DNA from: Pelagomonas calceolata
Lineage: Eukaryota > Sar > Pelagophyceae > Pelagomonadales > Pelagomonadaceae
Assembly: GCA_918797485.1 (NCBI GenBank)
Contig: CAKKNE010000003.1
Span: forward strand, 2,046,001-2,110,000
Reading direction: 5' to 3'
Length of the DNA: 64,000 bases
The position numbers and the translations under genes were made by a program. Shown here piece by piece: positions 1 through 64,000 of this stretch. The notes under the pieces are model-generated. The model saw only the letters and a list, made by a program, of their open reading frames with translations. It was not told the DNA's origin and did no database searches. Numbering within the stretch: the first letter of the stretch is position 1; every line of letters begins with the position of its first letter.

Positions 1-1309
1 AATCTCGAAGAGCTCGTCGACCTCGTAGTTCGGGAAGTCGATGTGGTTGCCGATGCGCGACGACATGCCGGGGATGAAGGAGAAGAACTTGTCCATGCGG
101 TCCTTGTAGCCCGCCAAGACGACGACGAGGTCCTCGCGGTTGTTCTCCATGAAGGTCAGGAGGATCTCGATGGACTCCTGGCCGTAGTCGCGGTCGTTCG
201 CCGCGTTGTAGAGGTAGTAGGCCTCATCCACCAAGAGCACACCGCCGAGGGCCTGCTTGATGACCTCCTTCGTCTTGGGCGCTGTGTGGCCGACGTACTG
301 GCCGACGAGGTCGTCGCGCGTGGCCACCACGACGTGGCCGGACCGGCAGTAGCCCATCTTCGCGAGGATCTGGCCCATGCGGACGGCGACCGTCGTCTTG
401 CCCGTGCCGGGCGCGCCCGTGAAGCACATGTGGAGCGAGGGGACGGCCGTGTCGAAGCCCAGCTTGCGGCGCATCTTGTCCAGCACCAGTAAAGCGGCGA
501 TCTCGCGGACGCGCTGCTTCACCGGCAATAAACCAACTAAGTCATAATCCAACTTGTCGAGCTGGTCCTTGACGCCCTCCTTGTACATGTAGTCGCTCAC
601 CGAGCCGGCGGGCGTGTCGTCGGGCATCTCCTTCATGAAGGCGACCTTGCGGAGCTTCTCCTCGCGCTCCTGCTCCTGCCACTTCGCGCGGCGCTCGGCC
701 TCCTCGACGGCCTTCTTGCGCTCGATGTCGGCCTCCTCGAGGGCCTCGGACAGTTTTTTGGCGCCGCCCGTCGTCGTGTCCGAGCCGCCCCATTCCAACG
801 AGGGGCCCTGGCCCGTGCCGATGCCGGGGTTCGCCTGGACGACGGTCGCGGGCCTGTGTGCGTGATCGGTGATCTTCTTGTTTTTGTGCGTTTCGGCGTC
901 ATCGTGACGTGGGGTGTGTGGGCCAGGAGTCGTCGCGTGGCCGCTTTGATTGCGTCTCCTGACGACCATGTTGCTATGGTAGCGTCGTGGCGAGCGCTGG
1001 CGGGCCATACGTGCCGCTTTTGGGAAGTGCAATTTGCGTTGCCCGCGGGCGGCGCCCACCATTGCTTCCGTGAGCGACGCGCGGCGAGTTTCGCCGCGTC
1101 GCTGGCCGCAGGGGTGTGTGCGCGTACCGCTGCAGCGGGCGCACCACGGCGGCGCGCTAATAGGCGCGCGCAAGGGCCCGAGGATTCATCATTTGCGCTG
1201 CGTCGCTGTCTGACCGATTTAGACGCTGCAAAACGGACGCGCGCGGCACGGAGGGCGCGACAAGGGCCGCGGCGGGCGCCAGCGCAAGCGCGATGAGGAG
1301 CTTGTTCAT
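1..1309 (-). CDS. cbbX: CbbX-type AAA+ rubisco activase, nuclear-encoded, 3' end cut by window
   Basis: AAA+ ATPase that remodels inhibited red-type (form ID) rubisco in the plastid stroma. The frame open from base 1 to 853 reads [18 protein letters not shown] (Walker A) and continues through [24 protein letters not shown] (Walker B) and [20 protein letters not shown], all typical of CbbX. A charged helix (residues around [17 protein letters not shown]) precedes the ATPase core. I infer a first exon at about 1215-1309: it encodes [24 protein letters not shown], given here as positions with key motif ALVAP, a hydrophobic signal peptide plus the stramenopile plastid cleavage motif. A candidate intron is 854-1214 (donor GTCAGA, acceptor CACACAG), which joins the frames in phase; another donor GTCCGT a few codons earlier also fits. 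An in-frame ATG at 969-967 is an alternative start but would lose the presequence. The C-terminus lies outside the window. Confidence 0.85.
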
Positions 1310-1580
1310 CTTGCTGTCGTTTATACGAGCTGAGATGCCGTCTACGTTTTGCAGAGTCAGCACCATCAAGCCAGACCTCCCTTCGGAAGGCCCACGATAC
1401 CCCTCGGGAGAGCGACGCCAGGCCTCCGGCAGTACCCCTCTGGCCAAACTGCCTTCGAAACCGGGAGGAGCGCCGGCCGCGCCGCGCTCGCGATCACAAT
1501 CGCCTCGCCTCACGCCATCGCCGCGCGACCTCCACCATACGAGGCAAGGAATCCCTCAAGAAGAAAAAACCAGAGATACC

Positions 1581-2342
1581 TTAGAGCCCCCCGCCCGCCG
1601 CCGAGTCCAAAAACCACTGCGCGCCCCCGTCCGCCGACCGCACCCAGGCGGCCGGATATGGAGGAACAGGGTAGGCGTAGTCCAGCTTGCCCTCCTTCCT
1701 TGCCAAAATCTCTTTCAACACAGGAGTCTTCGAGTCTCCTGTCGCCACGAAGCAGACCCGGACCGAATTCTGCAGCGTCGACAGCGTGAACGTCACCCGT
1801 TCCGAAGGCGGCTTCGGCGAGTCGAGGATGCAGCGCGCGACACTACCGTCGGGCTTCCGGAACAAATCATGCTCCGGAAATAAGGACGCGGTGTGCCCGT
1901 CCGGCCCCATACCCAGCAGACAGAGGTCGAAGCGCCTTCCTACACTATTAAGTTCGTCGCCGTACTTTTCTGCCGCTTGCGCTGGTGAGAGGGACGTGTC
2001 TAGCGTGTGAATGGTTGGTTTCTCGCCTTTGATTTTCGAGAACAAGTGATCCTCACAGGCCTTGTAGTTGCTATCATTCGATACCAGGGGCACGCATCGT
2101 TCGTCGGCGAAGAAGACGTCCCACTTCGACCAGTCCACGTCCAAATCCAAAAGGCCAGTGAGCAGTTTGGGCATGCTACCGCCCGACAGCGCCACCACGA
2201 ACCGATCCTTCGTGCAGGCCTTCGCTATGGTCGCGACGTACTGCGCTATTTGCTTCTTCAAGGCGTCGCCATCCGCAATGGTGACGGTGACGGCGCCCGG
2301 CAGCGCCGTGCCGGGCAGGCTCAGGTTCGCGACGGACGGCAT
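1581..2342 (-). CDS. PGL: 6-phosphogluconolactonase
   Basis: Hydrolyses 6-phosphogluconolactone in the oxidative pentose phosphate pathway. The 253-residue frame from ATG 2342 has the family signatures in order: VVALSGGSMPKLL near the N-terminus, WDVFFADERCVP then SNDSNYKAC, LLGMGPDGHTASLFPEH, and a C-terminal VRSADGGAQWFLD. Length fits the single-domain enzyme (about 240-260 residues). The frame stays open upstream to 2624, but that stretch is low-complexity sequence with imperfect repeats and no recognisable targeting peptide, so I prefer the internal ATG. No plastid presequence is visible, so a cytosolic enzyme is most likely. A copy of the dispersed 22-base-type element lies about 290 bases upstream (2631-2648). 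Confidence 0.9.
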   Translation of the reverse strand: MPSVANLSLPGTALPGAVTVTIADGDALKKQIAQYVATIAKACTKDRFVVALSGGSMPKLLTGLLDLDVDWSKWDVFFADERCVPLVSNDSNYKACEDHLFSKIKGEKPTIHTLDTSLSPAQAAEKYGDELNSVGRRFDLCLLGMGPDGHTASLFPEHDLFRKPDGSVARCILDSPKPPSERVTFTLSTLQNSVRVCFVATGDSKTPVLKEILARKEGKLDYAYPVPPYPAAWVRSADGGAQWFLDSAAGGGL

Positions 2343-2630
2343 TTTTGTGGCGGGTGTCGCGGCGACGGCGTGAAGGTGGGAGCTGTGCTCGAGCTGTGGC
2401 CGCAGCGATGGCGTATAGATGAGAGCTGTGGTGCTGTTGCGCCTCGTTCCAGCGCCGCTTCGAGCGGTGGCGACGGCGAGGGCTCTGGTCCAAAGGCAGA
2501 GCTGTGCTGAAGCTTCTCCTTCGGCTGTGGCGCAGCGATGCGTATAGATAGCGTGCGTGGCTGCAACGCCTTCGAGCACTAGCGCGTAGCGCGACAGTAA
2601 TTTGTGCAAGCAAAAGCAAGCCAAGCCGAA

Positions 2631-2648
2631 CTAGCAGTAAGACACTAG
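2631..2648 (-). repeat. Dispersed CTAG element, shortened copy
   Basis: Reads CTAGCAGTAAGACACTAG on the plus strand. It lacks four internal bases of the 22-base consensus (starts CTAGCGGC, two variable bases, ends GTAAGACACTAG). It lies between the kinase stop and the upstream side of 6-phosphogluconolactonase. Confidence 0.6.
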
Positions 2649-2727
2649 GGGCGCGACGCCATCGACGCGACACGACAATGAAAAAATCGGTCGAATGTTT
2701 TTACTACAAAACGAAAGCGGCGGCAAG

Positions 2728-4248
2728 TCAGCACCGCTCCAGGAACGCGCACGTCGAGAGCGCGTCCTTCGCCGTGAGCCGCCGGTCGGGGTCGATGGTC
2801 AGCAGTCCCTCCAGCAATTTGTGCAGGTCGCGGTCGGGCTCGCAGTACTGGCGGAGGGGCGGCATGCGCCGCACGTGGTCCCGACCGTCGCGCGGCAGGG
2901 CCTGCTCCCACGTGCTACGAGCGTCCGAGTCGAAGTATTTCGTGGCATATCTACTCCGCTGGACCAGCGCCCGCGGGAACGGTCCCACGGCCCTCTCAAT
3001 CAACGCTAAATGCTCCGTATTGGAATGCGTCGCGAAGAGCAGCTCACCCTTGCCCAATTCGGCCACGATACAACCAGCAGACCACAGATCAGAGGGAGTG
3101 GACCAGCCCAAGTTCAGGATGACCTCCGGTGCCCGGTACTGCCGCGTATTCACGATCGAACTTTTACGTTCGTCGTCATACGTCGCCCCGCCGAAGTCGA
3201 TGACGACGATGTCGGCCTCGTCCCGACCGAGCTGGCACCGCCCGTCACTATCCGGTTGTGGTTTCTTCACCCCCAATTTACGAAGTAGGACGTTCTCGAG
3301 CTTGAGATCCGTATGCACGAGCTTCATCGCATGGAGAAACCGCAGCGCTTCCAAGAGCTGTCGTGATATCCGTCTGACAGTATCTCTAGCGAAGGGTCGG
3401 TAGCTATTGCCCTTGAGGTAGTCATACAGAGACGTCCCGGCGCGTTCGAAGGCCAGGCAGTAATGTCCGCGGAACTCGAAAGTTTCAAACAACTGGACGC
3501 ACAACCTCCCGCCCTCCTCGCCGTTCGCCCTGGCTGTCGCGTTCACGTCCCGCAGGATCTCGGCTTCCACCGCGGCACTCTCCGTGTAGCGCTCTATACG
3601 TCTCACAACTTTCAGAGCTACTCGCCGTCGATCCGGATGCCTGAGGTCGACACAGTCCACAACTCGTCCAAACGTCCCCAAACCGGCCTCGCCGACGATC
3701 TCGTAGCGCCCGTCGATCGTGTCGCCCGCCTTCCCCTCATAATGACCCTGGCTGTCGTCGCGGTTGTCGCCGTCGTCGTCCTCCTCGCGCCGTCGTCGTC
3801 GCCCTTCCTCGCCGACTCTACGTCTTTTCCGCGGCCTGTCGTCGGCGTCGCGCTCGCGCCGCCTCCGGTCGGCGTCCTCGCGGCGGCGCTCGGGCGGCCG
3901 CCGCCGCGGGTCCGGCTCGCGGCGCGGGCGGTCGCGGCGGTCGCGCTCCGGCCGCCGCGGTCGGTCCTCTCTCCGAGAATCGTCGCGGCGGCTGCGGCTC
4001 TTGTCGCCGCGCCTCGAGTCCTCGCGCCGCGACCGGCTCTTGTCGTCGCGGCGGCTCCGCGACTTGTCCTGTCGCCGGCTGTCGTCGCGCCTCGACCTGC
4101 TGTGGTCGATCCTACGGCTGTCTTCTCGCCTTGATCGTGATTTATCGTCGCGGCGGCTGCGGCTTAGGTCCTGCCGCCCGCGCCTCTCCCGGCTTGCCTG
4201 AGGCCGCCCCCTATCGCCGTCGCGCCGTCTTTCGTAGCCGCGCTGCAT
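2728..4248 (-). CDS. LAMMER/CLK family dual-specificity kinase with N-terminal RS domain
   Basis: Kinase predicted to phosphorylate SR splicing factors in the nucleus. Residues 1 to about 165 are an Arg-rich RS-type region with a repeated SRSRRDD(K/S)(S/R)SRREDSRR unit. The catalytic domain (about 180-503) has the Gly loop GLGTFGRV, the ATP-binding Lys in VALKVVRR, the catalytic loop HTDLKLENVLL, DFGGAT in place of the DFG region, and APEVIL. The family-defining LAMMER motif is present as EHLALIERAVGP. Length (506 residues) matches animal CLK and plant AFC kinases. Start is the ATG at 4248. The RS units are nearly identical at the DNA level, which suggests slippage or recent expansion. The gene ends 386 bases before the 6PGL start, on the same strand. 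Confidence 0.9.
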   Translation of the reverse strand: MQRGYERRRDGDRGRPQASRERRGRQDLSRSRRDDKSRSRREDSRRIDHSRSRRDDSRRQDKSRSRRDDKSRSRREDSRRGDKSRSRRDDSRREDRPRRPERDRRDRPRREPDPRRRPPERRREDADRRRRERDADDRPRKRRRVGEEGRRRRREEDDDGDNRDDSQGHYEGKAGDTIDGRYEIVGEAGLGTFGRVVDCVDLRHPDRRRVALKVVRRIERYTESAAVEAEILRDVNATARANGEEGGRLCVQLFETFEFRGHYCLAFERAGTSLYDYLKGNSYRPFARDTVRRISRQLLEALRFLHAMKLVHTDLKLENVLLRKLGVKKPQPDSDGRCQLGRDEADIVVIDFGGATYDDERKSSIVNTRQYRAPEVILNLGWSTPSDLWSAGCIVAELGKGELLFATHSNTEHLALIERAVGPFPRALVQRSRYATKYFDSDARSTWEQALPRDGRDHVRRMPPLRQYCEPDRDLHKLLEGLLTIDPDRRLTAKDALSTCAFLERC

Positions 4249-4517
4249 TTATTCGATGCAAACGCGTGCCGCGTGCTGTTGCTGCTAGTTATGAGGCCAT
4301 TTAGGCGACGCTATATAGCCTCGACTTTGACATGCGTAGGCGCCCGCGCCCTGTCCTTTGGACCTCCTAGCTATGTACGTACCTACAGCAACACGACTCA
4401 AAACAGCGGTCCGACTCGTCGTCGGGCTGCGCGACGGCGACGGGCGAAAGGGACGCGTCGACCCGAACTTCAAATTCGCGGGCCAGCTTCAACTCAAAAG
4501 ACTACACACCATCACCG

Positions 4518-6863
4518 TTACTTCCCCTTGAGAAACATCGCCCGGAACGCGTCCTGCGAATGCCCCCCTTCAGGAACAGCAGCCGCGGGAGCAGGAGCAG
4601 CAGCGCTATCCGCGCCGACGCCGAGCCGCCCCGGCCGGCGGCCCTGCTGCGGCCTTCTCAAAACGCGCGGCACCAGTGGTCCCGACGGCGCCCGCGGCTT
4701 GCGGGGCTTCGCTTCAACAGGACGGTCCGGGCACAGGTACTTGGACGCGAAGATCTTGCACGGCGCCGACCCGCCGAGCGCCTTCCGCGGCTCCTTGCCG
4801 AGCTTCAATGCCTTGGCCCGCGCCTCACCGTCCTCCACAAATTCCACAAAACCTTTGCCCGTCGGTTGTCCACTGCGCTTGTCCTTCAGCACTCTGGTCT
4901 GGGCGACCGCGCCGCAGCCCTCGAACGCCATCCTTAATTCATCTTCCGTCGCGTCGCTCTTGAGCCCGACGAGGAAGGCCGTCCGAGCGAGGCGCCGCGC
5001 GTCGTCGCTCGGGCCCTTCTTCGGCGGCGGCGGCGTGGGCGCCGGCTCCGCGTCCGGCGCCGGCGCCTGTGCAGGGGCCGGCGCGGGAGCCGAGGCCGCA
5101 GGAGCAGAGTCCGTGGGGACCGCGGGCGCCGCGGGGGACGCCAAAGGCGCCGACGCCGTAGCCGGCTTCGCGCGCGCGGGGTCTGGAGCCGCTAGCGCCG
5201 CGGCCTTCTTCGAGCGCTTGGCGGCGGGCGCCGCCGCGGCGGGCGCCGCGGCGGGCGCCGCACGCGCGCGCTTGGCCACGGCGGGCGCTGCTGCGGGCGC
5301 TGCTGCGGGCGCTGCCGCGGGTGCCACCGGAGACACCGCTGGCCGCGCGCGCTTGGCCACCGGCGCCGCCGCGGGCGCCGCCGCCGCTCCATCGAAGACG
5401 CCCCACGCCTCCGCCTTCGCATAGGCCGCGTCAAAATCAGACAACGAGCCGGCGTCCCTTTCAAAGACGAGCCACGCCGTTGCCGCGTCCGACGCCGCCT
5501 TGCGCTGCGCCGGCGTACTACTGGAAGAGCGCGTGCGCTCCGCTCTTTTGGACGCGTGCATTTTATGTAAGCGTCGAGCCTCATCAACATCGCCTCGCTC
5601 CAACGAAGCCCGCGCGGCATCTAGCCAGGCCTTCGGCGGTAATGACGCATCCTCCAGTAGTAAACGCCAGGCCTGCTTCGGGTCCTCACTTATTTTCGTC
5701 GCGTAGGCGCGGACGGCGTAACTTGCTTTTTCGTTGCCGTCCACCAGCGCGAGGGCCCACTTTTGGACATCAGCACCGTCCCTGCGTCGTCTTTCAGCTG
5801 CCAATCGGCCCAACGCCAAGGCCGGCGCCTTGTCTCCGCAGACTTCGGCCGCTCGGGCGAACGCGTCCTCCAGAGTGTCGAGGGACAGCCTGCACCGCTC
5901 CACACACCTACAATGAGCCTCGCGCAGCCGGAAGTCGTCCGGCAATGCGTCTACAGCTCTTTTTGAGACCTCGAAGGCGTCGCCCGGCGTTTGAGCTAGA
6001 CTCAACCGCCGCCGCCACAGTCGGGACGAAGCGCAGTGCTCCAGCGCGCGCTCGCACACAGTTAAAGCTCGTTCCGCATCTTCTTCCTCTTCGAGCGTGA
6101 CGTACGCGAGCCAAGTGTCCTCATCCTTCGAGGCAGTCTCGAGCTTTCTACGTCGCTCGAAGGCGGCTAACCCCTTCGCCTTGGCCGCTCCAAACGTCGC
6201 CTTCTTCGTCGGCGCGTCGAGAAGCGCTCGCTCGAACACTACTCTAGCCTGGTCCGGTACAAGAGGTGCCGAGAGCTCGCGCCCGTACAGCGCGTCCCGC
6301 TTCTCAACGTCGTCGGTGTCGTCGGCCAGCGCGCGCGCGGCGTCGAAGAGCCTCGATAGACTCCCGGAAGCGTCCCGCTCGGCAACGGCGCAGGCCTCCT
6401 CCAACACTTTTGAGCCCGCCTCGACGCTTTGATTCAGTTTGATACGAGTGAGCTCGAGCCAGAGCTTCGCTTCGCGCGGTAGTATCGTACAAGCCGTCGT
6501 CAGCACGCTTGGATCATCTAAATCGCGGGACCGCGCGAGCCACTCGTCCGCACTGAGTGAATGCCGCTCCGCGAAGCGCGCCCAGGCCGCTTTCTGTGAA
6601 GCGCGCCAGCGGTTTGAGGGGGCGGCGGCGCGCACGGCCCGCAAACACACGACGAGCTCCTCGTGCGCGGCGCGCGGCGCGCCCGGCGTCGCCGCGGCGG
6701 CCTCGTATTCCGCTACTACGTCGGCGCTGCCGTCGTCGGCGGCGTCCTCCTCCTCCATGGCGTCGTCGTCGGACGCGTCTTCCTCGGGTTGTTCTTTCTC
6801 GTCGTCGGTGTCGCCGAACTCGCTGTGCGTCGGCGTCGCGTCGCCCCCGTCTGGTGCCTCCAT
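4518..6863 (-). CDS. SART3: SART3/Prp24-like U4/U6 snRNP recycling factor (HAT repeats, one RRM, LSm-interacting tail)
   Basis: Predicted to re-anneal U4 and U6 snRNAs after splicing. The 781-residue protein starts with an acidic Asp/Glu-rich region (1-60). Half-a-TPR (HAT) helical repeats follow (about 80-480), for example WLAYVTLEEEEDAERALTVCERALE and ARVVFERALLDA. An Ala/Pro-rich linker (about 490-615) leads to a single RRM (about 628-705; RNP-like FLVGL and KGFVEFVE). The last residues, SQDAFRAMFLKGK, match the C-terminal motif that binds the LSm2-8 ring in SART3 and Prp24. Human SART3 has two RRMs and Prp24 four, so one RRM is a reduced form. Start is the ATG at 6863. It is divergent from RABL2, with the 22-base element between them. 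Confidence 0.88.
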   Translation of the reverse strand: MEAPDGGDATPTHSEFGDTDDEKEQPEEDASDDDAMEEEDAADDGSADVVAEYEAAAATPGAPRAAHEELVVCLRAVRAAAPSNRWRASQKAAWARFAERHSLSADEWLARSRDLDDPSVLTTACTILPREAKLWLELTRIKLNQSVEAGSKVLEEACAVAERDASGSLSRLFDAARALADDTDDVEKRDALYGRELSAPLVPDQARVVFERALLDAPTKKATFGAAKAKGLAAFERRRKLETASKDEDTWLAYVTLEEEEDAERALTVCERALEHCASSRLWRRRLSLAQTPGDAFEVSKRAVDALPDDFRLREAHCRCVERCRLSLDTLEDAFARAAEVCGDKAPALALGRLAAERRRRDGADVQKWALALVDGNEKASYAVRAYATKISEDPKQAWRLLLEDASLPPKAWLDAARASLERGDVDEARRLHKMHASKRAERTRSSSSTPAQRKAASDAATAWLVFERDAGSLSDFDAAYAKAEAWGVFDGAAAAPAAAPVAKRARPAVSPVAPAAAPAAAPAAAPAVAKRARAAPAAAPAAAAPAAKRSKKAAALAAPDPARAKPATASAPLASPAAPAVPTDSAPAASAPAPAPAQAPAPDAEPAPTPPPPKKGPSDDARRLARTAFLVGLKSDATEDELRMAFEGCGAVAQTRVLKDKRSGQPTGKGFVEFVEDGEARAKALKLGKEPRKALGGSAPCKIFASKYLCPDRPVEAKPRKPRAPSGPLVPRVLRRPQQGRRPGRLGVGADSAAAPAPAAAVPEGGHSQDAFRAMFLKGK

Positions 6864-7005
6864 GACTGCGGTGCTGCGCGGTGCGCGGTGAGACTTCTGC
6901 AGCGGCTGCGCTGAGAGTCAGGCAACTGCCGACGGTAATCCTGACGATGAATAAGGCCGCGTCGCGCTCTCTACGCTGTTCCAAGCTTGCAAAAACTGGA
7001 GCAGG

Positions 7006-7027
7006 CTAGCGGCATGTAAGACACTAG
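7006..7027 (-). repeat. Dispersed 22-base CTAG element
   Basis: Full-length copy of the element (CTAGCGGC, AT, GTAAGACACTAG on the plus strand), followed by CAATCAAG, a tail shared with the copies at 21016 and 26867. It lies in the divergent spacer, 143 bases upstream of the SART3 start. Confidence 0.8.
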
Positions 7028-7110
7028 CAATCAAGCAAGGAGTCGCCGCAAGCCTGAATATGCATGAATTTCCACGCGAGCCTTATCATACGGCTCTCAA
7101 TCTCTCGACG
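7028..7110 (+). repeat. Leader segment shared with 26889-26970
   Basis: This stretch contains ATGCATGAATTTCCACGCGAG followed by C/T-TTATCATACG, given here by position 7061-7095. It matches 26920-26955 almost base for base. In both loci it lies just after the 22-base element and before a plus-strand gene (RABL2 here, the EF-hand gene there). Its role is unknown. It could be a promoter or 5' UTR segment. Confidence 0.7.
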
Positions 7111-7285
7111 GCGTTCAAACCCGCGCGCTCGTCATTTGGAATCGATTGTGTGGCGCTGCCCGTCCGCCGTACGGATCCGTGCAGGGCAAAGGGCTGCCCC
7201 ACACCACACGCTTCCAAAGCAGCGCGACGCAGGGCGAGCCCCACCGAAGGCAGGGAGCAAGCTGGGGCGCGTCGACTCCTTAACG

Positions 7286-7906
7286 ATGAGCAAGGAGCCC
7301 GAGCCCGAGGGCAAAACGGACGAGTCCAAGGACCCGGAGACGGATCCGAACGACTTGTCTCCGGCCGACGTTAAAATCATACTGTTGGGCGATAGCGCCG
7401 TCGGGAAAACGAAGCTCGTCGAGAGATTTTTGATGGACGAGTACAACCCGCAGCAGTTATCTACTTATGCCCTTACGATGTTTAGAAAAAACTTAGACAT
7501 CGACGGCAAGAACGTGAAAGTAGACATCTGGGACACGGCGGGGCAAGAACGGTTCAATAAGATGCATCCCGCTTATTACCATCGAGCGCATGCGTGTATC
7601 TTGTGCTTTGACGTCACGCGCAAAGCGACCTACCAACATCTCGGAGCCTGGTACGACGAGATGCGGGACGCGTGCGAAAATATCCCTTGTATATTGGTGG
7701 CCAATAAAATAGACATCGACTATCAAGTGACGAAAAAGAACTTTAAATTTGCCTCATCAAAAAACATTCCGTTTTATTTCGTGTCTGCTGCGGATGGTAC
7801 TAATGTCGTGAAAGTATTCAGGGCGGCGGTGGAATCAGCTTTAGATTACAAGGACAACTCGGGGGACTTCATGAACGAGGCCTACAAGCTGCTGGACGAC
7901 GCATGA
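7286..7906 (+). CDS. RABL2: Rab-like GTPase RABL2
   Basis: Small GTPase that in other eukaryotes promotes intraflagellar transport entry at the ciliary base. The 206-residue protein starts at ATG 7286; the upstream in-frame extension is not conserved-looking. It has P-loop GDSAVGKTKL, switch region QLSTYALTMF, WDTAGQERF, guanine-specificity NKID, and VSAADGTNVVKVF. The signatures RFLMDEYNPQQLSTYAL, HPAYYHRAHACILCFD and PFYFVSAADGTNVVK are diagnostic of RABL2 rather than Rab or Ran. No C-terminal prenylation cysteines are present, as usual for RABL2. An acidic N-terminal tail (about 25 residues) precedes the GTPase fold. Base composition is lower in GC than in neighbouring genes. Confidence 0.93.
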   Translation: MSKEPEPEGKTDESKDPETDPNDLSPADVKIILLGDSAVGKTKLVERFLMDEYNPQQLSTYALTMFRKNLDIDGKNVKVDIWDTAGQERFNKMHPAYYHRAHACILCFDVTRKATYQHLGAWYDEMRDACENIPCILVANKIDIDYQVTKKNFKFASSKNIPFYFVSAADGTNVVKVFRAAVESALDYKDNSGDFMNEAYKLLDDA

Positions 7907-8370
7907 CTCCTTTTGGGATTGGTGTAACACAACTATCCTATCCTACTGACCTACGCAACCGGCACTCCTTTCGCGAGTTTCTCCCCCGCAGGGGGCGACG
8001 AGCTCGCACGACGGGGGGGAGGGGAGCGACAGGGTAGGGGGCTCGGAAGTCGCTGGGGGCCCGTCGCGCTCGACTCCGACTAGTAGAAGGCCGACCCGTT
8101 GCCCAGATGTCGCTTGGACCCCCGCCGTCGGAGATTGATTTTGGCAGGCCGCCCGGCGCCGCGCCTGGGGGGACGCGATGTCAATACACGATCGGGTACA
8201 GATGCGCTTGCGCCCACACACCAGTATGTCATTTCTGCGAGTGCAAGCGATGCGGTAGCGGACAAGCGTAAAAGGCACTACCGCGTGTCCGTCGAGCGAC
8301 TCGTCGGGCGAGGAGAGAGAGAGAGCCACTTATTGAGCCCACCCCCAGGTAGTACGGACCCCGAGTTGTG
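7907..8370. other. Intergenic stretch after RABL2, no convincing gene
   Basis: Mixed-composition spacer with a G-rich run near 8010-8040 and a short GA run near 8313-8324. A minus-strand frame (8329-7943, 128 codons) has no recognisable domain, and I do not call it. I see no RNA gene here. Confidence 0.4.
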
Positions 8371-8392
8371 TTAGCGGCCTGTAAGACACTAG
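8371..8392 (-). repeat. Dispersed 22-base CTAG element, first base changed
   Basis: Reads TTAGCGGC, CT, GTAAGACACTAG on the plus strand. It lies 164 bases before the first WWE gene. This is one of the two copies that do not sit upstream of a recognised gene in the usual orientation. Confidence 0.7.
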
Positions 8393-8555
8393 GGATGGCC
8401 GAGGCGGCGCGCGGCACTTTTGGAAGCCGGGGCCGGATAGGGTTCACCTGGCTCATTGGGTAATTGGGTTGGGCAGCCCGCCGACTCCTTGCTGCCGGTT
8501 TGCGACCTCCAACTCCTTGGGCAGCGCAGCGCACGCCTGCCAACTCCTTATTGAG

Positions 8556-10685
8556 ATGGAGCAGTGGTGCTTCCAAGACGGGGCCAGCTGGCGCCCCTAC
8601 GATGCGAAGAGCCAAAAGGCGATCGCGTCCTGCCTACGCAGCGGCAGGAAATCCTGCATCATGTGGCCGTACAAACTCGACCTCAACCAAAATACGCAAA
8701 CGAACACTGAAACAGGCAGCGTCCGCGCCATTGCCAAAAAAGTCGTGGATTCGGTGGGGGGCTCGGCGGGGAGCGTCGGCCTGGTTTGCTGCCGTCTCGG
8801 CCCGCCGCAACCCGTATACCCGCCGAACGAGATCGCCGGGAGGCGAACGGCTCCGCTGCCCCGCGACGGCGTGAGCACGGGCGACCCAAACGCGCGCTAC
8901 GACCATTTCCGCGCGCCGCGGGCCGACCACATCCTCCGCGAGGCCGACTTCGACTACGGGACCGAGCTTGCGCAGCTCGCCGCGACCGGTCCGCCGCCTG
9001 CGGGCTTCTCGCCGCGGACGCCGCCGCCGCCCGGCGCCCTCGCGCTGGACGTCGACGCCGAGGGCCGCGTCCGGGAGCGCGAGCGCATCATGCGTCTCCG
9101 CGAGTCTTGTTACTACCAATTCTGCTGCTGCACGTGCTGTTCCGACGAGCTCTACAAGTACAGCCCGGAGCGGGACGACGCCCAGGAGCGCGCGGCGGCC
9201 GCCGCCCACGGCGCCTTCGTCGACGAGGCGCGAGGCACGCTCGTCGTGACGCGCCACGCCTACCGCGCGGTCGTGCCGAAGAACTACACGACGACGGACC
9301 AGTACGGCCACAAGTTCGCCGGCATCGGCATCGGGGCGCACGACGTGTCGGAGCGAGGCTTCGCCGTACCGCTGCGCTACTGCCGGGTCGCGGCGGTGCC
9401 GGCGGGGTCCGTCGCCCGCCGGCCCCTCCTCCTCGATCCGAAGGTTTCGGACTGCAAGGTCGAGGGTTCGGTCGTCGTCGTCTCGTGCGTGCCGACCGAG
9501 GCCGCGTCGCTGGAGGTCGTCGTGGCGTGCATCGACGTGGGGCCCGCCGGCAACGCGGGCGCGTTCGTCGCCGCCGCCGCGCGGGCTGCGGCCGCGGCGC
9601 CGCCCGTGTCCGCGGCGGACCGGGCCGCCTACGACGAGTGGTTCGTCGCGACGCTGGCGCGCTCGGGCCAGACCAAGGGCCCCGGCCAGTTCCGCAAGTT
9701 CGTCGGCGGCCTCCCGACCGGGCCGGCCGCTTACCGGTCGGCGAGCACCGACTGGTTCGGCGGTGGCGCGACGATCCGCGAGCTCGGCATCCGCCTCGGC
9801 AGCGGCAACGTCGTCTTCCAGACGAAGAGGACCAACCCTGTCGTCTTCGAGCACGTCAACACGGGCGACCAACTGCACGGCATCGACGGCCGGCAATTGC
9901 CGGCCGGCGGCAAGAAGGCCGCCAAGGCCCTAGGGTCGCCCGAGTTCTGGGGCGGCAGCGCCGCGTCGGGGACCGGCGCCGGCCTGTTCACGACGCAGAC
10001 TCCCGTGTACAACCCCGCGCGAGTCTACTCTGCGCCCCCCGTCGACGCGGGAGTGGCGAGGACGGCGACGCTCGCCGCGGCGGCGCCGCCGACGATCGTG
10101 AGCGCCGGAGGCCTCGGCGCGGTCGGCGTCGCGGACGGCGACGTCATCCTCAAAGCCGTCGTGAACGGCGCGCGCGTCGACGCGGCGGCCATGGACGGCG
10201 CGGCCTTTGCCGCGGCGCTCGCGTCCGCCGCCGGGTCCGTCGTCCTGGAGTCGGTGCTGACGCTCCGCGACCCCGTCTTCGGGCAGGACCCCTGCGTGCA
10301 GCGGTCGCTCCCGTGGTGCGACATCAGCGAGGCGAACAGGACGGCGCTGCCCACGACGATGTTGGGGGTCCAAAACGCGACCCCGGTCGATGCGAATATG
10401 CCACCACAAGCCCCCGGGTGGTTCTGGCAGGAAGCGGACGGGAGGTGGATCCCCTACCGGGCGAGGGACTCGGACGAGCTCGACCGAATGAAAGCCACTG
10501 GGCGGCCCAACGCCATCGTCGCCGGCGTATACAAAGTCGACTTCCTGACCATGACGCAGACCAACACGCGCACCGGCTTCCGGCGGCCGGTGTGTCACTC
10601 CGACGGCACCGGGGAAGCCACCGTCATCCATGCCCAGCCCGCGCCGGTCTCGGGCGTGGTCGCCGTGGGGACTGTCGTCGCATAG
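8556..10685 (+). CDS. Two-WWE-domain protein with Cys-rich and PDZ-like middle, paralogue 1
   Basis: 709 residues from ATG 8556 (an upstream TTG frame is not used). The N-terminal WWE domain (about 1-65) reads WCFQDGASWRPYD, then QTNTETGSVRAI. The C-terminal WWE (about 610-675) reads WFWQEADGRWIPY, then YKVDFLTMTQTNTRTG. WWE domains elsewhere bind poly-ADP-ribose or protein partners in PARPs and ubiquitin ligases; no catalytic domain is visible here. The middle has a Cys cluster (FCCCTCC-like, YYQFCCCTCCSDELY), a long region rich in valine strands, and a PDZ-like stretch around IRELGIRL...FEHVNTGDQLHGIDG. From 8791 to 10343 it is about 98-99% identical by eye to paralogue 2 (12627-14167), with one 12-base indel. 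Both WWE modules are absent from paralogue 2. Function unknown. Confidence 0.75.
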   Translation: MEQWCFQDGASWRPYDAKSQKAIASCLRSGRKSCIMWPYKLDLNQNTQTNTETGSVRAIAKKVVDSVGGSAGSVGLVCCRLGPPQPVYPPNEIAGRRTAPLPRDGVSTGDPNARYDHFRAPRADHILREADFDYGTELAQLAATGPPPAGFSPRTPPPPGALALDVDAEGRVRERERIMRLRESCYYQFCCCTCCSDELYKYSPERDDAQERAAAAAHGAFVDEARGTLVVTRHAYRAVVPKNYTTTDQYGHKFAGIGIGAHDVSERGFAVPLRYCRVAAVPAGSVARRPLLLDPKVSDCKVEGSVVVVSCVPTEAASLEVVVACIDVGPAGNAGAFVAAAARAAAAAPPVSAADRAAYDEWFVATLARSGQTKGPGQFRKFVGGLPTGPAAYRSASTDWFGGGATIRELGIRLGSGNVVFQTKRTNPVVFEHVNTGDQLHGIDGRQLPAGGKKAAKALGSPEFWGGSAASGTGAGLFTTQTPVYNPARVYSAPPVDAGVARTATLAAAAPPTIVSAGGLGAVGVADGDVILKAVVNGARVDAAAMDGAAFAAALASAAGSVVLESVLTLRDPVFGQDPCVQRSLPWCDISEANRTALPTTMLGVQNATPVDANMPPQAPGWFWQEADGRWIPYRARDSDELDRMKATGRPNAIVAGVYKVDFLTMTQTNTRTGFRRPVCHSDGTGEATVIHAQPAPVSGVVAVGTVVA
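10344..10640 (+). other. WWE module present in paralogue 1, missing from paralogue 2
   Basis: The two paralogues are collinear up to the codons for EANRT and again from the codons for APVSGVVAVGTVVA. Between these points paralogue 1 carries about 297 extra bases that encode the whole C-terminal WWE domain. Paralogue 2 has nine bases there (14168-14176). No GT-AG intron explains the difference. Confidence 0.75.
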
Positions 10686-10744
10686 CCCCGCCCATTTTGC
10701 ACCACTATTACTAATCTAGATGCCATACAGTGTACACAAACGGG

Positions 10745-12262
10745 CTACGTCCCCCTGGCTTTTTTGGCCTCGAGCTCCGCCCGCCTCCCGGGCGTCGCCC
10801 GCGACACCGGGTCGGAGCTCCGCCACGCGAATGGAGTCGCCCACCTGGGCCAAAGACAGCTCCAGGGGTACCTCGGCACCTGGGCGAAAATTTCCCGCGC
10901 CGTCGGGTCGCCGAGGTGTGGACCGCACACGAGCTGGAAGCCGGGGCCGGAGACGGGGTTGACCTCGAGGACGTGGAAGCCGGCGCCTCCCGCCGTGAGG
11001 GTCGCGTCCCAGCCGATCCACGGGTAGGCGTCGGCGAAGTACTCGGCGCACAGGAGGTCGTGCAGGGCCGCGCACCGCTCGACCATCGCGCGCGCCCCGG
11101 GCAGCAGTCGGCCGTCGATCGGTGCGCCCGTGTTCGGGTGACGCGCGTGCAGGTTGCCGAAGAGGTCCCGCGCCGGCCCGGCGAGCCGCTCCGCTCGCCA
11201 GTCAACGTTGCAGAATATCCCACCGTCCGAGTAATTGTCGGCGGGCACTATGGTGTTCGACGGCATGCGCATGGCGCAACCCACGACGGCCGCGCCGCCC
11301 GCCGCGCGGGAACTCGTCAGGTCGACGGGCTGCGCGGTGACGACGCGGAACGTGCACAACGCGGCATTCTCGCCGACGAGCGCGCGCACGCGGTCGGTGT
11401 TGCGCAGGCGCTCCTGCACGAGCACGCCGCCCGCGTTGCTGGCGGGCGCGAGCTTTCGCCAGAGCGCCTCGGGGCTGATCACGGGGTCGCGACCTGGGAC
11501 GCGCGTCCGCCAGCCGACGGTGCCGATCTCGTCCACGTACGCGTCGTCGCGCCACGCGTACGTCTCGACGTGCCGTCCGCCGTCGAGGTAACGCGGCTTG
11601 ACGAACAGATCCTGTCGCGGGAGCCGCCCGCGGCGTAGGTCGAAGACGCGCGGGGTCGGCACGCCGCGCGAGCACAGAAAGCGAGAGAACAGCAGCTTGT
11701 CGCCGCACTGGAGGATCACGTCAGGACGCCTGCGCTCGTACATCTTCTGCAATTGAAGCTGCCGCGCCCAGGTGAGGTACAACCTCCGCTGTGTCGCCGT
11801 CTCGCGCACAGCGGCGCCCCCCGCGATCCAAGACCCGCGCAGGATCGAGAGCATCGCCTCGTCGCTCACGGTCAATTTTGCGCGCACTAGGCTCAAGACG
11901 AGCCAACTTCGCCGCGGCTGCCACATGATCCTTCGCGCCGTCGCGCCGTCGCCCGCCCGCGCCGCGCACCACGCTAGCTTCAGGAGCTGCCGCACCACGC
12001 GGGCCCGGCCCGGCCAGTGGCTCCGCGCGTGGCCCGCATGCCAGAAGCGATCCTCGTTGTCGTCGCCCAGGATCGCGGCGCGCTGCCGCCAGCCGTTGTC
12101 GAGGGCCTCCAGCGCCCAGTCGTACCGGTGCTTGCGAGCGTCGATGGCGGCAGTGTCCGCGGGCACCGCGTCCTCGGGAATCGCGTGCCGGCGTGTAGGT
12201 GTGGGTGGGGGTGGCAGTGGCAGAGGCAGCGTCATATCCACTGCGCAGGAGACTTTTGACAT
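10745..12262 (-). CDS. ATP-grasp enzyme of the sugar-transfer-associated type
   Basis: 505 residues from ATG 12262. ATP-grasp enzymes join a carboxylate to an amine or thiol using ATP; the substrate here is unknown. Motifs: DVILQCGDKLLFSRFLCSRGVPTP (N-terminal lobe), LFVKPRYLDGG (ATP-binding lysine region), GGVLVQERLRN, ALCTFRVVTAQ, and the metal-binding FHVLEVNPVSGPGF. The set DK(x)LF, VQERL, TFRVVT and ExNPxSGPGF resembles the family associated with sugar-transfer loci (Pfam ATPgrasp_ST), which also includes alpha-L-glutamate-ligase-like proteins. A Pro/Leu-rich start (about residues 10-28) is not a clear signal peptide. The gene lies on the opposite strand between the two WWE-family paralogues, and the next recognised enzymes are a ligase and a glycosyltransferase. 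Confidence 0.7.
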   Translation of the reverse strand: MSKVSCAVDMTLPLPLPPPPTPTRRHAIPEDAVPADTAAIDARKHRYDWALEALDNGWRQRAAILGDDNEDRFWHAGHARSHWPGRARVVRQLLKLAWCAARAGDGATARRIMWQPRRSWLVLSLVRAKLTVSDEAMLSILRGSWIAGGAAVRETATQRRLYLTWARQLQLQKMYERRRPDVILQCGDKLLFSRFLCSRGVPTPRVFDLRRGRLPRQDLFVKPRYLDGGRHVETYAWRDDAYVDEIGTVGWRTRVPGRDPVISPEALWRKLAPASNAGGVLVQERLRNTDRVRALVGENAALCTFRVVTAQPVDLTSSRAAGGAAVVGCAMRMPSNTIVPADNYSDGGIFCNVDWRAERLAGPARDLFGNLHARHPNTGAPIDGRLLPGARAMVERCAALHDLLCAEYFADAYPWIGWDATLTAGGAGFHVLEVNPVSGPGFQLVCGPHLGDPTAREIFAQVPRYPWSCLWPRWATPFAWRSSDPVSRATPGRRAELEAKKARGT

Positions 12263-12330
12263 CGGCTCCTGCCGTCCCGCAGTTCAATTAACTGTTGGAG
12301 ATTGGACTGCCGACGCCAGTGAACTGCGTC

Positions 12331-12500
12331 GCTGCAAGCATTTTGACTCAGAGCAACCAGAGAGCAGCACAGTTGGTTGGGCGTTGCGAGGGGCAGCCGC
12401 AAAGAGCTGCAAGCATTTTGACTCAGAGCAGACAGAGCAGCACGAGTTTGCGCGGGGCAGCCGCAAAGGGCAGCCGCAAAGAGCAGCCGCAACAAGAGCA
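12331..12500. repeat. Degenerate tandem repeat upstream of paralogue 2
   Basis: A unit of about 75 bases begins with GCTGCAAGCATTTTGACTCA at 12331 and again at 12406. It decays into shorter GGCAGCCGCAAAG copies up to about 12500. It fills the spacer (12263-12598) between the divergent ATP-grasp gene and paralogue 2. No gene is seen in the rest of the spacer. Confidence 0.8.
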
Positions 12501-12598
12501 GTCGGGCAGGGCCCCAAAACGAGGAATTAAATAAATTCAACCACCCTGATTCGAGCGCCGCGCCGCGCGTAGGTTCAGCAGTGGAGGAGGGCGGGGTG

Positions 12599-14374
12599 AT
12601 GGCGCAGCAGGCGTGCCTCCAAAAGTGCCGCCTCGGCCCGCCGCAACCCGTATACCCGCCGAACGAGTACACGGCTCCGCTGCCCCGCGACGGCGTGAGC
12701 ACGGGCGACCCAAACGCGCGCTACGACCATTTCCGCGCGCCGCGGGCCGACCACATCCTCCGCGAGGCCGACTTCGACTACGGGACCGAGCTTGCGCAGC
12801 TCGCCGCGACCGGTCCGCCGCCTGCGGGCTTCTCGCCGCGGACGCCGCCGCCGCCCGGCGCGCTCGCGCTGGACGTCGACGCCGAGGGCCGCGTCCGGGA
12901 GCGCGAGCGCATCATGCGTCTCCGCGAGTCTTGTTTCTACCAATTCTGCTGCTGCACGTGCTGTTCCGACGAGCTCTACAAGTACAGCCCGGAGCGGGAC
13001 GACGCCCAGGAGCGCGCGGCGGCCGCCGCCCACGGCGCCTTCGTCGACGAGGCGCGAGGCACGCTCGTCGTGACGCGCCACGCCTACCGCGCGGTCGTGC
13101 CGAAGAACTACACGACGACGGACCAGTACGGCCACAAGTTCGCCGGCATCGGCATCGGGGCGCACGACGTGTCGGAGCGAGGCTTCGCCGTACCGCTGCG
13201 CTACTGCCGGGTCGCGGCGGTGCCGACGGGGTCCGTCGCCCGCCGGCCCCTCCTCCTCGATCCGAAGGTTTCGGACTGCAAGGTCGAGGGTTCGGTCGTC
13301 GTCGTCTCGTGCGTGCCGACCGAGGCCGCGTCGCTGGAGGTCGTCGTGGCGTGCATCGACGTGGGGCCCGCCGGCAACGCGGGCGCGTTCGCCGCCGCCG
13401 CCGCGCGGGCTGCGGCCGCGGCGCCGCCCGTGTCCGCGGCGGACCGGGCCGCCTACGACGAGTGGTTCGTCGCGACGCTGGCGCGCTCGGGCCAGACCAA
13501 GGGCCCCGGCCAGTTCCGCAAGGTCGTCGGCGGCCTCCCGACCGGGCCGGCCGCTTACCGGTCGGCGAGCACCGACTGGTTCGGCGGTGGCGCGACGATC
13601 CGCGAGCTCGGCATCCGGCTCGACAGCAGCAACGTCGTCTTCCAGACGAAGAGGACCAACCCTGTCGTCTTCGAGCACGTCAACACGGGCGACTGCCTGC
13701 ACGGCATCGACGGCCGGCAATTGCCGGCCGGCGGCAAGAAGGCCGCCAAGGCCCTAGGGTCGCCCGAGTTCTGGGGCGGCAGCGCCGCGTCGGGGACCGG
13801 CGCCGGCCTGTTCACGACGCAGACTCCCGTGTACAACCCCGCGCGAGTCTACTCTGCGCCCCCCGTCGACGCGGGAGTGGCGAGGACGGCGACGCTCGCC
13901 GCGGCGGCGCCGCCGACGATCGTGAGCGCCGGAGGCCTCGGCGCGGTCGGCGTCGCGGACGGCGACGTCATCCTCAAAGCCGTCGTGAACGGCGCGCGCG
14001 TCGACGCGGCGGCCATGGACGGCGCGGCCTTTGCCGCGGCGCTCGCGTCCGCCGCCGGGTCCGTTGTCCTGGAGTCGGTGCTGACGCTCCGCGACCCCGT
14101 CTTCGGGCAGGACCCCTGCATGCAGCGGTCGCTCCCGTGGTGCGACATCGGCGAGGCGAACCGGACGACCCAGGTCGCGCCGGTCTCAGGCGTGGTCGCC
14201 GTGGGGACTGTCGTCGCGCCGCCGTCAACGTTCAAGGTCCAAGTGCCGCCCGGCGGCTCTGCCGGCCAAACGATCCAGATACAAGCGCCGAACGGTGTGA
14301 CGGTGCAGGTCCAAATCCCGGTTGGCTGTGCGGCGGGCTCGACGTTCGAGGTCGCGATGCCGGAACTAGCATGA
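12599..14374 (+). CDS. WWE-less paralogue 2 of the 8556 gene, with a PPGxxxGQ-type C-terminal domain
   Basis: 591 residues from ATG 12599 (a GTG 18 bases earlier is in frame). It starts MAQQACLQKC and then enters the region shared with paralogue 1: Cys cluster, valine-rich middle, PDZ-like stretch. Where paralogue 1 has its C-terminal WWE domain, this copy goes straight to VAPVSGVVAVGTVVA. It then continues past the paralogue 1 stop into FKVQVPPGGSAGQTIQIQ and QVQIPVGCAAGSTFEV, a repeat type common in algal and oomycete proteins (VPPGxxPGQxhxV-like). Function unknown. The near identity over 1.5 kb implies recent duplication or gene conversion. Confidence 0.75.
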   Translation: MAQQACLQKCRLGPPQPVYPPNEYTAPLPRDGVSTGDPNARYDHFRAPRADHILREADFDYGTELAQLAATGPPPAGFSPRTPPPPGALALDVDAEGRVRERERIMRLRESCFYQFCCCTCCSDELYKYSPERDDAQERAAAAAHGAFVDEARGTLVVTRHAYRAVVPKNYTTTDQYGHKFAGIGIGAHDVSERGFAVPLRYCRVAAVPTGSVARRPLLLDPKVSDCKVEGSVVVVSCVPTEAASLEVVVACIDVGPAGNAGAFAAAAARAAAAAPPVSAADRAAYDEWFVATLARSGQTKGPGQFRKVVGGLPTGPAAYRSASTDWFGGGATIRELGIRLDSSNVVFQTKRTNPVVFEHVNTGDCLHGIDGRQLPAGGKKAAKALGSPEFWGGSAASGTGAGLFTTQTPVYNPARVYSAPPVDAGVARTATLAAAAPPTIVSAGGLGAVGVADGDVILKAVVNGARVDAAAMDGAAFAAALASAAGSVVLESVLTLRDPVFGQDPCMQRSLPWCDIGEANRTTQVAPVSGVVAVGTVVAPPSTFKVQVPPGGSAGQTIQIQAPNGVTVQVQIPVGCAAGSTFEVAMPELA

Positions 14375-14558
14375 TCTCCTATACTTTCTAGGAGCCTTTC
14401 CCTGTCCATATCCTAATGAGTGCTATCTACAAAATACTACATTACATCCCCGGGCAGGGCGCGCGGCAGGCTAACGTCTACGGGCGCCGCGTCTTCGGGT
14501 TTCGTCTGGCGCGCGGGCCCGGGTCTGTCCAAGTACGCCCTGCGCGCGAGGCAGAGGC

Positions 14559-14634
14559 CGTGAAAAAGGTATAAACTCCTTCCGGGTCAGCTGCCCTGAG
14601 GGCAGCTAACCCTGTAGGAGTTCATGCCTTTTCC
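14559..14634. repeat. Long imperfect inverted repeat (foldback)
   Basis: The arms GAAAAAGGTATAAACTCCT and AGGAGTTCATGCCTTTTC flank a second, inner inverted repeat (GGGTCAGCTGCCC, TGA, GGGCAGCTAACCC). The whole could fold into one hairpin of about 75 bases. It could be a small foldback or MITE-like element, or a structured 3' region of paralogue 2. Confidence 0.7.
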
Positions 14635-14941
14635 CCTGCCGGGGGCTGCTCCGCAAGGGTGCCAAATCCGGCGTGGGGGGTGATGATTCGGGTTTAAGAC
14701 TTTTTGATTCTTATAAACCACCGATTTCGGGTTTCGCGGAGGTTTGCTGAGTCTTCGTGGCGTAAGGTGCGGAGCATTCGATTCGCCGACCGGAACGTTG
14801 AATTTCTCGCGGTGAAACGTGCTGACGGAACGTCAGTACGCTTTGCCTTGGCAAAGTTTAACGCTTTGCACAGCAAAGTCGAACGTTATGTATACCCACA
14901 TCAAGTAGCCTCTCTTTAGGTCTAAGTTGCCTTCACTTAGA
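14635..14941. other. AT-richer island with small inverted repeats, no gene recognised
   Basis: This stretch is much less GC-rich than its surroundings. It has small inverted repeats such as GTGCTGACGGAACGTCAGTACG-like (14819-14841) and CTTTGCCTTGGCAAAG (14841-14857). Short open frames exist but none has recognisable content. It may be remains of a mobile element. Confidence 0.4.
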
Positions 14942-16345
14942 CTAGGCATACCCACGCCCCCTCCGGGGGCGTAGGCCGGCGCGAAGCGGCTTGCCCGTCG
15001 GGCCCACGGGGAGCGCCGGTGCGGTGCAGATGTACTGCGGTCGCCTCGCGGCCGCGAGATAAGGTTCTAAAAACGACCGCAGCTCCGCGAGCGTCGGCGC
15101 CGCCCCGCGCGGCACCACGAGGAGTCCGATCGCCTCGCCGAGCGCGTCGTGTGGCACGGCAAAACAGACGCACGCGGCGATGCGGGGGTGGCGCAGGCAC
15201 GCGTCCTCGACCTCCAGCGGTGACACCACCTCGCCGCCGCGATTTATGATTTCCTTCGCGCGGCCCGTGAGCGTGAGCCAGCCGTCCGGGTCGATGCGGC
15301 CGAGGTCGCCGGTCGCGAACCATTCCTTGGCGTCGTGTGAGACGAGCGGGCCGCGGATGAGGACTTCGCCCCGCTCGGATATCGCCAGCTCCGGGCCGAT
15401 CGCCGGGCCGACGCTGCCCGCCCGGTCCAGCTCGTACGAGCCGCGCGGCGAAGCAATCGGCATACATTCCGTCATCGAATACGTCGGGAGGACGACGGCC
15501 CCGGACCAGGCGCGCAGCTCCTCGGCGACGGCCGCGGGCAGCGCGGCCGCGCCGCTGCGGTAGAGGCGTACGGCGCGCGGGGGCGTCGCTCCCGGCGTGC
15601 GCGCGGCGAGAATAGCTTGCAGGTGCGACGGCACGCAGTAAATCCAGGTGACGCGCGGCGAGAGGTTGTCGAGGTTCAGGACGTCGGTGGGCGAGAAGGT
15701 TTTGACGTAGACCGCCGCCGAGCCCGACACGAGCGGCGAGTAGATGTTGGAGACGATCCCGCCGATGTGGTGGAGCGGCATGAAATTGAGGCAGCAGTCC
15801 GAGGGTCGCAGCGCGAGCGATCGCGCGATGGCTTCCCCGCCCGCGACGAGCTGCTGTCGCGTCTTCGCCACGATTTTGGGTCTTCCGGTCGTGCCCGACG
15901 TTCGTAGCAAGAGACAAGGCCGGTTGGCCGCCGGATCGGCCACGACCGCATCCGGTCCTGGGAGGTGAAACGTCGCGCCGGCCTCTCCCGCTTTGGGAAC
16001 CGCGACGACGACCGCTGTGCCGACGGCGGCCGCGGCCGAGGCCGCGGGGCCGGCGGCCGCGTCGACGACGCACCCGGCGCAGCCAGCGAGCGCAACTCGC
16101 AGCTCCACCACCGCCGCGTTCGGGTCGAGCGGCACCGCGACCGCCCAGTGCGCCACTCGCAGCAAGCTCAGGGCCAAGTCGGCGCCGTTCTGCATCGCGA
16201 TCGCCACCCGCGTCGACGCGTCGACGCCGCGCAGGTCATCGTGCAGCAGCGTGCGCAAAGCGGCAAAGGTGCAGGGGCCGCGTGCGGAGTCGAAGCCGTC
16301 GTGGGCAAAGGGCAAAGATCCCGGTGCTGCAGCACCAGGTAGCAT
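14942..16345 (-). CDS. AMP-forming acyl-CoA synthetase/ligase (ANL superfamily)
   Basis: 467 residues from ATG 16345. Enzymes of this family activate a carboxylate as an acyl-adenylate and usually transfer it to CoA or a carrier. Motifs in order: TSGTTGRPKI (ATP loop), FMPLHHIGGI, PTYSMTEC (adenine/acyl site), WFATGDLG, GRAKEIINRGGE (hinge), and near the C-terminus PTGK with the catalytic lysine. Length is at the short end of the family, with a short N-terminal lobe. No carrier-protein, TM or peroxisomal (SKL-type) signal is visible; the protein ends RGYA. The substrate cannot be read from sequence. The best general match is the 4-coumarate/acyl-CoA ligase branch. It is divergent from the glycosyltransferase at 16681. 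Confidence 0.85.
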   Translation of the reverse strand: MLPGAAAPGSLPFAHDGFDSARGPCTFAALRTLLHDDLRGVDASTRVAIAMQNGADLALSLLRVAHWAVAVPLDPNAAVVELRVALAGCAGCVVDAAAGPAASAAAAVGTAVVVAVPKAGEAGATFHLPGPDAVVADPAANRPCLLLRTSGTTGRPKIVAKTRQQLVAGGEAIARSLALRPSDCCLNFMPLHHIGGIVSNIYSPLVSGSAAVYVKTFSPTDVLNLDNLSPRVTWIYCVPSHLQAILAARTPGATPPRAVRLYRSGAAALPAAVAEELRAWSGAVVLPTYSMTECMPIASPRGSYELDRAGSVGPAIGPELAISERGEVLIRGPLVSHDAKEWFATGDLGRIDPDGWLTLTGRAKEIINRGGEVVSPLEVEDACLRHPRIAACVCFAVPHDALGEAIGLLVVPRGAAPTLAELRSFLEPYLAAARRPQYICTAPALPVGPTGKPLRAGLRPRRGRGYA

Positions 16346-16680
16346 TTTCGCCTCTGTTGCAAAGCACTTGGAAACAATGCAAGGAACGCCTCTGCATCGA
16401 TTAGCTCATGTGCCGCAAGCGGAGATGCAGCCCACTCTCTCTCTCTCTCTCTCTCGCCCCCTAGCCCAACGAGCCCGTAAGGCTGAAACTGGCTCCGTCT
16501 CAGACCTCTCTCTCGCCCCTCGGGCCTGGCCGCTGGGCTCTGCGGGGCTGCCTGCCTTCTTGGCTTTTGCCTTTTTGGCTAGTGCCTTTCACGACGCTAG
16601 GGGCGCTGCGGCGCGCGCGCGCGGTGCCTTACGATGCCACACGGCACCGCAAACGGCATGGGGCAGCCCTAAGATGAACC
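16346..16680. other. Divergent promoter spacer with (CT)n run
   Basis: Spacer of 335 bases between the ligase and glycosyltransferase starts. It has a CT microsatellite at about 16435-16455, a second short CT run near 16505, and a GC dinucleotide run near 16612-16623. No gene is seen. Confidence 0.5.
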
Positions 16681-18705
16681 ATGGAGAGCAACACACAAGC
16701 CATTCGCGTCGTGGCGCACCTGCGGTTTGACGACGACCACGAGCTACCCGCCAGCCGCGCCTACATAGATGGCGTGCTAGGGCGCGGCGGCCTGCGCAGC
16801 GAGGACGCGACGGCCGGCACGATCGGCGCGCTGGCCGCGGCGGCGCGGCGGCGCGACGTGCTCTGGGCGGTCGCAGCCGTGCCGTGCGACGCGTGGGTCG
16901 CCGCGCGGCGGCGGCGGGTCGGCGACGAGCCTGTCGACGCGACGGCGGCGGTCGCACGGAGCCGCGCCGCGTGGCATCGCGCGGTGCTCGAAACGCTGCC
17001 GCCGGACCGCGTCACGCTTCGGGACCCCGCGGACGACGAGGCGTTCCTAGATCTCGTCGCCGGGGCGGCCGGCCTGGCGCTCGGCGGGCGCGCACCGCGC
17101 GGCCGCACCCTGCGCGCCGCCAACGACAATCCGGCCGTCGTCCGGTCCCACGTGCTCGCGGCGGTGACGCTCGGCCCGGACGCGACGGCCGCGGACCGCA
17201 CGGCGCACGGCGCGGCGTGCCTGCTCCTGCCGACGGCCGCGGACCGCGCCTTCGCGGCGCGCGCGCTCGGCGGGACCGCGGCGCTCAACGCCAAGCGGTG
17301 GGTCGAGCGCGCGACGGGTGATACGGTTCGCCCCGCGGACTGGCGCGCGCGCATCGACGTCGTCGTGCCAACCGTGCGCCTCGACGCGGTCGCCGTCGCC
17401 CGCGTCGCGGCGCTTGCTGCGCCCGCGTGCCTGCCGGGCCTCACGCTCCTCGTCGTCGTCGACGAGCCCGCCGAGCAGAGCCGCGAGGGCGACCGTGCCG
17501 AGCGGCTGCGCGCGGCGCTCGCGGCGGCGCGCGCGGCGCGCGGCGGCGGCGGCCTCTACGTCCGCGTGCTTTCGACGGCCGGCCGCGCGCGGCCCGCGCG
17601 GCGGCCCTGCGAATCCGCGGCGGCGCGCCACCGCGGTACGGCCGGCGCCGCCGCCGCGCGGAACGTCGGCCTCGAGGCGTCGCGTGCGGAGTGGTGCGTG
17701 CTGCTCGACGACGACGTGGAACCGGCGCCGGACCTCCTCTACCGCTACGCGGACGCGGCGCACGCGGCCGGAGGCGACGCGGCGTGCGTCGGCCTCGCGG
17801 GCCTCACGGTCTTCCGCGACGCCGGCGACCGGTTTTCGCGCGCGGCGCGCTCGCTGGGCATGGTCGTGAACTTCGACAACGCGGCGACGTGGGCCGACGA
17901 CCCGGGCGGGCCGCCCTGGGCACCGACGGCGAACCTGATGGTGCGGCGCGTCTGGCCCGGGGGCAACGACGACGACGTCGAAGCGCCGCTCGCGGCGGTC
18001 GCGGCGCGCTTCGACGAGCGGTGCCCGCGCAACGGCGGCGCCGAGGACGTCGAGCTCGCGGCGCGCGCGCGGGCCGCGGGCCTGCGCCTCCGGGCGGCGC
18101 CGGGCGCGGTCGCGGCGCACGACCTGTGGCCCTGGCGCGGACAGCTCGCGCGCGCGTGCCGCTGGGGCCGCGCCACCGCGCTCCTTGCGGTCGCGCACCC
18201 GCGCCACGTCAAGCGGCGCCTTCCCAACGCCGTCGAGTGGACGGCCGGCGCGCTGGCGTATGGCCTCGCGCGCGCGCCGCGCCGGGCGCCCGCATACGCC
18301 CTCGCGATCCTCCTGGGACGGTTCTCGGCGTTAGCCGTCCGCCAGCATCGCAACGCGGTCGAAAACGAGCGCCTCAACAGCCATCTGCCGCCCGCGGAGC
18401 GCGTCGAAATGGGCGGCGGCGTTGGCTGCGCGGGAGCCTGGGATCGGTTTGTCGTCCACGGACTTCTGCGCGCGATTCTTGTCCTGGCGAGTGACTGCGG
18501 CGACTTCGCGGGCGCCGCAGCGCTCGTGCCGACCTTCGTCGCGTCCGGCTTCGACGGGCGCTACCTCTTCTTCGGCAGGGCATTCGACTACACGCTGGGC
18601 GCGCGCGCGCAGAAACCCCGCGGGCGGGCCGACGTCGTCACCGACGTCGCGAGCGTCGCAGGAATGCTCGCGTTCATCGTCCTGCTGGGAGAGTGGGTGC
18701 TGTAG
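16681..18705 (+). CDS. Glycosyltransferase, family-2-like, with C-terminal hydrophobic segments
   Basis: 674 residues from ATG 16681. Residues from about 225 hold a GT-A fold: IDVVVPTVR (first strand), LTLLVVVDEP, then AARNVGLEASRAEWCVLLDDDVEP, where DDD is the metal/nucleotide-binding motif. Later FDERCPRNGGAEDVELAARARAAGL resembles the acceptor-side ED motif of family-2 enzymes. An Ala-rich N-terminal region (1-220) has no clear family. The C-terminal part has a likely TM segment at the very end (MLAFIVLLGEWVL), and perhaps another around YALAILLGRFSALA. The donor and acceptor sugars are unknown. Very high GC content and extreme Ala/Arg use. It ends 39 bases from the convergent reductase-dioxygenase gene. 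Confidence 0.75.
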   Translation: MESNTQAIRVVAHLRFDDDHELPASRAYIDGVLGRGGLRSEDATAGTIGALAAAARRRDVLWAVAAVPCDAWVAARRRRVGDEPVDATAAVARSRAAWHRAVLETLPPDRVTLRDPADDEAFLDLVAGAAGLALGGRAPRGRTLRAANDNPAVVRSHVLAAVTLGPDATAADRTAHGAACLLLPTAADRAFAARALGGTAALNAKRWVERATGDTVRPADWRARIDVVVPTVRLDAVAVARVAALAAPACLPGLTLLVVVDEPAEQSREGDRAERLRAALAAARAARGGGGLYVRVLSTAGRARPARRPCESAAARHRGTAGAAAARNVGLEASRAEWCVLLDDDVEPAPDLLYRYADAAHAAGGDAACVGLAGLTVFRDAGDRFSRAARSLGMVVNFDNAATWADDPGGPPWAPTANLMVRRVWPGGNDDDVEAPLAAVAARFDERCPRNGGAEDVELAARARAAGLRLRAAPGAVAAHDLWPWRGQLARACRWGRATALLAVAHPRHVKRRLPNAVEWTAGALAYGLARAPRRAPAYALAILLGRFSALAVRQHRNAVENERLNSHLPPAERVEMGGGVGCAGAWDRFVVHGLLRAILVLASDCGDFAGAAALVPTFVASGFDGRYLFFGRAFDYTLGARAQKPRGRADVVTDVASVAGMLAFIVLLGEWVL

Positions 18706-18744
18706 GTCGCTAGACTGTTGTCATGTAGTACATACACATATTTG

Positions 18745-20940
18745 TTACACCGCCGCGTCGCCGCCGAGCAGCCGGGCCTCGTCTTCGTGGCGGCCGCGAT
18801 ACCTCCGCGGCCACGGCCACGGCCACGGCGACCACCGCGGACACGCGGCGCGCGGCGCGACGTCGGCGAGAGACGCGTCTGCGTCGCGCACGGCCCCGGA
18901 CGCGAGGTCGAATAGCCAAAAGGTGGCGCCCGCCAGAAGGTACGCCAGGAGGCGCGCGATGCGCGCGTGGGCGCGCAGGCGCGCATTGAACGCGCCGCCC
19001 GCGCGCAGGACGAGGTGGATCAAGCCGCGAACGGCCGCGTTCTCCGTCGCGGCGCGCGGCATCGTCGCGGCGACCGGCGACCGCACGCCTGCGCGCGCCG
19101 GCACGACCGCCCCGCGCTCGTCCCGCGCCCAGGGCTGCGGCGCGTTCACGATGCACCGCATTGGACTGCCCTCGACGGCGACGCTCGCGCTGTGCACCAT
19201 CAGCGGATGCAGCACGTAGACGTCGCCGGCGCGCCCCGTGGCGGCGACGACGTCCGCGGCGGGCGCCGCCGCGCGGCATGCGGCGCAGAGAGCGTGCATG
19301 CCGCGGACGTCGAGGCCCCGGGGCGCCGCCGCGAGCGCCTTCCCCATCGCGCGGTGGCTCCCCCGGAGGAGCAGCGTCGGCCCGGCATCGGGACGCACGT
19401 CCGTCAGGAGGACGAGCACGACGACGTGGGCGCTCGCGAGGTAGTCCTCGAGCTCGAAGGCGTGCGGCGCCGCGCCGCGGCGGCCGTTTCCGTGGTCGAT
19501 GTGCCACGTCGCCGCGAACTCTCCCGGCAGCGTCGCGGCCGGGTCGAGCGGGGACGGCGGCGCCCAGGTCCCGGCCGTCCCGCGGCGGTGCGTCGTCACC
19601 CACGCGCCAAAGGCGCCCGGCGGCGCGTCCGGCAGCGAGAGCGCGGCGAGCGGTGCGGCGAACAGCGGCGCGTCGATCGCCGCGGCGACGGCTCCCGCGA
19701 GCGCCGCGCCCGCGGCGCGCTCGGCGGCGCCGAAGGGCACCACCTCGCGCGACCGACCGTAGGCGCCCGCGTCGCGCGCGGCCGCGGCGCCCACCAGCGC
19801 CGCTCTAAGGACCGGCGCGTCGAAGGCGCCGGACAGCTTGGCGAAGCCGTCGTTGGCGAGGCGCCGCGCCACGTCAGCGGCCGCCGGGTCGGCATAGGCG
19901 GACGCGAGCAATGCGCCCGTCGACGGGTGGAGCCGGCGCCGCAGCGCCCAGCGCAGGGCCGCGCGTGGCGTTGGCGCGCCCCAGGTCCAGACGTCGACGC
20001 CCCGCAGCGCGACGAGAGCCGAGACGGTCGCGTCGTCGAGCGGTCGGTCGAGGTCTTCCGGCGACCTCAACAAGTCGCGGAGCTGGCGGTGCGACGTGAC
20101 CTGGACTAACGCCGAGGCGATACCCGGCGCGTGCGCGGCGAAGCGTATCGCGACGTCCTGCGGCCGCGAGCCGCAGGCGTCGGCGATGCCGCCGAACGCG
20201 GCGACGCGGCGCAGCAGCTCGCGGAACGGCACGCGCGCGCGGCCGTCGCCGCCCGCCCCGACCTCGCGCGGTAGCAGGTCGGCCCGGCCCGCGAGCAGCG
20301 CGCGCGCGACGCCGACGCCCTGCGTCGTGAGCCAGCCCTGGGCGAGGACCGACTGGGCCAACACGCCCACGCCGGCGCTGCGGCAGCCGTCGATGAGCGC
20401 GGCGTGCTCCTGCTGGAGCACGTTGAACGGCACCTGGAGTGCGTCGCAGCCCAGCGCCACGCAGCGGCGGCCGCACTCGAACGAGTGCACGCTCGCGCCC
20501 CAGCCGCCGATTTCCCCGGCAGTGACCGCGGCCTCGAGGACCTGCGCCACGGCCGGCGTGACGGCGTCCGCGGGCGGCGAGTGCAGCTGGTAGAGCGCGA
20601 GCCGCTTGCCGCGGAGCGCGGCGCGGCTCGCATCCAGCGCCGCGCGGCCCGCCGCGACGGACCAGTCGTGCTCGTATCCGTTCCGCGCGCACGGGTTGCC
20701 GTACTTCGTCGCCACGGCGACGCCGCAAGACGCCAGGCCGACGACGAACTCCGAGTGGCCGTACGCGTCAGATGTGTCGACGAGCGCGACGCCCGCGCGG
20801 CAAGCGGCCTCGAGAATGCGGGCGCCCTCTCCGTCCCCCAGCGTGGCCCCACCCAGCGAGACGGCCGCCACCGCGTCGCCCGCGCGACGCAAAAGGCGGC
20901 GTGTGCAGGCGAGCCGCCCGGGCGCTGGCGCCTCTGCCAT
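18745..20940 (-). CDS. Aldo-keto reductase fused to phytanoyl-CoA-type 2-oxoglutarate dioxygenase, copy 1
   Basis: 731 residues from ATG 20940 (a GTG nine codons earlier is in frame). N-terminal half (about 20-330): an aldo-keto reductase with SLGGATLG, VDTSDAYGHSE (catalytic Asp and Tyr), VATKYGN (Lys) and LYQLHSPPAD (His). C-terminal half (about 365-640): a phytanoyl-CoA dioxygenase-like double-stranded beta-helix with the iron ligands in WHIDHGNG (HxD) and DVYVLHPLMVHSAS (distal His), followed by Arg. A hydrophobic segment (RIARLLAYLLAGATFWLF) and a tail with DEARLL, an acidic dileucine-type motif, suggest membrane anchoring with a sorting signal (inference). One protein could reduce a carbonyl and hydroxylate the same scaffold. 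Substrate unknown. A tandem paralogue follows at 21312-23565. Confidence 0.82.
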   Translation of the reverse strand: MAEAPAPGRLACTRRLLRRAGDAVAAVSLGGATLGDGEGARILEAACRAGVALVDTSDAYGHSEFVVGLASCGVAVATKYGNPCARNGYEHDWSVAAGRAALDASRAALRGKRLALYQLHSPPADAVTPAVAQVLEAAVTAGEIGGWGASVHSFECGRRCVALGCDALQVPFNVLQQEHAALIDGCRSAGVGVLAQSVLAQGWLTTQGVGVARALLAGRADLLPREVGAGGDGRARVPFRELLRRVAAFGGIADACGSRPQDVAIRFAAHAPGIASALVQVTSHRQLRDLLRSPEDLDRPLDDATVSALVALRGVDVWTWGAPTPRAALRWALRRRLHPSTGALLASAYADPAAADVARRLANDGFAKLSGAFDAPVLRAALVGAAAARDAGAYGRSREVVPFGAAERAAGAALAGAVAAAIDAPLFAAPLAALSLPDAPPGAFGAWVTTHRRGTAGTWAPPSPLDPAATLPGEFAATWHIDHGNGRRGAAPHAFELEDYLASAHVVVLVLLTDVRPDAGPTLLLRGSHRAMGKALAAAPRGLDVRGMHALCAACRAAAPAADVVAATGRAGDVYVLHPLMVHSASVAVEGSPMRCIVNAPQPWARDERGAVVPARAGVRSPVAATMPRAATENAAVRGLIHLVLRAGGAFNARLRAHARIARLLAYLLAGATFWLFDLASGAVRDADASLADVAPRAACPRWSPWPWPWPRRYRGRHEDEARLLGGDAAV

Positions 20941-21015
20941 CACGAGGCTGCCCCGCGCTCGAGCCACGATGCTTGCTTGCCTAAACGCGCGGGAGCCCTG
21001 GAAGCCCCGATCGCG

Positions 21016-21037
21016 CTAGCGGCCTGTAAGACACTAG
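21016..21037 (-). repeat. Dispersed 22-base CTAG element
   Basis: CTAGCGGC, CT, GTAAGACACTAG on the plus strand, with the extended tail CAGTCAAG. It lies 76 bases upstream of the ATG of fusion copy 1. Confidence 0.8.
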
Positions 21038-21164
21038 CAGTCAAGCATTTTCGGCCCCGTCGTAAAAGAGGAGCCAGCGGCCAGTTCCACATCCTGATGG
21101 GGGGCGTCCCGAAGAGGGGGGGGGCGTGCGAGTCCCTGCGACTCAGCCCTTGCGTCCTAGTCCA

Positions 21165-21240
21165 GCCGGACGGGTGGGCCCGGCCGCCCGGGGGGAGCGG
21201 GAGGGGTACGGGGGACCCTACGACGTAACTAGCCTGAGCC
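21165..21240 (-). repeat. Dispersed ~75-base repeat, inverted relative to 57577-57655
   Basis: The reverse complement runs from GGCTCAGGCTAGTTACGTCG through CCCGTACCCCTCCCGCTCCCC to CCCACCCGTCCGG. It matches the third copy in the array at 57432-57655 apart from a few substitutions and a small insertion. It lies between the two reductase-dioxygenase genes. Confidence 0.8.
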
Positions 21241-21311
21241 AAGCGGGTTTCCCCCAAGCTCTAAACGGGTTTTCGAGGGCCCGCGGGCCGAGAAAACAGA
21301 CACAGTCGAAT

Positions 21312-23565
21312 CTACGGGTCCCCGCCGCCGCGCTGGAGGAGCGGCGTATCATCGTCATAGCCGCTGCCGCCGACCTCCGCGTCGGGCGCGGGCGAGGGCC
21401 GGCGCCCGCGGCGTCCGAGCCATCCCCAAGCGCGGCGCGGCCGCGGCGCCTGGCGCGCGGCGGGCGCGGCGCAGCGGCAGAGGAGCGCGAAGCCGAGCGC
21501 GGCGGGCCAGTAGAGGAGCCACGCGAGGCGCGGGAAGCGCGCGCGGCACCGCTGGTGGAGCGCGCCGAAGGCCGCGGTCCACGCGACGAGCGGGACGACG
21601 AGCGGCCCGCAGCAGCCGCCCCCCCGCAACGCGTCGCGGATCGGAAGGTCGAGCGCGGAAAGCGATCCCTTCGCTGTTCGGCGCGGCCGCGCCGGGTACG
21701 GCAAGTTCAGGATCGCACGTGGCGCCCGGCGCGTCGATGCGGAGGCGGTGTGGAGCAGCAGCGGGTGGACGAGGAACGCGTCGCCCGCGGCGCCGACGAG
21801 CGTCGTCGCGTCGGCGTCGCCGAAGTACGAATCCGCCGCCGCACAGAGCGCGTACATGCGCGGCGTGTCCAGGAGGACCCGGCGCCACGGGCCGAGGCCC
21901 GCGAGGATGTTCGCCATCACCCGCTGGGATCCGGGCCACGCGACCGTCGGGCCCTGGTCCCGCGCCACGTCCGTCAGGAGGACATAAACGACGCACCAGG
22001 GCGCTAGCAGCTGATCCTCGAGCGCAAAGTCCCAGGCGGCGCCGTGCGGGCCGTGGTCGACGTGGTGGCCGTTGGCGACGCCGAGGCCCCAGGGCGAGAG
22101 GCCCGTCGCGACCGCCTCGCGGCCGCTCGGGCAGCGCCACGCCGCGACGCCCGGCGTCGCGCGGGCGTGCGCGACGACGTTTGCGGCGAAGGCCTTCTCC
22201 GCTCTCCCGGACCGACGCGGCCACGCGTCCGCGAAGCTGTCGACGGCAAACGGCGGCGTCGCGCGGCGGCAGCAGGTCGCGTCGTCGAGGATGGCGGCGA
22301 GCGCCGCCTCCAGGTCGCCCGGGAACGCGCCGGCGGCGAGCGGCGCGGCGACGTCGCGGTGGAAGTACGACGCCTGCGGTCGGCCCGGCTCGGCGACCGC
22401 GCCCGCTGCAAGCGCGCTCGCCACGTCCCGCGGGAATGCGCCACGGAAGGGCCCCGCGACGCCGCGCGTCGCGAAGTCCCGGCGCCATCTGGCCTCGTGC
22501 GGCGCGTAGCGGCCGCCCGCGTCGTAGAAGCCTGCGTGCCGCGTCGTTCGCGAACGATACGTGCGCGAAATACCATGGAAGACGACGAGGCGGACGCCGC
22601 GCCGCGCCGCCCGCGCTCCGGAGGGCCTCCGTCGCGTGCAGCTCCTCGAGCACGTCGCGTGGCGTCGGCCCCGCCCAGTCCCAGACGCGCGCGGCGCCGC
22701 CGTGGGCGCGGTCGCCCGGCGACGTTCCCAACGCAACGAGCGCCGCGCGCGCCGACTCCGGCAGCGGCTCGTCGAGACCGGCGCCGGCGACGAGGTCCGC
22801 GAGGCCCCGTGCGTCGTGCGCCTGGACGAGCGCCGAGGTCACGCCCGTCGCGTGCGCGGCAAAGCGCAGCGCGAGGTGTTCGACGCGCACGCCGCAGCCC
22901 TCGGCGACGGCCGCGACCGCGACGACGCGCTCGAAGAGCGCCCGCCGGCGCGGCGCGGATTCGTGGAGGAGACCGAGGCGAGCGGCCGCGACGCCGCGCG
23001 CCGTGAGCCAGCCGCGCGCGAGCGCGGACCTCGCGAGCACGCCGACGCCGCGCGCCGCGCAGGCGGCGAGGAGCGGCGCGAGCGACTGGTCCAGGGCGTT
23101 GAACGGCGCCTGGAGGCAGCGCGCGCCTGCGGCGACCGCGGCCGCGCCCGCCGCGTAGCTCTCGACCGACGCGCCCCACGCGCCGACGACGCCGCCCGCG
23201 ACGAGGCGCCCGAGCGTCTCGACGAGCGCCACGTCGTAGGCGAAGTCGTCGGGCGGCGAGTGGAGCTGGTAGAGCGCGATGCGCCGCCGCCGCAGCCGCG
23301 CGACGGCCTCGGCCGCCGCCGCCGTGCACCGCGACGCGGAGAAGTCGCCGCCGAACTTGGAGGCCACGTGGAGCGACTGGCCGTGCGCGCCGAGGAGCGC
23401 CTCCGAGGCGCCGTAGGAGTCCGCCGTGTCCGCGAGGCGCACGCCTAGGTCCGAGGCCGCCCGCAGCAGCTCCGCCGCCGCGCCCGGGCGCAGCGTCGCG
23501 GCGCCCAGCGAGACGCAGGCGACTTCGCAGCCCGGGTAGAGCGACCGCGTGTCGCGCAGCGCCAT
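21312..23565 (-). CDS. Aldo-keto reductase / dioxygenase fusion, copy 2, with a frame break near 22560
   Basis: Tandem paralogue of the gene at 18745-20940, same strand. The reductase half reads from ATG 23565: VSLGAATLRPG, LADTADSYGASE (Asp/Tyr), VASKFGGD (Lys), LYQLHSPPDD (His). The dioxygenase half is in another frame, from about 22550 to 21312: HHVDHGPHG (HxD), GPTVAWPGSQRVM, DAFLVHPLLLHTAS. The frames change near 22540-22600. A 42-base GT-AG candidate there (GTATTTCG to CACGCAG) does not change frame, so either an unrecognised intron or a real frameshift is present. The C-terminus has hydrophobic segments (GPLVVPLVAWTAAFGAL, LLYWPAALGFALLC) and ends with DDDTPLL, again an acidic dileucine pattern as in copy 1. 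Confidence 0.7.
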
Positions 23566-23689
23566 TACAACAGCTCCCGCAGCATGAGCTTTAGGAGAGG
23601 GCGGCGGGGGCTGCCCCGCAATAAGATTCCGCTTCCCTGGGGGCGGACAAGGCCGCAATACTCTCCGCCGCGCGCGCGCTGCTGCGGGT

Positions 23690-23751
23690 ATTTAGCCCCC
23701 CCTCCCAGCACGAAAAGCTCTCGCGCGTTTCGTGCGGGGTGGGGGGCTAAA
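23690..23751. repeat. Large GC-rich hairpin / foldback
   Basis: The outer arms TTTAGCCCCCC and GGGGGGCTAAA and inner arms GCACGAAA and TTTCGTGC enclose a 12-base loop. The sequence could form a nearly continuous stem-loop of about 60 bases. It lies in the spacer beyond fusion copy 2, next to the repeat-protein relic. Confidence 0.75.
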
Positions 23752-23810
23752 ACCCGTCTAGCGGGGCGCCCAGCAAAGGTCCCTGCGGCCGGCTCTAGTA
23801 CCTCACGGAA

Positions 23811-23998
23811 CGTGTCCAATGTGACGGATATGAGTGCTATGTTTAAAAACGCAACCTCCCTCAACCAACCGTTCAATGATTGGAACGTGTCACGAATATG
23901 AGACTTATGTTTTGTAACGCAACGTCCTTCAACCAGCCGCTCGACAACTGGAACGTGTCCAATGTGCACGATATGAAATTCATGTTTAAAGAAGCATG
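23811..23998 (+). pseudogene. Relic of a BspA/DUF285-type surface-repeat protein
   Basis: The plus strand encodes degenerate repeats of the form NVSNVTDMSAMFKNATSLNQ then PFNDWNVS, given as positions 23814-23898. After a stop or frame change, the next units are MFCNATSFNQPLDNWNVSNV and MKFMF. This is the DUF285 (BspA-like leucine-rich) repeat found in bacterial lipoproteins and expanded in some algae. Only about two and a half units remain, broken by stops, with no start and no secretion signal. I read it as a fragment left by rearrangement rather than a gene. Confidence 0.7.
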
Positions 23999-24035
23999 AC
24001 GCAAAACTCACTAGGGCCTGTGTCTCTAGAGTGTG

Positions 24036-24063
24036 TGCCCCGTACCGTTAACGGTACGGGGCA
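24036..24063. repeat. Perfect 28-base palindrome
   Basis: The half-site TGCCCCGTACCGTT is followed directly by its exact reverse complement, centred on GTTAAC. It lies between the DUF285 relic and the cytochrome b5 reductase 3' end. It could be a protein-binding site, a transcription end structure, or a target-site relic. Confidence 0.85.
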
Positions 24064-24205
24064 TACGCCGCCGAGGCGCGAAGGCGACAACGTTCGTCGG
24101 GCTCCACGCCATGGACGCGACGGTCCGCTCCGTCGTCGGCGCGCGCAGGCCGCACGAGCTCGGGGCCTTGGACGGACGGTAACAAATAGCGACGAATTCA
24201 CACAA

Positions 24206-25234
24206 CTAGAACTTATAGACCTGGCTCTTCGCATAACCCAGCTTCTTCAGCAGGCCCGTCACCTCGGGGTCGCCTCGAGGGCCACACAAAGCGTTGTACA
24301 TGAGGTCCGGGCCGCAGACGAAGAGCACGCAGTCCTCCTCCGGTGGTGGCATGTGCCTTTTCACATGATCCTCGCCGATAACACCGCCTAACACATGACT
24401 GACTTTGAACCTCCAAAAATTCTCGGCCTCCCACTCATGTAATACATCGCGAGCTAGTATTCCCTCGGAAGTCTTGGAGCCGTAGACCAAACTGACTTCC
24501 GTCTCATCGTCCGGTGACCCTAGCATCGCGTGCAAGGCCTGGAGCATGGGTGTGATGCCGGTCCCGCCAGCGAGCATGCCGACCTTCTTCGCGGAGAAGG
24601 GGTATTGGGTTTTGACATTAAATTTTATATGTTTGAAGGGCATGGCTTCGTCGACTTCCATCGTCGCCAGGCGCTGGCTTAGGGCACCATTCGGATATGC
24701 TTTTACCAACAACTCGAAGCTTCCTGTTAAAGCGTTCGTGGAAATGGGCGTGTAGGGCCTTACGTCGTCCTTATGTCCTGCTAAGATGCACGCGCAGGTG
24801 CTCAGGTTCAGGGGCTTCGTCGCATCGGGTAGACCGAAGCGCACGACGAAGGAATCGTCGGTGACCCAAGTACGCTCCTCCAGCATACAGTCTGTGAACT
24901 CATCGGTGAGCTGACATAAACCAGGTGGCACTACTGCCGCGGTCGGGTCGCCGGCGGACCAGGCCGGCCGCAACTGCTCGGCGTCCACTTCCTTCGCATC
25001 GTACATTTTTATCAACGCTTCGTGCGGGCAGTCGTCCGGAATTATCTGCCCCACCGGTAGGGGTAAGGATCTGACGTAGTCCGACGGGTTGTGCTTCGCG
25101 GCGTAGATCTTACTACCGAGCCAGAAGTCGCCGGACGGCGCCAGGTGGAGAAACTGGGGCTCGGCTCTTGCGCTTGCGAGGCGGCGCGTGATTGTGCGCA
25201 GGGCTCGCGGCGCCTGGCGTCGGAGGTGGTGCAT
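24206..25234 (-). CDS. CYB5R: NADH-cytochrome b5 reductase, probably mitochondrial
   Basis: FAD enzyme that passes electrons from NADH to cytochrome b5. 342 residues from ATG 25234. The N-terminus (MHHLRRQAPRALRTITRRLA) is Arg-rich and without acids, like a mitochondrial presequence. The FAD domain has RPYTPIS; the NAD domain has GMLAGGTGITPMLQ and LFVCGPDLMYNALCG, and the protein ends QVYKF as is usual for the family. About 80 residues between the presequence and the FAD domain (WLGSKIYAAKHNPSDYVRS) are an extension relative to yeast Mcr1. The gene is divergent from the PITH gene, with a 22-base element 143 bases upstream. Confidence 0.92.
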   Translation of the reverse strand: MHHLRRQAPRALRTITRRLASARAEPQFLHLAPSGDFWLGSKIYAAKHNPSDYVRSLPLPVGQIIPDDCPHEALIKMYDAKEVDAEQLRPAWSAGDPTAAVVPPGLCQLTDEFTDCMLEERTWVTDDSFVVRFGLPDATKPLNLSTCACILAGHKDDVRPYTPISTNALTGSFELLVKAYPNGALSQRLATMEVDEAMPFKHIKFNVKTQYPFSAKKVGMLAGGTGITPMLQALHAMLGSPDDETEVSLVYGSKTSEGILARDVLHEWEAENFWRFKVSHVLGGVIGEDHVKRHMPPPEEDCVLFVCGPDLMYNALCGPRGDPEVTGLLKKLGYAKSQVYKF

Positions 25235-25376
25235 GCTGCAGAGGGCTGCAGTGCGTCAGGTCTGCCTTAGGCGTCTTGCCGTGCAAGCGCAATTGTCGCA
25301 GGAGTTCTGGTAATTATTTGGGCCGTTAAGCGGTACTGTAAAGCCACAAAACACGCTGCAGCGCTGGCAACGCGAG

Positions 25377-25398
25377 CTAGCGGCATGTAACACACTAG
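25377..25398 (-). repeat. Dispersed 22-base CTAG element, one substitution
   Basis: CTAGCGGC, AT, GTAACACACTAG on the plus strand (G to C in the right half). It lies 143 bases upstream of the cytochrome b5 reductase start, the same distance as between the element and the SART3 start. Confidence 0.75.
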
Positions 25399-25550
25399 GA
25401 AGCAGCGGGGCCCGGGCCGCCGCGCGTCGTCCTGACGCTTTGTAGCCGTGCAAACCGCCACATCGGTGGACCCGTATCGAGCAGCGATCGTACGCAGCGT
25501 TTTTTCACCGCGGCACGCCGTCGCGACCACCAACAGAGACTCTCTCAGAC

Positions 25551-26171
25551 ATGGGCAAAGGCGGACATGGAGGTGGAGCAGTCGGAGGCTCGCACAGCCA
25601 TAATGAAGAATATCCCGACGACAACTGGAATTTATATCAACACGTCGATAGGGCCGAAGCTTTAAATGCCGAAGGGGACGCCAAATCTGTATTAAGGCCC
25701 TTCGTGCGGCGCCTCGAGACGGAGGGGTCCCTCGTGTCGGACGGCGACGAGGAGCTGCTCGTCAAGATCACGTTTCTGGCACCAGTGTCCCTGAGAAGGC
25801 TGATGGTCATCGGCCAGGGCGACCCCGACACGCATCCTTCGAGGGTCAAGGTCTACGTCGGGAAGGAAGACCTGGACTTCCAGTCGCTTGAAGATGTTAG
25901 ACCGACCTTCGAGACGGCCCTACCAGTAAATCAGCAGGGAGAGGCTTTTGTGCACGTGCACCCTCCGGGCGCGTTCACGAACGTCACGTCCCTGGCCTTC
26001 TTCTTCCCGGGCAACCACGGCGAGGGCGACGAGACGTCTTTACAGTACATCGGGATGCAGGGCGACCACTCCCACGACAGGAGGGAGGCCGTCGACGCGA
26101 CGTACGAGCTTGTCTGCCAGCACTCGTCCGTCGATGTGGCGGCGGAGACGCAGGGGACCATGGGCGTCTGA
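25551..26171 (+). CDS. PITHD1: PITH domain protein (PITHD1-like)
   Basis: 206 residues from ATG 25551. After a Gly/His-rich start, the protein is a PITH (proteasome-interacting thioredoxin-type C-terminal) domain: WNLYQHVDRAEALN, DEELLVKITFLAPVSLRRLMVIG, HPSRVKVYVG, VTSLAFFFPGN and SLQYIGMQGDHSHDRREAV. No thioredoxin domain precedes it, so it matches PITHD1 (C1orf128), not TXNL1. Expected to be a proteasome-associated soluble protein. It converges with DIM1, leaving 72 bases. Confidence 0.92.
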   Translation: MGKGGHGGGAVGGSHSHNEEYPDDNWNLYQHVDRAEALNAEGDAKSVLRPFVRRLETEGSLVSDGDEELLVKITFLAPVSLRRLMVIGQGDPDTHPSRVKVYVGKEDLDFQSLEDVRPTFETALPVNQQGEAFVHVHPPGAFTNVTSLAFFFPGNHGEGDETSLQYIGMQGDHSHDRREAVDATYELVCQHSSVDVAAETQGTMGV

Positions 26172-26243
26172 TGTCCGCGCCGTCGCCGCGTGTTTGTGAT
26201 AAGACTTTGACCCAGACTGGGGCCGATTACACTTGAAACATAC

Positions 26244-26672
26244 TTAGTACCGGTACTTCGTCGAGTAGTCCTTCGGCGAGACCACCAATCCTCTCCCCTT
26301 CCGAGCACCTCTATACACGGTCTCGATGAGATCAATCAGCTCCTGCGTGTTCGTCAGGGCCCAGTTGATCTTGTTGTTGTTGCCCGTGCCCAGGTCGATC
26401 ATGATGTGCTTGTTGCGGAAAAACGTCATCACGGTACAAGGATCATATAATTCGTACATCGTGTTGAAGTCCGGCACCTCCGTGATGTCCACCAAATAAA
26501 CGACACAGAAGTTCTTGACCTTGTCCGCTATCTTACTGAGTGCTTCATCCATCTGCATACACACGGGGTCGTAGTCGTGGCCGAACCGGACCACCACAAC
26601 TCGGTCCTCCTCGTTCAGGATGGCCTGGTCGACGGCCCAGCCCGTCCGCAGGTGGGGGAGGAGGTAGCTCAT
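26244..26672 (-). CDS. TXNL4A: U5 snRNP protein DIM1 / TXNL4A
   Basis: Thioredoxin-fold subunit of the U5 snRNP needed for pre-mRNA splicing. 142 residues from ATG 26672, the universal DIM1 start MSYLLPHLRTGWAVDQAI. Other signatures: VVVVRFGHDYDPVCMQMDE, FCVVYLVDITEVPDFNTMYE, MTFFRNKHIMIDLGTGNNNKINW and the C-terminal GLVVSPKDYSTKYRY. The length equals the human protein. A 13-codon in-frame extension upstream is not used. Nearly invariant across eukaryotes, so confidence is high. Confidence 0.97.
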   Translation of the reverse strand: MSYLLPHLRTGWAVDQAILNEEDRVVVVRFGHDYDPVCMQMDEALSKIADKVKNFCVVYLVDITEVPDFNTMYELYDPCTVMTFFRNKHIMIDLGTGNNNKINWALTNTQELIDLIETVYRGARKGRGLVVSPKDYSTKYRY

Positions 26673-26866
26673 TGCTTGTTTGCGCTTCGCGGCGACGCGT
26701 GCGGTGCTCAACAGTGTGTGAATGCAGGGAGCTACTGCGGCGCCCTCGTCGGGCGCAGTTTCGTCTTTACACGTTCGCAGGGGTCAATAGCGCTGCCAGC
26801 GCCTGTCCAGCGGTACGCGCTCGACGCTGTTGCTCCGCTCGACGCAACTAAATAATGCCGATGCAG

Positions 26867-26888
26867 CTAGCGGCATGTAAGACACTAG
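26867..26888 (-). repeat. Dispersed 22-base CTAG element
   Basis: CTAGCGGC, AT, GTAAGACACTAG on the plus strand, with tail AAATCAAG. It lies 195 bases upstream of the DIM1 start in the divergent spacer with the EF-hand gene. Confidence 0.8.
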
Positions 26889-26970
26889 AAATCAAGGATC
26901 AGTCGCTCGAAAGCGTGAATATGCATGAATTTCCACGCGAGCTTTATCATACGACTCTCCATCACTCCCA
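26889..26970 (+). repeat. Leader segment shared with 7028-7110
   Basis: Second copy of the conserved segment found before RABL2: TGAATATGCATGAATTTCC, then ACGCGAGC and TTTATCATACGACTCTC. It lies about 290 bases upstream of the EF-hand gene. Similarity fades after about 26965. Confidence 0.7.
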
Positions 26971-27257
26971 GGTTCGACCGCGACCGCTCCGACAGGATGA
27001 GGCACAGAGAGCCAGTGCTTGAGACAAGCCTCCTGAGCGGTCTGGCCAAGCGATTCCAGCAAGCACGGCTGCCCCTGACTCGACACGTATCTGCACGTTC
27101 ACGCGCGAGCGGATGCCCGGCCTCCGCGCCGCCGGGGCTGCCCGCATCACCAGCACATAGAGTAGCAGCAGCACATAGAGCACGAAGGCGCGCCGCTCCG
27201 GCGGCTCCACCACAAGTAACCACTCCGCGGACCTCCGCAGGGTCATACTAGTACGGC

Positions 27258-28789
27258 ATGGCCCGGCTCCTCCCGGCCAAATGGGTCTGGTGGTACCGCG
27301 ACAAGCGCTGCGCGTACGGCTACTCCAAGCGCATTTACAATGATAAGAAATGGAATAAAACTATTGCACCGTTACGGCCGACCTTCGAGAGCTTAGGGTT
27401 GAAGGAGGACGACGTGGCACGACTCCACGAGCAGTTCTTGAAGATCGACAAGGATGGATCCGGCACGATAGAGCTCTGGGAGATGCTCGACCATCTCGAT
27501 CTGAAGAGGAACAGATTCGCGAAAAGGGTCTTCGCGATCTTCGATGTGGATGGTAGTAACGAAATAGATTTCAAGGAGTTCGTCGTGGCGCTGTGGCAGT
27601 ACTGTACATTAGGAAGGGCGCAGCTCATCATGTTCGCCTTTGACCTGTACGATCGGGATTCGAGCGGAGCCATCGACTTCGAGGAGTTCAATACGATGCT
27701 CAAGGAGCTGTACGGGCCTGTGTGGAAATCAACCAGTGAGTTACGTTCGTCGATGGCGTGGAAGCTCCACGCCATCGAGCAGACGCAGCTTCGGAGACAA
27801 CATCGCGTCGATGGCGTGGGGCGCCCGAAATTCGATTTCCACACAGGTACGGGCGGCGCTACGCGAAGAACCAGATCGCGCTGAATTTGCTGAGACATAT
27901 CAATGAGTTGAATAAGCGCCATGATACGGAGGAAGTGGACGTCGAGACCTTTGCGGCGTTCGTCAAAAGCCACCCGGCGTTATTACAACCCGCGTTCTCG
28001 ATGCAGCAGACTCTTAGGGAGAGAATACTGGGTGGGGCGTGGTGGGACCGGCGGTCCCACGAGCGCGTGAAAGTGAACGGCATGAATTTGAGAATCCATG
28101 ATTTGATGAAGGCGCATCTACACGAAGGCGCGTTCCACGCGTTCATGAAAGCCGTCGAGAAGAGCGACGCCAAGGAGTACAAGAAGGACGCCGAGGCGCA
28201 TCGCGACTTTAGCGTGGACTGGCACAAGACCGTTAAGGTCACGGGCATGGTCGCGCAGCGCCGCGCGAAACAAGGCATTTACAATCCTCAATCTTCCGAG
28301 ATCCTCGACAAGTACTCGAGCGGCAAAGCTAGAGAACGCCGGGGCAGCCAGGACGACCTCCGCAAGGTCTCGCCCGACCCGTCGTGCCCGGACGCACACC
28401 CCGAGCTCCGGACGACGGACGCGGTGCGCGGGCCGCGGGCCTCGCCGCCCACAAAGGGCGCCCAGGCCCTCGACGCGAAGCTCCGGAACCGCAACAATAC
28501 TGCAGGTGAAAACACGCGCCTCGGCTCCTTCGCGCACCACGGGTCGCCCGAGCGCCTCGTCGAACGCACGCCCCAAAACAAGGAAAGCGCTAGTAAGCTC
28601 GACGCCAAGAACCGCAGCAAACAGCGGAACGACAAGGCGAACTGGCTCGCCGACGTCGACCCGCGCCTCGGCGCGACGGACAAGCAGCGGAAGATCGCCG
28701 CCGTGTACGAGAAGAAGAAGAAGCGAAAGAAGAAGAGCGGCTCCTCGCCGCCGGAGAAGAAGAAGGGTGCCCCGCCGCCGGCGCCGTAG
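27258..28789 (+). CDS. EF-hand calcium-binding protein with basic tail, interrupted by an introner intron
   Basis: Two exons: 27258-27709 and 27847-28789, joined in phase across a 137-base intron, giving 464 residues. Two canonical EF-hands are in exon 1 (DKDGSGTIELWE and DRDSSGAIDFEE), with a third loop between (DVDGSNEIDFKE). Exon 2 continues YGRRYAKNQIALNLLRHINE, then a His/Lys-rich region and a disordered tail ending in Lys runs (EKKKKRKKKSG). Splicing restores LKEL-YGRRYAKN without extra residues. The EF-hand half resembles calcineurin B or CBL-type sensors; the C-terminal half is unknown. It shares a leader with the ciliary gene RABL2, so a ciliary role is possible but unproven. Start is the ATG at 27258. 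Confidence 0.8.
27710..27854 (+). mobile_element. Introner element acting as intron, perfect 8-base target duplication
   Basis: The element spans 27718-27846 (129 bases). It begins CTGTGTGGAAATC and ends with the exact reverse complement GATTTCCACACAG, a 13-base terminal inverted repeat. It is flanked by GTACGGGC at 27710-27717 and 27847-27854, an 8-base target duplication. The intron is 27710-27846: its donor GT is the first two bases of the left duplication, and its acceptor AG is the end of the right inverted repeat, so removal restores the original exon exactly. Inside is a hairpin with arms CGATGGCGTGGA and TCCACGCCATCG. Too small to encode a transposase, so non-autonomous. Confidence 0.92.
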
Positions 28790-29330
28790 TTTGTTAGTAA
28801 GTTATTGATATGTATATGCGCGCGTCGATGGCGTGACGGCGGCTCAATCCACGCTGGTTCAGAGCCCCACTTCATCTGTTACGGTGTTAGGACCAGTGGA
28901 CCCGACTAAGTCCACGCAAAAACCCGGGGCTAGTGTGTCTACAACACTAGGCTGCTCGCGTTTTTGGTCCAAGCAGGAGGAGCGGAGAGAGAGGCCTGCG
29001 TGCGAAGCGGAGTCGATTATCACAGCTCTTAATTATAGCGAGACTGCTGGCTGCAAATTTGCGCGACGCCGTGGGTAGCGCCGCTGCTACACCGATTGGA
29101 CATACCGCAAGCGAGGCACCAATTCGCCGCCGCGGCGCACGGCGCGGCTCCCCAGCGCGACGCTGCCGTAGCACGTACCGGTCGCGACACACAGCGAACG
29201 ATTAGCGAGACGAAACGCCGCCCCAAGAGTACAGGAAGGAAAACGACTCGGACCCGACCGCGACGCCCGCCCCGCCGCAGGCCGCCCGGAGAGAGCAGAA
29301 GAGAAGAGAGAGCAGCGCCCCTCAAAAAAG
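28790..29330. other. Spacer with short inverted repeats, no gene
   Basis: At 28821-28834 the sequence CGCGTCGATGGCGT, the hairpin half-site seen inside introners, occurs alone 32 bases after the EF-hand stop. At 28930-28950 the inverted pair CTAGTGT and ACACTAG flanks seven bases and resembles the ends of the dispersed CTAG element. The rest is the 5' region of COX6B, with an A/G-rich run just before its ATG. Confidence 0.5.
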
Positions 29331-29600
29331 ATGAGCGGCCTTATCCCGCACATCAAGACGACGCCCTACGACAAGCGTTTTCCCAGCACGAACCAGGCGA
29401 GCCACTGCTGGAACCGCTACAACGAGTACGTCATGTGCCTCAAGAAGACGGAGTCCGACGAGGACGCCTGCAAGCCCATGCGCCAGCTGGCCCTCTCCAT
29501 CTGCCCCGACGACTGGTGGAACAAGTGGGACGAGGAGCGCGAGGAGGGCACGTTCTCCGGCGTGAAGATGACGGACGCGGCGGCGACGTCTGGCCACTAG
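29331..29600 (+). CDS. COX6B: Cytochrome c oxidase subunit 6B
   Basis: Intermembrane-space subunit of respiratory complex IV. 89 residues from ATG 29331. The twin-cysteine helix pair is intact: NQASHC then nine residues to C (CX9C), and C then ten residues to C (CX10C), ending CPDDWWNKWDEEREEGTF. The CX9C-CX10C spacing is specific to COX6B among CHCH proteins. Import is expected through the MIA40 pathway without a cleavable presequence, and none is seen. Confidence 0.95.
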   Translation: MSGLIPHIKTTPYDKRFPSTNQASHCWNRYNEYVMCLKKTESDEDACKPMRQLALSICPDDWWNKWDEEREEGTFSGVKMTDAAATSGH

Positions 29601-29668
29601 GGCCCCTTGTAAACTTAGTTCCATCGTGTCGTTCGTATCTCTCGTTCCGTATCGTTCGTATCTCGTTG

Positions 29669-29690
29669 CTAGCGGCCCGTAAGACACTAG
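29669..29690 (-). repeat. Dispersed 22-base CTAG element
   Basis: CTAGCGGC, CC, GTAAGACACTAG on the plus strand. It lies 69 bases after the COX6B stop. No minus-strand gene start lies nearby, so this is the second exception to the orientation rule. Confidence 0.8.
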
Positions 29691-30015
29691 CAAGGCACAG
29701 TGCTCGGCACCGAATCGCGCCTCCTCGCACGTGCAGGAATTGAGCGTGAGGGCGCTGAGAAGAAGGCTAAAACACTTTTTCCAGCCCCTTGCAGCGATTA
29801 GACTAGCATCGGGAGCGAAACGCGCCGAGGGCTCTCTCTGAACCGGAAAACCCCTGCACGCGCGAAACGCGCGCAGAGCGCTGCGAGGCGGCAGCGAGCG
29901 CTGTCAGAAAGCTCCGCGGACAGCCAAAAAAAACAAACGCGCGCCAACACGTAAAAAAACCGGACCCGCGGGCGAAACTCGAGCGCCGCGGCGGAAGGAA
30001 GCAAAAAAATAGACC
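29691..30015. other. Spacer upstream of the giant four-exon gene
   Basis: No gene seen. It contains repeated GCGCGAAACGCGCGCAGAG-like sequence (about 29860-29880) and several A runs just before the ATG at 30016. Confidence 0.4.
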
Positions 30016-33000
30016 ATGTCGCGGCGCCGCAGCCGGGCCAACGAGCCGCCGGCGCCCGAGAAGGTCGAGGACGCCTTTTCGACGGAGACGTTGAACCAGC
30101 TCGCCGAGGAGCGCATGCGCGACATCAAGCACATCGTCGTGTACCGGCGGCGCGTGCCGTCGCGCGAGACCGTCGAGGCGCACCCGCAGACCGTGCACGT
30201 GTCGCTGGACGCGGGCGGCGTCGTCGGACGCATGCTCGTCGACAACGCCATCTCGCCGAACGAGCACGAGGCGCTCCTCGGCTGTCGGCGCCCGGCGTCC
30301 TCTAAGCTCCTTTGACGGCGTGGAGGATCTGTGCCGCTCGTAGTAGGACGTCACGCTCGCTTCCCGCGCAGGGTACGACCGGGGCTTCGACAAGGGCTTC
30401 GCGCGCGAGTACGCGGGCGACGCGACCGACAGCTTCTCGGGCAACCTCTCACAGCGGCTCACGGTCGACCGCTGGGACTTGACGCGCCAAAAATGCTCGT
30501 ACAAGACCGAGGGCGACCAGCGCGACAAGACGACCTACGTCATGGAGTTCGACGGCGCGCCGCGGCGTCGAAGTCGACCGCTCGTCCGCGATTCGTCGAC
30601 GCGAAGTATTAATCACCGGCACTCTCGACGCAGGCGTGAATACGACGATCGCCGAGACCGTGCTGCGGCTCTACGCCGCTCGCATCCGCAAAATCATGGA
30701 CCTCGTCGTGAACGAGGACCCGCGCGTGCGCTACGCGGAGGACGGCGAGGGCGACGCGGCCGAGCCGATCGGCGAGCCCTGCGACAAAGCGTCCGCCAAC
30801 GACGCGCGCTCGGGCGGCGGCGACGGCGTGCGGGCGCGCGCCACGGCCCTCACGGACGACCTCGCGGAGAATTTCGAGGACCCCGAGGCCATCCAGCTCA
30901 CGACGTACCAGCCGCGGCCGCAGTCTCGCGCGGCGTCCTAATCACCACGCCTCGACCGGCCGTCGACCGACGACTCGCGCTCACCTTTATCGGCGCGCAG
31001 GTCCGGCATGGCGCAGCACTTCGACTCGCGGTCGCGCTTCCTCTCGATCGCGACGATGTCGCTGCGCGCATCCGTCAAGCTCGTCCAGATCCGCGCTGCG
31101 AGCCGCGGCCCGAAGGACGGCATGCAGCGCTCCGAGATCCGGCTGCTGCCGCGCTCGATCTACCTCATGTCCGGGCCGGCGCGCGCCAACTGCCACCTCA
31201 AGGACGAGCCGAACGTCCAGGCCCAGGGGAACCACAAGGGCTGCCCGTGCTGCTGGACGCACGGCATCGACACCGACCAGACCGAAGCGCAGGGCCGCAT
31301 CGGCGTCACGTTCCGCCAGCTCGCGCCCTGGGCGCTGCACGAGGCCGAGCTCAAGCGCCTCGCCGACGAGCGCGCCGAGCGCGACAAGGCGGCCGAGGAG
31401 GGCGCCCTCCAGCCGCGGCGGCGCTCGACGCCGGCGACGAAGCGCGACGCGCCCACGGGTCCTGCGACGTGGCTGTCCGGCGAGGGCGCGGACGCCGTGC
31501 GCGCGTGGCGCTCGACGCTGGCGCCCGACGCGTGGGACGCGCTCGCGGCCGCGGACGGCCTGACGCTCAACAACGTGCCCGCGCGCGGCTGGCACCGCGA
31601 GGTGAAAGGAGCGGCGCCCGCGGCCGCACCGCTGCCGCCCGCGCCGAAGCCGCGCGTCGCGTCGACGGCGTCGGCCTGGGTCGCCGCCTGCACGGACCTG
31701 CTGGAGCTCGCCGGCAAGGAGAAGGGCGGCCTCACTGGTCTACGCGGGGCGCTGCAGAGCAGCGGCTTCCGCTGCGGCGAGCCAGCCCAGGGGCGAACCG
31801 AATTCCAAGTTTCGATGCCGCAGGAGTTCCCCTGCTACTACGACATCGTCGGCAAGGGCTACTCCGGCAGCAACCGACAGGACCTTATGACTTCAAGACC
31901 AGGACTCATGGCGTATTTAGAAGGCTGCCTCGCCCTCGCGCAAGCCGGCGGCGCCTACCGGACCACGGCCGACCGCGACGCGGACGGCGACGAAGCCGCG
32001 CGCCGCGCCGCCGAAAGGCCGAAGAAGGCACCGGACATCTGCTTCCACCACCCGGGCCAGTTCAAGGCATCGGATGCCCTGCGGTCCCGAAGCGACGTCG
32101 AGCGCTACCTGGCCGCGGACGCGACGCCGCTCTTCGAGTCGCCGCCGCTCGACGCCTTTTCGTTCGATAATGACGTCGCGGGCGACTTCCCGAGCCCGCC
32201 GCCGGGTTACTACTCGCGACTGAGTGCGAAGGTCGTCGAGCAGCTTCGGCCGGCGGCTCCAGCGTTGACGGCGGCGTCGCCGGCCGTCGTGTCGCGGCCG
32301 GCCGCGGCGCCGCCGGCCGTCGGCGCCGAGAGCGAGTCCGAGATCGACGAGTCCGTCGCCGATTCGGACGGCGAGGGCGACCCCGACTGGGACGGCGGAG
32401 TCCCGGCGAAGGAGCCGCGCGGCGCGCCCAAGGGCCGCGCGCCGAAGGGCTCGCCGGCCAACAGAGGGCCGCTGAATTACAAGTCATTTGAACCCCTCGG
32501 TGGCGCGGAGGCCGTGCGCTCGTGGCGCTCGACGCTGACACCCGACGCGTGGGACGCGCTCGCGGCCGACGACGGCCTGGCGCGCAACAACGTGCCCGCG
32601 CGCGGCTGGCACCGCCAATTGAGATTTCGCAAGGCTGCACCAGAGCCTGGACTCGGCGGCCACAAGTGCGACGTCTTCTTCCACGCCCCGGGCCAGCTCG
32701 TCGGCAACGAGACTCTGCGGTCCAAGCCCGATATCTTGAAACATCTGGCCGCGAAAACGACGCCGCTCTTCGAGGCGCCGCGGATCGACGACTTTTCGTT
32801 TGGGGGGAGCCAAGGTAGCCCGGCAGACTTCCCAAGCCCGCCGGAGGGTTACTACGCGCGGCTGCGCTCGCGGGTCCAGGAGCTGCTCCGTCCGGCGTCC
32901 GCCGCGCCCCCACCAGCTGCTCCTGCGCTGCCGCCATCGGCCATGGCGCTACCACCTGCGGCTTCTGCGCCGCCGCCGCCGCCGTCAGTCGCTGTTGAGG

Positions 33001-36000
33001 ACGCGGCGGCCCCGTTACTGCAGCGTGTTGCTGTGCCGGCCGGCGATTGGCGCATCGTCGGCGCACAAGTACAGGACGTCGACGATGCGACGGTGCGCGG
33101 CGTCGTAACTGATTGCCTAAAAAAGAAGGGCTCTAAGGAAGTGACGACGACGGCAGGCTACGTGGTGATGATAAAATCCACGCAATTGACGCAAGCGACG
33201 CTAACCGACGAGGAGGCCGCGCTGTGCGTCCGCCCGGCCTCGCGTAAGGACTACATGCAAGCGCGGATCGACGGCGCGATACGGTTCAGCCACGGCGGCT
33301 CCGAATTCAAGAACTGTTACACGTGCGCGGATGGCACGGAGCGGCGTCAATTCGAGGTCACGGCTACTCATGTCCGGTGCGTCCTCTGTGGTGATGCGCG
33401 GTCGTGGTCTTTGGAGACCGACTCGAAGATTCTCTTGAATTCTCTCAAGAAGCACTGTGGCGCGCAGAAGCACCTCGACCGCCTCGTCCAGTCCGTGGGC
33501 GCGCCGGCGACCGCCGAGGCCTCCACTACGCCCGCGCCGGCGCCGGCGGCTCCTGCGCTGCCGCCGCCGCAACCACAGAACGTGCGGCCGCAAGCCGTCG
33601 CCGCGTCGCAGCGCTTCGCCGTCGACGACCTCGTCCAGGCCGACTTTCATGCTCAAAACGCATACTACGACGGCGTCGTCGTGACCGCGCGCGCCGACGG
33701 CGAGAAAGGTTTCCTGTACCGCATCGAGTACGACGACGGCGACGACGAGGACGACGTCCCGGAGGAGCGCATTCGGCCGGCGCCGAAAAAGACGCTACGC
33801 ACACGCGGAAGCGTATGGGTCGGGCGGCGGCTCAAGGCCAACGCCAACGCGAGGTCACTTCGATCCCGCAGCGAGGGCCGCATCGTGGGATGGCTGCCCG
33901 TGCGCGGCGTCAAGGAGCCGTTCCTCAACGCCGCCGGCCGGCCGGCGCCCATCTACCGCGTCGACTACGGCGGCGGCCGTCCCGACGAGCTGGAGACCTA
34001 CGAATTGCTCGACGAGAGCACGCTGCTACCACCGCAAACCTCCGAGGAGTGGCAGCGCGAGACGGCCTTCGCGGAGTTCCTGCGCGAGCGCGACGTCGCC
34101 TGCAAATTTAGCTCATCGCGACCGCGCGAGTTGACCGCGCGCGCGCTGTACGACAAGTACGCGGGGGCCGAGACCGTGCGGGCGTTCTTCGAGCTTGGAG
34201 GTACCGCGGAGGCGCTCGTGAAGGAAATCTGCCAGGAGCGCTGCACGATAGAGAACGTCGACGCCCTCTGGAGCGAGTACTGCGCCCAGACGCTAGACGA
34301 AGGCGCGGAACGGGAGAAGCCCGAGCCGGTGAAGAAGCCCAAGGCGAAGAAGCGCGCGCGAAAGCCGGCCGCGGCACCTCCAGCTTCAATCGTCGTCGGC
34401 GCGCCTGTGCAAGCTGCCGACGAGGAGCCGTCGTCCGCGCGGCGCGTCGGCGGCGTGGTTATTCCGGCGAAGAAGGTGCGCGGCCCCCCGGAGCCCTGGG
34501 AAGGTTTGGTGTCGACGACGCCGGCGCCCAAGCCGTCGGTCAAGCGCGAACCAAAGCCGGCTCCTTCACCACACGATTGGGTGGCCGTCGGCTCGCACGT
34601 CCAGCACAGCAATGGGTTGCGGGGGGTCGTGACGAAGAGCGGAGGTGCCGGTTTCACCGACGTTACGACGAAGACGGGCTACGTAGCGACGGTTCATCGC
34701 CAGGATCTGACGAAAATTACTCTTACGGCCGAGGAGGCGGCACTCTGCGACCGGTTCCGATTACAGCCCCACGAGTGGCTCCAAGCACAGATGGATGGCG
34801 CTATCTGCGCAGTATATGAGGGTCGAGAGTTTGGGAACTGCTTCGCGACAAAAACCGGTAGGCCGCAACGGATGTTTACAGTCGAGTCGAACGGCGACGT
34901 GCGGTGTGCGCTCTGCGACTGGACCGCACCTGAGAGAGCGTCCACGGCAATGCAGAATGACTTGTCCACTTGGAAAAGATTGTTTCCTTCCCTCAAAACT
35001 CACTGCGGCCAGACTCCGAGCTCATTGAGTAAACCGGCAGTAAAGCGACACGTCGAGCGCGTCCTAGCCATGGCCGCGGAGCCGTCGAAGCCGCCCACAG
35101 CGACCATCGATACCGACGACGGCGAGACGCCGGAGCCGCGGCGCCCTTCGAAAAGGCCGCGCGGCGCGCCGCCTGTGCATGCTGCTGCCGCGTTAGATGC
35201 GGAGCCGCCGCAAGCTGCGTCGGACGCGGTTGTCCCGGCGAAGAAGGCGCAAGGCCGCCCGCGGAAGGTCCAGGCGCCGCCGCCGCCGCCACCTCCTCCG
35301 GCTGCGGGTTACGACTGGATCGTCGTCGGCGCACAGGTGCAGACCGTCGAGGTAGCTTACGGCGAGGCGGTTCGCGGTATTGTGACGGAGATTGGCACTG
35401 CATGGGTCACCGTGCTCTCGACGGAGGGCTACGAGGTCAAGTCGAGACGAGCGTGGCTGGCGCCCGCGACGCTGACGGACGAGGAGGCCTCGCGATGCGC
35501 CCGGGGGCCGCAGCGGCCAGCCGAGTGGCTCCAGGCCCGGATCGACGGCTCAATCTGTGTTCGCTACGGCCAGCGCGAGTTCCAAAATCGATTCTCCACC
35601 ACCGATGGCAGGGTCATCCGGCAGTTCGTCGTCGACTCCGGCACGACGAATGTGCGCTGCGCCCTCTGCGACTGGAAGCCGACGCAGGACCGGCTTAATT
35701 TGCGGAGCGGCCCGGGTTGGAACACGTTACTCAACGCCCTCAGAACTCACTGTGGTCAGAGCAAACAAGGGAATGGTGAAAGAGCACCAAAACAGCACAT
35801 GGAGCACGTCCTCAGCGTGGCCGCGGCACCGACCGCGGTCTCTTCCACGCCCTTAGCGCCGCCGCCGCCAGCCGTCGTTGAGGTCGCGGCGGCCCCGTTA
35901 CTGCAGCGTGTCGCGGCACCGGCCGAGGCGGCGCCGGCACTGGCCCGCCGCGGCAGACCACCGGCCAAGGCCGACCACAAGGCCAGTCGCTTCGCAGGCG

Positions 36001-38624
36001 TGACCTGGGACCCTTATAAGGGCGGCAAGTGGAGAGCGGCGATCATGGTGCAAGGGCACACGATACCCCTCGGCGACTTCGACGTCGAGGAGGACGCCGC
36101 ACGGGCCTACGACGCCGCGCGGGCGAAGTGGGGGGCGCTGACAAGGAACGTCAGAATTCCGCTCAACTTCCCCGGCGAGGCACCGCTCGCGTCGGCGCTG
36201 GCCGCGCTGCCGCCGCTGCCCCGGGAGCTGCAGCCGCCGGCGCCGCTGCCGCCGCGCCGCCGATCTACGCCGCCGCCCGCGCCGGCGCCCGCGGTCTCGC
36301 CGGCGCCGGCGCCCGCGGAGCCGCCGCGCGCACCGGCGCCGGACGAGCGCATTCGTGTCGGCATGGTCGTCGAGGCCTCACCACATGTGTGGGGTGCCGA
36401 GTACGCGGAGAAGGTCGGATCTGCGAAACGGTACCGCGGCACTGTTAAGGCGCGCGACAGCGGAGAAAGGTTGCCGGCCGGCTGCCCTGCACCGATGCCG
36501 GATGAGCCTGTCTGGCTCGTGAGCTACGAGGACGATGGGAAGGATTGGGCGACGCCCGAGCGCTTCCTCAGCATCGTCGCGCCCGTCGACGGCCAGCGCG
36601 CGGGGCGGGAGCGGACGAAGCCGCAGTTCCTGTCAGGCTGCGTTGATGCGGACCGGGCTTACGTGCCGACGCAAGATGAGGACGACGCGCCTGGGGCGCC
36701 GGTGCCGCCGGCCGCGCAGCTGCCAACGCCGCCGCCGCCCACCGCGCCGGCGCCCGTGGTCTCCCCGGCGCCGGCGCCCGCGGTGCTGCCCGCGCCGTCG
36801 CCTCCACGCGTGCCTTCGCCACCGGCGGCCGGGCGCATCTGCGTCGGCGCGGTCGTCGCGGCCGAGTCCCAGGTGTGGGGCGCCGGCTTCGCGAGGAAAG
36901 TAGGAGCTACGAAACGATACTGCGGCACTGTGAAGGCGCGTGGCAACGGAGATATTTTGCCGGTGGGCTGCCCGCCGCCGAAGCCAGGTGAACGTATCTG
37001 GCGCGTGCTCTACGACGACGACGGCCAAGATTATGACACGCCCGAGCGCTTCCTCTCCTGCATCGTCGTCGGCGCGGTCGTCGAGGCCGCGCCAGAGGCG
37101 TTCGGCCACGACCCTACGAATAGCGTGGCCGCGCGGTACCGCGGCACTGTTGTCGAGCCCGGCGAGGCTTTTAATTTGCCGTTAGGATGCCCTCAAATCG
37201 AGGCGGGTGAGCCCGTCTGGAACGTGCACTACGACGACGACAACCGCGTCTGGGCGACGCCCGAGCGCTTCCTTTCCTGTGTCGTGGTCGCATCGGGCAG
37301 CAGCAAACGCAGGCGCTGCAGCGACAATTCGACGGCGGTTGCCGCCGCCGAAGCGGCGCCGCTCCCCCTGACCGCGCGGCGCGTCGGCGGCGAGGTCATG
37401 CCGGCGAAGAAGGCGCGCGGCCCTCCGGAGGGTTGGGAAGATTTGGTGTCGACGACGGCGGCGCCCAAGCCGTCGGTCAAGCGCGAGCGAAAGCCAGCTC
37501 CTCCACCAAACGATTGGGTGGCCGTCGGCTCGCACGTCCAGCACAGCAATGGCTTGCGGGGCGTCGTGACGAAGCTCGGAAATACCGGTCACGCAGAGGT
37601 GACGACGAAGACGGGCTACACCGTTAACGTTTTTCGCACGGATCTGACGAAAATAACGCTTACGGCGGAGGAGGCGGCGCTCTGCGACCGGAGCCGCTTG
37701 ACGCCGAACGAGTGGCTCCAGGTCCAACTAGACAGCGCCGTCTGCGCGGTATATGAGGGTCGAACGTTCGGGAACTGCTTCGCGACCAAGGACGGGCGGA
37801 CGCAGCGGATGGTCTCGGTCGAGTCGAACGGCGACGTGCGGTGTGCGCTCTGCAATTGGACCGCACCGTCAGGCGCGTCACGCGCGCTACAGAACGATCT
37901 GTCGGCTTGGGGAATATGGTCTCATCCCATCAAAACCCACTGCGGCCAGTTTGCGAGCACATTGAAGGATCCGGCGACACAACAACATGTCGAGCGCGTC
38001 CTAGCCATGGCCGCGGAGCCATCGACGCCGCCCATAGCGACCACTGATGCTAACGACGACGGCGAGACGCCGGAGCCGCCGCCACTGACCGCGCCGGCCG
38101 CGCCGGCCGCGCCGCCGCGCCCGCCCACGCCGTTCCGCCTGCCGACGCGCTCCGACTACGGCGAGGTTCCACCCACGACGCGGCTCCGCAAGCGCTCGCC
38201 GCCGCCGCCGGACGAGGCCTGGAACCCGCCGCCGCGCGCCGAGCATGCCCGGCAGACGAAGAAGCCGAGGCGATTCGCCGAGGTGGATCAAGACGTCCCC
38301 GCGCGGGCGTGGCGGGAGGGCTCACCCCGGGCGGCATCGCCCTCGCCTGTCTTCGCGGCGCCGTCGTCGGCACCCTTCGTATGTGCGACGCGGTGGCCCG
38401 AGGTTGGCGAAGAGTGCGAGTTCCTTGTCGTAGATGACCATACCCACCAGTGGTACTTGGGTCACTGCGTTGAGGCCACCGAGGTGCGCGTCGTGCTCAA
38501 CTACAACGCTTCGAAAAATAGGTGGAAGGGCGTGGTGCACGAGTTCTACAAGGACGACGACAAGCCGGCGGAGTGCATCCGGCTCCGCGAGGACGCGCCA
38601 GAGCTGCCGGCGAACATCGTGTGA
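30016..38624 (+). CDS. Giant repeat protein: four Cys/His modules, AP2-like domain, Tudor-like repeats (about 2,791 aa)
   Basis: I join four exons: 30016-30283, 30372-30566, 30634-30922 and 31001-38624. The donors (GTCGGC, GTCGAA, GTCTCG) and acceptors (GCGCAG, GACGCAG, GCGCAG) agree in phase and the total length is a multiple of three. Visible content: two copies of an AxAVRxWRSTLxPDAWDAL unit (31480-31600, 32500-32620), each followed by an FHxPGQ...DFPSPPxGYY unit; an acidic Tudor/Agenet-like pair (33615-34030); four copies of an unassigned module with CxLC, HCGQ and a later His (33044-33500, 34575-35080, 35313-35815, 37512-38015); an AP2-like domain (35979-36180: RFAGVTWDPYKGGKWRA); three repeats with WxVxYDDD and TPERFLS (36349-37290); and a final WPEVGEECEFLV/W domain. 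A nuclear, DNA- or chromatin-binding role is likely but inferred. The 34438-35090 and 37375-38030 segments are near duplicates. Confidence 0.7.
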
Positions 38625-38689
38625 CCCGGGAGTAAGTCGATATCGTGTGACCTGGCTAGCCGATACACATGTAGTTCGTTACTAGGCCC

Positions 38690-41600
38690 TCAGGGAGGAC
38701 TCGCGTTGCGCTCCCCGGGCGCGGGCGCGGGCGCCGGCGCCGGCGCGAGCGACAGCAGGTCGCTCTCGACGAAGGACGCCGACGCCGACCCCGCCGGCGA
38801 CCGCGGCGAGGGCTCCGGCGTGGGCACGGTGTTGTCGTATTTCACGGGAATCGGACTGGATGGCGGCGACGGCGGCGGCTCTATTACTTCAGAACCGGTC
38901 CAGGGTCCCGCGTAGGAGGGGTGGTCCGGGTTCTCGCAGTCGTACGAATACTTCTTGCTGTTGCGGTCGTCGGGGTCCGACAATCGCGGCGACGGGTCCG
39001 GCCCGTAGAACGTGTCCTGGACGCCCTGGGCGCGCAGTTTCTTCGGTATTCTAGCGATCGTTAACTGCAACCCACCCACCGGCGACGCTTCCACGATCAA
39101 GCGCTTGAGGATGTAGCGCGACACCGTCGCCTGGACCAGTTCCGGGTCCGTCATCCGAGATTCGTCGAACTCGATGAGCTTGATGATTTCCCTCGCACCT
39201 AAGTGCAATTTCGCGGTGTAGGACGTGACCGGATCGTAGGCCTGGATCACCAAGCCGTGGACCGCGGGCTCGCCCGGCGCTCGCGTCGTCACCGTAACCA
39301 CACAATCGCCACCGTGCGGCAGAGCCATGCCCTTGCGCATCACTAAGTCTCCCACAGTTTGTAAAGGTATAAAAGCCAAAGGCACGCCGTGGGGCCGGCC
39401 CTCGCCTTTTATTGGGTCCACTTTTATAGTGGTATCTAGACCTTGATAGGCAGATAACCAGGGCTTCTCGGGCTTGGCTTCTAGCGACAGGGTCATGTCC
39501 GGCAATGGTTCAGGCGCTTCCTCCTCCAAGTCCTTGACGAAGTCCGGGGCCTCCCTTCTTTCATTCCAGTCGCGCTCGGTTTTCAGTTGTTCGGGTGAGG
39601 GGACGTCTTTCAACCGCAAGTGGCGAATCAACCAGTCGATGGCCGCCTTGCGCGGCTCGCCCTGGGCGTGCTCGAGGCAAGGCCGGCCCATGCAGTGGCG
39701 CTGCTCGGCGCCCGTGATTCTTATTTCACACGCTCGCCGGATCCTAGGCACATAGACGTTAAAGTCCAGATCCAACTCCGTATCAATGGCGTGGAATACA
39801 CTGACCACACATTCCGTCCTCCCGACTCGTGTCGAGACTCGGAACAAGCGTCTCCTTTTGGATCGGCGATTAATCCGATCTTCCGCCTTCCTCGGCTTCG
39901 CGCCGTACTGCAACCGCCGATTCCGCTTGTCCTTGGTCTTGTCATGGAGGCGGTAGGGGTCGTCCTCGTCCTCCGTGAGGCCACCGTCGTAGTCGTGGAC
40001 GCCGTCGTCGTCGCCCATGGGCTCCGGCTCGGGACCGTGTAAGAGTGGTGCGGGCCGTCCGCCGGACCAGGGCAGGAAGCAGTCCGGCGGCGCCCGATGC
40101 GAGCACGACAACCGTAATCTCTTCGTGATAGCTAACGCTAAATCGAACCTATGCTTCGGGTTCGCTAATCTAAATGAAGGCGGCGTCCGGTTGGCCTTCG
40201 CACCGTAGTGGGCCAAAGAATCGGCGTCCTCCAGTTGTATAACTTCCCTGCACGCTTCCGGCGGTATGATGAACATGGTACGGTGCTTCGCCAGCGGGTT
40301 CCAGCACACAAACCTCAAATGAGGTAGGGGCAGGCCTTCGTCGAGACCCGACGGCGCGGGCGCCGGCGCCCCGGCGGGCGCTGGCGCCGGCGCCGGCGCC
40401 GGCGCCGGTCCTGAAGCGGGCGTCTCCGGTAATTCAAAGACGTTGACGTGGACCAAGGCGCCGTCGATGGCCTGCGCATGTCTCAAAATCTTCTTGCCTC
40501 GGTGTAAGGCGCCCTGGTCGAAGAGGCGATGCGCGTTCGCGTCCTCGTCATCAGACCCACCCAAGCCGAGAGGCGTCACCTTGAACCGCGCGTCGAAGAT
40601 GCGGTCGGTCGTCCACTTCATCGTGAAGCGATCTTCCTTCTTCACAAATTTATCGGTCTCCTCATCTACTAAACCTTCGCACAGAATCATCCGGTTCTTG
40701 ATCAGGTAGAGGATCATCTCTTCCTCTCTCTCCTGTGCAAGGAGGTGTTGCGCGTCCGGTCCGAGCGTCATTCTGAGATGCTTCAAATCTTCGATAATCG
40801 CACATTCGGCGCCCGACGTCGTATGTCGGTACGCTTCGAATCGCAACTGCCTCACGGCAACGCCCGACGTGTACTGCTCGAAGACCTTGACAAAGACGAG
40901 CTCCTTGGCCAGTCCCAAATCATCTACCGAAGGCCACGTCTCGGGCTCGAGCGGCTTTATAGATGTTCTGACACCTTGCTGGAAGATGAGGCGCATGTCC
41001 GTGATGACCGTTTCTTCTATTTCCGGAGGCGCCTCGGCCTCCGCGACCTCGATGGCGGCCGCCGGCGCTGGTGCTGGTGAGGGTGCGGGTGCTGGTGCGT
41101 CTGAAACCTCTTCAGGTGGAGGTGGTAGCTGACTCGGGTCGTCGAACCAGACCAACTGCGAAAAGTCGCCCTTCGGCGGTGGTGGTGGGAGTCGGTGTTC
41201 ATAAAATACAGTAGGAGGCGGTCTCCGGAACTTGACACTATGTTCCAATGAACCATCGTGCTCCTCGACGACTCGCTCCCTAGGATGGCCGAAGGTCGAC
41301 TGTTCGCCCGCGAAGCGTCGATGGAACGGCGCGTCACTCCCTTCTAACTCCTCGCGCGACGGCGGCCGTCTAGGTTTCAGTTTCAGAGGCGAGCCCTGTT
41401 TCTTCTTGCGCCGCAGTTCATTCGATACGGCCCTTAGTAGAACTTCGCCCGACTCCTTATCTCTAGTTAATCCATCAACCAGCTTCTGGATGCCTTCTTC
41501 TCTCGTATCTTTATTCCCTAGGACCGTAAAGACGGGCCTCGCTGGGTGCAGGTCCGTGTCCTCGAGCTCCCAGAGCTCGATGAGCCGCTCGCGCGTCACG

Positions 41601-44600
41601 CAGATCTCCGTTTGTTTGGCCGGTCGTAGCTCCATCACTTTGACAATCAAACCTTCCCCATCGCCGGCTTTCAGTTCTATCGTGAGTCGACACCGCAGAC
41701 CCTTGATCTTGCACGCCTTGTGGACGACGGTGCTGTCGAAGGTCACGCCGTCCTGATCTAAGATAGCGCCGCTGTCCGCCCCCGGGTGCTCCGTCGGCAG
41801 ATATTTTATCGTTCGTTCACCATCCTCTTCATCAGAATTGTAGCCTTCTAGCAAGCCCGAGACGCGCTTCCGTCGCAGAGATAATCTCTTGATGAGTGAT
41901 TCCCTCCAGAGACGCCAGTCGCCACCGATCGAATCCAACAGTACGGCTCGATGCGTGTCCGCCAAGCGCAACTCGCGCGTCTCCGCGGACATGGGGTCGT
42001 AGAGCACGATCCGCAATATTCGCTTGGCCGCACCGCCGGCCTCCATGACACTCAGAACAACTTTCATGTTCGAGATCGTGGCGAACTGCTTGAAGATCGT
42101 CCGGCCGGGGCCCTTGCACTGTCTCAACCGCAGCTTGAAGCCCGCACTCCGCTTGGCCCCGCCCGCGTCCTGCGAGGCCAATCGTAGATAATGAGATAAA
42201 GACCCCATGTCCTCGGCGGAGGCCTTCGAGGGCACGATCTCCATGCGGTCCGCGATGTAGGGCAGCATGGTCTCGGCGTCGTGCGACTCGAGCGCGGACA
42301 TCTCCCTTATCTTGGGATCCGCATTACCAGTGGCCACATCATGTAACAAATCCATGCCGACCGCCGTTTCCAATGATGCTGACCTTTCTGGCAGGTAGGC
42401 GTGCACTCTCAACTCCCCTCGCGCTTCCTCGTAGACTGTGAGCGTGCATAGGTAGCCCGAGATCCTTCGCGTTTCTCGCATGAGTCGTCGTAGTCTCCTA
42501 CGACATAGTAGTTGGGGCGGTGTGACCTTCTGCAGCTTCTTCGAGCGCGGCGGCTTCGCCAATAACGACAGCTTGGACTTTGCTACTGGTCTATTGGCTA
42601 ACGCCTGATTCGCGCCGCGCTTCACGACGAGTAATTTGACCAAGCGCGCGTACATCTCCTTGAGGGAGCGGGGTGGTAATTTTGCGGTGTGTTCCCGGTG
42701 CTCGATGGAATTCGGTGCTAGTAACCGATCGACATCACGTTCGTGGATAGACGTGACGAGACGAGTCGACGTCGACGGATCATAGGCGCTGAAGAAGATC
42801 CTACCACAATCATGAGCAACGTTGACGTTGTAGATGCAGTCCGGCGCGATCGTGCCGTCGTCGTGAGGTATTCTCGTTGATGCTAACTTAGCAGCACATC
42901 TATAACCTCGGCAGTCCTCCAAAGCAGCATCGAGCAACTGCGCCGACGCGGCCTTGTAGCCGCGGCCCGCCGCTTCCGACTCCTCCTCGAGCTCCGTGTG
43001 GCCATCCGACACGGTAACGACCGAAGACACCAGGTCGGGCGGTTCCTGCCGCGAGATCGTCGGCGCCGCACCACCGTTCTTCGCGAGGTAATCGCCCGCA
43101 CTCACGACGGCCTTGATCCAGTTGATCAGAGGCCCGAGAGCGTGTTCTACCGTCGGGCCGCCCGTGTCGTTGGAGACATAGGTGTCCTCGTCCGGAGCTT
43201 CGGGATCCGTGATGAGCGAAGCGCCCTCGTGCACAATAATCTCCGTGATGGGCCAGTTCTCGTGGGCGATGTATTCCTTGAGGACGAACAGTGTCTGGGG
43301 CGGGATGGTCGCCGCGTCGAAGTCTCTTAATTTGGCCACTAACTCAACAGGTCTCGCTAACAATCTTCGAGCAGCCAGCCAGGCCACGGCGGTCACCGTC
43401 CGGTCCGGACCTCGGAACTTTCGGGACCTCGTTAGCAATATGATAGCGGCCTCCATCGCTAAAGCATGACCTAAGGACGGCGGCCGCTCTTGGGTGCTCC
43501 ACGACGCTAGATTCTCAAGCGCTTCATTTTCAGTTAAACGCGCAAGATGCTCCGCCGCGTCCTGCAAGTCGCATTTCAAGTTCCGGTCGTGCATCTTATC
43601 TAGGTCTTGGATACTAACACCGTAGTGGCCCGAGGGACTCGGTGCGCACGCGCCTCGTCGGTTGCGCGCGTCGCCCAGCACCAAAATAACTCTGGGAGTG
43701 GGGAACAACGCCGCCTTGCAGAACGCCAACGCGTCGATGAACATGTGTCTACAGTCGTGGGCGACACCAGAGTCAACATCCGCCAAAACGGATTTACCCA
43801 CACTGAGAGGTGCTTGAAACGCCTCCGGATCAATACCCTGCGGCAGATCCGAACAAACGCGAACAAATTCGCCCTCGAGTTCGTTACATAGTCTATCGAC
43901 AATCTTCCGCTTGGCCACCGACGGAATGTCCCGCGCGACCAGCACGAGCAGAGGTCGAGGCCTCGGAGGCGGGCTCTTTTCGTGCTCCTCGAGCTCGTGT
44001 TCAGCCTTCGGCGGTCCCGTATCATCATCCAAAGCTTTCTCGTAGATCTCGATGCCCTGTTTGCGGACGTGAACTGCTCCTAACTGTTGAGCCAATTCCT
44101 CCTCGGCCTGTCTAGCTTTACGTTTTGCCTCCGCGGCCCGTTCCATGGCGAGTTGCGGCAGGAACGGCTCGGGCACGAAGCGCTTGTCGAGCATCAGCTC
44201 CTCGACGGCGCAGAACTCGTCCTCGCGGCAGTCTTCGGCCTTTTCCTCGTCCGTGGCGTCGAGCGCGGCGACGGGTTTTTGATCTCTGGCCCGCTCGTCG
44301 TCCTCCGTCTTGGTTATTTCACATTCTAATTCTTCCCGTACTCGTTTTAGCGCTTCTTCCGCGTCCCGCAGCCGCGTCGCGCAGTCGTCCATTTCGGCGT
44401 CGAAGGCCTTTAACTCAGCATCATCTTGCTCATTTAGTCTTGCTAAGTCACTTCCACGTTGTCGAGACCAGACCTGCTGCTGTTTATTGTCGATTGATGA
44501 GGCAGATGCTCTTACTGCTTTCGCGGCCATCTTTCGCACATGGGTCTCTCCTCCTCGCGCGCGGAACCACAGTAGCAGCTTCTCCTTGGCGAGAGCGGCG

Positions 44601-47600
44601 GCACACCGCGCTTCGCCGCAGGCCGCGGCTCGATACTTAACTTCCGGGGGCAGCTCGACCACAATCGTCTTTCGTCGCTTGGCCGCGACGGACGCGTTCC
44701 TCCGCACCAGCGCCAATTTCGCGCGAGCCTCCCGCTCGTCGATCCGAGCCTCGGTACAATCACCTCGCATTTTTGGGAGGCGAGATAAAGTGATAGTACT
44801 CCCGGACGTCCGGGCGTCGTGCATGGCCTGCGTCAACGCGTCGTCCGCGTACCTCACACGTTTGAGTGTTTGTTTACAGTCGGCGACGCGCTCGACTTCT
44901 TCTTCCCGGATCTTGATTTCGTCCCTCATACTATGAGCCGCCTCCGCGGCATCATGAGCATTGAGCTCGTCATCAGAAGCTTGGAACCGTAGGCGAGCTT
45001 GTTCTAAACAAGTGGACTCCACCGGAAACTTCTTACCTTCACTCTTCTTCTGCCTCAGGGCGGCCCCACACGCCTCGACGTCGTGCTTGTCGACTAGTTG
45101 CTGGGCTTGCAGCGTGCGTCTTCTGGAGGCACCGAGCCGTCGCCGTATCAACCAATTCGGCGTGCTTTCATCACCACCCAATTGCTCGAAGAAGTCGGCC
45201 TGCACCTCATACACAATTCGTAGGGACTGGACATATGTTAAAAGTTGGACACACGCCTTCCGGCCGACCACTACTCTCTCCATGGCTTCTATCGTCATCG
45301 TCGGGTCATTGTCGTAGGCTCGGAGGAGCTCTAGCGACTGGAGAGGTAGTGATAATAAACGAGGCGGCACGGAAGCGGGCCCCGCCGCCAGGAACCGTAG
45401 TCTCCGCAGCAGCCAGTTGCCCCGTCGCAACACCTTGACGGCCCCGGTCCACGACAGGTCGTTCCGCTCGACCTCCATGGGGTGCTTCGTCCCTATCGCC
45501 GTGTAGTCTGACAGTGTGGTGCCTAGGGCGCCGCCGCCGTCCTCGCTCAGCATGAGCATGACGATGCGGATGAGTCCTAATACAGCCGCCGGCGGGAAGG
45601 CTAGCCGAGCGTCGACCTGGGCCTCTTGGATTGCGGTTGCTAATTCTTTTAAGTCCTGGGCGAAGAGCTTTCTTACAGAAACTGCTTCCGCGGCAGCTAG
45701 GGCCTTCCTTCTTAATTCTTTCCGTCTCGAGACGCGTCGACGAGCCGATCTGCCCCTTTGAGCGGTCTGGATCTTAACGGCCGCCTTTTGCTGGTGGCTG
45801 CGTTCCCGCAACACATAATATCTAGCGCGAGCTTGCCTCCCGCGTGTAACTCTCTGTATATTATTCGCGGCGTACCTCGCGGTTCGTATCTTCTTCGCAT
45901 AGATACGGGATAACTTCCCGCGGATCCCCGCGGCGATGATCGTCGCCGCGCGCGCGTAGACCCGTCTTAATCGCTTAGCGTACAACCGTGCCAGCTTCCC
46001 GCGGACCATGCGAGTGATCGAGGTGGCCGACACGTCTTCGAGCGTGCGCGCCTTGCGCTCGTCCGCGGGATGGACGCCGCCCGGCGGCAACAACCGCCGC
46101 GCCCGCTCCAACTCCACGGCGCGACGCTTGTCCTCGATCTCGCGTTCACTCCTTTTGAGGGACTGCCTTTCTTTTTGTCTTTTTTCGTAGTCGTGCGTCC
46201 TTAGCTTGAAAGCTTGTTCTAACTCTTCAACGCGCTTCTCGGCCTTCCTGACGTCGTCTCTCAACTCCTGGGCGCGGCGCCGAGCCTCTTCCCTAGCGGC
46301 CTTGCCGCGCTGCGCTCGCTGGATCTCCGCGGCCGACTTCTTTTGTGTAGCAGCATCTCGCGCCGCGGCCTCCGCTTCCAAGCGATCCGCATCTCTTTCT
46401 AAGAGTTGGATCTCCTCCAAATCAGCCTTCATCTCGACTCGGACGGCTTTGGCCTCTCTTTCTAACCGAGAAGCTTCCCGTTTGAGTCGTCCGATGTCCG
46501 CGTCGAGAGCAGCACCTCTTGATCTACGAGTCGGTGCTCTTCTCCGACCCATCGTCGAGGCCGATTGCAGCGGCCCCAGCGCACCCGACGCGCGCATGGC
46601 GCCGCTCCGCGCGTTCTCCTCGTCCTGCTCCGACTTCACGGGTGCTTTTTGCGGGTCGTCGGCGATCGCCCTTCTAGACCATCTTCTTTTACCTTCTTCG
46701 ACTTCGTCTCCGGAACTTACATCTTGGTAGCCGATGCCGGCGGGGCCCGCGTAGGGCGCCATATGTTTAGGTGCCCGCGCCGGCTCGTCGAGCGGTCTAC
46801 CTCTATCCAACTCTAAACGTTTGCGATGTTCCTCCTCTTCTACTTGTAGAGCTGGTACTAACTGCCCGTCGTGGTTCCGCGCGAAGCGGCCTTCCCTGCC
46901 TTCCTCGTCGAGAATCACTAATTCAGCGGCTCGGACGCGCTTCAAATCAGCGTCACCAACTAAAACTTTCAGCGGTGCTGATTCACCTTTCCGTTGCGGC
47001 TTCTGCGGCTCATCTTCAACAATAACGCGAGTCTTCTTTTTCTTCGTATCCGTAGCTAGGAGAGCGGGATCATTGACCACCGGAGTCCTATAAGGTCCCT
47101 TCGTTTGTTTGGGCCGCACGCCCATGCCCGGTCGCGGACCTGTCATGGGGTCGTCGCCGTACAGGATCGAATCCTCGTCCTCCTCGTCCTGTGCGGGAAT
47201 CACGTCTCTCTCTGTGCTTGATAACGTACGATGGTCCAAAGGTAAAGGCATCAAAAAAGGGTTCCTTTGTAACGTAAAACCGGCCCACCTCCGTAATGCC
47301 GGTAGCAAGTTCAAATCATCGAGATCCGACGGTATTTTGAGTAAGTAATTAATCCCATTCCACAGGAACGGCATCGGCTTCCCGTCATCAGCGTCGCCGA
47401 TGGCCAAACGCCACCTCACGACGTGCTCGACGACTTCCGTCGTCGAGGTTCTTAACAAGTCGAACAGATCCCCGAGACCCTTGGGGACCCTTTTCAGATC
47501 ATTGGTCTGCAACCAAGAGTTGATGACGCTCTCGAGCCTCTTTAGGTAGCCCTCCCTTAACAAGATCGTCTTGAGCACTTCGAGCTCCTGGCCGGGCTCC

Positions 47601-48142
47601 TTGCCCGCCTTCGCCTGCCACTCCTCCTCAGGAGCAGGTGGTGGCGTTCTAGGGGATCTTCTCAAAGCAGTGGACGTCTCGCCCGTCAAAGGCCGTAAGC
47701 GCTCCGTGTTCGGCAGCGTGTCGCCCGGAGAAATAATAGGTGGGGCGCCGCCGTACGTAATCCCTCCTGATAATGTAGACAGCGTAAAGTTCGTCCGCGG
47801 CAGGTCCACGGCCGGCAGGGACCGCTGCCGCGTCGACCGCTCGGGCGTCCGCACTCTACCAGTAGTAGGCTCCGTCACGGGCTCTAACCGCCGCGGCGTC
47901 TTCGCGCGGCCCTGCTGCTGCCGCCCCGGCGCCGTCTTCGACAATTGGTCCTGCCGCACGCGGCGTGCTACTTCTTTTTGGCGGCGCCTGTACTGAGCCG
48001 TTTGCGCGCTCGGGCAGTACTTGTCGCCGCTGGGGTCGTAGTCGGGGATCCGCGCCCGCGTCGTGTCGAAGGTCGTCAGGTCGTCCCTAGCATCGGCGCC
48101 GACGGTCTTGGCCTTGTCCTTCTTGTCGGCGCGGCGGCTCAT
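38690..48142 (-). CDS. Giant IQ-motif and coiled-coil protein with about eight beta-rich repeats (3,150 aa)
   Basis: Single open frame from ATG 48142. Residues 1-400 are charged and disordered, with a helical stretch (EVLKTILLREGYLKRLESVINSW in positions near 200). Coiled coil about 530-665. Three or four IQ-type calmodulin-binding motifs about 690-790 (for example IQRVTRGRQARARYY and IQTAQRGRSARRR). A second coiled coil about 1080-1360. A conserved-looking globular block follows (about 1390-1700: LLVLVARDIPSVAKRKIVDRL), without a P-loop. From about 1745 to 3010 a beta-rich unit recurs about eight times, with pattern basic start, short strands, then (A/V)YDP or similar and (E/R)LRL. Ala-Pro runs occur near 2330, 2590 and the C-terminus. 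I do not recognise the family; a cytoskeletal or axonemal scaffold is possible. It is divergent from the NACHT gene. Confidence 0.7.
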   Translation of the reverse strand: MSRRADKKDKAKTVGADARDDLTTFDTTRARIPDYDPSGDKYCPSAQTAQYRRRQKEVARRVRQDQLSKTAPGRQQQGRAKTPRRLEPVTEPTTGRVRTPERSTRQRSLPAVDLPRTNFTLSTLSGGITYGGAPPIISPGDTLPNTERLRPLTGETSTALRRSPRTPPPAPEEEWQAKAGKEPGQELEVLKTILLREGYLKRLESVINSWLQTNDLKRVPKGLGDLFDLLRTSTTEVVEHVVRWRLAIGDADDGKPMPFLWNGINYLLKIPSDLDDLNLLPALRRWAGFTLQRNPFLMPLPLDHRTLSSTERDVIPAQDEEDEDSILYGDDPMTGPRPGMGVRPKQTKGPYRTPVVNDPALLATDTKKKKTRVIVEDEPQKPQRKGESAPLKVLVGDADLKRVRAAELVILDEEGREGRFARNHDGQLVPALQVEEEEHRKRLELDRGRPLDEPARAPKHMAPYAGPAGIGYQDVSSGDEVEEGKRRWSRRAIADDPQKAPVKSEQDEENARSGAMRASGALGPLQSASTMGRRRAPTRRSRGAALDADIGRLKREASRLEREAKAVRVEMKADLEEIQLLERDADRLEAEAAARDAATQKKSAAEIQRAQRGKAAREEARRRAQELRDDVRKAEKRVEELEQAFKLRTHDYEKRQKERQSLKRSEREIEDKRRAVELERARRLLPPGGVHPADERKARTLEDVSATSITRMVRGKLARLYAKRLRRVYARAATIIAAGIRGKLSRIYAKKIRTARYAANNIQRVTRGRQARARYYVLRERSHQQKAAVKIQTAQRGRSARRRVSRRKELRRKALAAAEAVSVRKLFAQDLKELATAIQEAQVDARLAFPPAAVLGLIRIVMLMLSEDGGGALGTTLSDYTAIGTKHPMEVERNDLSWTGAVKVLRRGNWLLRRLRFLAAGPASVPPRLLSLPLQSLELLRAYDNDPTMTIEAMERVVVGRKACVQLLTYVQSLRIVYEVQADFFEQLGGDESTPNWLIRRRLGASRRRTLQAQQLVDKHDVEACGAALRQKKSEGKKFPVESTCLEQARLRFQASDDELNAHDAAEAAHSMRDEIKIREEEVERVADCKQTLKRVRYADDALTQAMHDARTSGSTITLSRLPKMRGDCTEARIDEREARAKLALVRRNASVAAKRRKTIVVELPPEVKYRAAACGEARCAAALAKEKLLLWFRARGGETHVRKMAAKAVRASASSIDNKQQQVWSRQRGSDLARLNEQDDAELKAFDAEMDDCATRLRDAEEALKRVREELECEITKTEDDERARDQKPVAALDATDEEKAEDCREDEFCAVEELMLDKRFVPEPFLPQLAMERAAEAKRKARQAEEELAQQLGAVHVRKQGIEIYEKALDDDTGPPKAEHELEEHEKSPPPRPRPLLVLVARDIPSVAKRKIVDRLCNELEGEFVRVCSDLPQGIDPEAFQAPLSVGKSVLADVDSGVAHDCRHMFIDALAFCKAALFPTPRVILVLGDARNRRGACAPSPSGHYGVSIQDLDKMHDRNLKCDLQDAAEHLARLTENEALENLASWSTQERPPSLGHALAMEAAIILLTRSRKFRGPDRTVTAVAWLAARRLLARPVELVAKLRDFDAATIPPQTLFVLKEYIAHENWPITEIIVHEGASLITDPEAPDEDTYVSNDTGGPTVEHALGPLINWIKAVVSAGDYLAKNGGAAPTISRQEPPDLVSSVVTVSDGHTELEEESEAAGRGYKAASAQLLDAALEDCRGYRCAAKLASTRIPHDDGTIAPDCIYNVNVAHDCGRIFFSAYDPSTSTRLVTSIHERDVDRLLAPNSIEHREHTAKLPPRSLKEMYARLVKLLVVKRGANQALANRPVAKSKLSLLAKPPRSKKLQKVTPPQLLCRRRLRRLMRETRRISGYLCTLTVYEEARGELRVHAYLPERSASLETAVGMDLLHDVATGNADPKIREMSALESHDAETMLPYIADRMEIVPSKASAEDMGSLSHYLRLASQDAGGAKRSAGFKLRLRQCKGPGRTIFKQFATISNMKVVLSVMEAGGAAKRILRIVLYDPMSAETRELRLADTHRAVLLDSIGGDWRLWRESLIKRLSLRRKRVSGLLEGYNSDEEDGERTIKYLPTEHPGADSGAILDQDGVTFDSTVVHKACKIKGLRCRLTIELKAGDGEGLIVKVMELRPAKQTEICVTRERLIELWELEDTDLHPARPVFTVLGNKDTREEGIQKLVDGLTRDKESGEVLLRAVSNELRRKKKQGSPLKLKPRRPPSREELEGSDAPFHRRFAGEQSTFGHPRERVVEEHDGSLEHSVKFRRPPPTVFYEHRLPPPPPKGDFSQLVWFDDPSQLPPPPEEVSDAPAPAPSPAPAPAAAIEVAEAEAPPEIEETVITDMRLIFQQGVRTSIKPLEPETWPSVDDLGLAKELVFVKVFEQYTSGVAVRQLRFEAYRHTTSGAECAIIEDLKHLRMTLGPDAQHLLAQEREEEMILYLIKNRMILCEGLVDEETDKFVKKEDRFTMKWTTDRIFDARFKVTPLGLGGSDDEDANAHRLFDQGALHRGKKILRHAQAIDGALVHVNVFELPETPASGPAPAPAPAPAPAGAPAPAPSGLDEGLPLPHLRFVCWNPLAKHRTMFIIPPEACREVIQLEDADSLAHYGAKANRTPPSFRLANPKHRFDLALAITKRLRLSCSHRAPPDCFLPWSGGRPAPLLHGPEPEPMGDDDGVHDYDGGLTEDEDDPYRLHDKTKDKRNRRLQYGAKPRKAEDRINRRSKRRRLFRVSTRVGRTECVVSVFHAIDTELDLDFNVYVPRIRRACEIRITGAEQRHCMGRPCLEHAQGEPRKAAIDWLIRHLRLKDVPSPEQLKTERDWNERREAPDFVKDLEEEAPEPLPDMTLSLEAKPEKPWLSAYQGLDTTIKVDPIKGEGRPHGVPLAFIPLQTVGDLVMRKGMALPHGGDCVVTVTTRAPGEPAVHGLVIQAYDPVTSYTAKLHLGAREIIKLIEFDESRMTDPELVQATVSRYILKRLIVEASPVGGLQLTIARIPKKLRAQGVQDTFYGPDPSPRLSDPDDRNSKKYSYDCENPDHPSYAGPWTGSEVIEPPPSPPSSPIPVKYDNTVPTPEPSPRSPAGSASASFVESDLLSLAPAPAPAPAPGERNASPP

Positions 48143-48531
48143 GGCTCTATGCCTCTGGGGCTGGCTCTTCCTTCTTGGGGCGCTGGGCTGCCTCCGATGC
48201 CCGTCCGCCGTCGAGCCGCAGACGTGCGCTTCGCCGGGCTAGCCCGAGGCCTGGCTCGCGCTTCGCAGGCCGGCGGCGTCTGGCGCTGGGCTTGGCAATG
48301 GGCAGCCCTACTAGCCTGCCGGGCCTGGGACCGGTGCGTTGAGTGGTCGGATCGCTGGCGAGCGGTCCTCGGAGCGAGAGTTGACTGTGGTATCGTAATT
48401 ATGTATAGCGTGCGGGGCTCTCGTGCGGGCGCGCGCCCGCAGCGCGCAAGAATTGCCAGTATAAATCTGCAGTAGTAGCTTGAGGATCGCCACCAAGGCA
48501 GCCCGGGACGGCGTGAGAAGGTTGGCACACA
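48143..48531. other. Divergent promoter between the IQ giant and the NACHT gene
   Basis: 389 bases without a gene. A short palindromic pair GGCGCGCGCCC-like region lies near 48426-48440, and CAGTATAAATCTGCAG near 48459 could be a TATA-like site about 70 bases before the NACHT ATG. No dispersed CTAG element is present here. Confidence 0.4.
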
Positions 48532-51500
48532 ATGGGCGGCGGTGTATCATCTCTCCCTGCAGAGGTCTCGCTTGCTGAGGCCAAGGAGCTGGCGGGCGCC
48601 AAGTGGCAGCCCGCGTGGGAGGAGAAGTTCGCGGAAGCCAAGATCTCCAGGGACGAGGCAATACAATGCTGGAAAGAGTCCAAGGCCACGATCTCCGAGG
48701 CGCTCTACGAGAAGCTCCACGGCGTCGACCGCTCCGGTGTTGCCGAGGCGCTGGACTTTTCGGCCATAATTGCAGAGAAGCGCGGGCAGCACCTACCCGG
48801 CACGCGCGAGTGGGTCTTCGAGGCGGTCATGCGCTGGCGGACGGATCCGGAAGCTGCGAAGCTCTTCTGGCTCGTCGGTGGCGGCGGCACGGGCAAGAGC
48901 GTCGCCGCGGCCGAGTTGCTGGCGCGACTGCTCGACAAACAAAACGCAGCCGCGTGGCACTTCTGCAAGCACACCGAGCCGGCGCGGTCCGCGCCAGCGA
49001 CACTTTTGCGGTCGCTGGCGGGCATGCTTTGCGCGACGGTCGATGGATTCGAGGAGGCGCTGCGCGAGGGCGGCGGCGGCGACAACGCGACGGACAAGGT
49101 CGACGAGCTCTTCCAGGCGCTGATTGCCGAGCCGCTGCAAAGCGTTGAGGCGCCGCGCGGCGCGGACGACGCTCTGGTGTTGATAATCGACGCGCTCGAC
49201 GAGCTGCCGCGCGACGCGCTCAAGCCGGTGTTGTCGTTGCTCGCGAACGAGCTCAAGACGCTGCCGCCATGGATCAAACTTGTGGTGACGAGCCGCGACG
49301 AGGCTCAGATTAAGGCGTCATTGAAAGGTTACACGCCGTCAGAGCTCCGCGTCGACGAGGCGCGGAACCGGCAAGACGTTCGCGCGTACCTGACGGTACT
49401 CGCGAAGGAGCACGTCGAGCTGGAAGTGACGATGGACTCGCTGCGGCACGAGGTCGAGGCGAAGTTCCCGGGCCTGAAGAATCTCGACACGTTCGCGGAT
49501 CTAGAGGACCCGCTGCGGCGGTCGAAGGGCGCGTACGATGACGCCGTCAACGGGGTAGCGGACATCGGCGCCCTCGCTGCGTACAAGGAACGGCGTGATG
49601 TAGACTTGAAGCAAGACAAGAGCGATTTCGAGGCGCTCTATGCCGACGCAGCGCGAGCGCAGAAGATTTTAGTTGACAAGCTCACGCAGCTGCCCGGTGA
49701 TCTCTCAGACCCAGGCGTGAAGGGGCGCGGCTCGGCGCAGCGCAAGCTAAACGACAATTACAAAGGTGATGCCGCGCGCTTCCGAGACCTCAGTCGGGCG
49801 ACAGTCTTGTTCGAGAACGCCGCCGACCTTCTCAAGGTGCTGACCGAACTGGATGGTGGCGGCCTCGGGCTGGAGATCGCTCAATTAAAAAACAAGTTCG
49901 CGAATCCGACGCCGCTCGGCTACCGTGACATGAACTTGAACGTCCGCGTCCAGCTCGGCGACGGCGAGACGCATCTCGCCGAGGTTCAATTAAATTTGAG
50001 GAGCGTTGCGGACGCCAAGCACATCGCCCACGAGCAATACGAAGTGATCCGATTAGCGCTGCCGAAGATGTGTGAAGGTACGAGTGTCGAAGCGGACGCG
50101 CTTGAGGCGTATATCGCTCGTCGCTTGCGGTCTTCGGCGTTGGATGCAGCTGTGACCTCGCTCGAACGGAAGGCCGGCGGACTCATGCTCTACGCACGTC
50201 TCATCGCGGAGCAGCTCGCGTCCACGACGGGCAAGATCGACTTTGCGAGCGTCGGTGCACTTCCCGCGGGCCTCGACGAGATCTACGCGGAGAATTTTCG
50301 ACGCGTGTTTGTCGATGATACTGCATGGTGCGACGCGCTGCCGCTCGTTGAATTAATCTGTGCAGCGGCCGAGCCGTTGACAATTGACGCTGCGAGTGGG
50401 GCGCTCGGCTGGGATCGGGCTCGCTGCGAGGGTCTATGTGCTGAGGTGTCGCTGCTGTTCCCGCTGCGCGAGGGCGACGTGATCGGTGTTTTGCACAAGA
50501 CCGTAACGGACTGGCTAACCGGCGAGGCGCCGTTTGACGGCCGTGGCTGTGAGGACGCGTTCTTCATTGCGCAGGAGTCGGCGCACCGGCGGCTGGCGCG
50601 GGCTTGTGCTCGGGCGGTTCGTGCTGAGGTTCTGGATGCAAAGTCGTACTCGAGCGATGCTGCTGCAGATGCGGCGCTGGCATCATTCGTCAAGGGCGAG
50701 GGCGGCGCTGCGTCGGATGCTTATGCGTTGCGCTGGTGCTTGTTTCACATGAAGCGGTCTTCTGCTGAGGGCGAGGCCGTCGCTGTGGCGTGTGCCTTGT
50801 CGTACGTGCAGAAACGGGTCGATGGCGGCGACGTTGGTGCATTTGCTGGTGACCTCGATGTGCTGGAGGGTCGTGACGCGCTTCTACTCCGCGACGCGCT
50901 CGTGTTGTCACGGAACGCGTTGTCGCAGGGCACTCCACTTGTCGAGCAGTTCTGGCAGCGCATGACACCACGCGCCAATGCGGAGTCGTCTCCTGCCGCG
51001 CGACGCCTGGCCGACGACGCAAAGGGAGTCGCGAGCAAGCTGCCGCTCTCGGCCGTGAGGTCGATGGGTCTGACGGCGGCAGGTGGGGCGGAGCGGTGTC
51101 GTATTGAGGCCGGAGGTGAGTGCACGAGCTTGGCGACGTTCGTGGATCCGGCGACGGGCGAGCCGCGGGTTGCTTGTGGTTTTGAGCATGAAGTGTACAT
51201 CTATGATCCGGTCGCTGGTGGCGCGGCGCTTCTCGTGATTGATGTGGACTCGGATGTGCGGAGGTTAGTGGTCTTCAAAGACCCGGCGACGGGTGAGCCG
51301 CGGCTTGCTTGTGGTTGTTATGATGGGAAGGTGCGCATCTTCGACCCGGTCGCGGGGGGCGAGGCGTTGCTTGTGATCGATGTGGATTATAGCGTGAGTG
51401 CGCTTGTCGTATTTGAGGATCCGGCGACGGGTGCGCTGCGGCTCGCATGCAGTTCTGACGACTGGAAGGTTCGCGTCTTCGACCCGGTCGCGGGTGGTGA

Positions 51501-53004
51501 GGCGCTGCTCGTCCTCGAGATAGGCGACGAAGTGAACGCCTTGGCAGTCTTCAAAGACCCAGCGACGGGCGCGCCGCGGCTCGCGCGCGCGTCGGGAGAG
51601 AAGGTGCTTGTCTTCGATCCGACCGCGGGCGGTGACGCGCTGCTCGTGGTAGATACTGGACACGAAGTGTGGGCACTGGCGGTCTTCAAGGAACCAGCGA
51701 CGGGCGCGCCGAGGCTCGCGTGTGGTTCTACCGATGGAAAGATTCGTGTCTTTGACGCTATTTCTGGTGGCGACGTGCTGCTCGTGCTCGACGCTGGCGA
51801 AGTGGTGAGGGCGCTGGTCGCATTCGATGACCTGGCGACGGGCGAGCTGCGGCTCGCGAGCGGGTCGGAGGACGGAAAGGTGCGCGTCTTCGACCCGGTC
51901 GCGGGCGGCGAGGCGCTGGTCGTGCTCGAGGGGCATGCGGACTATGTGAGGGCTTTGACAGCCTTCACAGACCCGGCGACGGGCGAGCTGCGGCTCGTGA
52001 GCGGATCGGACGACAGCACTGTGCGAGTTTGGAACCCGGCGGCGAGCGGCGCGGCGATCGAGGTGGAGCCCGAGGGGCACTCTGGCATTGTGAGGGCCAT
52101 GGTGACCTTTGTGGATCCGGCGACGGGTGTGCTGCGGGTCGCGACCGGGTCGAACGATGAGACGATTCGCGTGTGGGACGCAGAGACTGGCGGTGGGCTG
52201 CTCGTGATCGACGTTGGTTCTGATGTGTTTGCGTTGGCGTTCTTTGTGGACCCGGCGACGGGCGCGCCGCGGCTCGCTTCTGGCTCTAACGGTGGGAAGG
52301 TGCGCGTCTTCGACCCGGTCGCGGGCGGCGAGGCGCTGGTCGAGCTCGACGCCGGCAACACCGCGTATGCGCTGGCGTTCTTCGCGGACCCGGCGACGGG
52401 TGCGTCGCGGCTCGCTTGTGGATCAGGTGGTTGGCGTGGTGGGAAAGTGCATGTCTTCGATCCAGTCGCGGGGGGCGAGGCGCTGCTCGTGATCGACGTG
52501 AATGCTAAGGCGCTGGCAATGTTCACGGACCCGGCGACGGGCGCGCTGCGGCTTGCTTGTGGTTGTGAGAATGGGGAGGTGCGTATTTACGACCCGCTCG
52601 CGGGCGGCGAGGCGCTGCTCGTACTCGAGGGGCACACGGAATCCGTGGAGGCGTTGACTGTTTTCGAAGACCCGGCGACGGGCGGACTTCGCCTCGCCAG
52701 CGGATCAGACGACAATTCCGTGCGCGTCTGGGACTTGGCGGCGGGTGGTGCGGTGCTGTTTGTGCTCGAGGGACACACGGAGTTTGTTTGCGCGCTGACG
52801 GCCTTCGCGGACCCGGCGACGGGCGAGATGCGGCTCGTGAGCGCGTCGTACGACAAGACTTTGCGGGTATGGGACGTGACCAAGGGCGGTGCGGCGCTGC
52901 GGGTAGTTCCTTTTGAAGATAATGTCTGGGACTTGGCGGCCAGGAACGACAAGAGCGGGCTCTTTGTGGCTTTGGGAAAGCGGTGGGGGGAATTGCGCAT
53001 ATAG
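48532..53004 (+). CDS. NACHT-type STAND ATPase with inserted RelA/SpoT-like domain and 14-blade WD40 array
   Basis: 1,490 residues from ATG 48532. N-terminus MGGGVSS fits an N-myristoylation site. NACHT module: Walker A VGGGGTGKS (116-123), Walker B ALVLIIDALDELP (about 214-226), sensor LVVTSRDE (about 250-257). An inserted block (about 360-512) reads KGRGSAQRKLNDNY, RFRDLSRATVLFE, IAQLKNKFANPTPLGYRDMNLNV, LAEVQLNL and HEQYEVIR. This matches the core pattern of RelA/SpoT nucleotidyltransferase-like domains. The NACHT helical part then resumes (KAGGLMLYARLIAEQL, LPAGLDEIYAENFRRVF). From about 865, thirteen units with FxDPATGxxRLAxGSxDxKVRVFDPVAGGEALLVL-like pattern plus a final partial blade suggest two seven-blade propellers. 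STAND ATPases are signalling or immune switches; an alarmone- or toxin-like effector activity of the insert is inference. Confidence 0.85.
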   Translation: MGGGVSSLPAEVSLAEAKELAGAKWQPAWEEKFAEAKISRDEAIQCWKESKATISEALYEKLHGVDRSGVAEALDFSAIIAEKRGQHLPGTREWVFEAVMRWRTDPEAAKLFWLVGGGGTGKSVAAAELLARLLDKQNAAAWHFCKHTEPARSAPATLLRSLAGMLCATVDGFEEALREGGGGDNATDKVDELFQALIAEPLQSVEAPRGADDALVLIIDALDELPRDALKPVLSLLANELKTLPPWIKLVVTSRDEAQIKASLKGYTPSELRVDEARNRQDVRAYLTVLAKEHVELEVTMDSLRHEVEAKFPGLKNLDTFADLEDPLRRSKGAYDDAVNGVADIGALAAYKERRDVDLKQDKSDFEALYADAARAQKILVDKLTQLPGDLSDPGVKGRGSAQRKLNDNYKGDAARFRDLSRATVLFENAADLLKVLTELDGGGLGLEIAQLKNKFANPTPLGYRDMNLNVRVQLGDGETHLAEVQLNLRSVADAKHIAHEQYEVIRLALPKMCEGTSVEADALEAYIARRLRSSALDAAVTSLERKAGGLMLYARLIAEQLASTTGKIDFASVGALPAGLDEIYAENFRRVFVDDTAWCDALPLVELICAAAEPLTIDAASGALGWDRARCEGLCAEVSLLFPLREGDVIGVLHKTVTDWLTGEAPFDGRGCEDAFFIAQESAHRRLARACARAVRAEVLDAKSYSSDAAADAALASFVKGEGGAASDAYALRWCLFHMKRSSAEGEAVAVACALSYVQKRVDGGDVGAFAGDLDVLEGRDALLLRDALVLSRNALSQGTPLVEQFWQRMTPRANAESSPAARRLADDAKGVASKLPLSAVRSMGLTAAGGAERCRIEAGGECTSLATFVDPATGEPRVACGFEHEVYIYDPVAGGAALLVIDVDSDVRRLVVFKDPATGEPRLACGCYDGKVRIFDPVAGGEALLVIDVDYSVSALVVFEDPATGALRLACSSDDWKVRVFDPVAGGEALLVLEIGDEVNALAVFKDPATGAPRLARASGEKVLVFDPTAGGDALLVVDTGHEVWALAVFKEPATGAPRLACGSTDGKIRVFDAISGGDVLLVLDAGEVVRALVAFDDLATGELRLASGSEDGKVRVFDPVAGGEALVVLEGHADYVRALTAFTDPATGELRLVSGSDDSTVRVWNPAASGAAIEVEPEGHSGIVRAMVTFVDPATGVLRVATGSNDETIRVWDAETGGGLLVIDVGSDVFALAFFVDPATGAPRLASGSNGGKVRVFDPVAGGEALVELDAGNTAYALAFFADPATGASRLACGSGGWRGGKVHVFDPVAGGEALLVIDVNAKALAMFTDPATGALRLACGCENGEVRIYDPLAGGEALLVLEGHTESVEALTVFEDPATGGLRLASGSDDNSVRVWDLAAGGAVLFVLEGHTEFVCALTAFADPATGEMRLVSASYDKTLRVWDVTKGGAALRVVPFEDNVWDLAARNDKSGLFVALGKRWGELRI
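49610..50066 (+). other. RelA/SpoT-like domain inserted in the NACHT module
   Basis: Residues about 360-512 of the NACHT protein. The sequence has the Arg/Lys-rich start (RGSAQRKL), the RDLSRATVLFE strand-helix, the KNKFANPTPLGYRD substrate loop, AEVQLNL strand and HEQYE helix, in the order typical of RelA/SpoT synthetase-type folds. The block separates the NACHT sensor region (up to about 300) from its C-terminal helices (from about 525), which in related fungal and bacterial proteins are adjacent. A fold-level assignment only; catalytic competence is not shown. Confidence 0.65.
51115..53001 (+). repeat. WD40-repeat array with high DNA-level similarity between units
   Basis: Thirteen full units of roughly 130-150 bases plus a partial one. 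Blocks such as GACCCGGCGACGGGCG and GACCCGGTCGCGGGCGGCGA recur almost unchanged between units. Synonymous similarity this high suggests recent amplification or conversion rather than ancient blades. Confidence 0.8.
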
Positions 53005-53107
53005 CGACGTCGCGCGAAAACCGACGCACATTCCTTTTTCCTTATCGCCTCTTCGGTCGGGCGGCATTCGCAAGTTCCTAAGAAAATTGTGCCTCTATAC
53101 AATTTAC

Positions 53108-53692
53108 TCATCGTCCTAAATCGACGTCGACGAGCTCACCGATCCGCGCCGCGCACGCGTCCACCTGAGCCTCGTCGCCGCCCGAGATCGTCACGCAACC
53201 GTCGTCAGCAACGTCTATGTTCGCGAGGTCAAAGTCCGCGACGAGCCCCCGGACGGTCTCGCCGCCCTTGCCGATGATTTTGCCGATAGCGGCCGGGTCC
53301 ACTTGCAACATCTTTGTTTTTTGCGCGCGCGACGACCTCCCCGGCTTGCCGTAGAGCACCGAGTTGCTCTTCGTGAGGAGCGCGACCGCGCCGTCGCCCG
53401 CGAGCGCGTCCGCCGCCGCGGCCACCGCAGTTGCGTCTTTGGCGCCGTTCACCTTCACGCAGACGTAGGGGTGCGCCTCCAGTAGTTCTACTAATGAGTT
53501 GCGGTGCGATTCTTTCACGCCGTTGGCGCCGACCCGCAGCAGCGGCTTGGAGTGCGCGCGCCACAATTCCTCGAGGTCGGCGCCCTCCGGCGCCGCGCGC
53601 ATGCGGTGCGAGGGTTTGTGGAGGTGCGGTGGCACGAATGCGAGCGTTGTTGTGGCGATGCAGAGCGCTGCCAGCTGATGCATGGCTACCAT
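53108..53692 (-). CDS. Plastid-targeted YhbY/CRM-like plus KH-domain RNA-binding protein
   Basis: 194 residues from ATG 53692 (a second ATG three codons on, MHQLAAL, is equally good). The start LAALCIATTTLAFVPP is a signal peptide followed by a plastid cleavage-type motif. Residues about 38-115 resemble the YhbY/CRM fold: LWRAHSKPLLRVGANGVKE, then LLEAHPYVCVKVNGA and the final LLTKSNSVLYGKPGR, as in VLYR of YhbY. Residues about 128-190 are a KH domain with IGKIIGKGGETVRGL (GxxG loop) like the KH of PNPase. YhbY/CRM proteins act in ribosome assembly or plastid intron splicing, so an RNA-processing role in the plastid is likely (inference). A YhbY-KH combination is unusual. Divergent from CWF19L1. 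Confidence 0.75.
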   Translation of the reverse strand: MVAMHQLAALCIATTTLAFVPPHLHKPSHRMRAAPEGADLEELWRAHSKPLLRVGANGVKESHRNSLVELLEAHPYVCVKVNGAKDATAVAAAADALAGDGAVALLTKSNSVLYGKPGRSSRAQKTKMLQVDPAAIGKIIGKGGETVRGLVADFDLANIDVADDGCVTISGGDEAQVDACAARIGELVDVDLGR

Positions 53693-53826
53693 ATCGCTGC
53701 TGCGAGTTGCGCGTTGAGGCTGCAGGCGTTTCTAGGAGTTGAAAGGATCTCGTACAGCTGCGAGCACGCAGCGGCGTGTGTGGTAGCACGCTCTGGACTG
53801 CAACAACGCCCGCGCGCGCCGAGTAG

Positions 53827-53848
53827 CTAGCGGCATGTAAGGCACTAG
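53827..53848 (-). repeat. Dispersed 22-base CTAG element, one substitution
   Basis: CTAGCGGC, AT, GTAAGGCACTAG on the plus strand. It lies 135 bases upstream of the YhbY-KH start, in the divergent spacer with CWF19L1. Confidence 0.75.
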
Positions 53849-54016
53849 GCGGACGGCGGCCTTGCTTTTGACAGCCTCTGCGTGCACCACACGCCGGTGG
53901 AAGGGGTTCATCGTGTTCGCGAGCTGTCAACTGAACAAGTGGATAGCCGCTTTCGTGAGCCATATCATCTAGGCACTGCGAGAACTTGCGAGAGAGGCTG
54001 CACAGGCTATTTTGCA

Positions 54017-55331
54017 ATGCCCTCCATCCTCGTCTCCGGGCCCGTCCGCGGCGACTTTGCCAGCCTATTCAAAGCCGTCGCCAAAGCTCAGAAGAAGGGC
54101 GAGTTCGCGGCCGCGCTGTGCGTCGGCAATTTTCTGGGGGAGACGCGAGAAGCGCCGGCGGAGAGCGCGCCGTTGCCCGTCTACGTCGTGACGGGCGAGG
54201 ACGCCATCGACGCGGACCTCGCGTCGCGCCTGGCGGCGAAGAACGTACGGTGGTTGGGCAGGAGCGGCTGCGAGGACGTCGCTGGCCTGCGCGTCGGGTT
54301 TCTCGGCGGCACATACGACGAAGCCACATATAATGAAACAGCACCAGACGACCGGAGCGACGATCCGCACTACACCTGCGACGACGTCGCTGACTGTGTG
54401 GAAATCAACCAGTGCGTCGGGTGGCCGGCATCGCCACGCCATCGAGCAGGCGTCGCGTCGATGGCGTGGAGGACGCGACGATTCAGCACAAACGCGCCGT
54501 AAAATTTTGATTTCCACACAGGTCGAGCAGCTGGCCATCGACACGGGCGCGTATCGCAACGACGGCGGCTGCGACGTGCTCCTCACGAGCGACGCGCCGC
54601 GCGGCTGCGACGCTATTTTGATAGAGGACGACCCGCGGCGCGCGCAGATTGGTGCGTGTTCGCAGCCGCTCGGCGAGGCGATGCGGTCGATAAAAACGTC
54701 GTACCACTTCGTCGCCGCCGCGGACGAGGGCTGGAGCCTCGAGCCCTACCGGTGCGGCGTGGGCGGCCACCGGCGGCTGACGCGGCTGCACGCGTTACCG
54801 GCCTGCGGCAAGAAACGGTGGTTGCGGGCGTTCACGGTCGAGCCCTTCGCGTCCGTCCAGGAGGACCTCGATACTGAAGAAGGTGCGCGCGCCGCTTCTG
54901 TAAGAGCGGGCGAGCTGCGCGCCGCGACGGCGAACCCCTACGTCGTCGCCGACGCCGCGGCGTCGCACAAGCCGCCGCCGGGCATGACGAAGCACGTGCC
55001 CATGGCCGCGGCGGCGGCGCAGGAGGAGGACGAAGAGGCCGCGGCGGCCGTGTTGGCCGACGCTGCTCCGCCGCCGCCGCCGGAGGATAACGCGCCCGTC
55101 GTGGCCTCGTTCCCGACGGCCTTTGGCGGTCGCGGCCAGAAGACGAAGCACGAGACGCAGGTCGTGAGCGCGCCGCGGCCCGTGTACACTGCTCCGAATC
55201 GACCAGCCGAGGCGGCCCCGAAGGAAAAGAAACCCAAACGGCAATCGATCTATGCCAATCAGAACGGAGGAATTGCGAACCCCAAGAAAGGCAAGCGGAA
55301 GCGATGGGGCGACCCGGGGGGGCAGTTCTAG
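54017..55331 (+). CDS. CWF19L1: CWF19L1/Drn1-like protein without the CwfJ domains, split by an introner intron
   Basis: Two exons, 54017-54385 and 54522-55331, join in phase 0 to give 392 residues. The N-terminal part matches the calcineurin-like/CWF19L1 domain: ILVSGPVRGDFASLFKAVAKAQKK, ALCVGNFLGE, PLPVYVVTGE, GLRVGFLGGTYD, and in exon 2 DVLLTSDAPRGC. CWF19L1 and yeast Drn1 act in the spliceosome disassembly or lariat-debranching pathway. Human CWF19L1 continues into two CwfJ C-terminal domains. Here the protein ends with an acidic, Pro-rich and Lys-rich tail (KGKRKRWGDPGGQF) and those domains are absent. Start is the ATG at 54017; a longer frame upstream (53882) is not preferred. The intron is an introner (next entry). 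Confidence 0.85.
54386..54529 (+). mobile_element. Introner element acting as intron, decayed target duplication
   Basis: The element spans 54394-54521 (128 bases) with the same 13-base terminal inverted repeats as the copy at 27718 (CTGTGTGGAAATC and GATTTCCACACAG). The first 20 bases are identical in the two copies. The flanks GTCGCTGA (54386-54393) and GTCGAGCA (54522-54529) share five of eight positions, as expected for a decayed target duplication. The intron is 54386-54521, again using GT of the left flank and AG of the inverted repeat; splicing joins YTCDD to VEQLAIDTG. Internal hairpin arms CCACGCCATCGA and TCGATGGCGTGG are shared with the other copy in the opposite order. Confidence 0.88.
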
Positions 55332-55406
55332 CTCTAAGTGGGGCTTTGTGTTTCTCTCTGGTTTCTATTGTTACGGTGCTCTGGTGATACACTCGTTTTT
55401 TTATTC

Positions 55407-55428
55407 CTAGTGTCTTACGTGCCGCTAA
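55407..55428 (+). repeat. Dispersed 22-base CTAG element, opposite orientation
   Basis: Reads CTAGTGTCTTAC, GT, GCCGCTAA on the plus strand, the reverse complement of the other copies. It lies 192 bases upstream of the plus-strand CobW gene, so its orientation relative to the gene is the same as in the minus-strand cases. Confidence 0.75.
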
Positions 55429-55619
55429 GCTGCACGCGCGTCGCGAAGCGGCGAAGCACCATACGGCTACAAAATCGACTTGTCGTGGGCAGTGAGACGC
55501 GCACGCAACGCCACAGCATCTCTGCTCCTCGTTTCTTGCAGAATAGCGTGGACCTTTGAGGTCGCTAGCGACGAGAGCAGCATCAGCTCTCCTAATCAGA
55601 CACATCGCATCGCTGCACC

Positions 55620-57340
55620 ATGGCCGCCATGGAGCTGGAAGCGAACAAAAAGGACGACCGCCTGCCCGTCACGATCCTGAGCGGCTTTTTGGGCGCGGGC
55701 AAGACCACATTACTAAAACACATGCTCACGAACCGCGGCGGCGTCCGCGTCGCGCTCTTGGTGAACGACGTCGGCGCCGTCAACCTGGACGAGAAGCTCA
55801 TCAAGGAGTCGCGACTAGTAAGAGCAAACGAGAAATTAGTAGAACTGACCAACGGGTGCATCTGCTGTACACGTAGAGACGACTTGTTAAGAGAAGTGAA
55901 AGAGTTAAGTGAATTGAGGCACGAGACGGAAGATAAACGGAGGTTCGACTGCTTGGTAGTAGAGTCCACAGGAGTCTCGGACCCCCGGTCCGTAGCGCAA
56001 GCCTTCGCCACGGACGAGGACCTCGCGACACGAGCGCGCCTCGACACGTTAGTCACGGTCGTCGACGCGTCCGCCTTCAGTGAAAACTTCAGCAGCGTGA
56101 ACACGGCCATGGAAGCGGGCATGCACGACGGCCACGACCACTCTACAAAAGAAGAAGAAGAGGCTTGTGAGGATGCCGTCATGTCGGAAAACGTGGTCGA
56201 TCTCCTCGTCAGTCAGGTCGAGTTCGCGGACACTATATTGTTGAATAAAAGTGATTTAGCGACGCCAGCTCGCCTGAAACAAGCTCGTATCACGTGCGAG
56301 AGTGCTCTTGCGGCGCCCGTCCTTTATTATCTTCGCGTTGTTCGCGTCGGCATCGCGTGCCACGTCCACGTCGCGTCGATGGCGCCACGTGTCACGCCAT
56401 CGACGCGATGCCCCACGCAGAGCTCAATCCGAGGGCTACGGTCTTGGAAACGACTAATTCAGCCGCACCGCTAGATCAACTCCTCTTAACAAATAGGTTC
56501 GACTTCGAAGCCACATCCACGGCCGCCGGCTGGGTCCAATCGTTAAAACAAGCGGGCTCGGGCAGAGATACGACGCTGGGCGGCATAGGGTTCCAAAATT
56601 TCGTCTATAAGAAAAGGACGCCGTTCCATCCCAAGAGGTTGCACGATTTTCTGGCGGAGCATTTCGTGTTCTACGAGGTGTCTTCTTCTACTGGAGAATC
56701 TTCAGAAGAAGGCAGTGCCGACCCCGAGAAGACCCTGGAGCAGAGACGAGCGCGAGCCGCCAAAAATTCAAAGAAGTTCGGTACTCTCCTAAGATCAAAG
56801 GGCTGGTTCTGGATCGGCAACCGGCCCGTGGGCATCGGGGAGTGGTCGCAAGCAGGAGTCATAGGCAGATTAGGATGTAACGCGCAGTGGCGCATCACGG
56901 CGCCCGAGGAGTACTGGCCGGAACAGGGCACTCCCGAACGGGCCAAGTTCGTCGAGGATTTCCCCGACGACGAGAAGGACGAGGATTATGAAGATTTAGA
57001 TCAAGTCACGGCTATCGGCGACCGGCGGAACGAGATCGTGTTCATCGGGATTGACCTGGAAAGGGATAAATTGGAGAAGGCCCTCGACGCGTGTCTGTTG
57101 ACGACGCAGGAGTGGATGCAGCACCAGCAGTGGCACCAGGCGCAGGTCGATCGCATCGAGGCGGCAGAAGCGAAGGTGAAGCTGACTGGGGATGCGGACG
57201 TCGATGCGGAAGCGAAGCGGGCGGCCGTCGAAGCCTTGCCCGAGGTGCCGGCGCCCTTGGATGGTGTGGACCCGTTCGAGCCGTGGCCGGACTTTGAGGA
57301 CGAGGAGGAGGACGACGAGGAGATGGAGATGGGGGACTGA
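55620..57340 (+). CDS. CobW/COG0523 GTPase (ZNG1-like metallochaperone), with one intron
   Basis: G3E-family GTPase that delivers metal, in eukaryotic ZNG1 zinc to methionine aminopeptidase. Exon 1 from ATG 55620 has Walker A SGFLGAGKTTLLKH, NDVGAVNLD, the metal-binding CICC in NGCICCTRRDD, VESTGVSDP, a His/Glu-rich loop (DGHDHSTKEEEEA) and guanine-specificity NKSD. Exon 2 has LNPRATVLETTNSAAPLDQLL, then the CobW C-terminal domain (RTPFHPKRLHDFL, GWFWIGNRPVGIGEWSQAG). The frames change between 56287 and 56422. Two models fit: intron 56319-56422 (phase 0) or 56287-56420 (phase 1). The C-terminus is a highly acidic tail (FEDEEEDDEEMEMGD). About 538 residues in the first model, longer than bacterial CobW proteins. 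Confidence 0.85.
56319..56422 (+). other. CobW intron with introner-type hairpin
   Basis: Contains the perfect inverted arms CGCGTCGATGGCG and CGCCATCGACGCG (56375-56410). The first includes GCGTCGATGGCG, the half-site also found in the two clear introners. An outer pair GGCATCGCGT and ACGCGATGCC flanks it. No 13-base terminal repeats or clear target duplication are visible, so it may be a different or older introner type. Boundaries uncertain. Confidence 0.6.
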
Positions 57341-57431
57341 GTTGTTGGCGGCCCTCGTAAAAGAAGTACTAGTTAAAAACCTGCTCCCTCGCCGTCGTCG
57401 CCTCCGAGCTAACCCTCGCGGCGACGGCGTA

Positions 57432-57655
57432 TGAGGCTCAGGCTCAGGCTAGTTACGTCGCGGGGTTCCCCGTACCCCTCCCGCTCCCCCGGCCCTCCCC
57501 TCCTAATTGTTTCGGTGCTCCCGTGAGGCTCAGGCTCAGGCTAGTTACGTCGCAGGGTCCCCCCTACCCCTCCCGCGTGAGGCTGAGGCTGAGGCTAGTT
57601 ACGTCGCAGGGTTCCCCGTACCCCTCCCGCTCCCCCCGGGCCCACCCGTCCGGTG
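57432..57655 (+). repeat. Array of three copies of a dispersed ~60-75-base repeat
   Basis: The copies start at about 57432, 57523 and 57577. Each begins with GAGGCTCAGGCTCAGGCTAG or a variant, continues with TTACGTCGCRGGGT, and ends in a C-rich run (CCGTACCCCTCCCGCTCCCC). A fourth copy lies inverted at 21165-21240. The array fills most of the spacer between CobW and the G-patch gene. Confidence 0.85.
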
Positions 57656-57660
57656 AGCGG

Positions 57661-57681
57661 CTAGTATCTTACAAACGCTAG
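57661..57681 (+). repeat. Dispersed CTAG element, diverged copy
   Basis: Reads CTAGTATCTTACAAACGCTAG, a 21-base variant in the same orientation as 55407. It lies 253 bases upstream of the plus-strand G-patch gene, directly after the repeat array. Confidence 0.6.
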
Positions 57682-57933
57682 CTGCCACTGGGTTAAATTT
57701 TGCAAGGCGCGACGACGCTATACGGGCCCGTTCGCGCGGCAGCACAATTCGCTGTCATACATTCGACCCTCTACTGTTGCACCGTGCATCGCTGCACTCT
57801 CGGCGTTGCGTGGAGCGAGTCCTGCTGCCCTGCTGCATTGGACAGCTTGTCGCTGTCTACAAAAGCCGCCGTGCGAACAAAAGCAGCGACTGTCTGCAAA
57901 AAAAGCCGCCGCGTGCGAATAAAGGCAGGAAAG

Positions 57934-58917
57934 ATGTCCGCCCACGACTTCCGCACGTGGCAGACCGCCGGCGAGGACAACAAGGCCAGCGCGCAGAGCA
58001 ACAAGCGCGCCGTGGACTCGGACAAGGGCCCGTACGCGCCGCCGCCCCCGGCACAGGAGCAACCTTTGATGTACCTCCCCGGCGCCGACGACCCCTTCGA
58101 CCCCGAGGAGTGCAAGGCGCGAGCGCTGGGCCTCATGGCGCACTTCCGGGGGACGCCCCTCGAGAAGCCGATGAGGCTCGACGAGATCCGCGCGAAGCTC
58201 GGGCAGAAGCCGCCGAGTGAGGACTACATGGATATGGAGTTCGATGCGGGGGCGCCAGCACCTGCACAAAAGGCGGACGACGAGGCATCGAGGCGACAGC
58301 GCGGCCTCGAGACGCCCCTCGACGCGTCGAACAAGGGCTTCGAGATGCTCCGGAAGATGGGTTATGAAGGAGGCGGCCTCGGCAGGGACGGCGCCGGCAT
58401 CGAGGCGCCGTTAGCGACAGAAACAAGGAAGCCGCGCGACACGCAGGGCGTCGGCATCCCGCAGGCGGCGCGGCGCGCGCAGCTCTCCTGGGAGGCCGCG
58501 CGGCGCCACGTCGAACAACGGGAGCGGGCGGACTTCGCGCAGCACAACCAGCGCCGGTTCTCGGACCGCGCGTGCCTGAAGGCGTCGCGGCGCGCGCGCT
58601 CGGCCTGCCGGGACCTCGACGAGCGCCAGGGGCTGCGGTGGACGCCCATCTGGCCGAGCGACGAGGCGCACCCGCAGCGGTCCTTCGCCGACGCGTCCGG
58701 CGCCGTCTACGCGCAGCCCGGCACCTACCTGGAGACGGGCCAGAACGACGGCATCGGCGGCCTCGACGAGGAGGCGCCGGAGGTCGCGCTGCGCACGGCC
58801 GTCGCCTACCTCCGCGACTGCCACGGCTACTGCCTCGTGCACGGGTGCACGCTCGACGACGGCTCGCCGGACCTCGAGGCCGAGCTCGCGGAGCTCGTCG
58901 ACGACGCCGAGGACTAA
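57934..58917 (+). CDS. GPATCH11: G-patch and DUF4187 protein (GPATCH11-like)
   Basis: 327 residues from ATG 57934; the open frame upstream to 57700 is not conserved-looking. A conserved N-terminal block (PEECKARALGLMAHFRG, then MRLDEIRAKLGQKPPSEDYMDMEF) precedes the G-patch (about 128-150: NKGFEMLRKMGYEGGGLGRDGAGI), followed by an Arg-rich helix. The C-terminus VAYLRDCHGYCLVHGCTLDDGSPDLEA resembles DUF4187, the domain that follows the G-patch in GPATCH11. G-patch proteins activate DEAH helicases in splicing or ribosome assembly. The gene stops one base before the stop of the convergent gene at 58919. Confidence 0.85.
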   Translation: MSAHDFRTWQTAGEDNKASAQSNKRAVDSDKGPYAPPPPAQEQPLMYLPGADDPFDPEECKARALGLMAHFRGTPLEKPMRLDEIRAKLGQKPPSEDYMDMEFDAGAPAPAQKADDEASRRQRGLETPLDASNKGFEMLRKMGYEGGGLGRDGAGIEAPLATETRKPRDTQGVGIPQAARRAQLSWEAARRHVEQRERADFAQHNQRRFSDRACLKASRRARSACRDLDERQGLRWTPIWPSDEAHPQRSFADASGAVYAQPGTYLETGQNDGIGGLDEEAPEVALRTAVAYLRDCHGYCLVHGCTLDDGSPDLEAELAELVDDAED

Positions 58918-58918
58918 G

Positions 58919-59314
58919 TCATGTTACATTACTGTCTGGCATGACGGTCCAGGGCCCGATGGCGCTGTCCGGGACGAGCGGGTCCAGCGGCGGCGGCGCG
59001 GGTGCGGGCGCCAGCAGCGACAGCGGCGCGGCCACGGGCGCCGGCGGCGCCGACCGTGGCGCGGCCGCGGGCGCCAGCGGTGCCAAGAGCGGCGCGGCGC
59101 CGAGCGGCGACAGCGCCGGTGGCGCCGGCGCCGGAGCGGGCGCGGCGGCGCGGCCCTCGCGCGCCGCCTTCTCGCGGCGCGCGGCGATGACGCGCGCCCG
59201 CGCCGACGGGCGGCTGTGCTTGACGACGACCGGACCTTGCTGCGGCTTGGCGCCGGCGGCCTTGCGCAGGTCCTTGATCGTGTTCTGCGACTTTGGACCT
59301 TGGGCTTTGCCCAT
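58919..59314 (-). CDS. Small basic protein with Ala-Pro tail, unknown
   Basis: 131 residues from ATG 59314. The N-terminal 55 residues are basic and well formed: MGKAQGPKSQNTIKDLRKAAG, then GPVVVKHSRPSARARVIAARREKAARE. The rest is an Ala/Pro-rich low-complexity tail. No family recognised; a ribosome- or RNA-associated small protein is possible from composition only. An upstream in-frame start (59434) adds 40 unlike residues. It converges tail to tail with the G-patch gene. Confidence 0.5.
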   Translation of the reverse strand: MGKAQGPKSQNTIKDLRKAAGAKPQQGPVVVKHSRPSARARVIAARREKAAREGRAAAPAPAPAPPALSPLGAAPLLAPLAPAAAPRSAPPAPVAAPLSLLAPAPAPPPLDPLVPDSAIGPWTVMPDSNVT

Positions 59315-59782
59315 GATGAGTGATTTCTCACGTGAGTGGTGTAGTGCCAGCCACGAGCTCGTCCGTCTTCGTCGTGAGATAGCTAAGTTGCTGCGTCTGG
59401 CTAAGGTATGCGTGATGGACCCAGCCCACCACAAGAGATAGCTCTACGCAGCTGCAGCGTAACGCCAGCGGGCCAAAAAATACTACTACGCGTGCTATTG
59501 ATAATAAGCTGCGTGTAACGACTCTCTACGTGTTATGTGGCCGTCTTTTGCGGCCGTAAATGGCTCCAGAGCAAATGCGCTGCGTCGCTAAATTGCGAAG
59601 GTAAACGGGTTTTCAAAGTCTGCGTGCGGGTACCTCTCGCGACCCCTCGTACAAGGTAGGACAGCTACCGAGCCGTTCAGGCACGCGTAACGCATCCCAA
59701 GCCAGGCTGCCCATGGGCCATCGTTGCTCGCGGCGCTGCGCGAAGCAACGCTGGAAGGGCTGCCCAAGCATGCGCACCTAGG
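59315..59782. other. Spacer, no gene seen
   Basis: Divergent spacer between the small basic protein and the TTLL gene. No dispersed element, no clear repeat and no RNA gene found by eye. Confidence 0.4.
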
Positions 59783-62700
59783 ATGGCGCTCCTGCAATGG
59801 GGCCCCGACATCACGGGAGGCAGGCGCTTCCACATCGAGGACCCGAACCATGAGTACCAAGAAGTAAGACGAGCTTTGCACTTCGACCGCGGCTGGGCGC
59901 GCGTGGGAAAGAAGGAGGACTGCGAGTTAAGATGGACGTTAGATGAGAGAGCGATCGACTTCGACAAGCTGCGCGACGCGCAGATGGTCAATCATTATAG
60001 AGACATTCGCTGCCTCACCACTAAAGCGGGCCTCACGCGGACGCTCGACGAGGAGCTCAAGTGGACCGCTTCTGCAGAGTCGTCAGAGTTCTTTCCTCGG
60101 TCGTATGCGCTGGATGATGATGCGAACCGAGCAGCTTTTGTGCAAGACTTTCGGAGGACGGCTTGTTGTGCAGCTCTTAAGGCGTTTGTCAGTGGCCTGC
60201 CGGCTCTGAAAAAAGAACTTACCGTTTGTCTGAGGGTGTGCCAGGCCTGGGCCCATGACCTAGGTGATACTGATTATCCGGGAGACGACTTGAGTGACAT
60301 AGTCTGGGATACGCTCCTCGCGTATACCTATAAGTGTACCTCGAAGCAAAAGGCCTCGACGCCATCCCTGTCAGGATCAGCAACGAAGCTTGTAGAGGTG
60401 GAGGACCCGATCCTAAAACAAGCTTGTCATAGAGTCCTAGCATCACTCAAGGCGAGGCATGGACAGTTCTCGATGGACGGCAGCAGAAACATCTGGCTGA
60501 CCAAGGCGCCGGAAGCTTGTAGGGGTGTAGGCATCTCCTTACACCGAAAGCTCGAGGAGATCCTGGAGGTGGCCGATAGATTTCCGGGGCGCGTGGCGCA
60601 AAAATACGTTGAGAATAGTAAGTTATGGGATAAGCGGAAGTTCGATTTGCGGTGCTGGGTGTTACTAACGGGCGGCGGTGCGTCCGACTTCGACGCCTAT
60701 ATTTATGAACCGTTGTACGCGCGGCTGTGTGCTAAAGCTTGGTCGCTCGACGATCATTTGCTCTTGGACGAGAAGCGCCATTTGTCGAACCTCGCCGTGA
60801 ACAAAGGGAGTGCGGACAACTTACTCGGGACGCAGAGTGACCTTGAGTCCATGGTCGATTTCGAGAAGGTGAAAAGAGGTATCCGTAAAATTGTGAAAGC
60901 GTTGGCTCGAACAGCACACCAGTTAGCAAGTACACGGTCGCGGTCGTTCGAGTTTCTGGGCGTCGACATCATTCTGGATGAGGCCGCGAAGCCGTGGTTA
61001 TTAGAGTGCAATTTATCCCCAGCACTCGCGCGACGGAACGACGCGCAGTCGCGATTGATCGACAGCGCGTTACGAGGGTGTATTAAGCGTACGATTGATC
61101 GATGGTGCCCGGAGACCGCGCCGCCTCCCCGGGACGACGGCTGGCGCCATCTACTAACCATCGAGCCGGCGCCGAAATTGCCAAAACGGAACCGTGCCCT
61201 CCACCTGAATGTCGACGCGACGGCGTTAGATCGGTCCTCTCTCGTGAAGATGGACCGGGGATCGAGCTGGTTATCGGCCTACGCCGTCCTCAGGGCGTGG
61301 TGGCCCTTTGCTATGTTGAGGCGGCGCGCGCTCGTGGTCCGCCGCGGCGTCGCGGCGTTGTTCATTCAGTCAACGGTGAGGCGGTGGCGGGCCGTGTGCG
61401 AGTTAAGGAGGCGACAGATGGCGCGACGGCGCTTCCTCGGCGCGATGCAGGCGCTCATCGCCGGTATAACAAGAAGGCGCCTCGCGTTCACGCGGTTCCG
61501 GCGCCTCCGGGCCGCCGCGTCTCTTTGCAGTCGCGTCGCGGCGCCGCGCTTCTACGTGCGGTTGTATGCGCGGCGGCTGCGGGCGGCGCGCGTCGCGTAT
61601 GATGTCGCGTGCGACGCGGCCGCCGCGACCGACACGACGCCAGCTATCAATGCCGCGGCCCGCGCAGCCGCCGCCGTCGCCGTTTGGCAGGCGGCGCGCG
61701 AATCCGCGGCGCGGCCGCTCCGCAACATGATGATGAAGGCGCTGTGCCGGCGCCGCGTCGCGCGGGCCTTTCATATGCAACGCCGCGAGCGCCACCGGCG
61801 CGCGGCGACGCGGCTCCAGACTTGCTGGAGACGGAGCCGCGCCAGGAGACGCTTCCTTCGCAACCGCGCCGCGGCGCGCCTCGCGCGCTTCACGCAAACA
61901 AGGTACCGGGGCGCCGTCGGCCACGCGGCATTCATGACGGTGCGGAACGGCGCCGCGGCGTTGCGCCTGCAGACGGCGATGCGATTCAGGAGGGCGCAGT
62001 TCATCTGTCAACGGCGCCGAGCTTTGAGAATAGAACGAGCTCGCGTCGCGCGGGAGTTGAGGGCAGTTCTCCGACTGCAGGCAATGGCTCACAAACGGCG
62101 CCGCTACGTGCGAGCACGAGCAAGAGCTCTCCATGAATCCGAGGTGAGGGCCTCGACAAAGCTACAGGCCCATCGACGCCGTCTGAAGGCCCTTGATAAA
62201 GTAAGGACGCTCCGCGCGCGAATATATATAGTGACGTGGTCGCAGAGGCGCTACCGCGGTTCTATTGGGCGTTGTGAAGGCGCTCTTTACTACATAGTGC
62301 GCTGGTGTCAACGAACCTACCGGGGCCGGCGCGGCCGCGCTATTTACGCCCTCCGCCGGAGGCTCAAGAGAAAACACGACGCGCGCGTCGCGACCGCTAT
62401 ATATCTACAGAAGCGGTGGCGCGGGCGGACGGGCCGCGAGTTTTACAGGAGGAAGCGCTCAGCAAAATTACTCGTGGACTTCGTGCGGCGCGGGCTCTGG
62501 GAGAAGCTCCAGGACCGCGCGTTCGGCGGCCGGCCGCTGCCTCGTATGAAGCGGAGCGGCCCGGGCAGCCGATCGGGCGAGCCCTACGCGCTGCCTCCTT
62601 CAGAACCGGTCGACGAGCCGACGGCCGAGACGGCGTCGGTGCGCACCGACGACGGCGAGGAGATGGTCGCCGTGCGCAGCGACGACTCGGACGAGGAGTT

Positions 62701-62860
62701 TATACAGTACCTCAAGAGGTTCGAGGACCCGGGCGCCTTCATCGACTTCCACACCATCGGCCAGCCCGCCTGGAAGCTCGGCGAGCCGCCCAAGAAGCGC
62801 AAGGGGAAGAGGAAGAAGAAGCAGGTCGATGGCTTCATCAACGTGCCCTGGAATTTATAA
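59783..62860 (+). CDS. Tubulin-tyrosine-ligase-like (TTLL) protein with C-terminal IQ-rich region
   Basis: 1,025 residues from ATG 59783. TTLL enzymes add glutamate or glycine chains to tubulin, often in cilia. The TTL domain covers about 30-440: WARVGKKEDCELRWT, FPRSYALDDD, NIWLTKAPEACRGVGI (ATP-binding region), KWDKRKFDLRCWVLL-like WDKRKFDLRCWVLLT, FEFLGVDIILDEAAKPWLLECNLSPAL (metal-binding ExN). The NIWxxKP...RGxGI and ECNLSP pattern is closer to TTLL3/8 glycylases or TTLL10 than to TTL. From about 500 to 890 the protein carries many IQ-like segments (ALFIQSTVRRWRA, ATRLQTCWRRSRARRRF, AIYLQKRWRGRTGREFY), likely calmodulin- or light-chain-binding. The last 100 residues are acidic then Lys-rich. 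Probably ciliary. Confidence 0.85.
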   Translation: MALLQWGPDITGGRRFHIEDPNHEYQEVRRALHFDRGWARVGKKEDCELRWTLDERAIDFDKLRDAQMVNHYRDIRCLTTKAGLTRTLDEELKWTASAESSEFFPRSYALDDDANRAAFVQDFRRTACCAALKAFVSGLPALKKELTVCLRVCQAWAHDLGDTDYPGDDLSDIVWDTLLAYTYKCTSKQKASTPSLSGSATKLVEVEDPILKQACHRVLASLKARHGQFSMDGSRNIWLTKAPEACRGVGISLHRKLEEILEVADRFPGRVAQKYVENSKLWDKRKFDLRCWVLLTGGGASDFDAYIYEPLYARLCAKAWSLDDHLLLDEKRHLSNLAVNKGSADNLLGTQSDLESMVDFEKVKRGIRKIVKALARTAHQLASTRSRSFEFLGVDIILDEAAKPWLLECNLSPALARRNDAQSRLIDSALRGCIKRTIDRWCPETAPPPRDDGWRHLLTIEPAPKLPKRNRALHLNVDATALDRSSLVKMDRGSSWLSAYAVLRAWWPFAMLRRRALVVRRGVAALFIQSTVRRWRAVCELRRRQMARRRFLGAMQALIAGITRRRLAFTRFRRLRAAASLCSRVAAPRFYVRLYARRLRAARVAYDVACDAAAATDTTPAINAAARAAAAVAVWQAARESAARPLRNMMMKALCRRRVARAFHMQRRERHRRAATRLQTCWRRSRARRRFLRNRAAARLARFTQTRYRGAVGHAAFMTVRNGAAALRLQTAMRFRRAQFICQRRRALRIERARVARELRAVLRLQAMAHKRRRYVRARARALHESEVRASTKLQAHRRRLKALDKVRTLRARIYIVTWSQRRYRGSIGRCEGALYYIVRWCQRTYRGRRGRAIYALRRRLKRKHDARVATAIYLQKRWRGRTGREFYRRKRSAKLLVDFVRRGLWEKLQDRAFGGRPLPRMKRSGPGSRSGEPYALPPSEPVDEPTAETASVRTDDGEEMVAVRSDDSDEEFIQYLKRFEDPGAFIDFHTIGQPAWKLGEPPKKRKGKRKKKQVDGFINVPWNL

Positions 62861-62869
62861 CTACATGTA

Positions 62870-64000
62870 TTAGTCTGGATTATATAACGACATCTCGTTG
62901 CGCTTTTCTTTGGTTGTGTAGAACTCCAGGCCCGGCTTCTTCAGGAAGGGGTACTCTTGACTATCAACCAATCCAGGTTCGCCCGCCGCGAACTGGTCGT
63001 CGACCCTTGCTAATTTCTTGGCACCTCTACGAGGCAAAGGCGCCCGTCTTTGCTGCGTCGCCTTCGCCTCGGTCTCGCCGCTCTGGCGTTTCTCGTCCAT
63101 TTTTGTGAGTTTGATGGAATGCAACTGCTCGTTCGTCCAGATCGCTCTCAACGGCAGAGGTAATGCGATCTTCTGCTCCGGCGCGACGGTGCGATCCTCG
63201 AGTCTTGTCACGACGTCCTGCACGAGCGTGTACATATTGGCTCTTTTAGTCCTTTCAACATTGGCCGGCACGTTCAGCATGCTCCCGATGGCCCAGACGG
63301 CCTGCTGGCGCACTTCCCGGTCGTCCTTGTAGTCCTCGTAGACCTGTTTTAGGGCTGATAGAGCTTGGGCTTTGCCCAACTCTGAAGACAGACTAAGTTT
63401 GCGACACATCGTCTGGACGGCGACGCAGCCCTTCCACGAGACGTTATAGGCTTCCGGGTGGGCCTCTATCGCCAGAACGACGCACTTCGCCGCTCTGTCT
63501 TGGAGTAGAGCGCCGCCGTCGTCGTGGTCGGAAGCGAACTCTATGATTGCCTCGAGGCCGAATTCCTGGACCCCTTCATCTTTGAGATGTTCGCGCATGT
63601 GGTTCAGGACTCTTTTGACCAATGCAGATATATCAGCAGACCCTTTCTTCTTATGGACCATCGCGTCCTTCCTCGAGTAGCCTAACCCAGCATCGCGCTG
63701 GAAGGGATTGACCAACTGCCCCAACCGCTTCGCCGAGTCCATGTCCATGTTGTTCACGGCGCAGAACTTGCAGATGCGGATTTCTTTACATGCTAGCGCT
63801 CCCGCTCTAGTTTGTAGCATCTTCATCAATTCCTTCGCGGACTTTTGGAGCTCGAGGTCGTCCTGGTGCAGACCCTTCAATCGCTCCGCTAATTTCAAGC
63901 CACCCAGCTCCAGCAGTTGGTCCGCTTCACTATCGGTCGGCGACTTCCGCACGATCCACATGAGCGCTTTCGCGCACCTGCGCGGAGCATCGCGGTCGCT
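62870..64000 (-). CDS. Armadillo-like repeat protein, 5' end beyond window
   Basis: At least 363 residues. The frame remains open past the ATG at 63961 to the window edge, so the N-terminus probably lies outside. Helical repeat content resembling armadillo/HEAT folds: VKRVLNHMREHLKDEGVQEFGLEAI, AAKCVVLAIEAHPEAYNVSWKGCVAVQTM, REVRQQAVWAIGSML. The C-terminus is basic then ends KKPGLEFYTTKEKRNEMSLYNPD. No specific family recognised. It converges with the TTLL-IQ gene (nine bases apart). Confidence 0.6.
   Translation of the reverse strand, partial: SDRDAPRRCAKALMWIVRKSPTDSEADQLLELGGLKLAERLKGLHQDDLELQKSAKELMKMLQTRAGALACKEIRICKFCAVNNMDMDSAKRLGQLVNPFQRDAGLGYSRKDAMVHKKKGSADISALVKRVLNHMREHLKDEGVQEFGLEAIIEFASDHDDGGALLQDRAAKCVVLAIEAHPEAYNVSWKGCVAVQTMCRKLSLSSELGKAQALSALKQVYEDYKDDREVRQQAVWAIGSMLNVPANVERTKRANMYTLVQDVVTRLEDRTVAPEQKIALPLPLRAIWTNEQLHSIKLTKMDEKRQSGETEAKATQQRRAPLPRRGAKKLARVDDQFAAGEPGLVDSQEYPFLKKPGLEFYTTKEKRNEMSLYNPD

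Follow-up and report, generated by a model that had tools for sequence, protein, structure and literature searches.

A Tas1-like SYNTH domain lies within a multicopy NACHT-WD40 protein of the pelagophyte Pelagomonas calceolata

The window, the whole stretch of DNA analysed here, comprises 64,000 nucleotides of Pelagomonas calceolata contig CAKKNE010000003.1 and supplies the coordinates used below, while scans of the organism's own genome covered 32,445,274 bases in 8 contigs. An uninterrupted open reading frame of 1490 amino acids occupies 48532..53004 on the plus strand, as do all its features. The encoded protein begins with MGGGVSS (aa 1-7, 48532..48552), which, read from the sequence, resembles an N-myristoylation start. 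A P-loop ATPase of the NPHP3_N/NACHT type follows (aa 90-255, 48799..49296), matched above the cut-offs by both PF24883 (E 1.1e-24) and PF05729 (NACHT, 1.6e-8). By motif placement, its Walker A sequence GGGGTGKS lies at aa 116-123 (48877..48900) and its Walker B sequence IIDALDEL at aa 218-225 (49183..49206). The C-terminal part consists of superstructure-forming repeats, a WD40 array of roughly 46-residue units (aa ~872-1490, 51145..53001) defined by Pfam (E 3.2e-41), unit spacing and tandem repeats of 135-147 bases. A HAB match is weak (E 0.016, below cut-off). Upstream, the gene adjoins a 3150-aa frame on the opposite strand (38690-48142, −) that contains, by eye, IQ-like and coiled-coil stretches, and a frame at 55620-56474 (+) resembles, also by eye, a CobW-type GTPase (SGFLGAGKTT).

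Between the ATPase and the remainder of the STAND module lies a RelA/SpoT-type (SYNTH) domain, aa ~364-515 (49621..50076), delimited by a profile search against the PDB, an AF2 model and fold comparison. The initial annotation had recognized Walker A, Walker B and a RelA/SpoT-like block from the letters, and all three sit where it placed them; fold, active-site residues and position bear out its view of a RelA/SpoT-like domain set into the ATPase module. In the profile search, Tas1 is the top match (4.7e-16, 62.4 bits, with the runner-up at 40.2 bits) and thus the nearest solved structure by sequence, while CapRel and FaRel2 are absent from the matches up to E 10. The predicted insert has an alpha/beta fold, which fold comparison confirms as the SYNTH fold. 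Foldseek likewise ranks Tas1 (PDB 6ox6) first, with TM-scores that are moderate (roughly the ten best hits span 0.43-0.57) and a high rmsd, and by fold comparison Tas1 stands level with SAS1/SAS2 (Z within 1). Structural identity of the insert is 28% to Tas1 and 13% to CapRel. Beyond the insert, the predicted model of aa 1-860 is poor (mean pLDDT 59.9).

The family profile PF04607, which the initial annotation had proposed as a check, behaves differently. Neither the protein nor its insert gives a match reaching threshold, the protein is not among the seven PF04607 matches in its own genome, and PADLOC assigns no defence family to the insert. The failure of PF04607 would suit an explanation in which residues 360-512 are additional NACHT helices that resemble SYNTH motifs by chance. 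However, the structural profile, the predicted alpha/beta fold and bridging relatives concur, and PF04607 does match three of the 22 members of a wider alignment of the family (A3, below). This explanation keeps almost no probability; the PDB profile, the AF2 model and the fold comparison contradict it, and it was dropped. The structure prediction and fold comparison that the initial annotation had called for thus returned a SYNTH fold and not extra NACHT helices.

Conservation of the active site was counted in two alignments of 22 rows each, A1 and A3, with the window row common to both. A1 leaves out L012 (internal stop codon), L021 (stops near aa 429), L006 (weak), L022-L025 (separate N-terminal matches of counted copies), L027 (insert same as L030) and L028 (at the place of L007). 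A3 contains 21 typed pieces from 34 representatives of 58 pieces, and 16 remote insert matches without an assigned locus were kept out of the alignment. K397, K405, Y410, D419, R422, K453, G463, D466, E484 and Q486 are invariant in both alignments (22/22 each). For Y464 the counts are 22/22 in A1 and 21/22 in A3; an R or S occupies position 401 at those same frequencies, and N468 is found in 16/22 and 6/22. The initial annotation would have given up its reading had homologues lacked conserved active-site residues; these are present throughout and are unaltered across protein architectures.

These residues make up the active-site set of the SYNTH superfamily: a phosphate-binding Lys pair, an Asp, a stacking Arg, a G-loop Tyr and an E-x-Q. 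K397-xxx-S401-xxx-K405 (49720..49746), by likeness a donor ATP phosphate motif, has the spacing given for FaRel2 K66/S70/K74 in passages of PMC11782079. D419-x-x-R422 (49786..49797) has the spacing of SaEAS D121/R124, and D419 corresponds by spacing to the SaEAS Asp whose change inactivates the enzyme according to passages of PMC12691689. K453 and the G-loop GYRDMN (aa 452-468, 49885..49935) are defined by conservation, and E484-x-Q486 (49981..49989) by conservation and the Tas1 alignment. Counted along the profile alignment, R422, E484, Q486 and N468 align with Tas1 residues listed as ATP-binding in PMC12691689, where the portion of text concerned prints a Tas1 Q382 that must be a neighbour of E382.

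The insert also departs from canonical RSHs. Its syn motifs are unlike theirs, and the adenine-stacking R64 of FaRel2 has no counterpart in it. These departures favour a pseudo-enzyme, in which the SYNTH fold would serve as a non-catalytic nucleotide-binding or oligomerization module. In the profile alignment, however, the active enzyme Tas1 differs from RSH in the same ways and likewise has no R64 counterpart. With active-site-type residues unchanged in 22/22 rows of both alignments and a dN/dS of 0.12, a pseudo-enzyme is quite unlikely, and a catalytic SYNTH domain is the preferred reading.

What such a domain would make is suggested by its relatives. An active domain could instead pyrophosphorylate tRNA 3'-CCA ends, as CapRel and FaRel2 do, and halt translation with no free alarmone. 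This is improbable, as the structural profile lists Tas1 and alarmone synthetases but neither tRNA-modifying enzyme up to E 10, and the two structural identities given above differ in the same direction. A free alarmone is favoured over a tRNA product because the profile prefers Tas1 and omits CapRel and FaRel2. N468 and an R-x-T, adenosine signatures in passages of PMC12226406, point towards (p)ppApp. Motifs alone, however, cannot tell product specificity according to portions of PMC12226406 and PMC12691689: motif swaps left specificity unchanged (PMC12226406), and VpEAS, perhaps the nearest bacterial kind, makes (p)ppGpp only (PMC12691689). For these reasons, a choice between (p)ppApp and (p)ppGpp from motifs was dropped.

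The protein belongs to a family. NPHP3_N has 18 matches in the genome, of which four are weak (23.7-34 bits) and 14 are strong and correspond to 14 NACHT loci; the insert is reached in 14/14 of these. The start MGGG[VI]SS is shared by 12/14 NACHT loci, and MGAG[AGS]S by six of the 11 other insert loci examined, two of the six being one duplicated sequence. The N-terminal pattern occurs once in the six frames of the window. Membrane attachment through this N-myristoylation-like start is therefore plausible, judging from sequence. In a tree of 44 chosen rows, the nine NACHT-borne rows, P0010 and P0011 included, form a single clade (98/98), so one fusion event is probably the best reading of their origin. 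Next to this clade stand a Photobacterium protein and P0061 (91/77, unstarred), and five canonical RSH loci of the genome are separate (100/100). Membership in the canonical RSH group was dropped on account of this split and of GYRDMN in place of the RSH GYxSLH. The insert appears to lie with the Tas1/exported-alarmone-synthetase side of the superfamily, away from the five RSH loci.

Purifying selection acts on the insert. Among 66 pairs of the 12 intact copies from the 14 loci, median dN/dS is 0.121 for the ATPase, 0.123 for the insert and 0.150 for aa 530-700, and the insert ranges from 0.090 to 0.166 per pair class. The copies fall into the window copy, a group A of eight and a group B of three (L017-L019). 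Comparing A together with the window copy to B gives a median dS of 1.27 for aa 301-362 and 1.78 for the insert, against 0.59 for the ATPase and 0.50 for aa 530-700. Third-position difference between A and B in 30-codon blocks is 0.42-0.67 from block 301-330 to block 521-550 and 0.15-0.41 elsewhere. Together, these values delimit a divergent cassette of aa ~311-545 (49462..50166) that contains the SYNTH domain along with flanking helices. Most simply, gene conversion would homogenize the ATPase and post-insert parts while old cassette versions may persist. The window copy differs from group A at aa 321-430 (0.43-0.60) and 501-550 (0.45-0.48) but much less at 421-510 (0.29-0.36), which gives its cassette the look of a mosaic that is distinct in part. 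Divergence of this copy reaches beyond the cassette as well, to aa 761-810 (0.49-0.56). A division into exactly three clean cassette versions is weakened, since the window copy separates from group A in part only.

The same limits bear on the insertion point. The ATPase match stops at aa 255, and a TANC1-like AAA-lid match opens at aa 533 and runs to aa 586 (50128..50289; E 0.078, below cut-off, over positions 39-92 of the 96 in PF25520). In relatives P0010 and P0011, a TANC1-like winged helix (HTH_TANC1) follows the lid, also below cut-off (0.0028 and 0.00019). When aa 85-700 were compared with plasmids by tblastn, no NACHT homologue lacking the insert turned up, and the insertion point is thus based on family divergence and the weak lid match, which would put the cassette after the ATPase and before the lid/winged helix.

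The sensor end of the protein varies at few positions. Among 75 WD40 units, which a simple pattern cut out of nine proteins, three columns reach 3.5-3.75 bits of entropy and others are near-invariant. In fungal NLRs, binding positions of WD repeats are under diversifying selection, as reported by Dyrka et al. in passages of PMC4986451.

These features present a model of a eukaryotic STAND (NLR-like) switch whose effector would be a Tas1-like alarmone-synthetase domain set after the P-loop ATPase and ahead of the remaining STAND parts. The WD40 propellers would keep the protein off until they meet a ligand, with viral, bacterial and self-damage candidates, upon which the NACHT module would swap ADP for ATP and oligomerize, moving or clustering the SYNTH domains. 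With ATP as donor, the SYNTH domain would then pyrophosphorylate the 3'-OH of an acceptor, most probably ADP/ATP or GDP/GTP. The product, (p)ppApp or (p)ppGpp, would be made near a membrane to which N-myristoylation would tether the protein, and activation would end in growth arrest, an alarm signal or, through ATP depletion, suicide. We consider this model of gated synthesis slightly better than an even bet.

An active synthetase could also signal metabolic or nutrient state, as a stringent response of eukaryotes, and not act in immunity or cell death. The genome does carry canonical RSH loci as well as HD_4 domains at four loci, one of them apart from the RSH loci, and kindred SYNTH domains occur in many proteins without NACHT. 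However, multicopy NACHT-WD40 genes with a homogenized chassis, diverged cassettes and variable WD40 columns resemble recognition receptors, for which the passages of PMC4986451 supply a fungal parallel. A purely metabolic role is accordingly unlikely, though it retains some weight. More broadly, pelagophytes might have a eukaryotic alarm or suicide system built on a whole family of Tas1-like alarmone synthetases, each gated by a sensor and tethered to a membrane. The NACHT-WD40 branch would carry diverged cassettes (aa ~311-545) on a recombining NACHT chassis, and in sister branches the gate to this enzyme would be a TPR, helicase, kinase-ankyrin or membrane module. This broader proposal is possible but doubtful.

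A comparison with known systems shows both shared and unique elements. The closest in composition are fungal NLRs, some with WD40, that carry RelA_SpoT as an N-terminal effector of NACHT and have been reported since 2014 in passages of PMC4986451; 14 T-NACHT cases in Sordariales are given in part of PMC12258605, and portions of PMC10197012 comment on RelA_SpoT-NACHT NLRs of fungi. As described there, both the fungal and algal proteins combine a RelA_SpoT-type domain, NACHT and WD40 in a multicopy family with a variable WD40 sensor. The fungal domain lies N-terminal to NACHT, whereas the algal domain is internal and C-terminal to Walker A/B, at aa 364-515. The initial annotation had supposed the domain order undescribed. 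Its internal position and its occurrence in an alga are unreported in the literature searched, but the combination of RelA_SpoT, NACHT and WD40 was already known from fungi (PMC4986451, in part). Among the literature matches listed, from a search with most subscription papers and preprints outside its scope, none has the internal position or an algal case, and those naming both RelA_SpoT and NACHT are fungal by title throughout.

The enzymes themselves offer further parallels. Tas1/Apk1, which synthesizes (p)ppApp as a type VI effector, has D-xx-R, G-Y, N and E-x-Q in common with the insert in alignment, but it is a secreted bacterial toxin with an immunity protein, while the algal SYNTH is a domain within a eukaryotic STAND protein. 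The exported alarmone synthetases RelV/VpEAS and SaEAS are secreted single-domain proteins; SaEAS makes both (p)ppApp and (p)ppGpp kinds and VpEAS only the latter, according to passages of PMC12691689. CapRel and FaRel2, tRNA-pyrophosphorylating toxSAS, share the SYNTH fold, and CapRel is a ligand-triggered effector, but both lack a sequence-profile match and CapRel has the low structural identity already given. Finally, divergent SYNTH-only proteins (divRel) were reported in 2011 in diatoms and other eukaryotes, heterokont algae included, and the passages of PMC3153485 from which they are known here describe no NACHT fusion. If the algal domain is active, an alga gains an NLR-type receptor with an alarmone-making or ATP-draining output of bacterial-toxin kin, and bacterial toxSAS, antiphage CapRel and fungal RelA_SpoT NLRs are tied to a widespread, abundant ocean picoeukaryote. 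The question raised for fungi in 2014, of what RelA_SpoT NLRs make and for whom, can now be tested in an organism that grows in culture and offers 12 intact natural variants.

Relatives of the insert occur in varied settings. TPR proteins include L029, matched strongly, and L026, matched only below the cut-off; of the 52 relatives from a protein search that drew on proteins near the TPR-type query length, 46 have a TPR family. An MMETSP transcriptome entry is 78% identical in the insert. L037 (C1:4751550-4754849) joins a protein kinase, a SYNTH-like domain and ankyrin repeats in a single frame. L027, L030, L035 and L036 have SYNTH-like domains and MGAG[AS]S starts, and L027 and L035 add a Schlafen-type helicase domain. 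L027 and L030 share their sequence and are located at about 267 kb of contigs 1 and 5, but the L030 frame diverges and stops early; the two contigs have a 393-kb duplication in common, according to part of PMC9481584. L007, L031, L032 and L034 are large proteins that bear the domain and, by eye, apparent membrane segments, L007 being the insert-family member closest to the PF04607 cut-off. Two NACHT copies look decayed: L012 (C6:3554256-3559649) has a TAA in the insert region, and L021 (C5:1009243-1013535) matches only to about aa 429. L033 (C6:3475719-3478889), 1217 aa, shares only its first ~54 residues with the NACHT family (57% identity, MGGGVSS start), so the N-terminal module is also reused on its own.

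Further relatives lie outside these groups. P0061, 717 aa, has a C-terminal SYNTH-like domain (aa 532-688) with PF15536 listed and groups with the Photobacterium protein. The latter, 262 aa with a signal-peptide-like start by eye, matches the insert at E 9e-9 and probably resembles RelV/VpEAS, given its family, start and motifs. A concept of MuF-type proteins appears in passages of PMC12691689. In Bordetella phage PHB04, the portal gene is followed immediately by the frame of a hypothetical protein (L039 2071-3552) that matches the insert at E 1e-6. This adjacency suggests a head protein with a C-terminal SYNTH domain, presumably of the MuF type. Among the four HD_4 (alarmone hydrolase type) loci of the algal genome, the strongest, C6:922960-923382 (−), is the one away from the RSH loci and is a candidate partner hydrolase.
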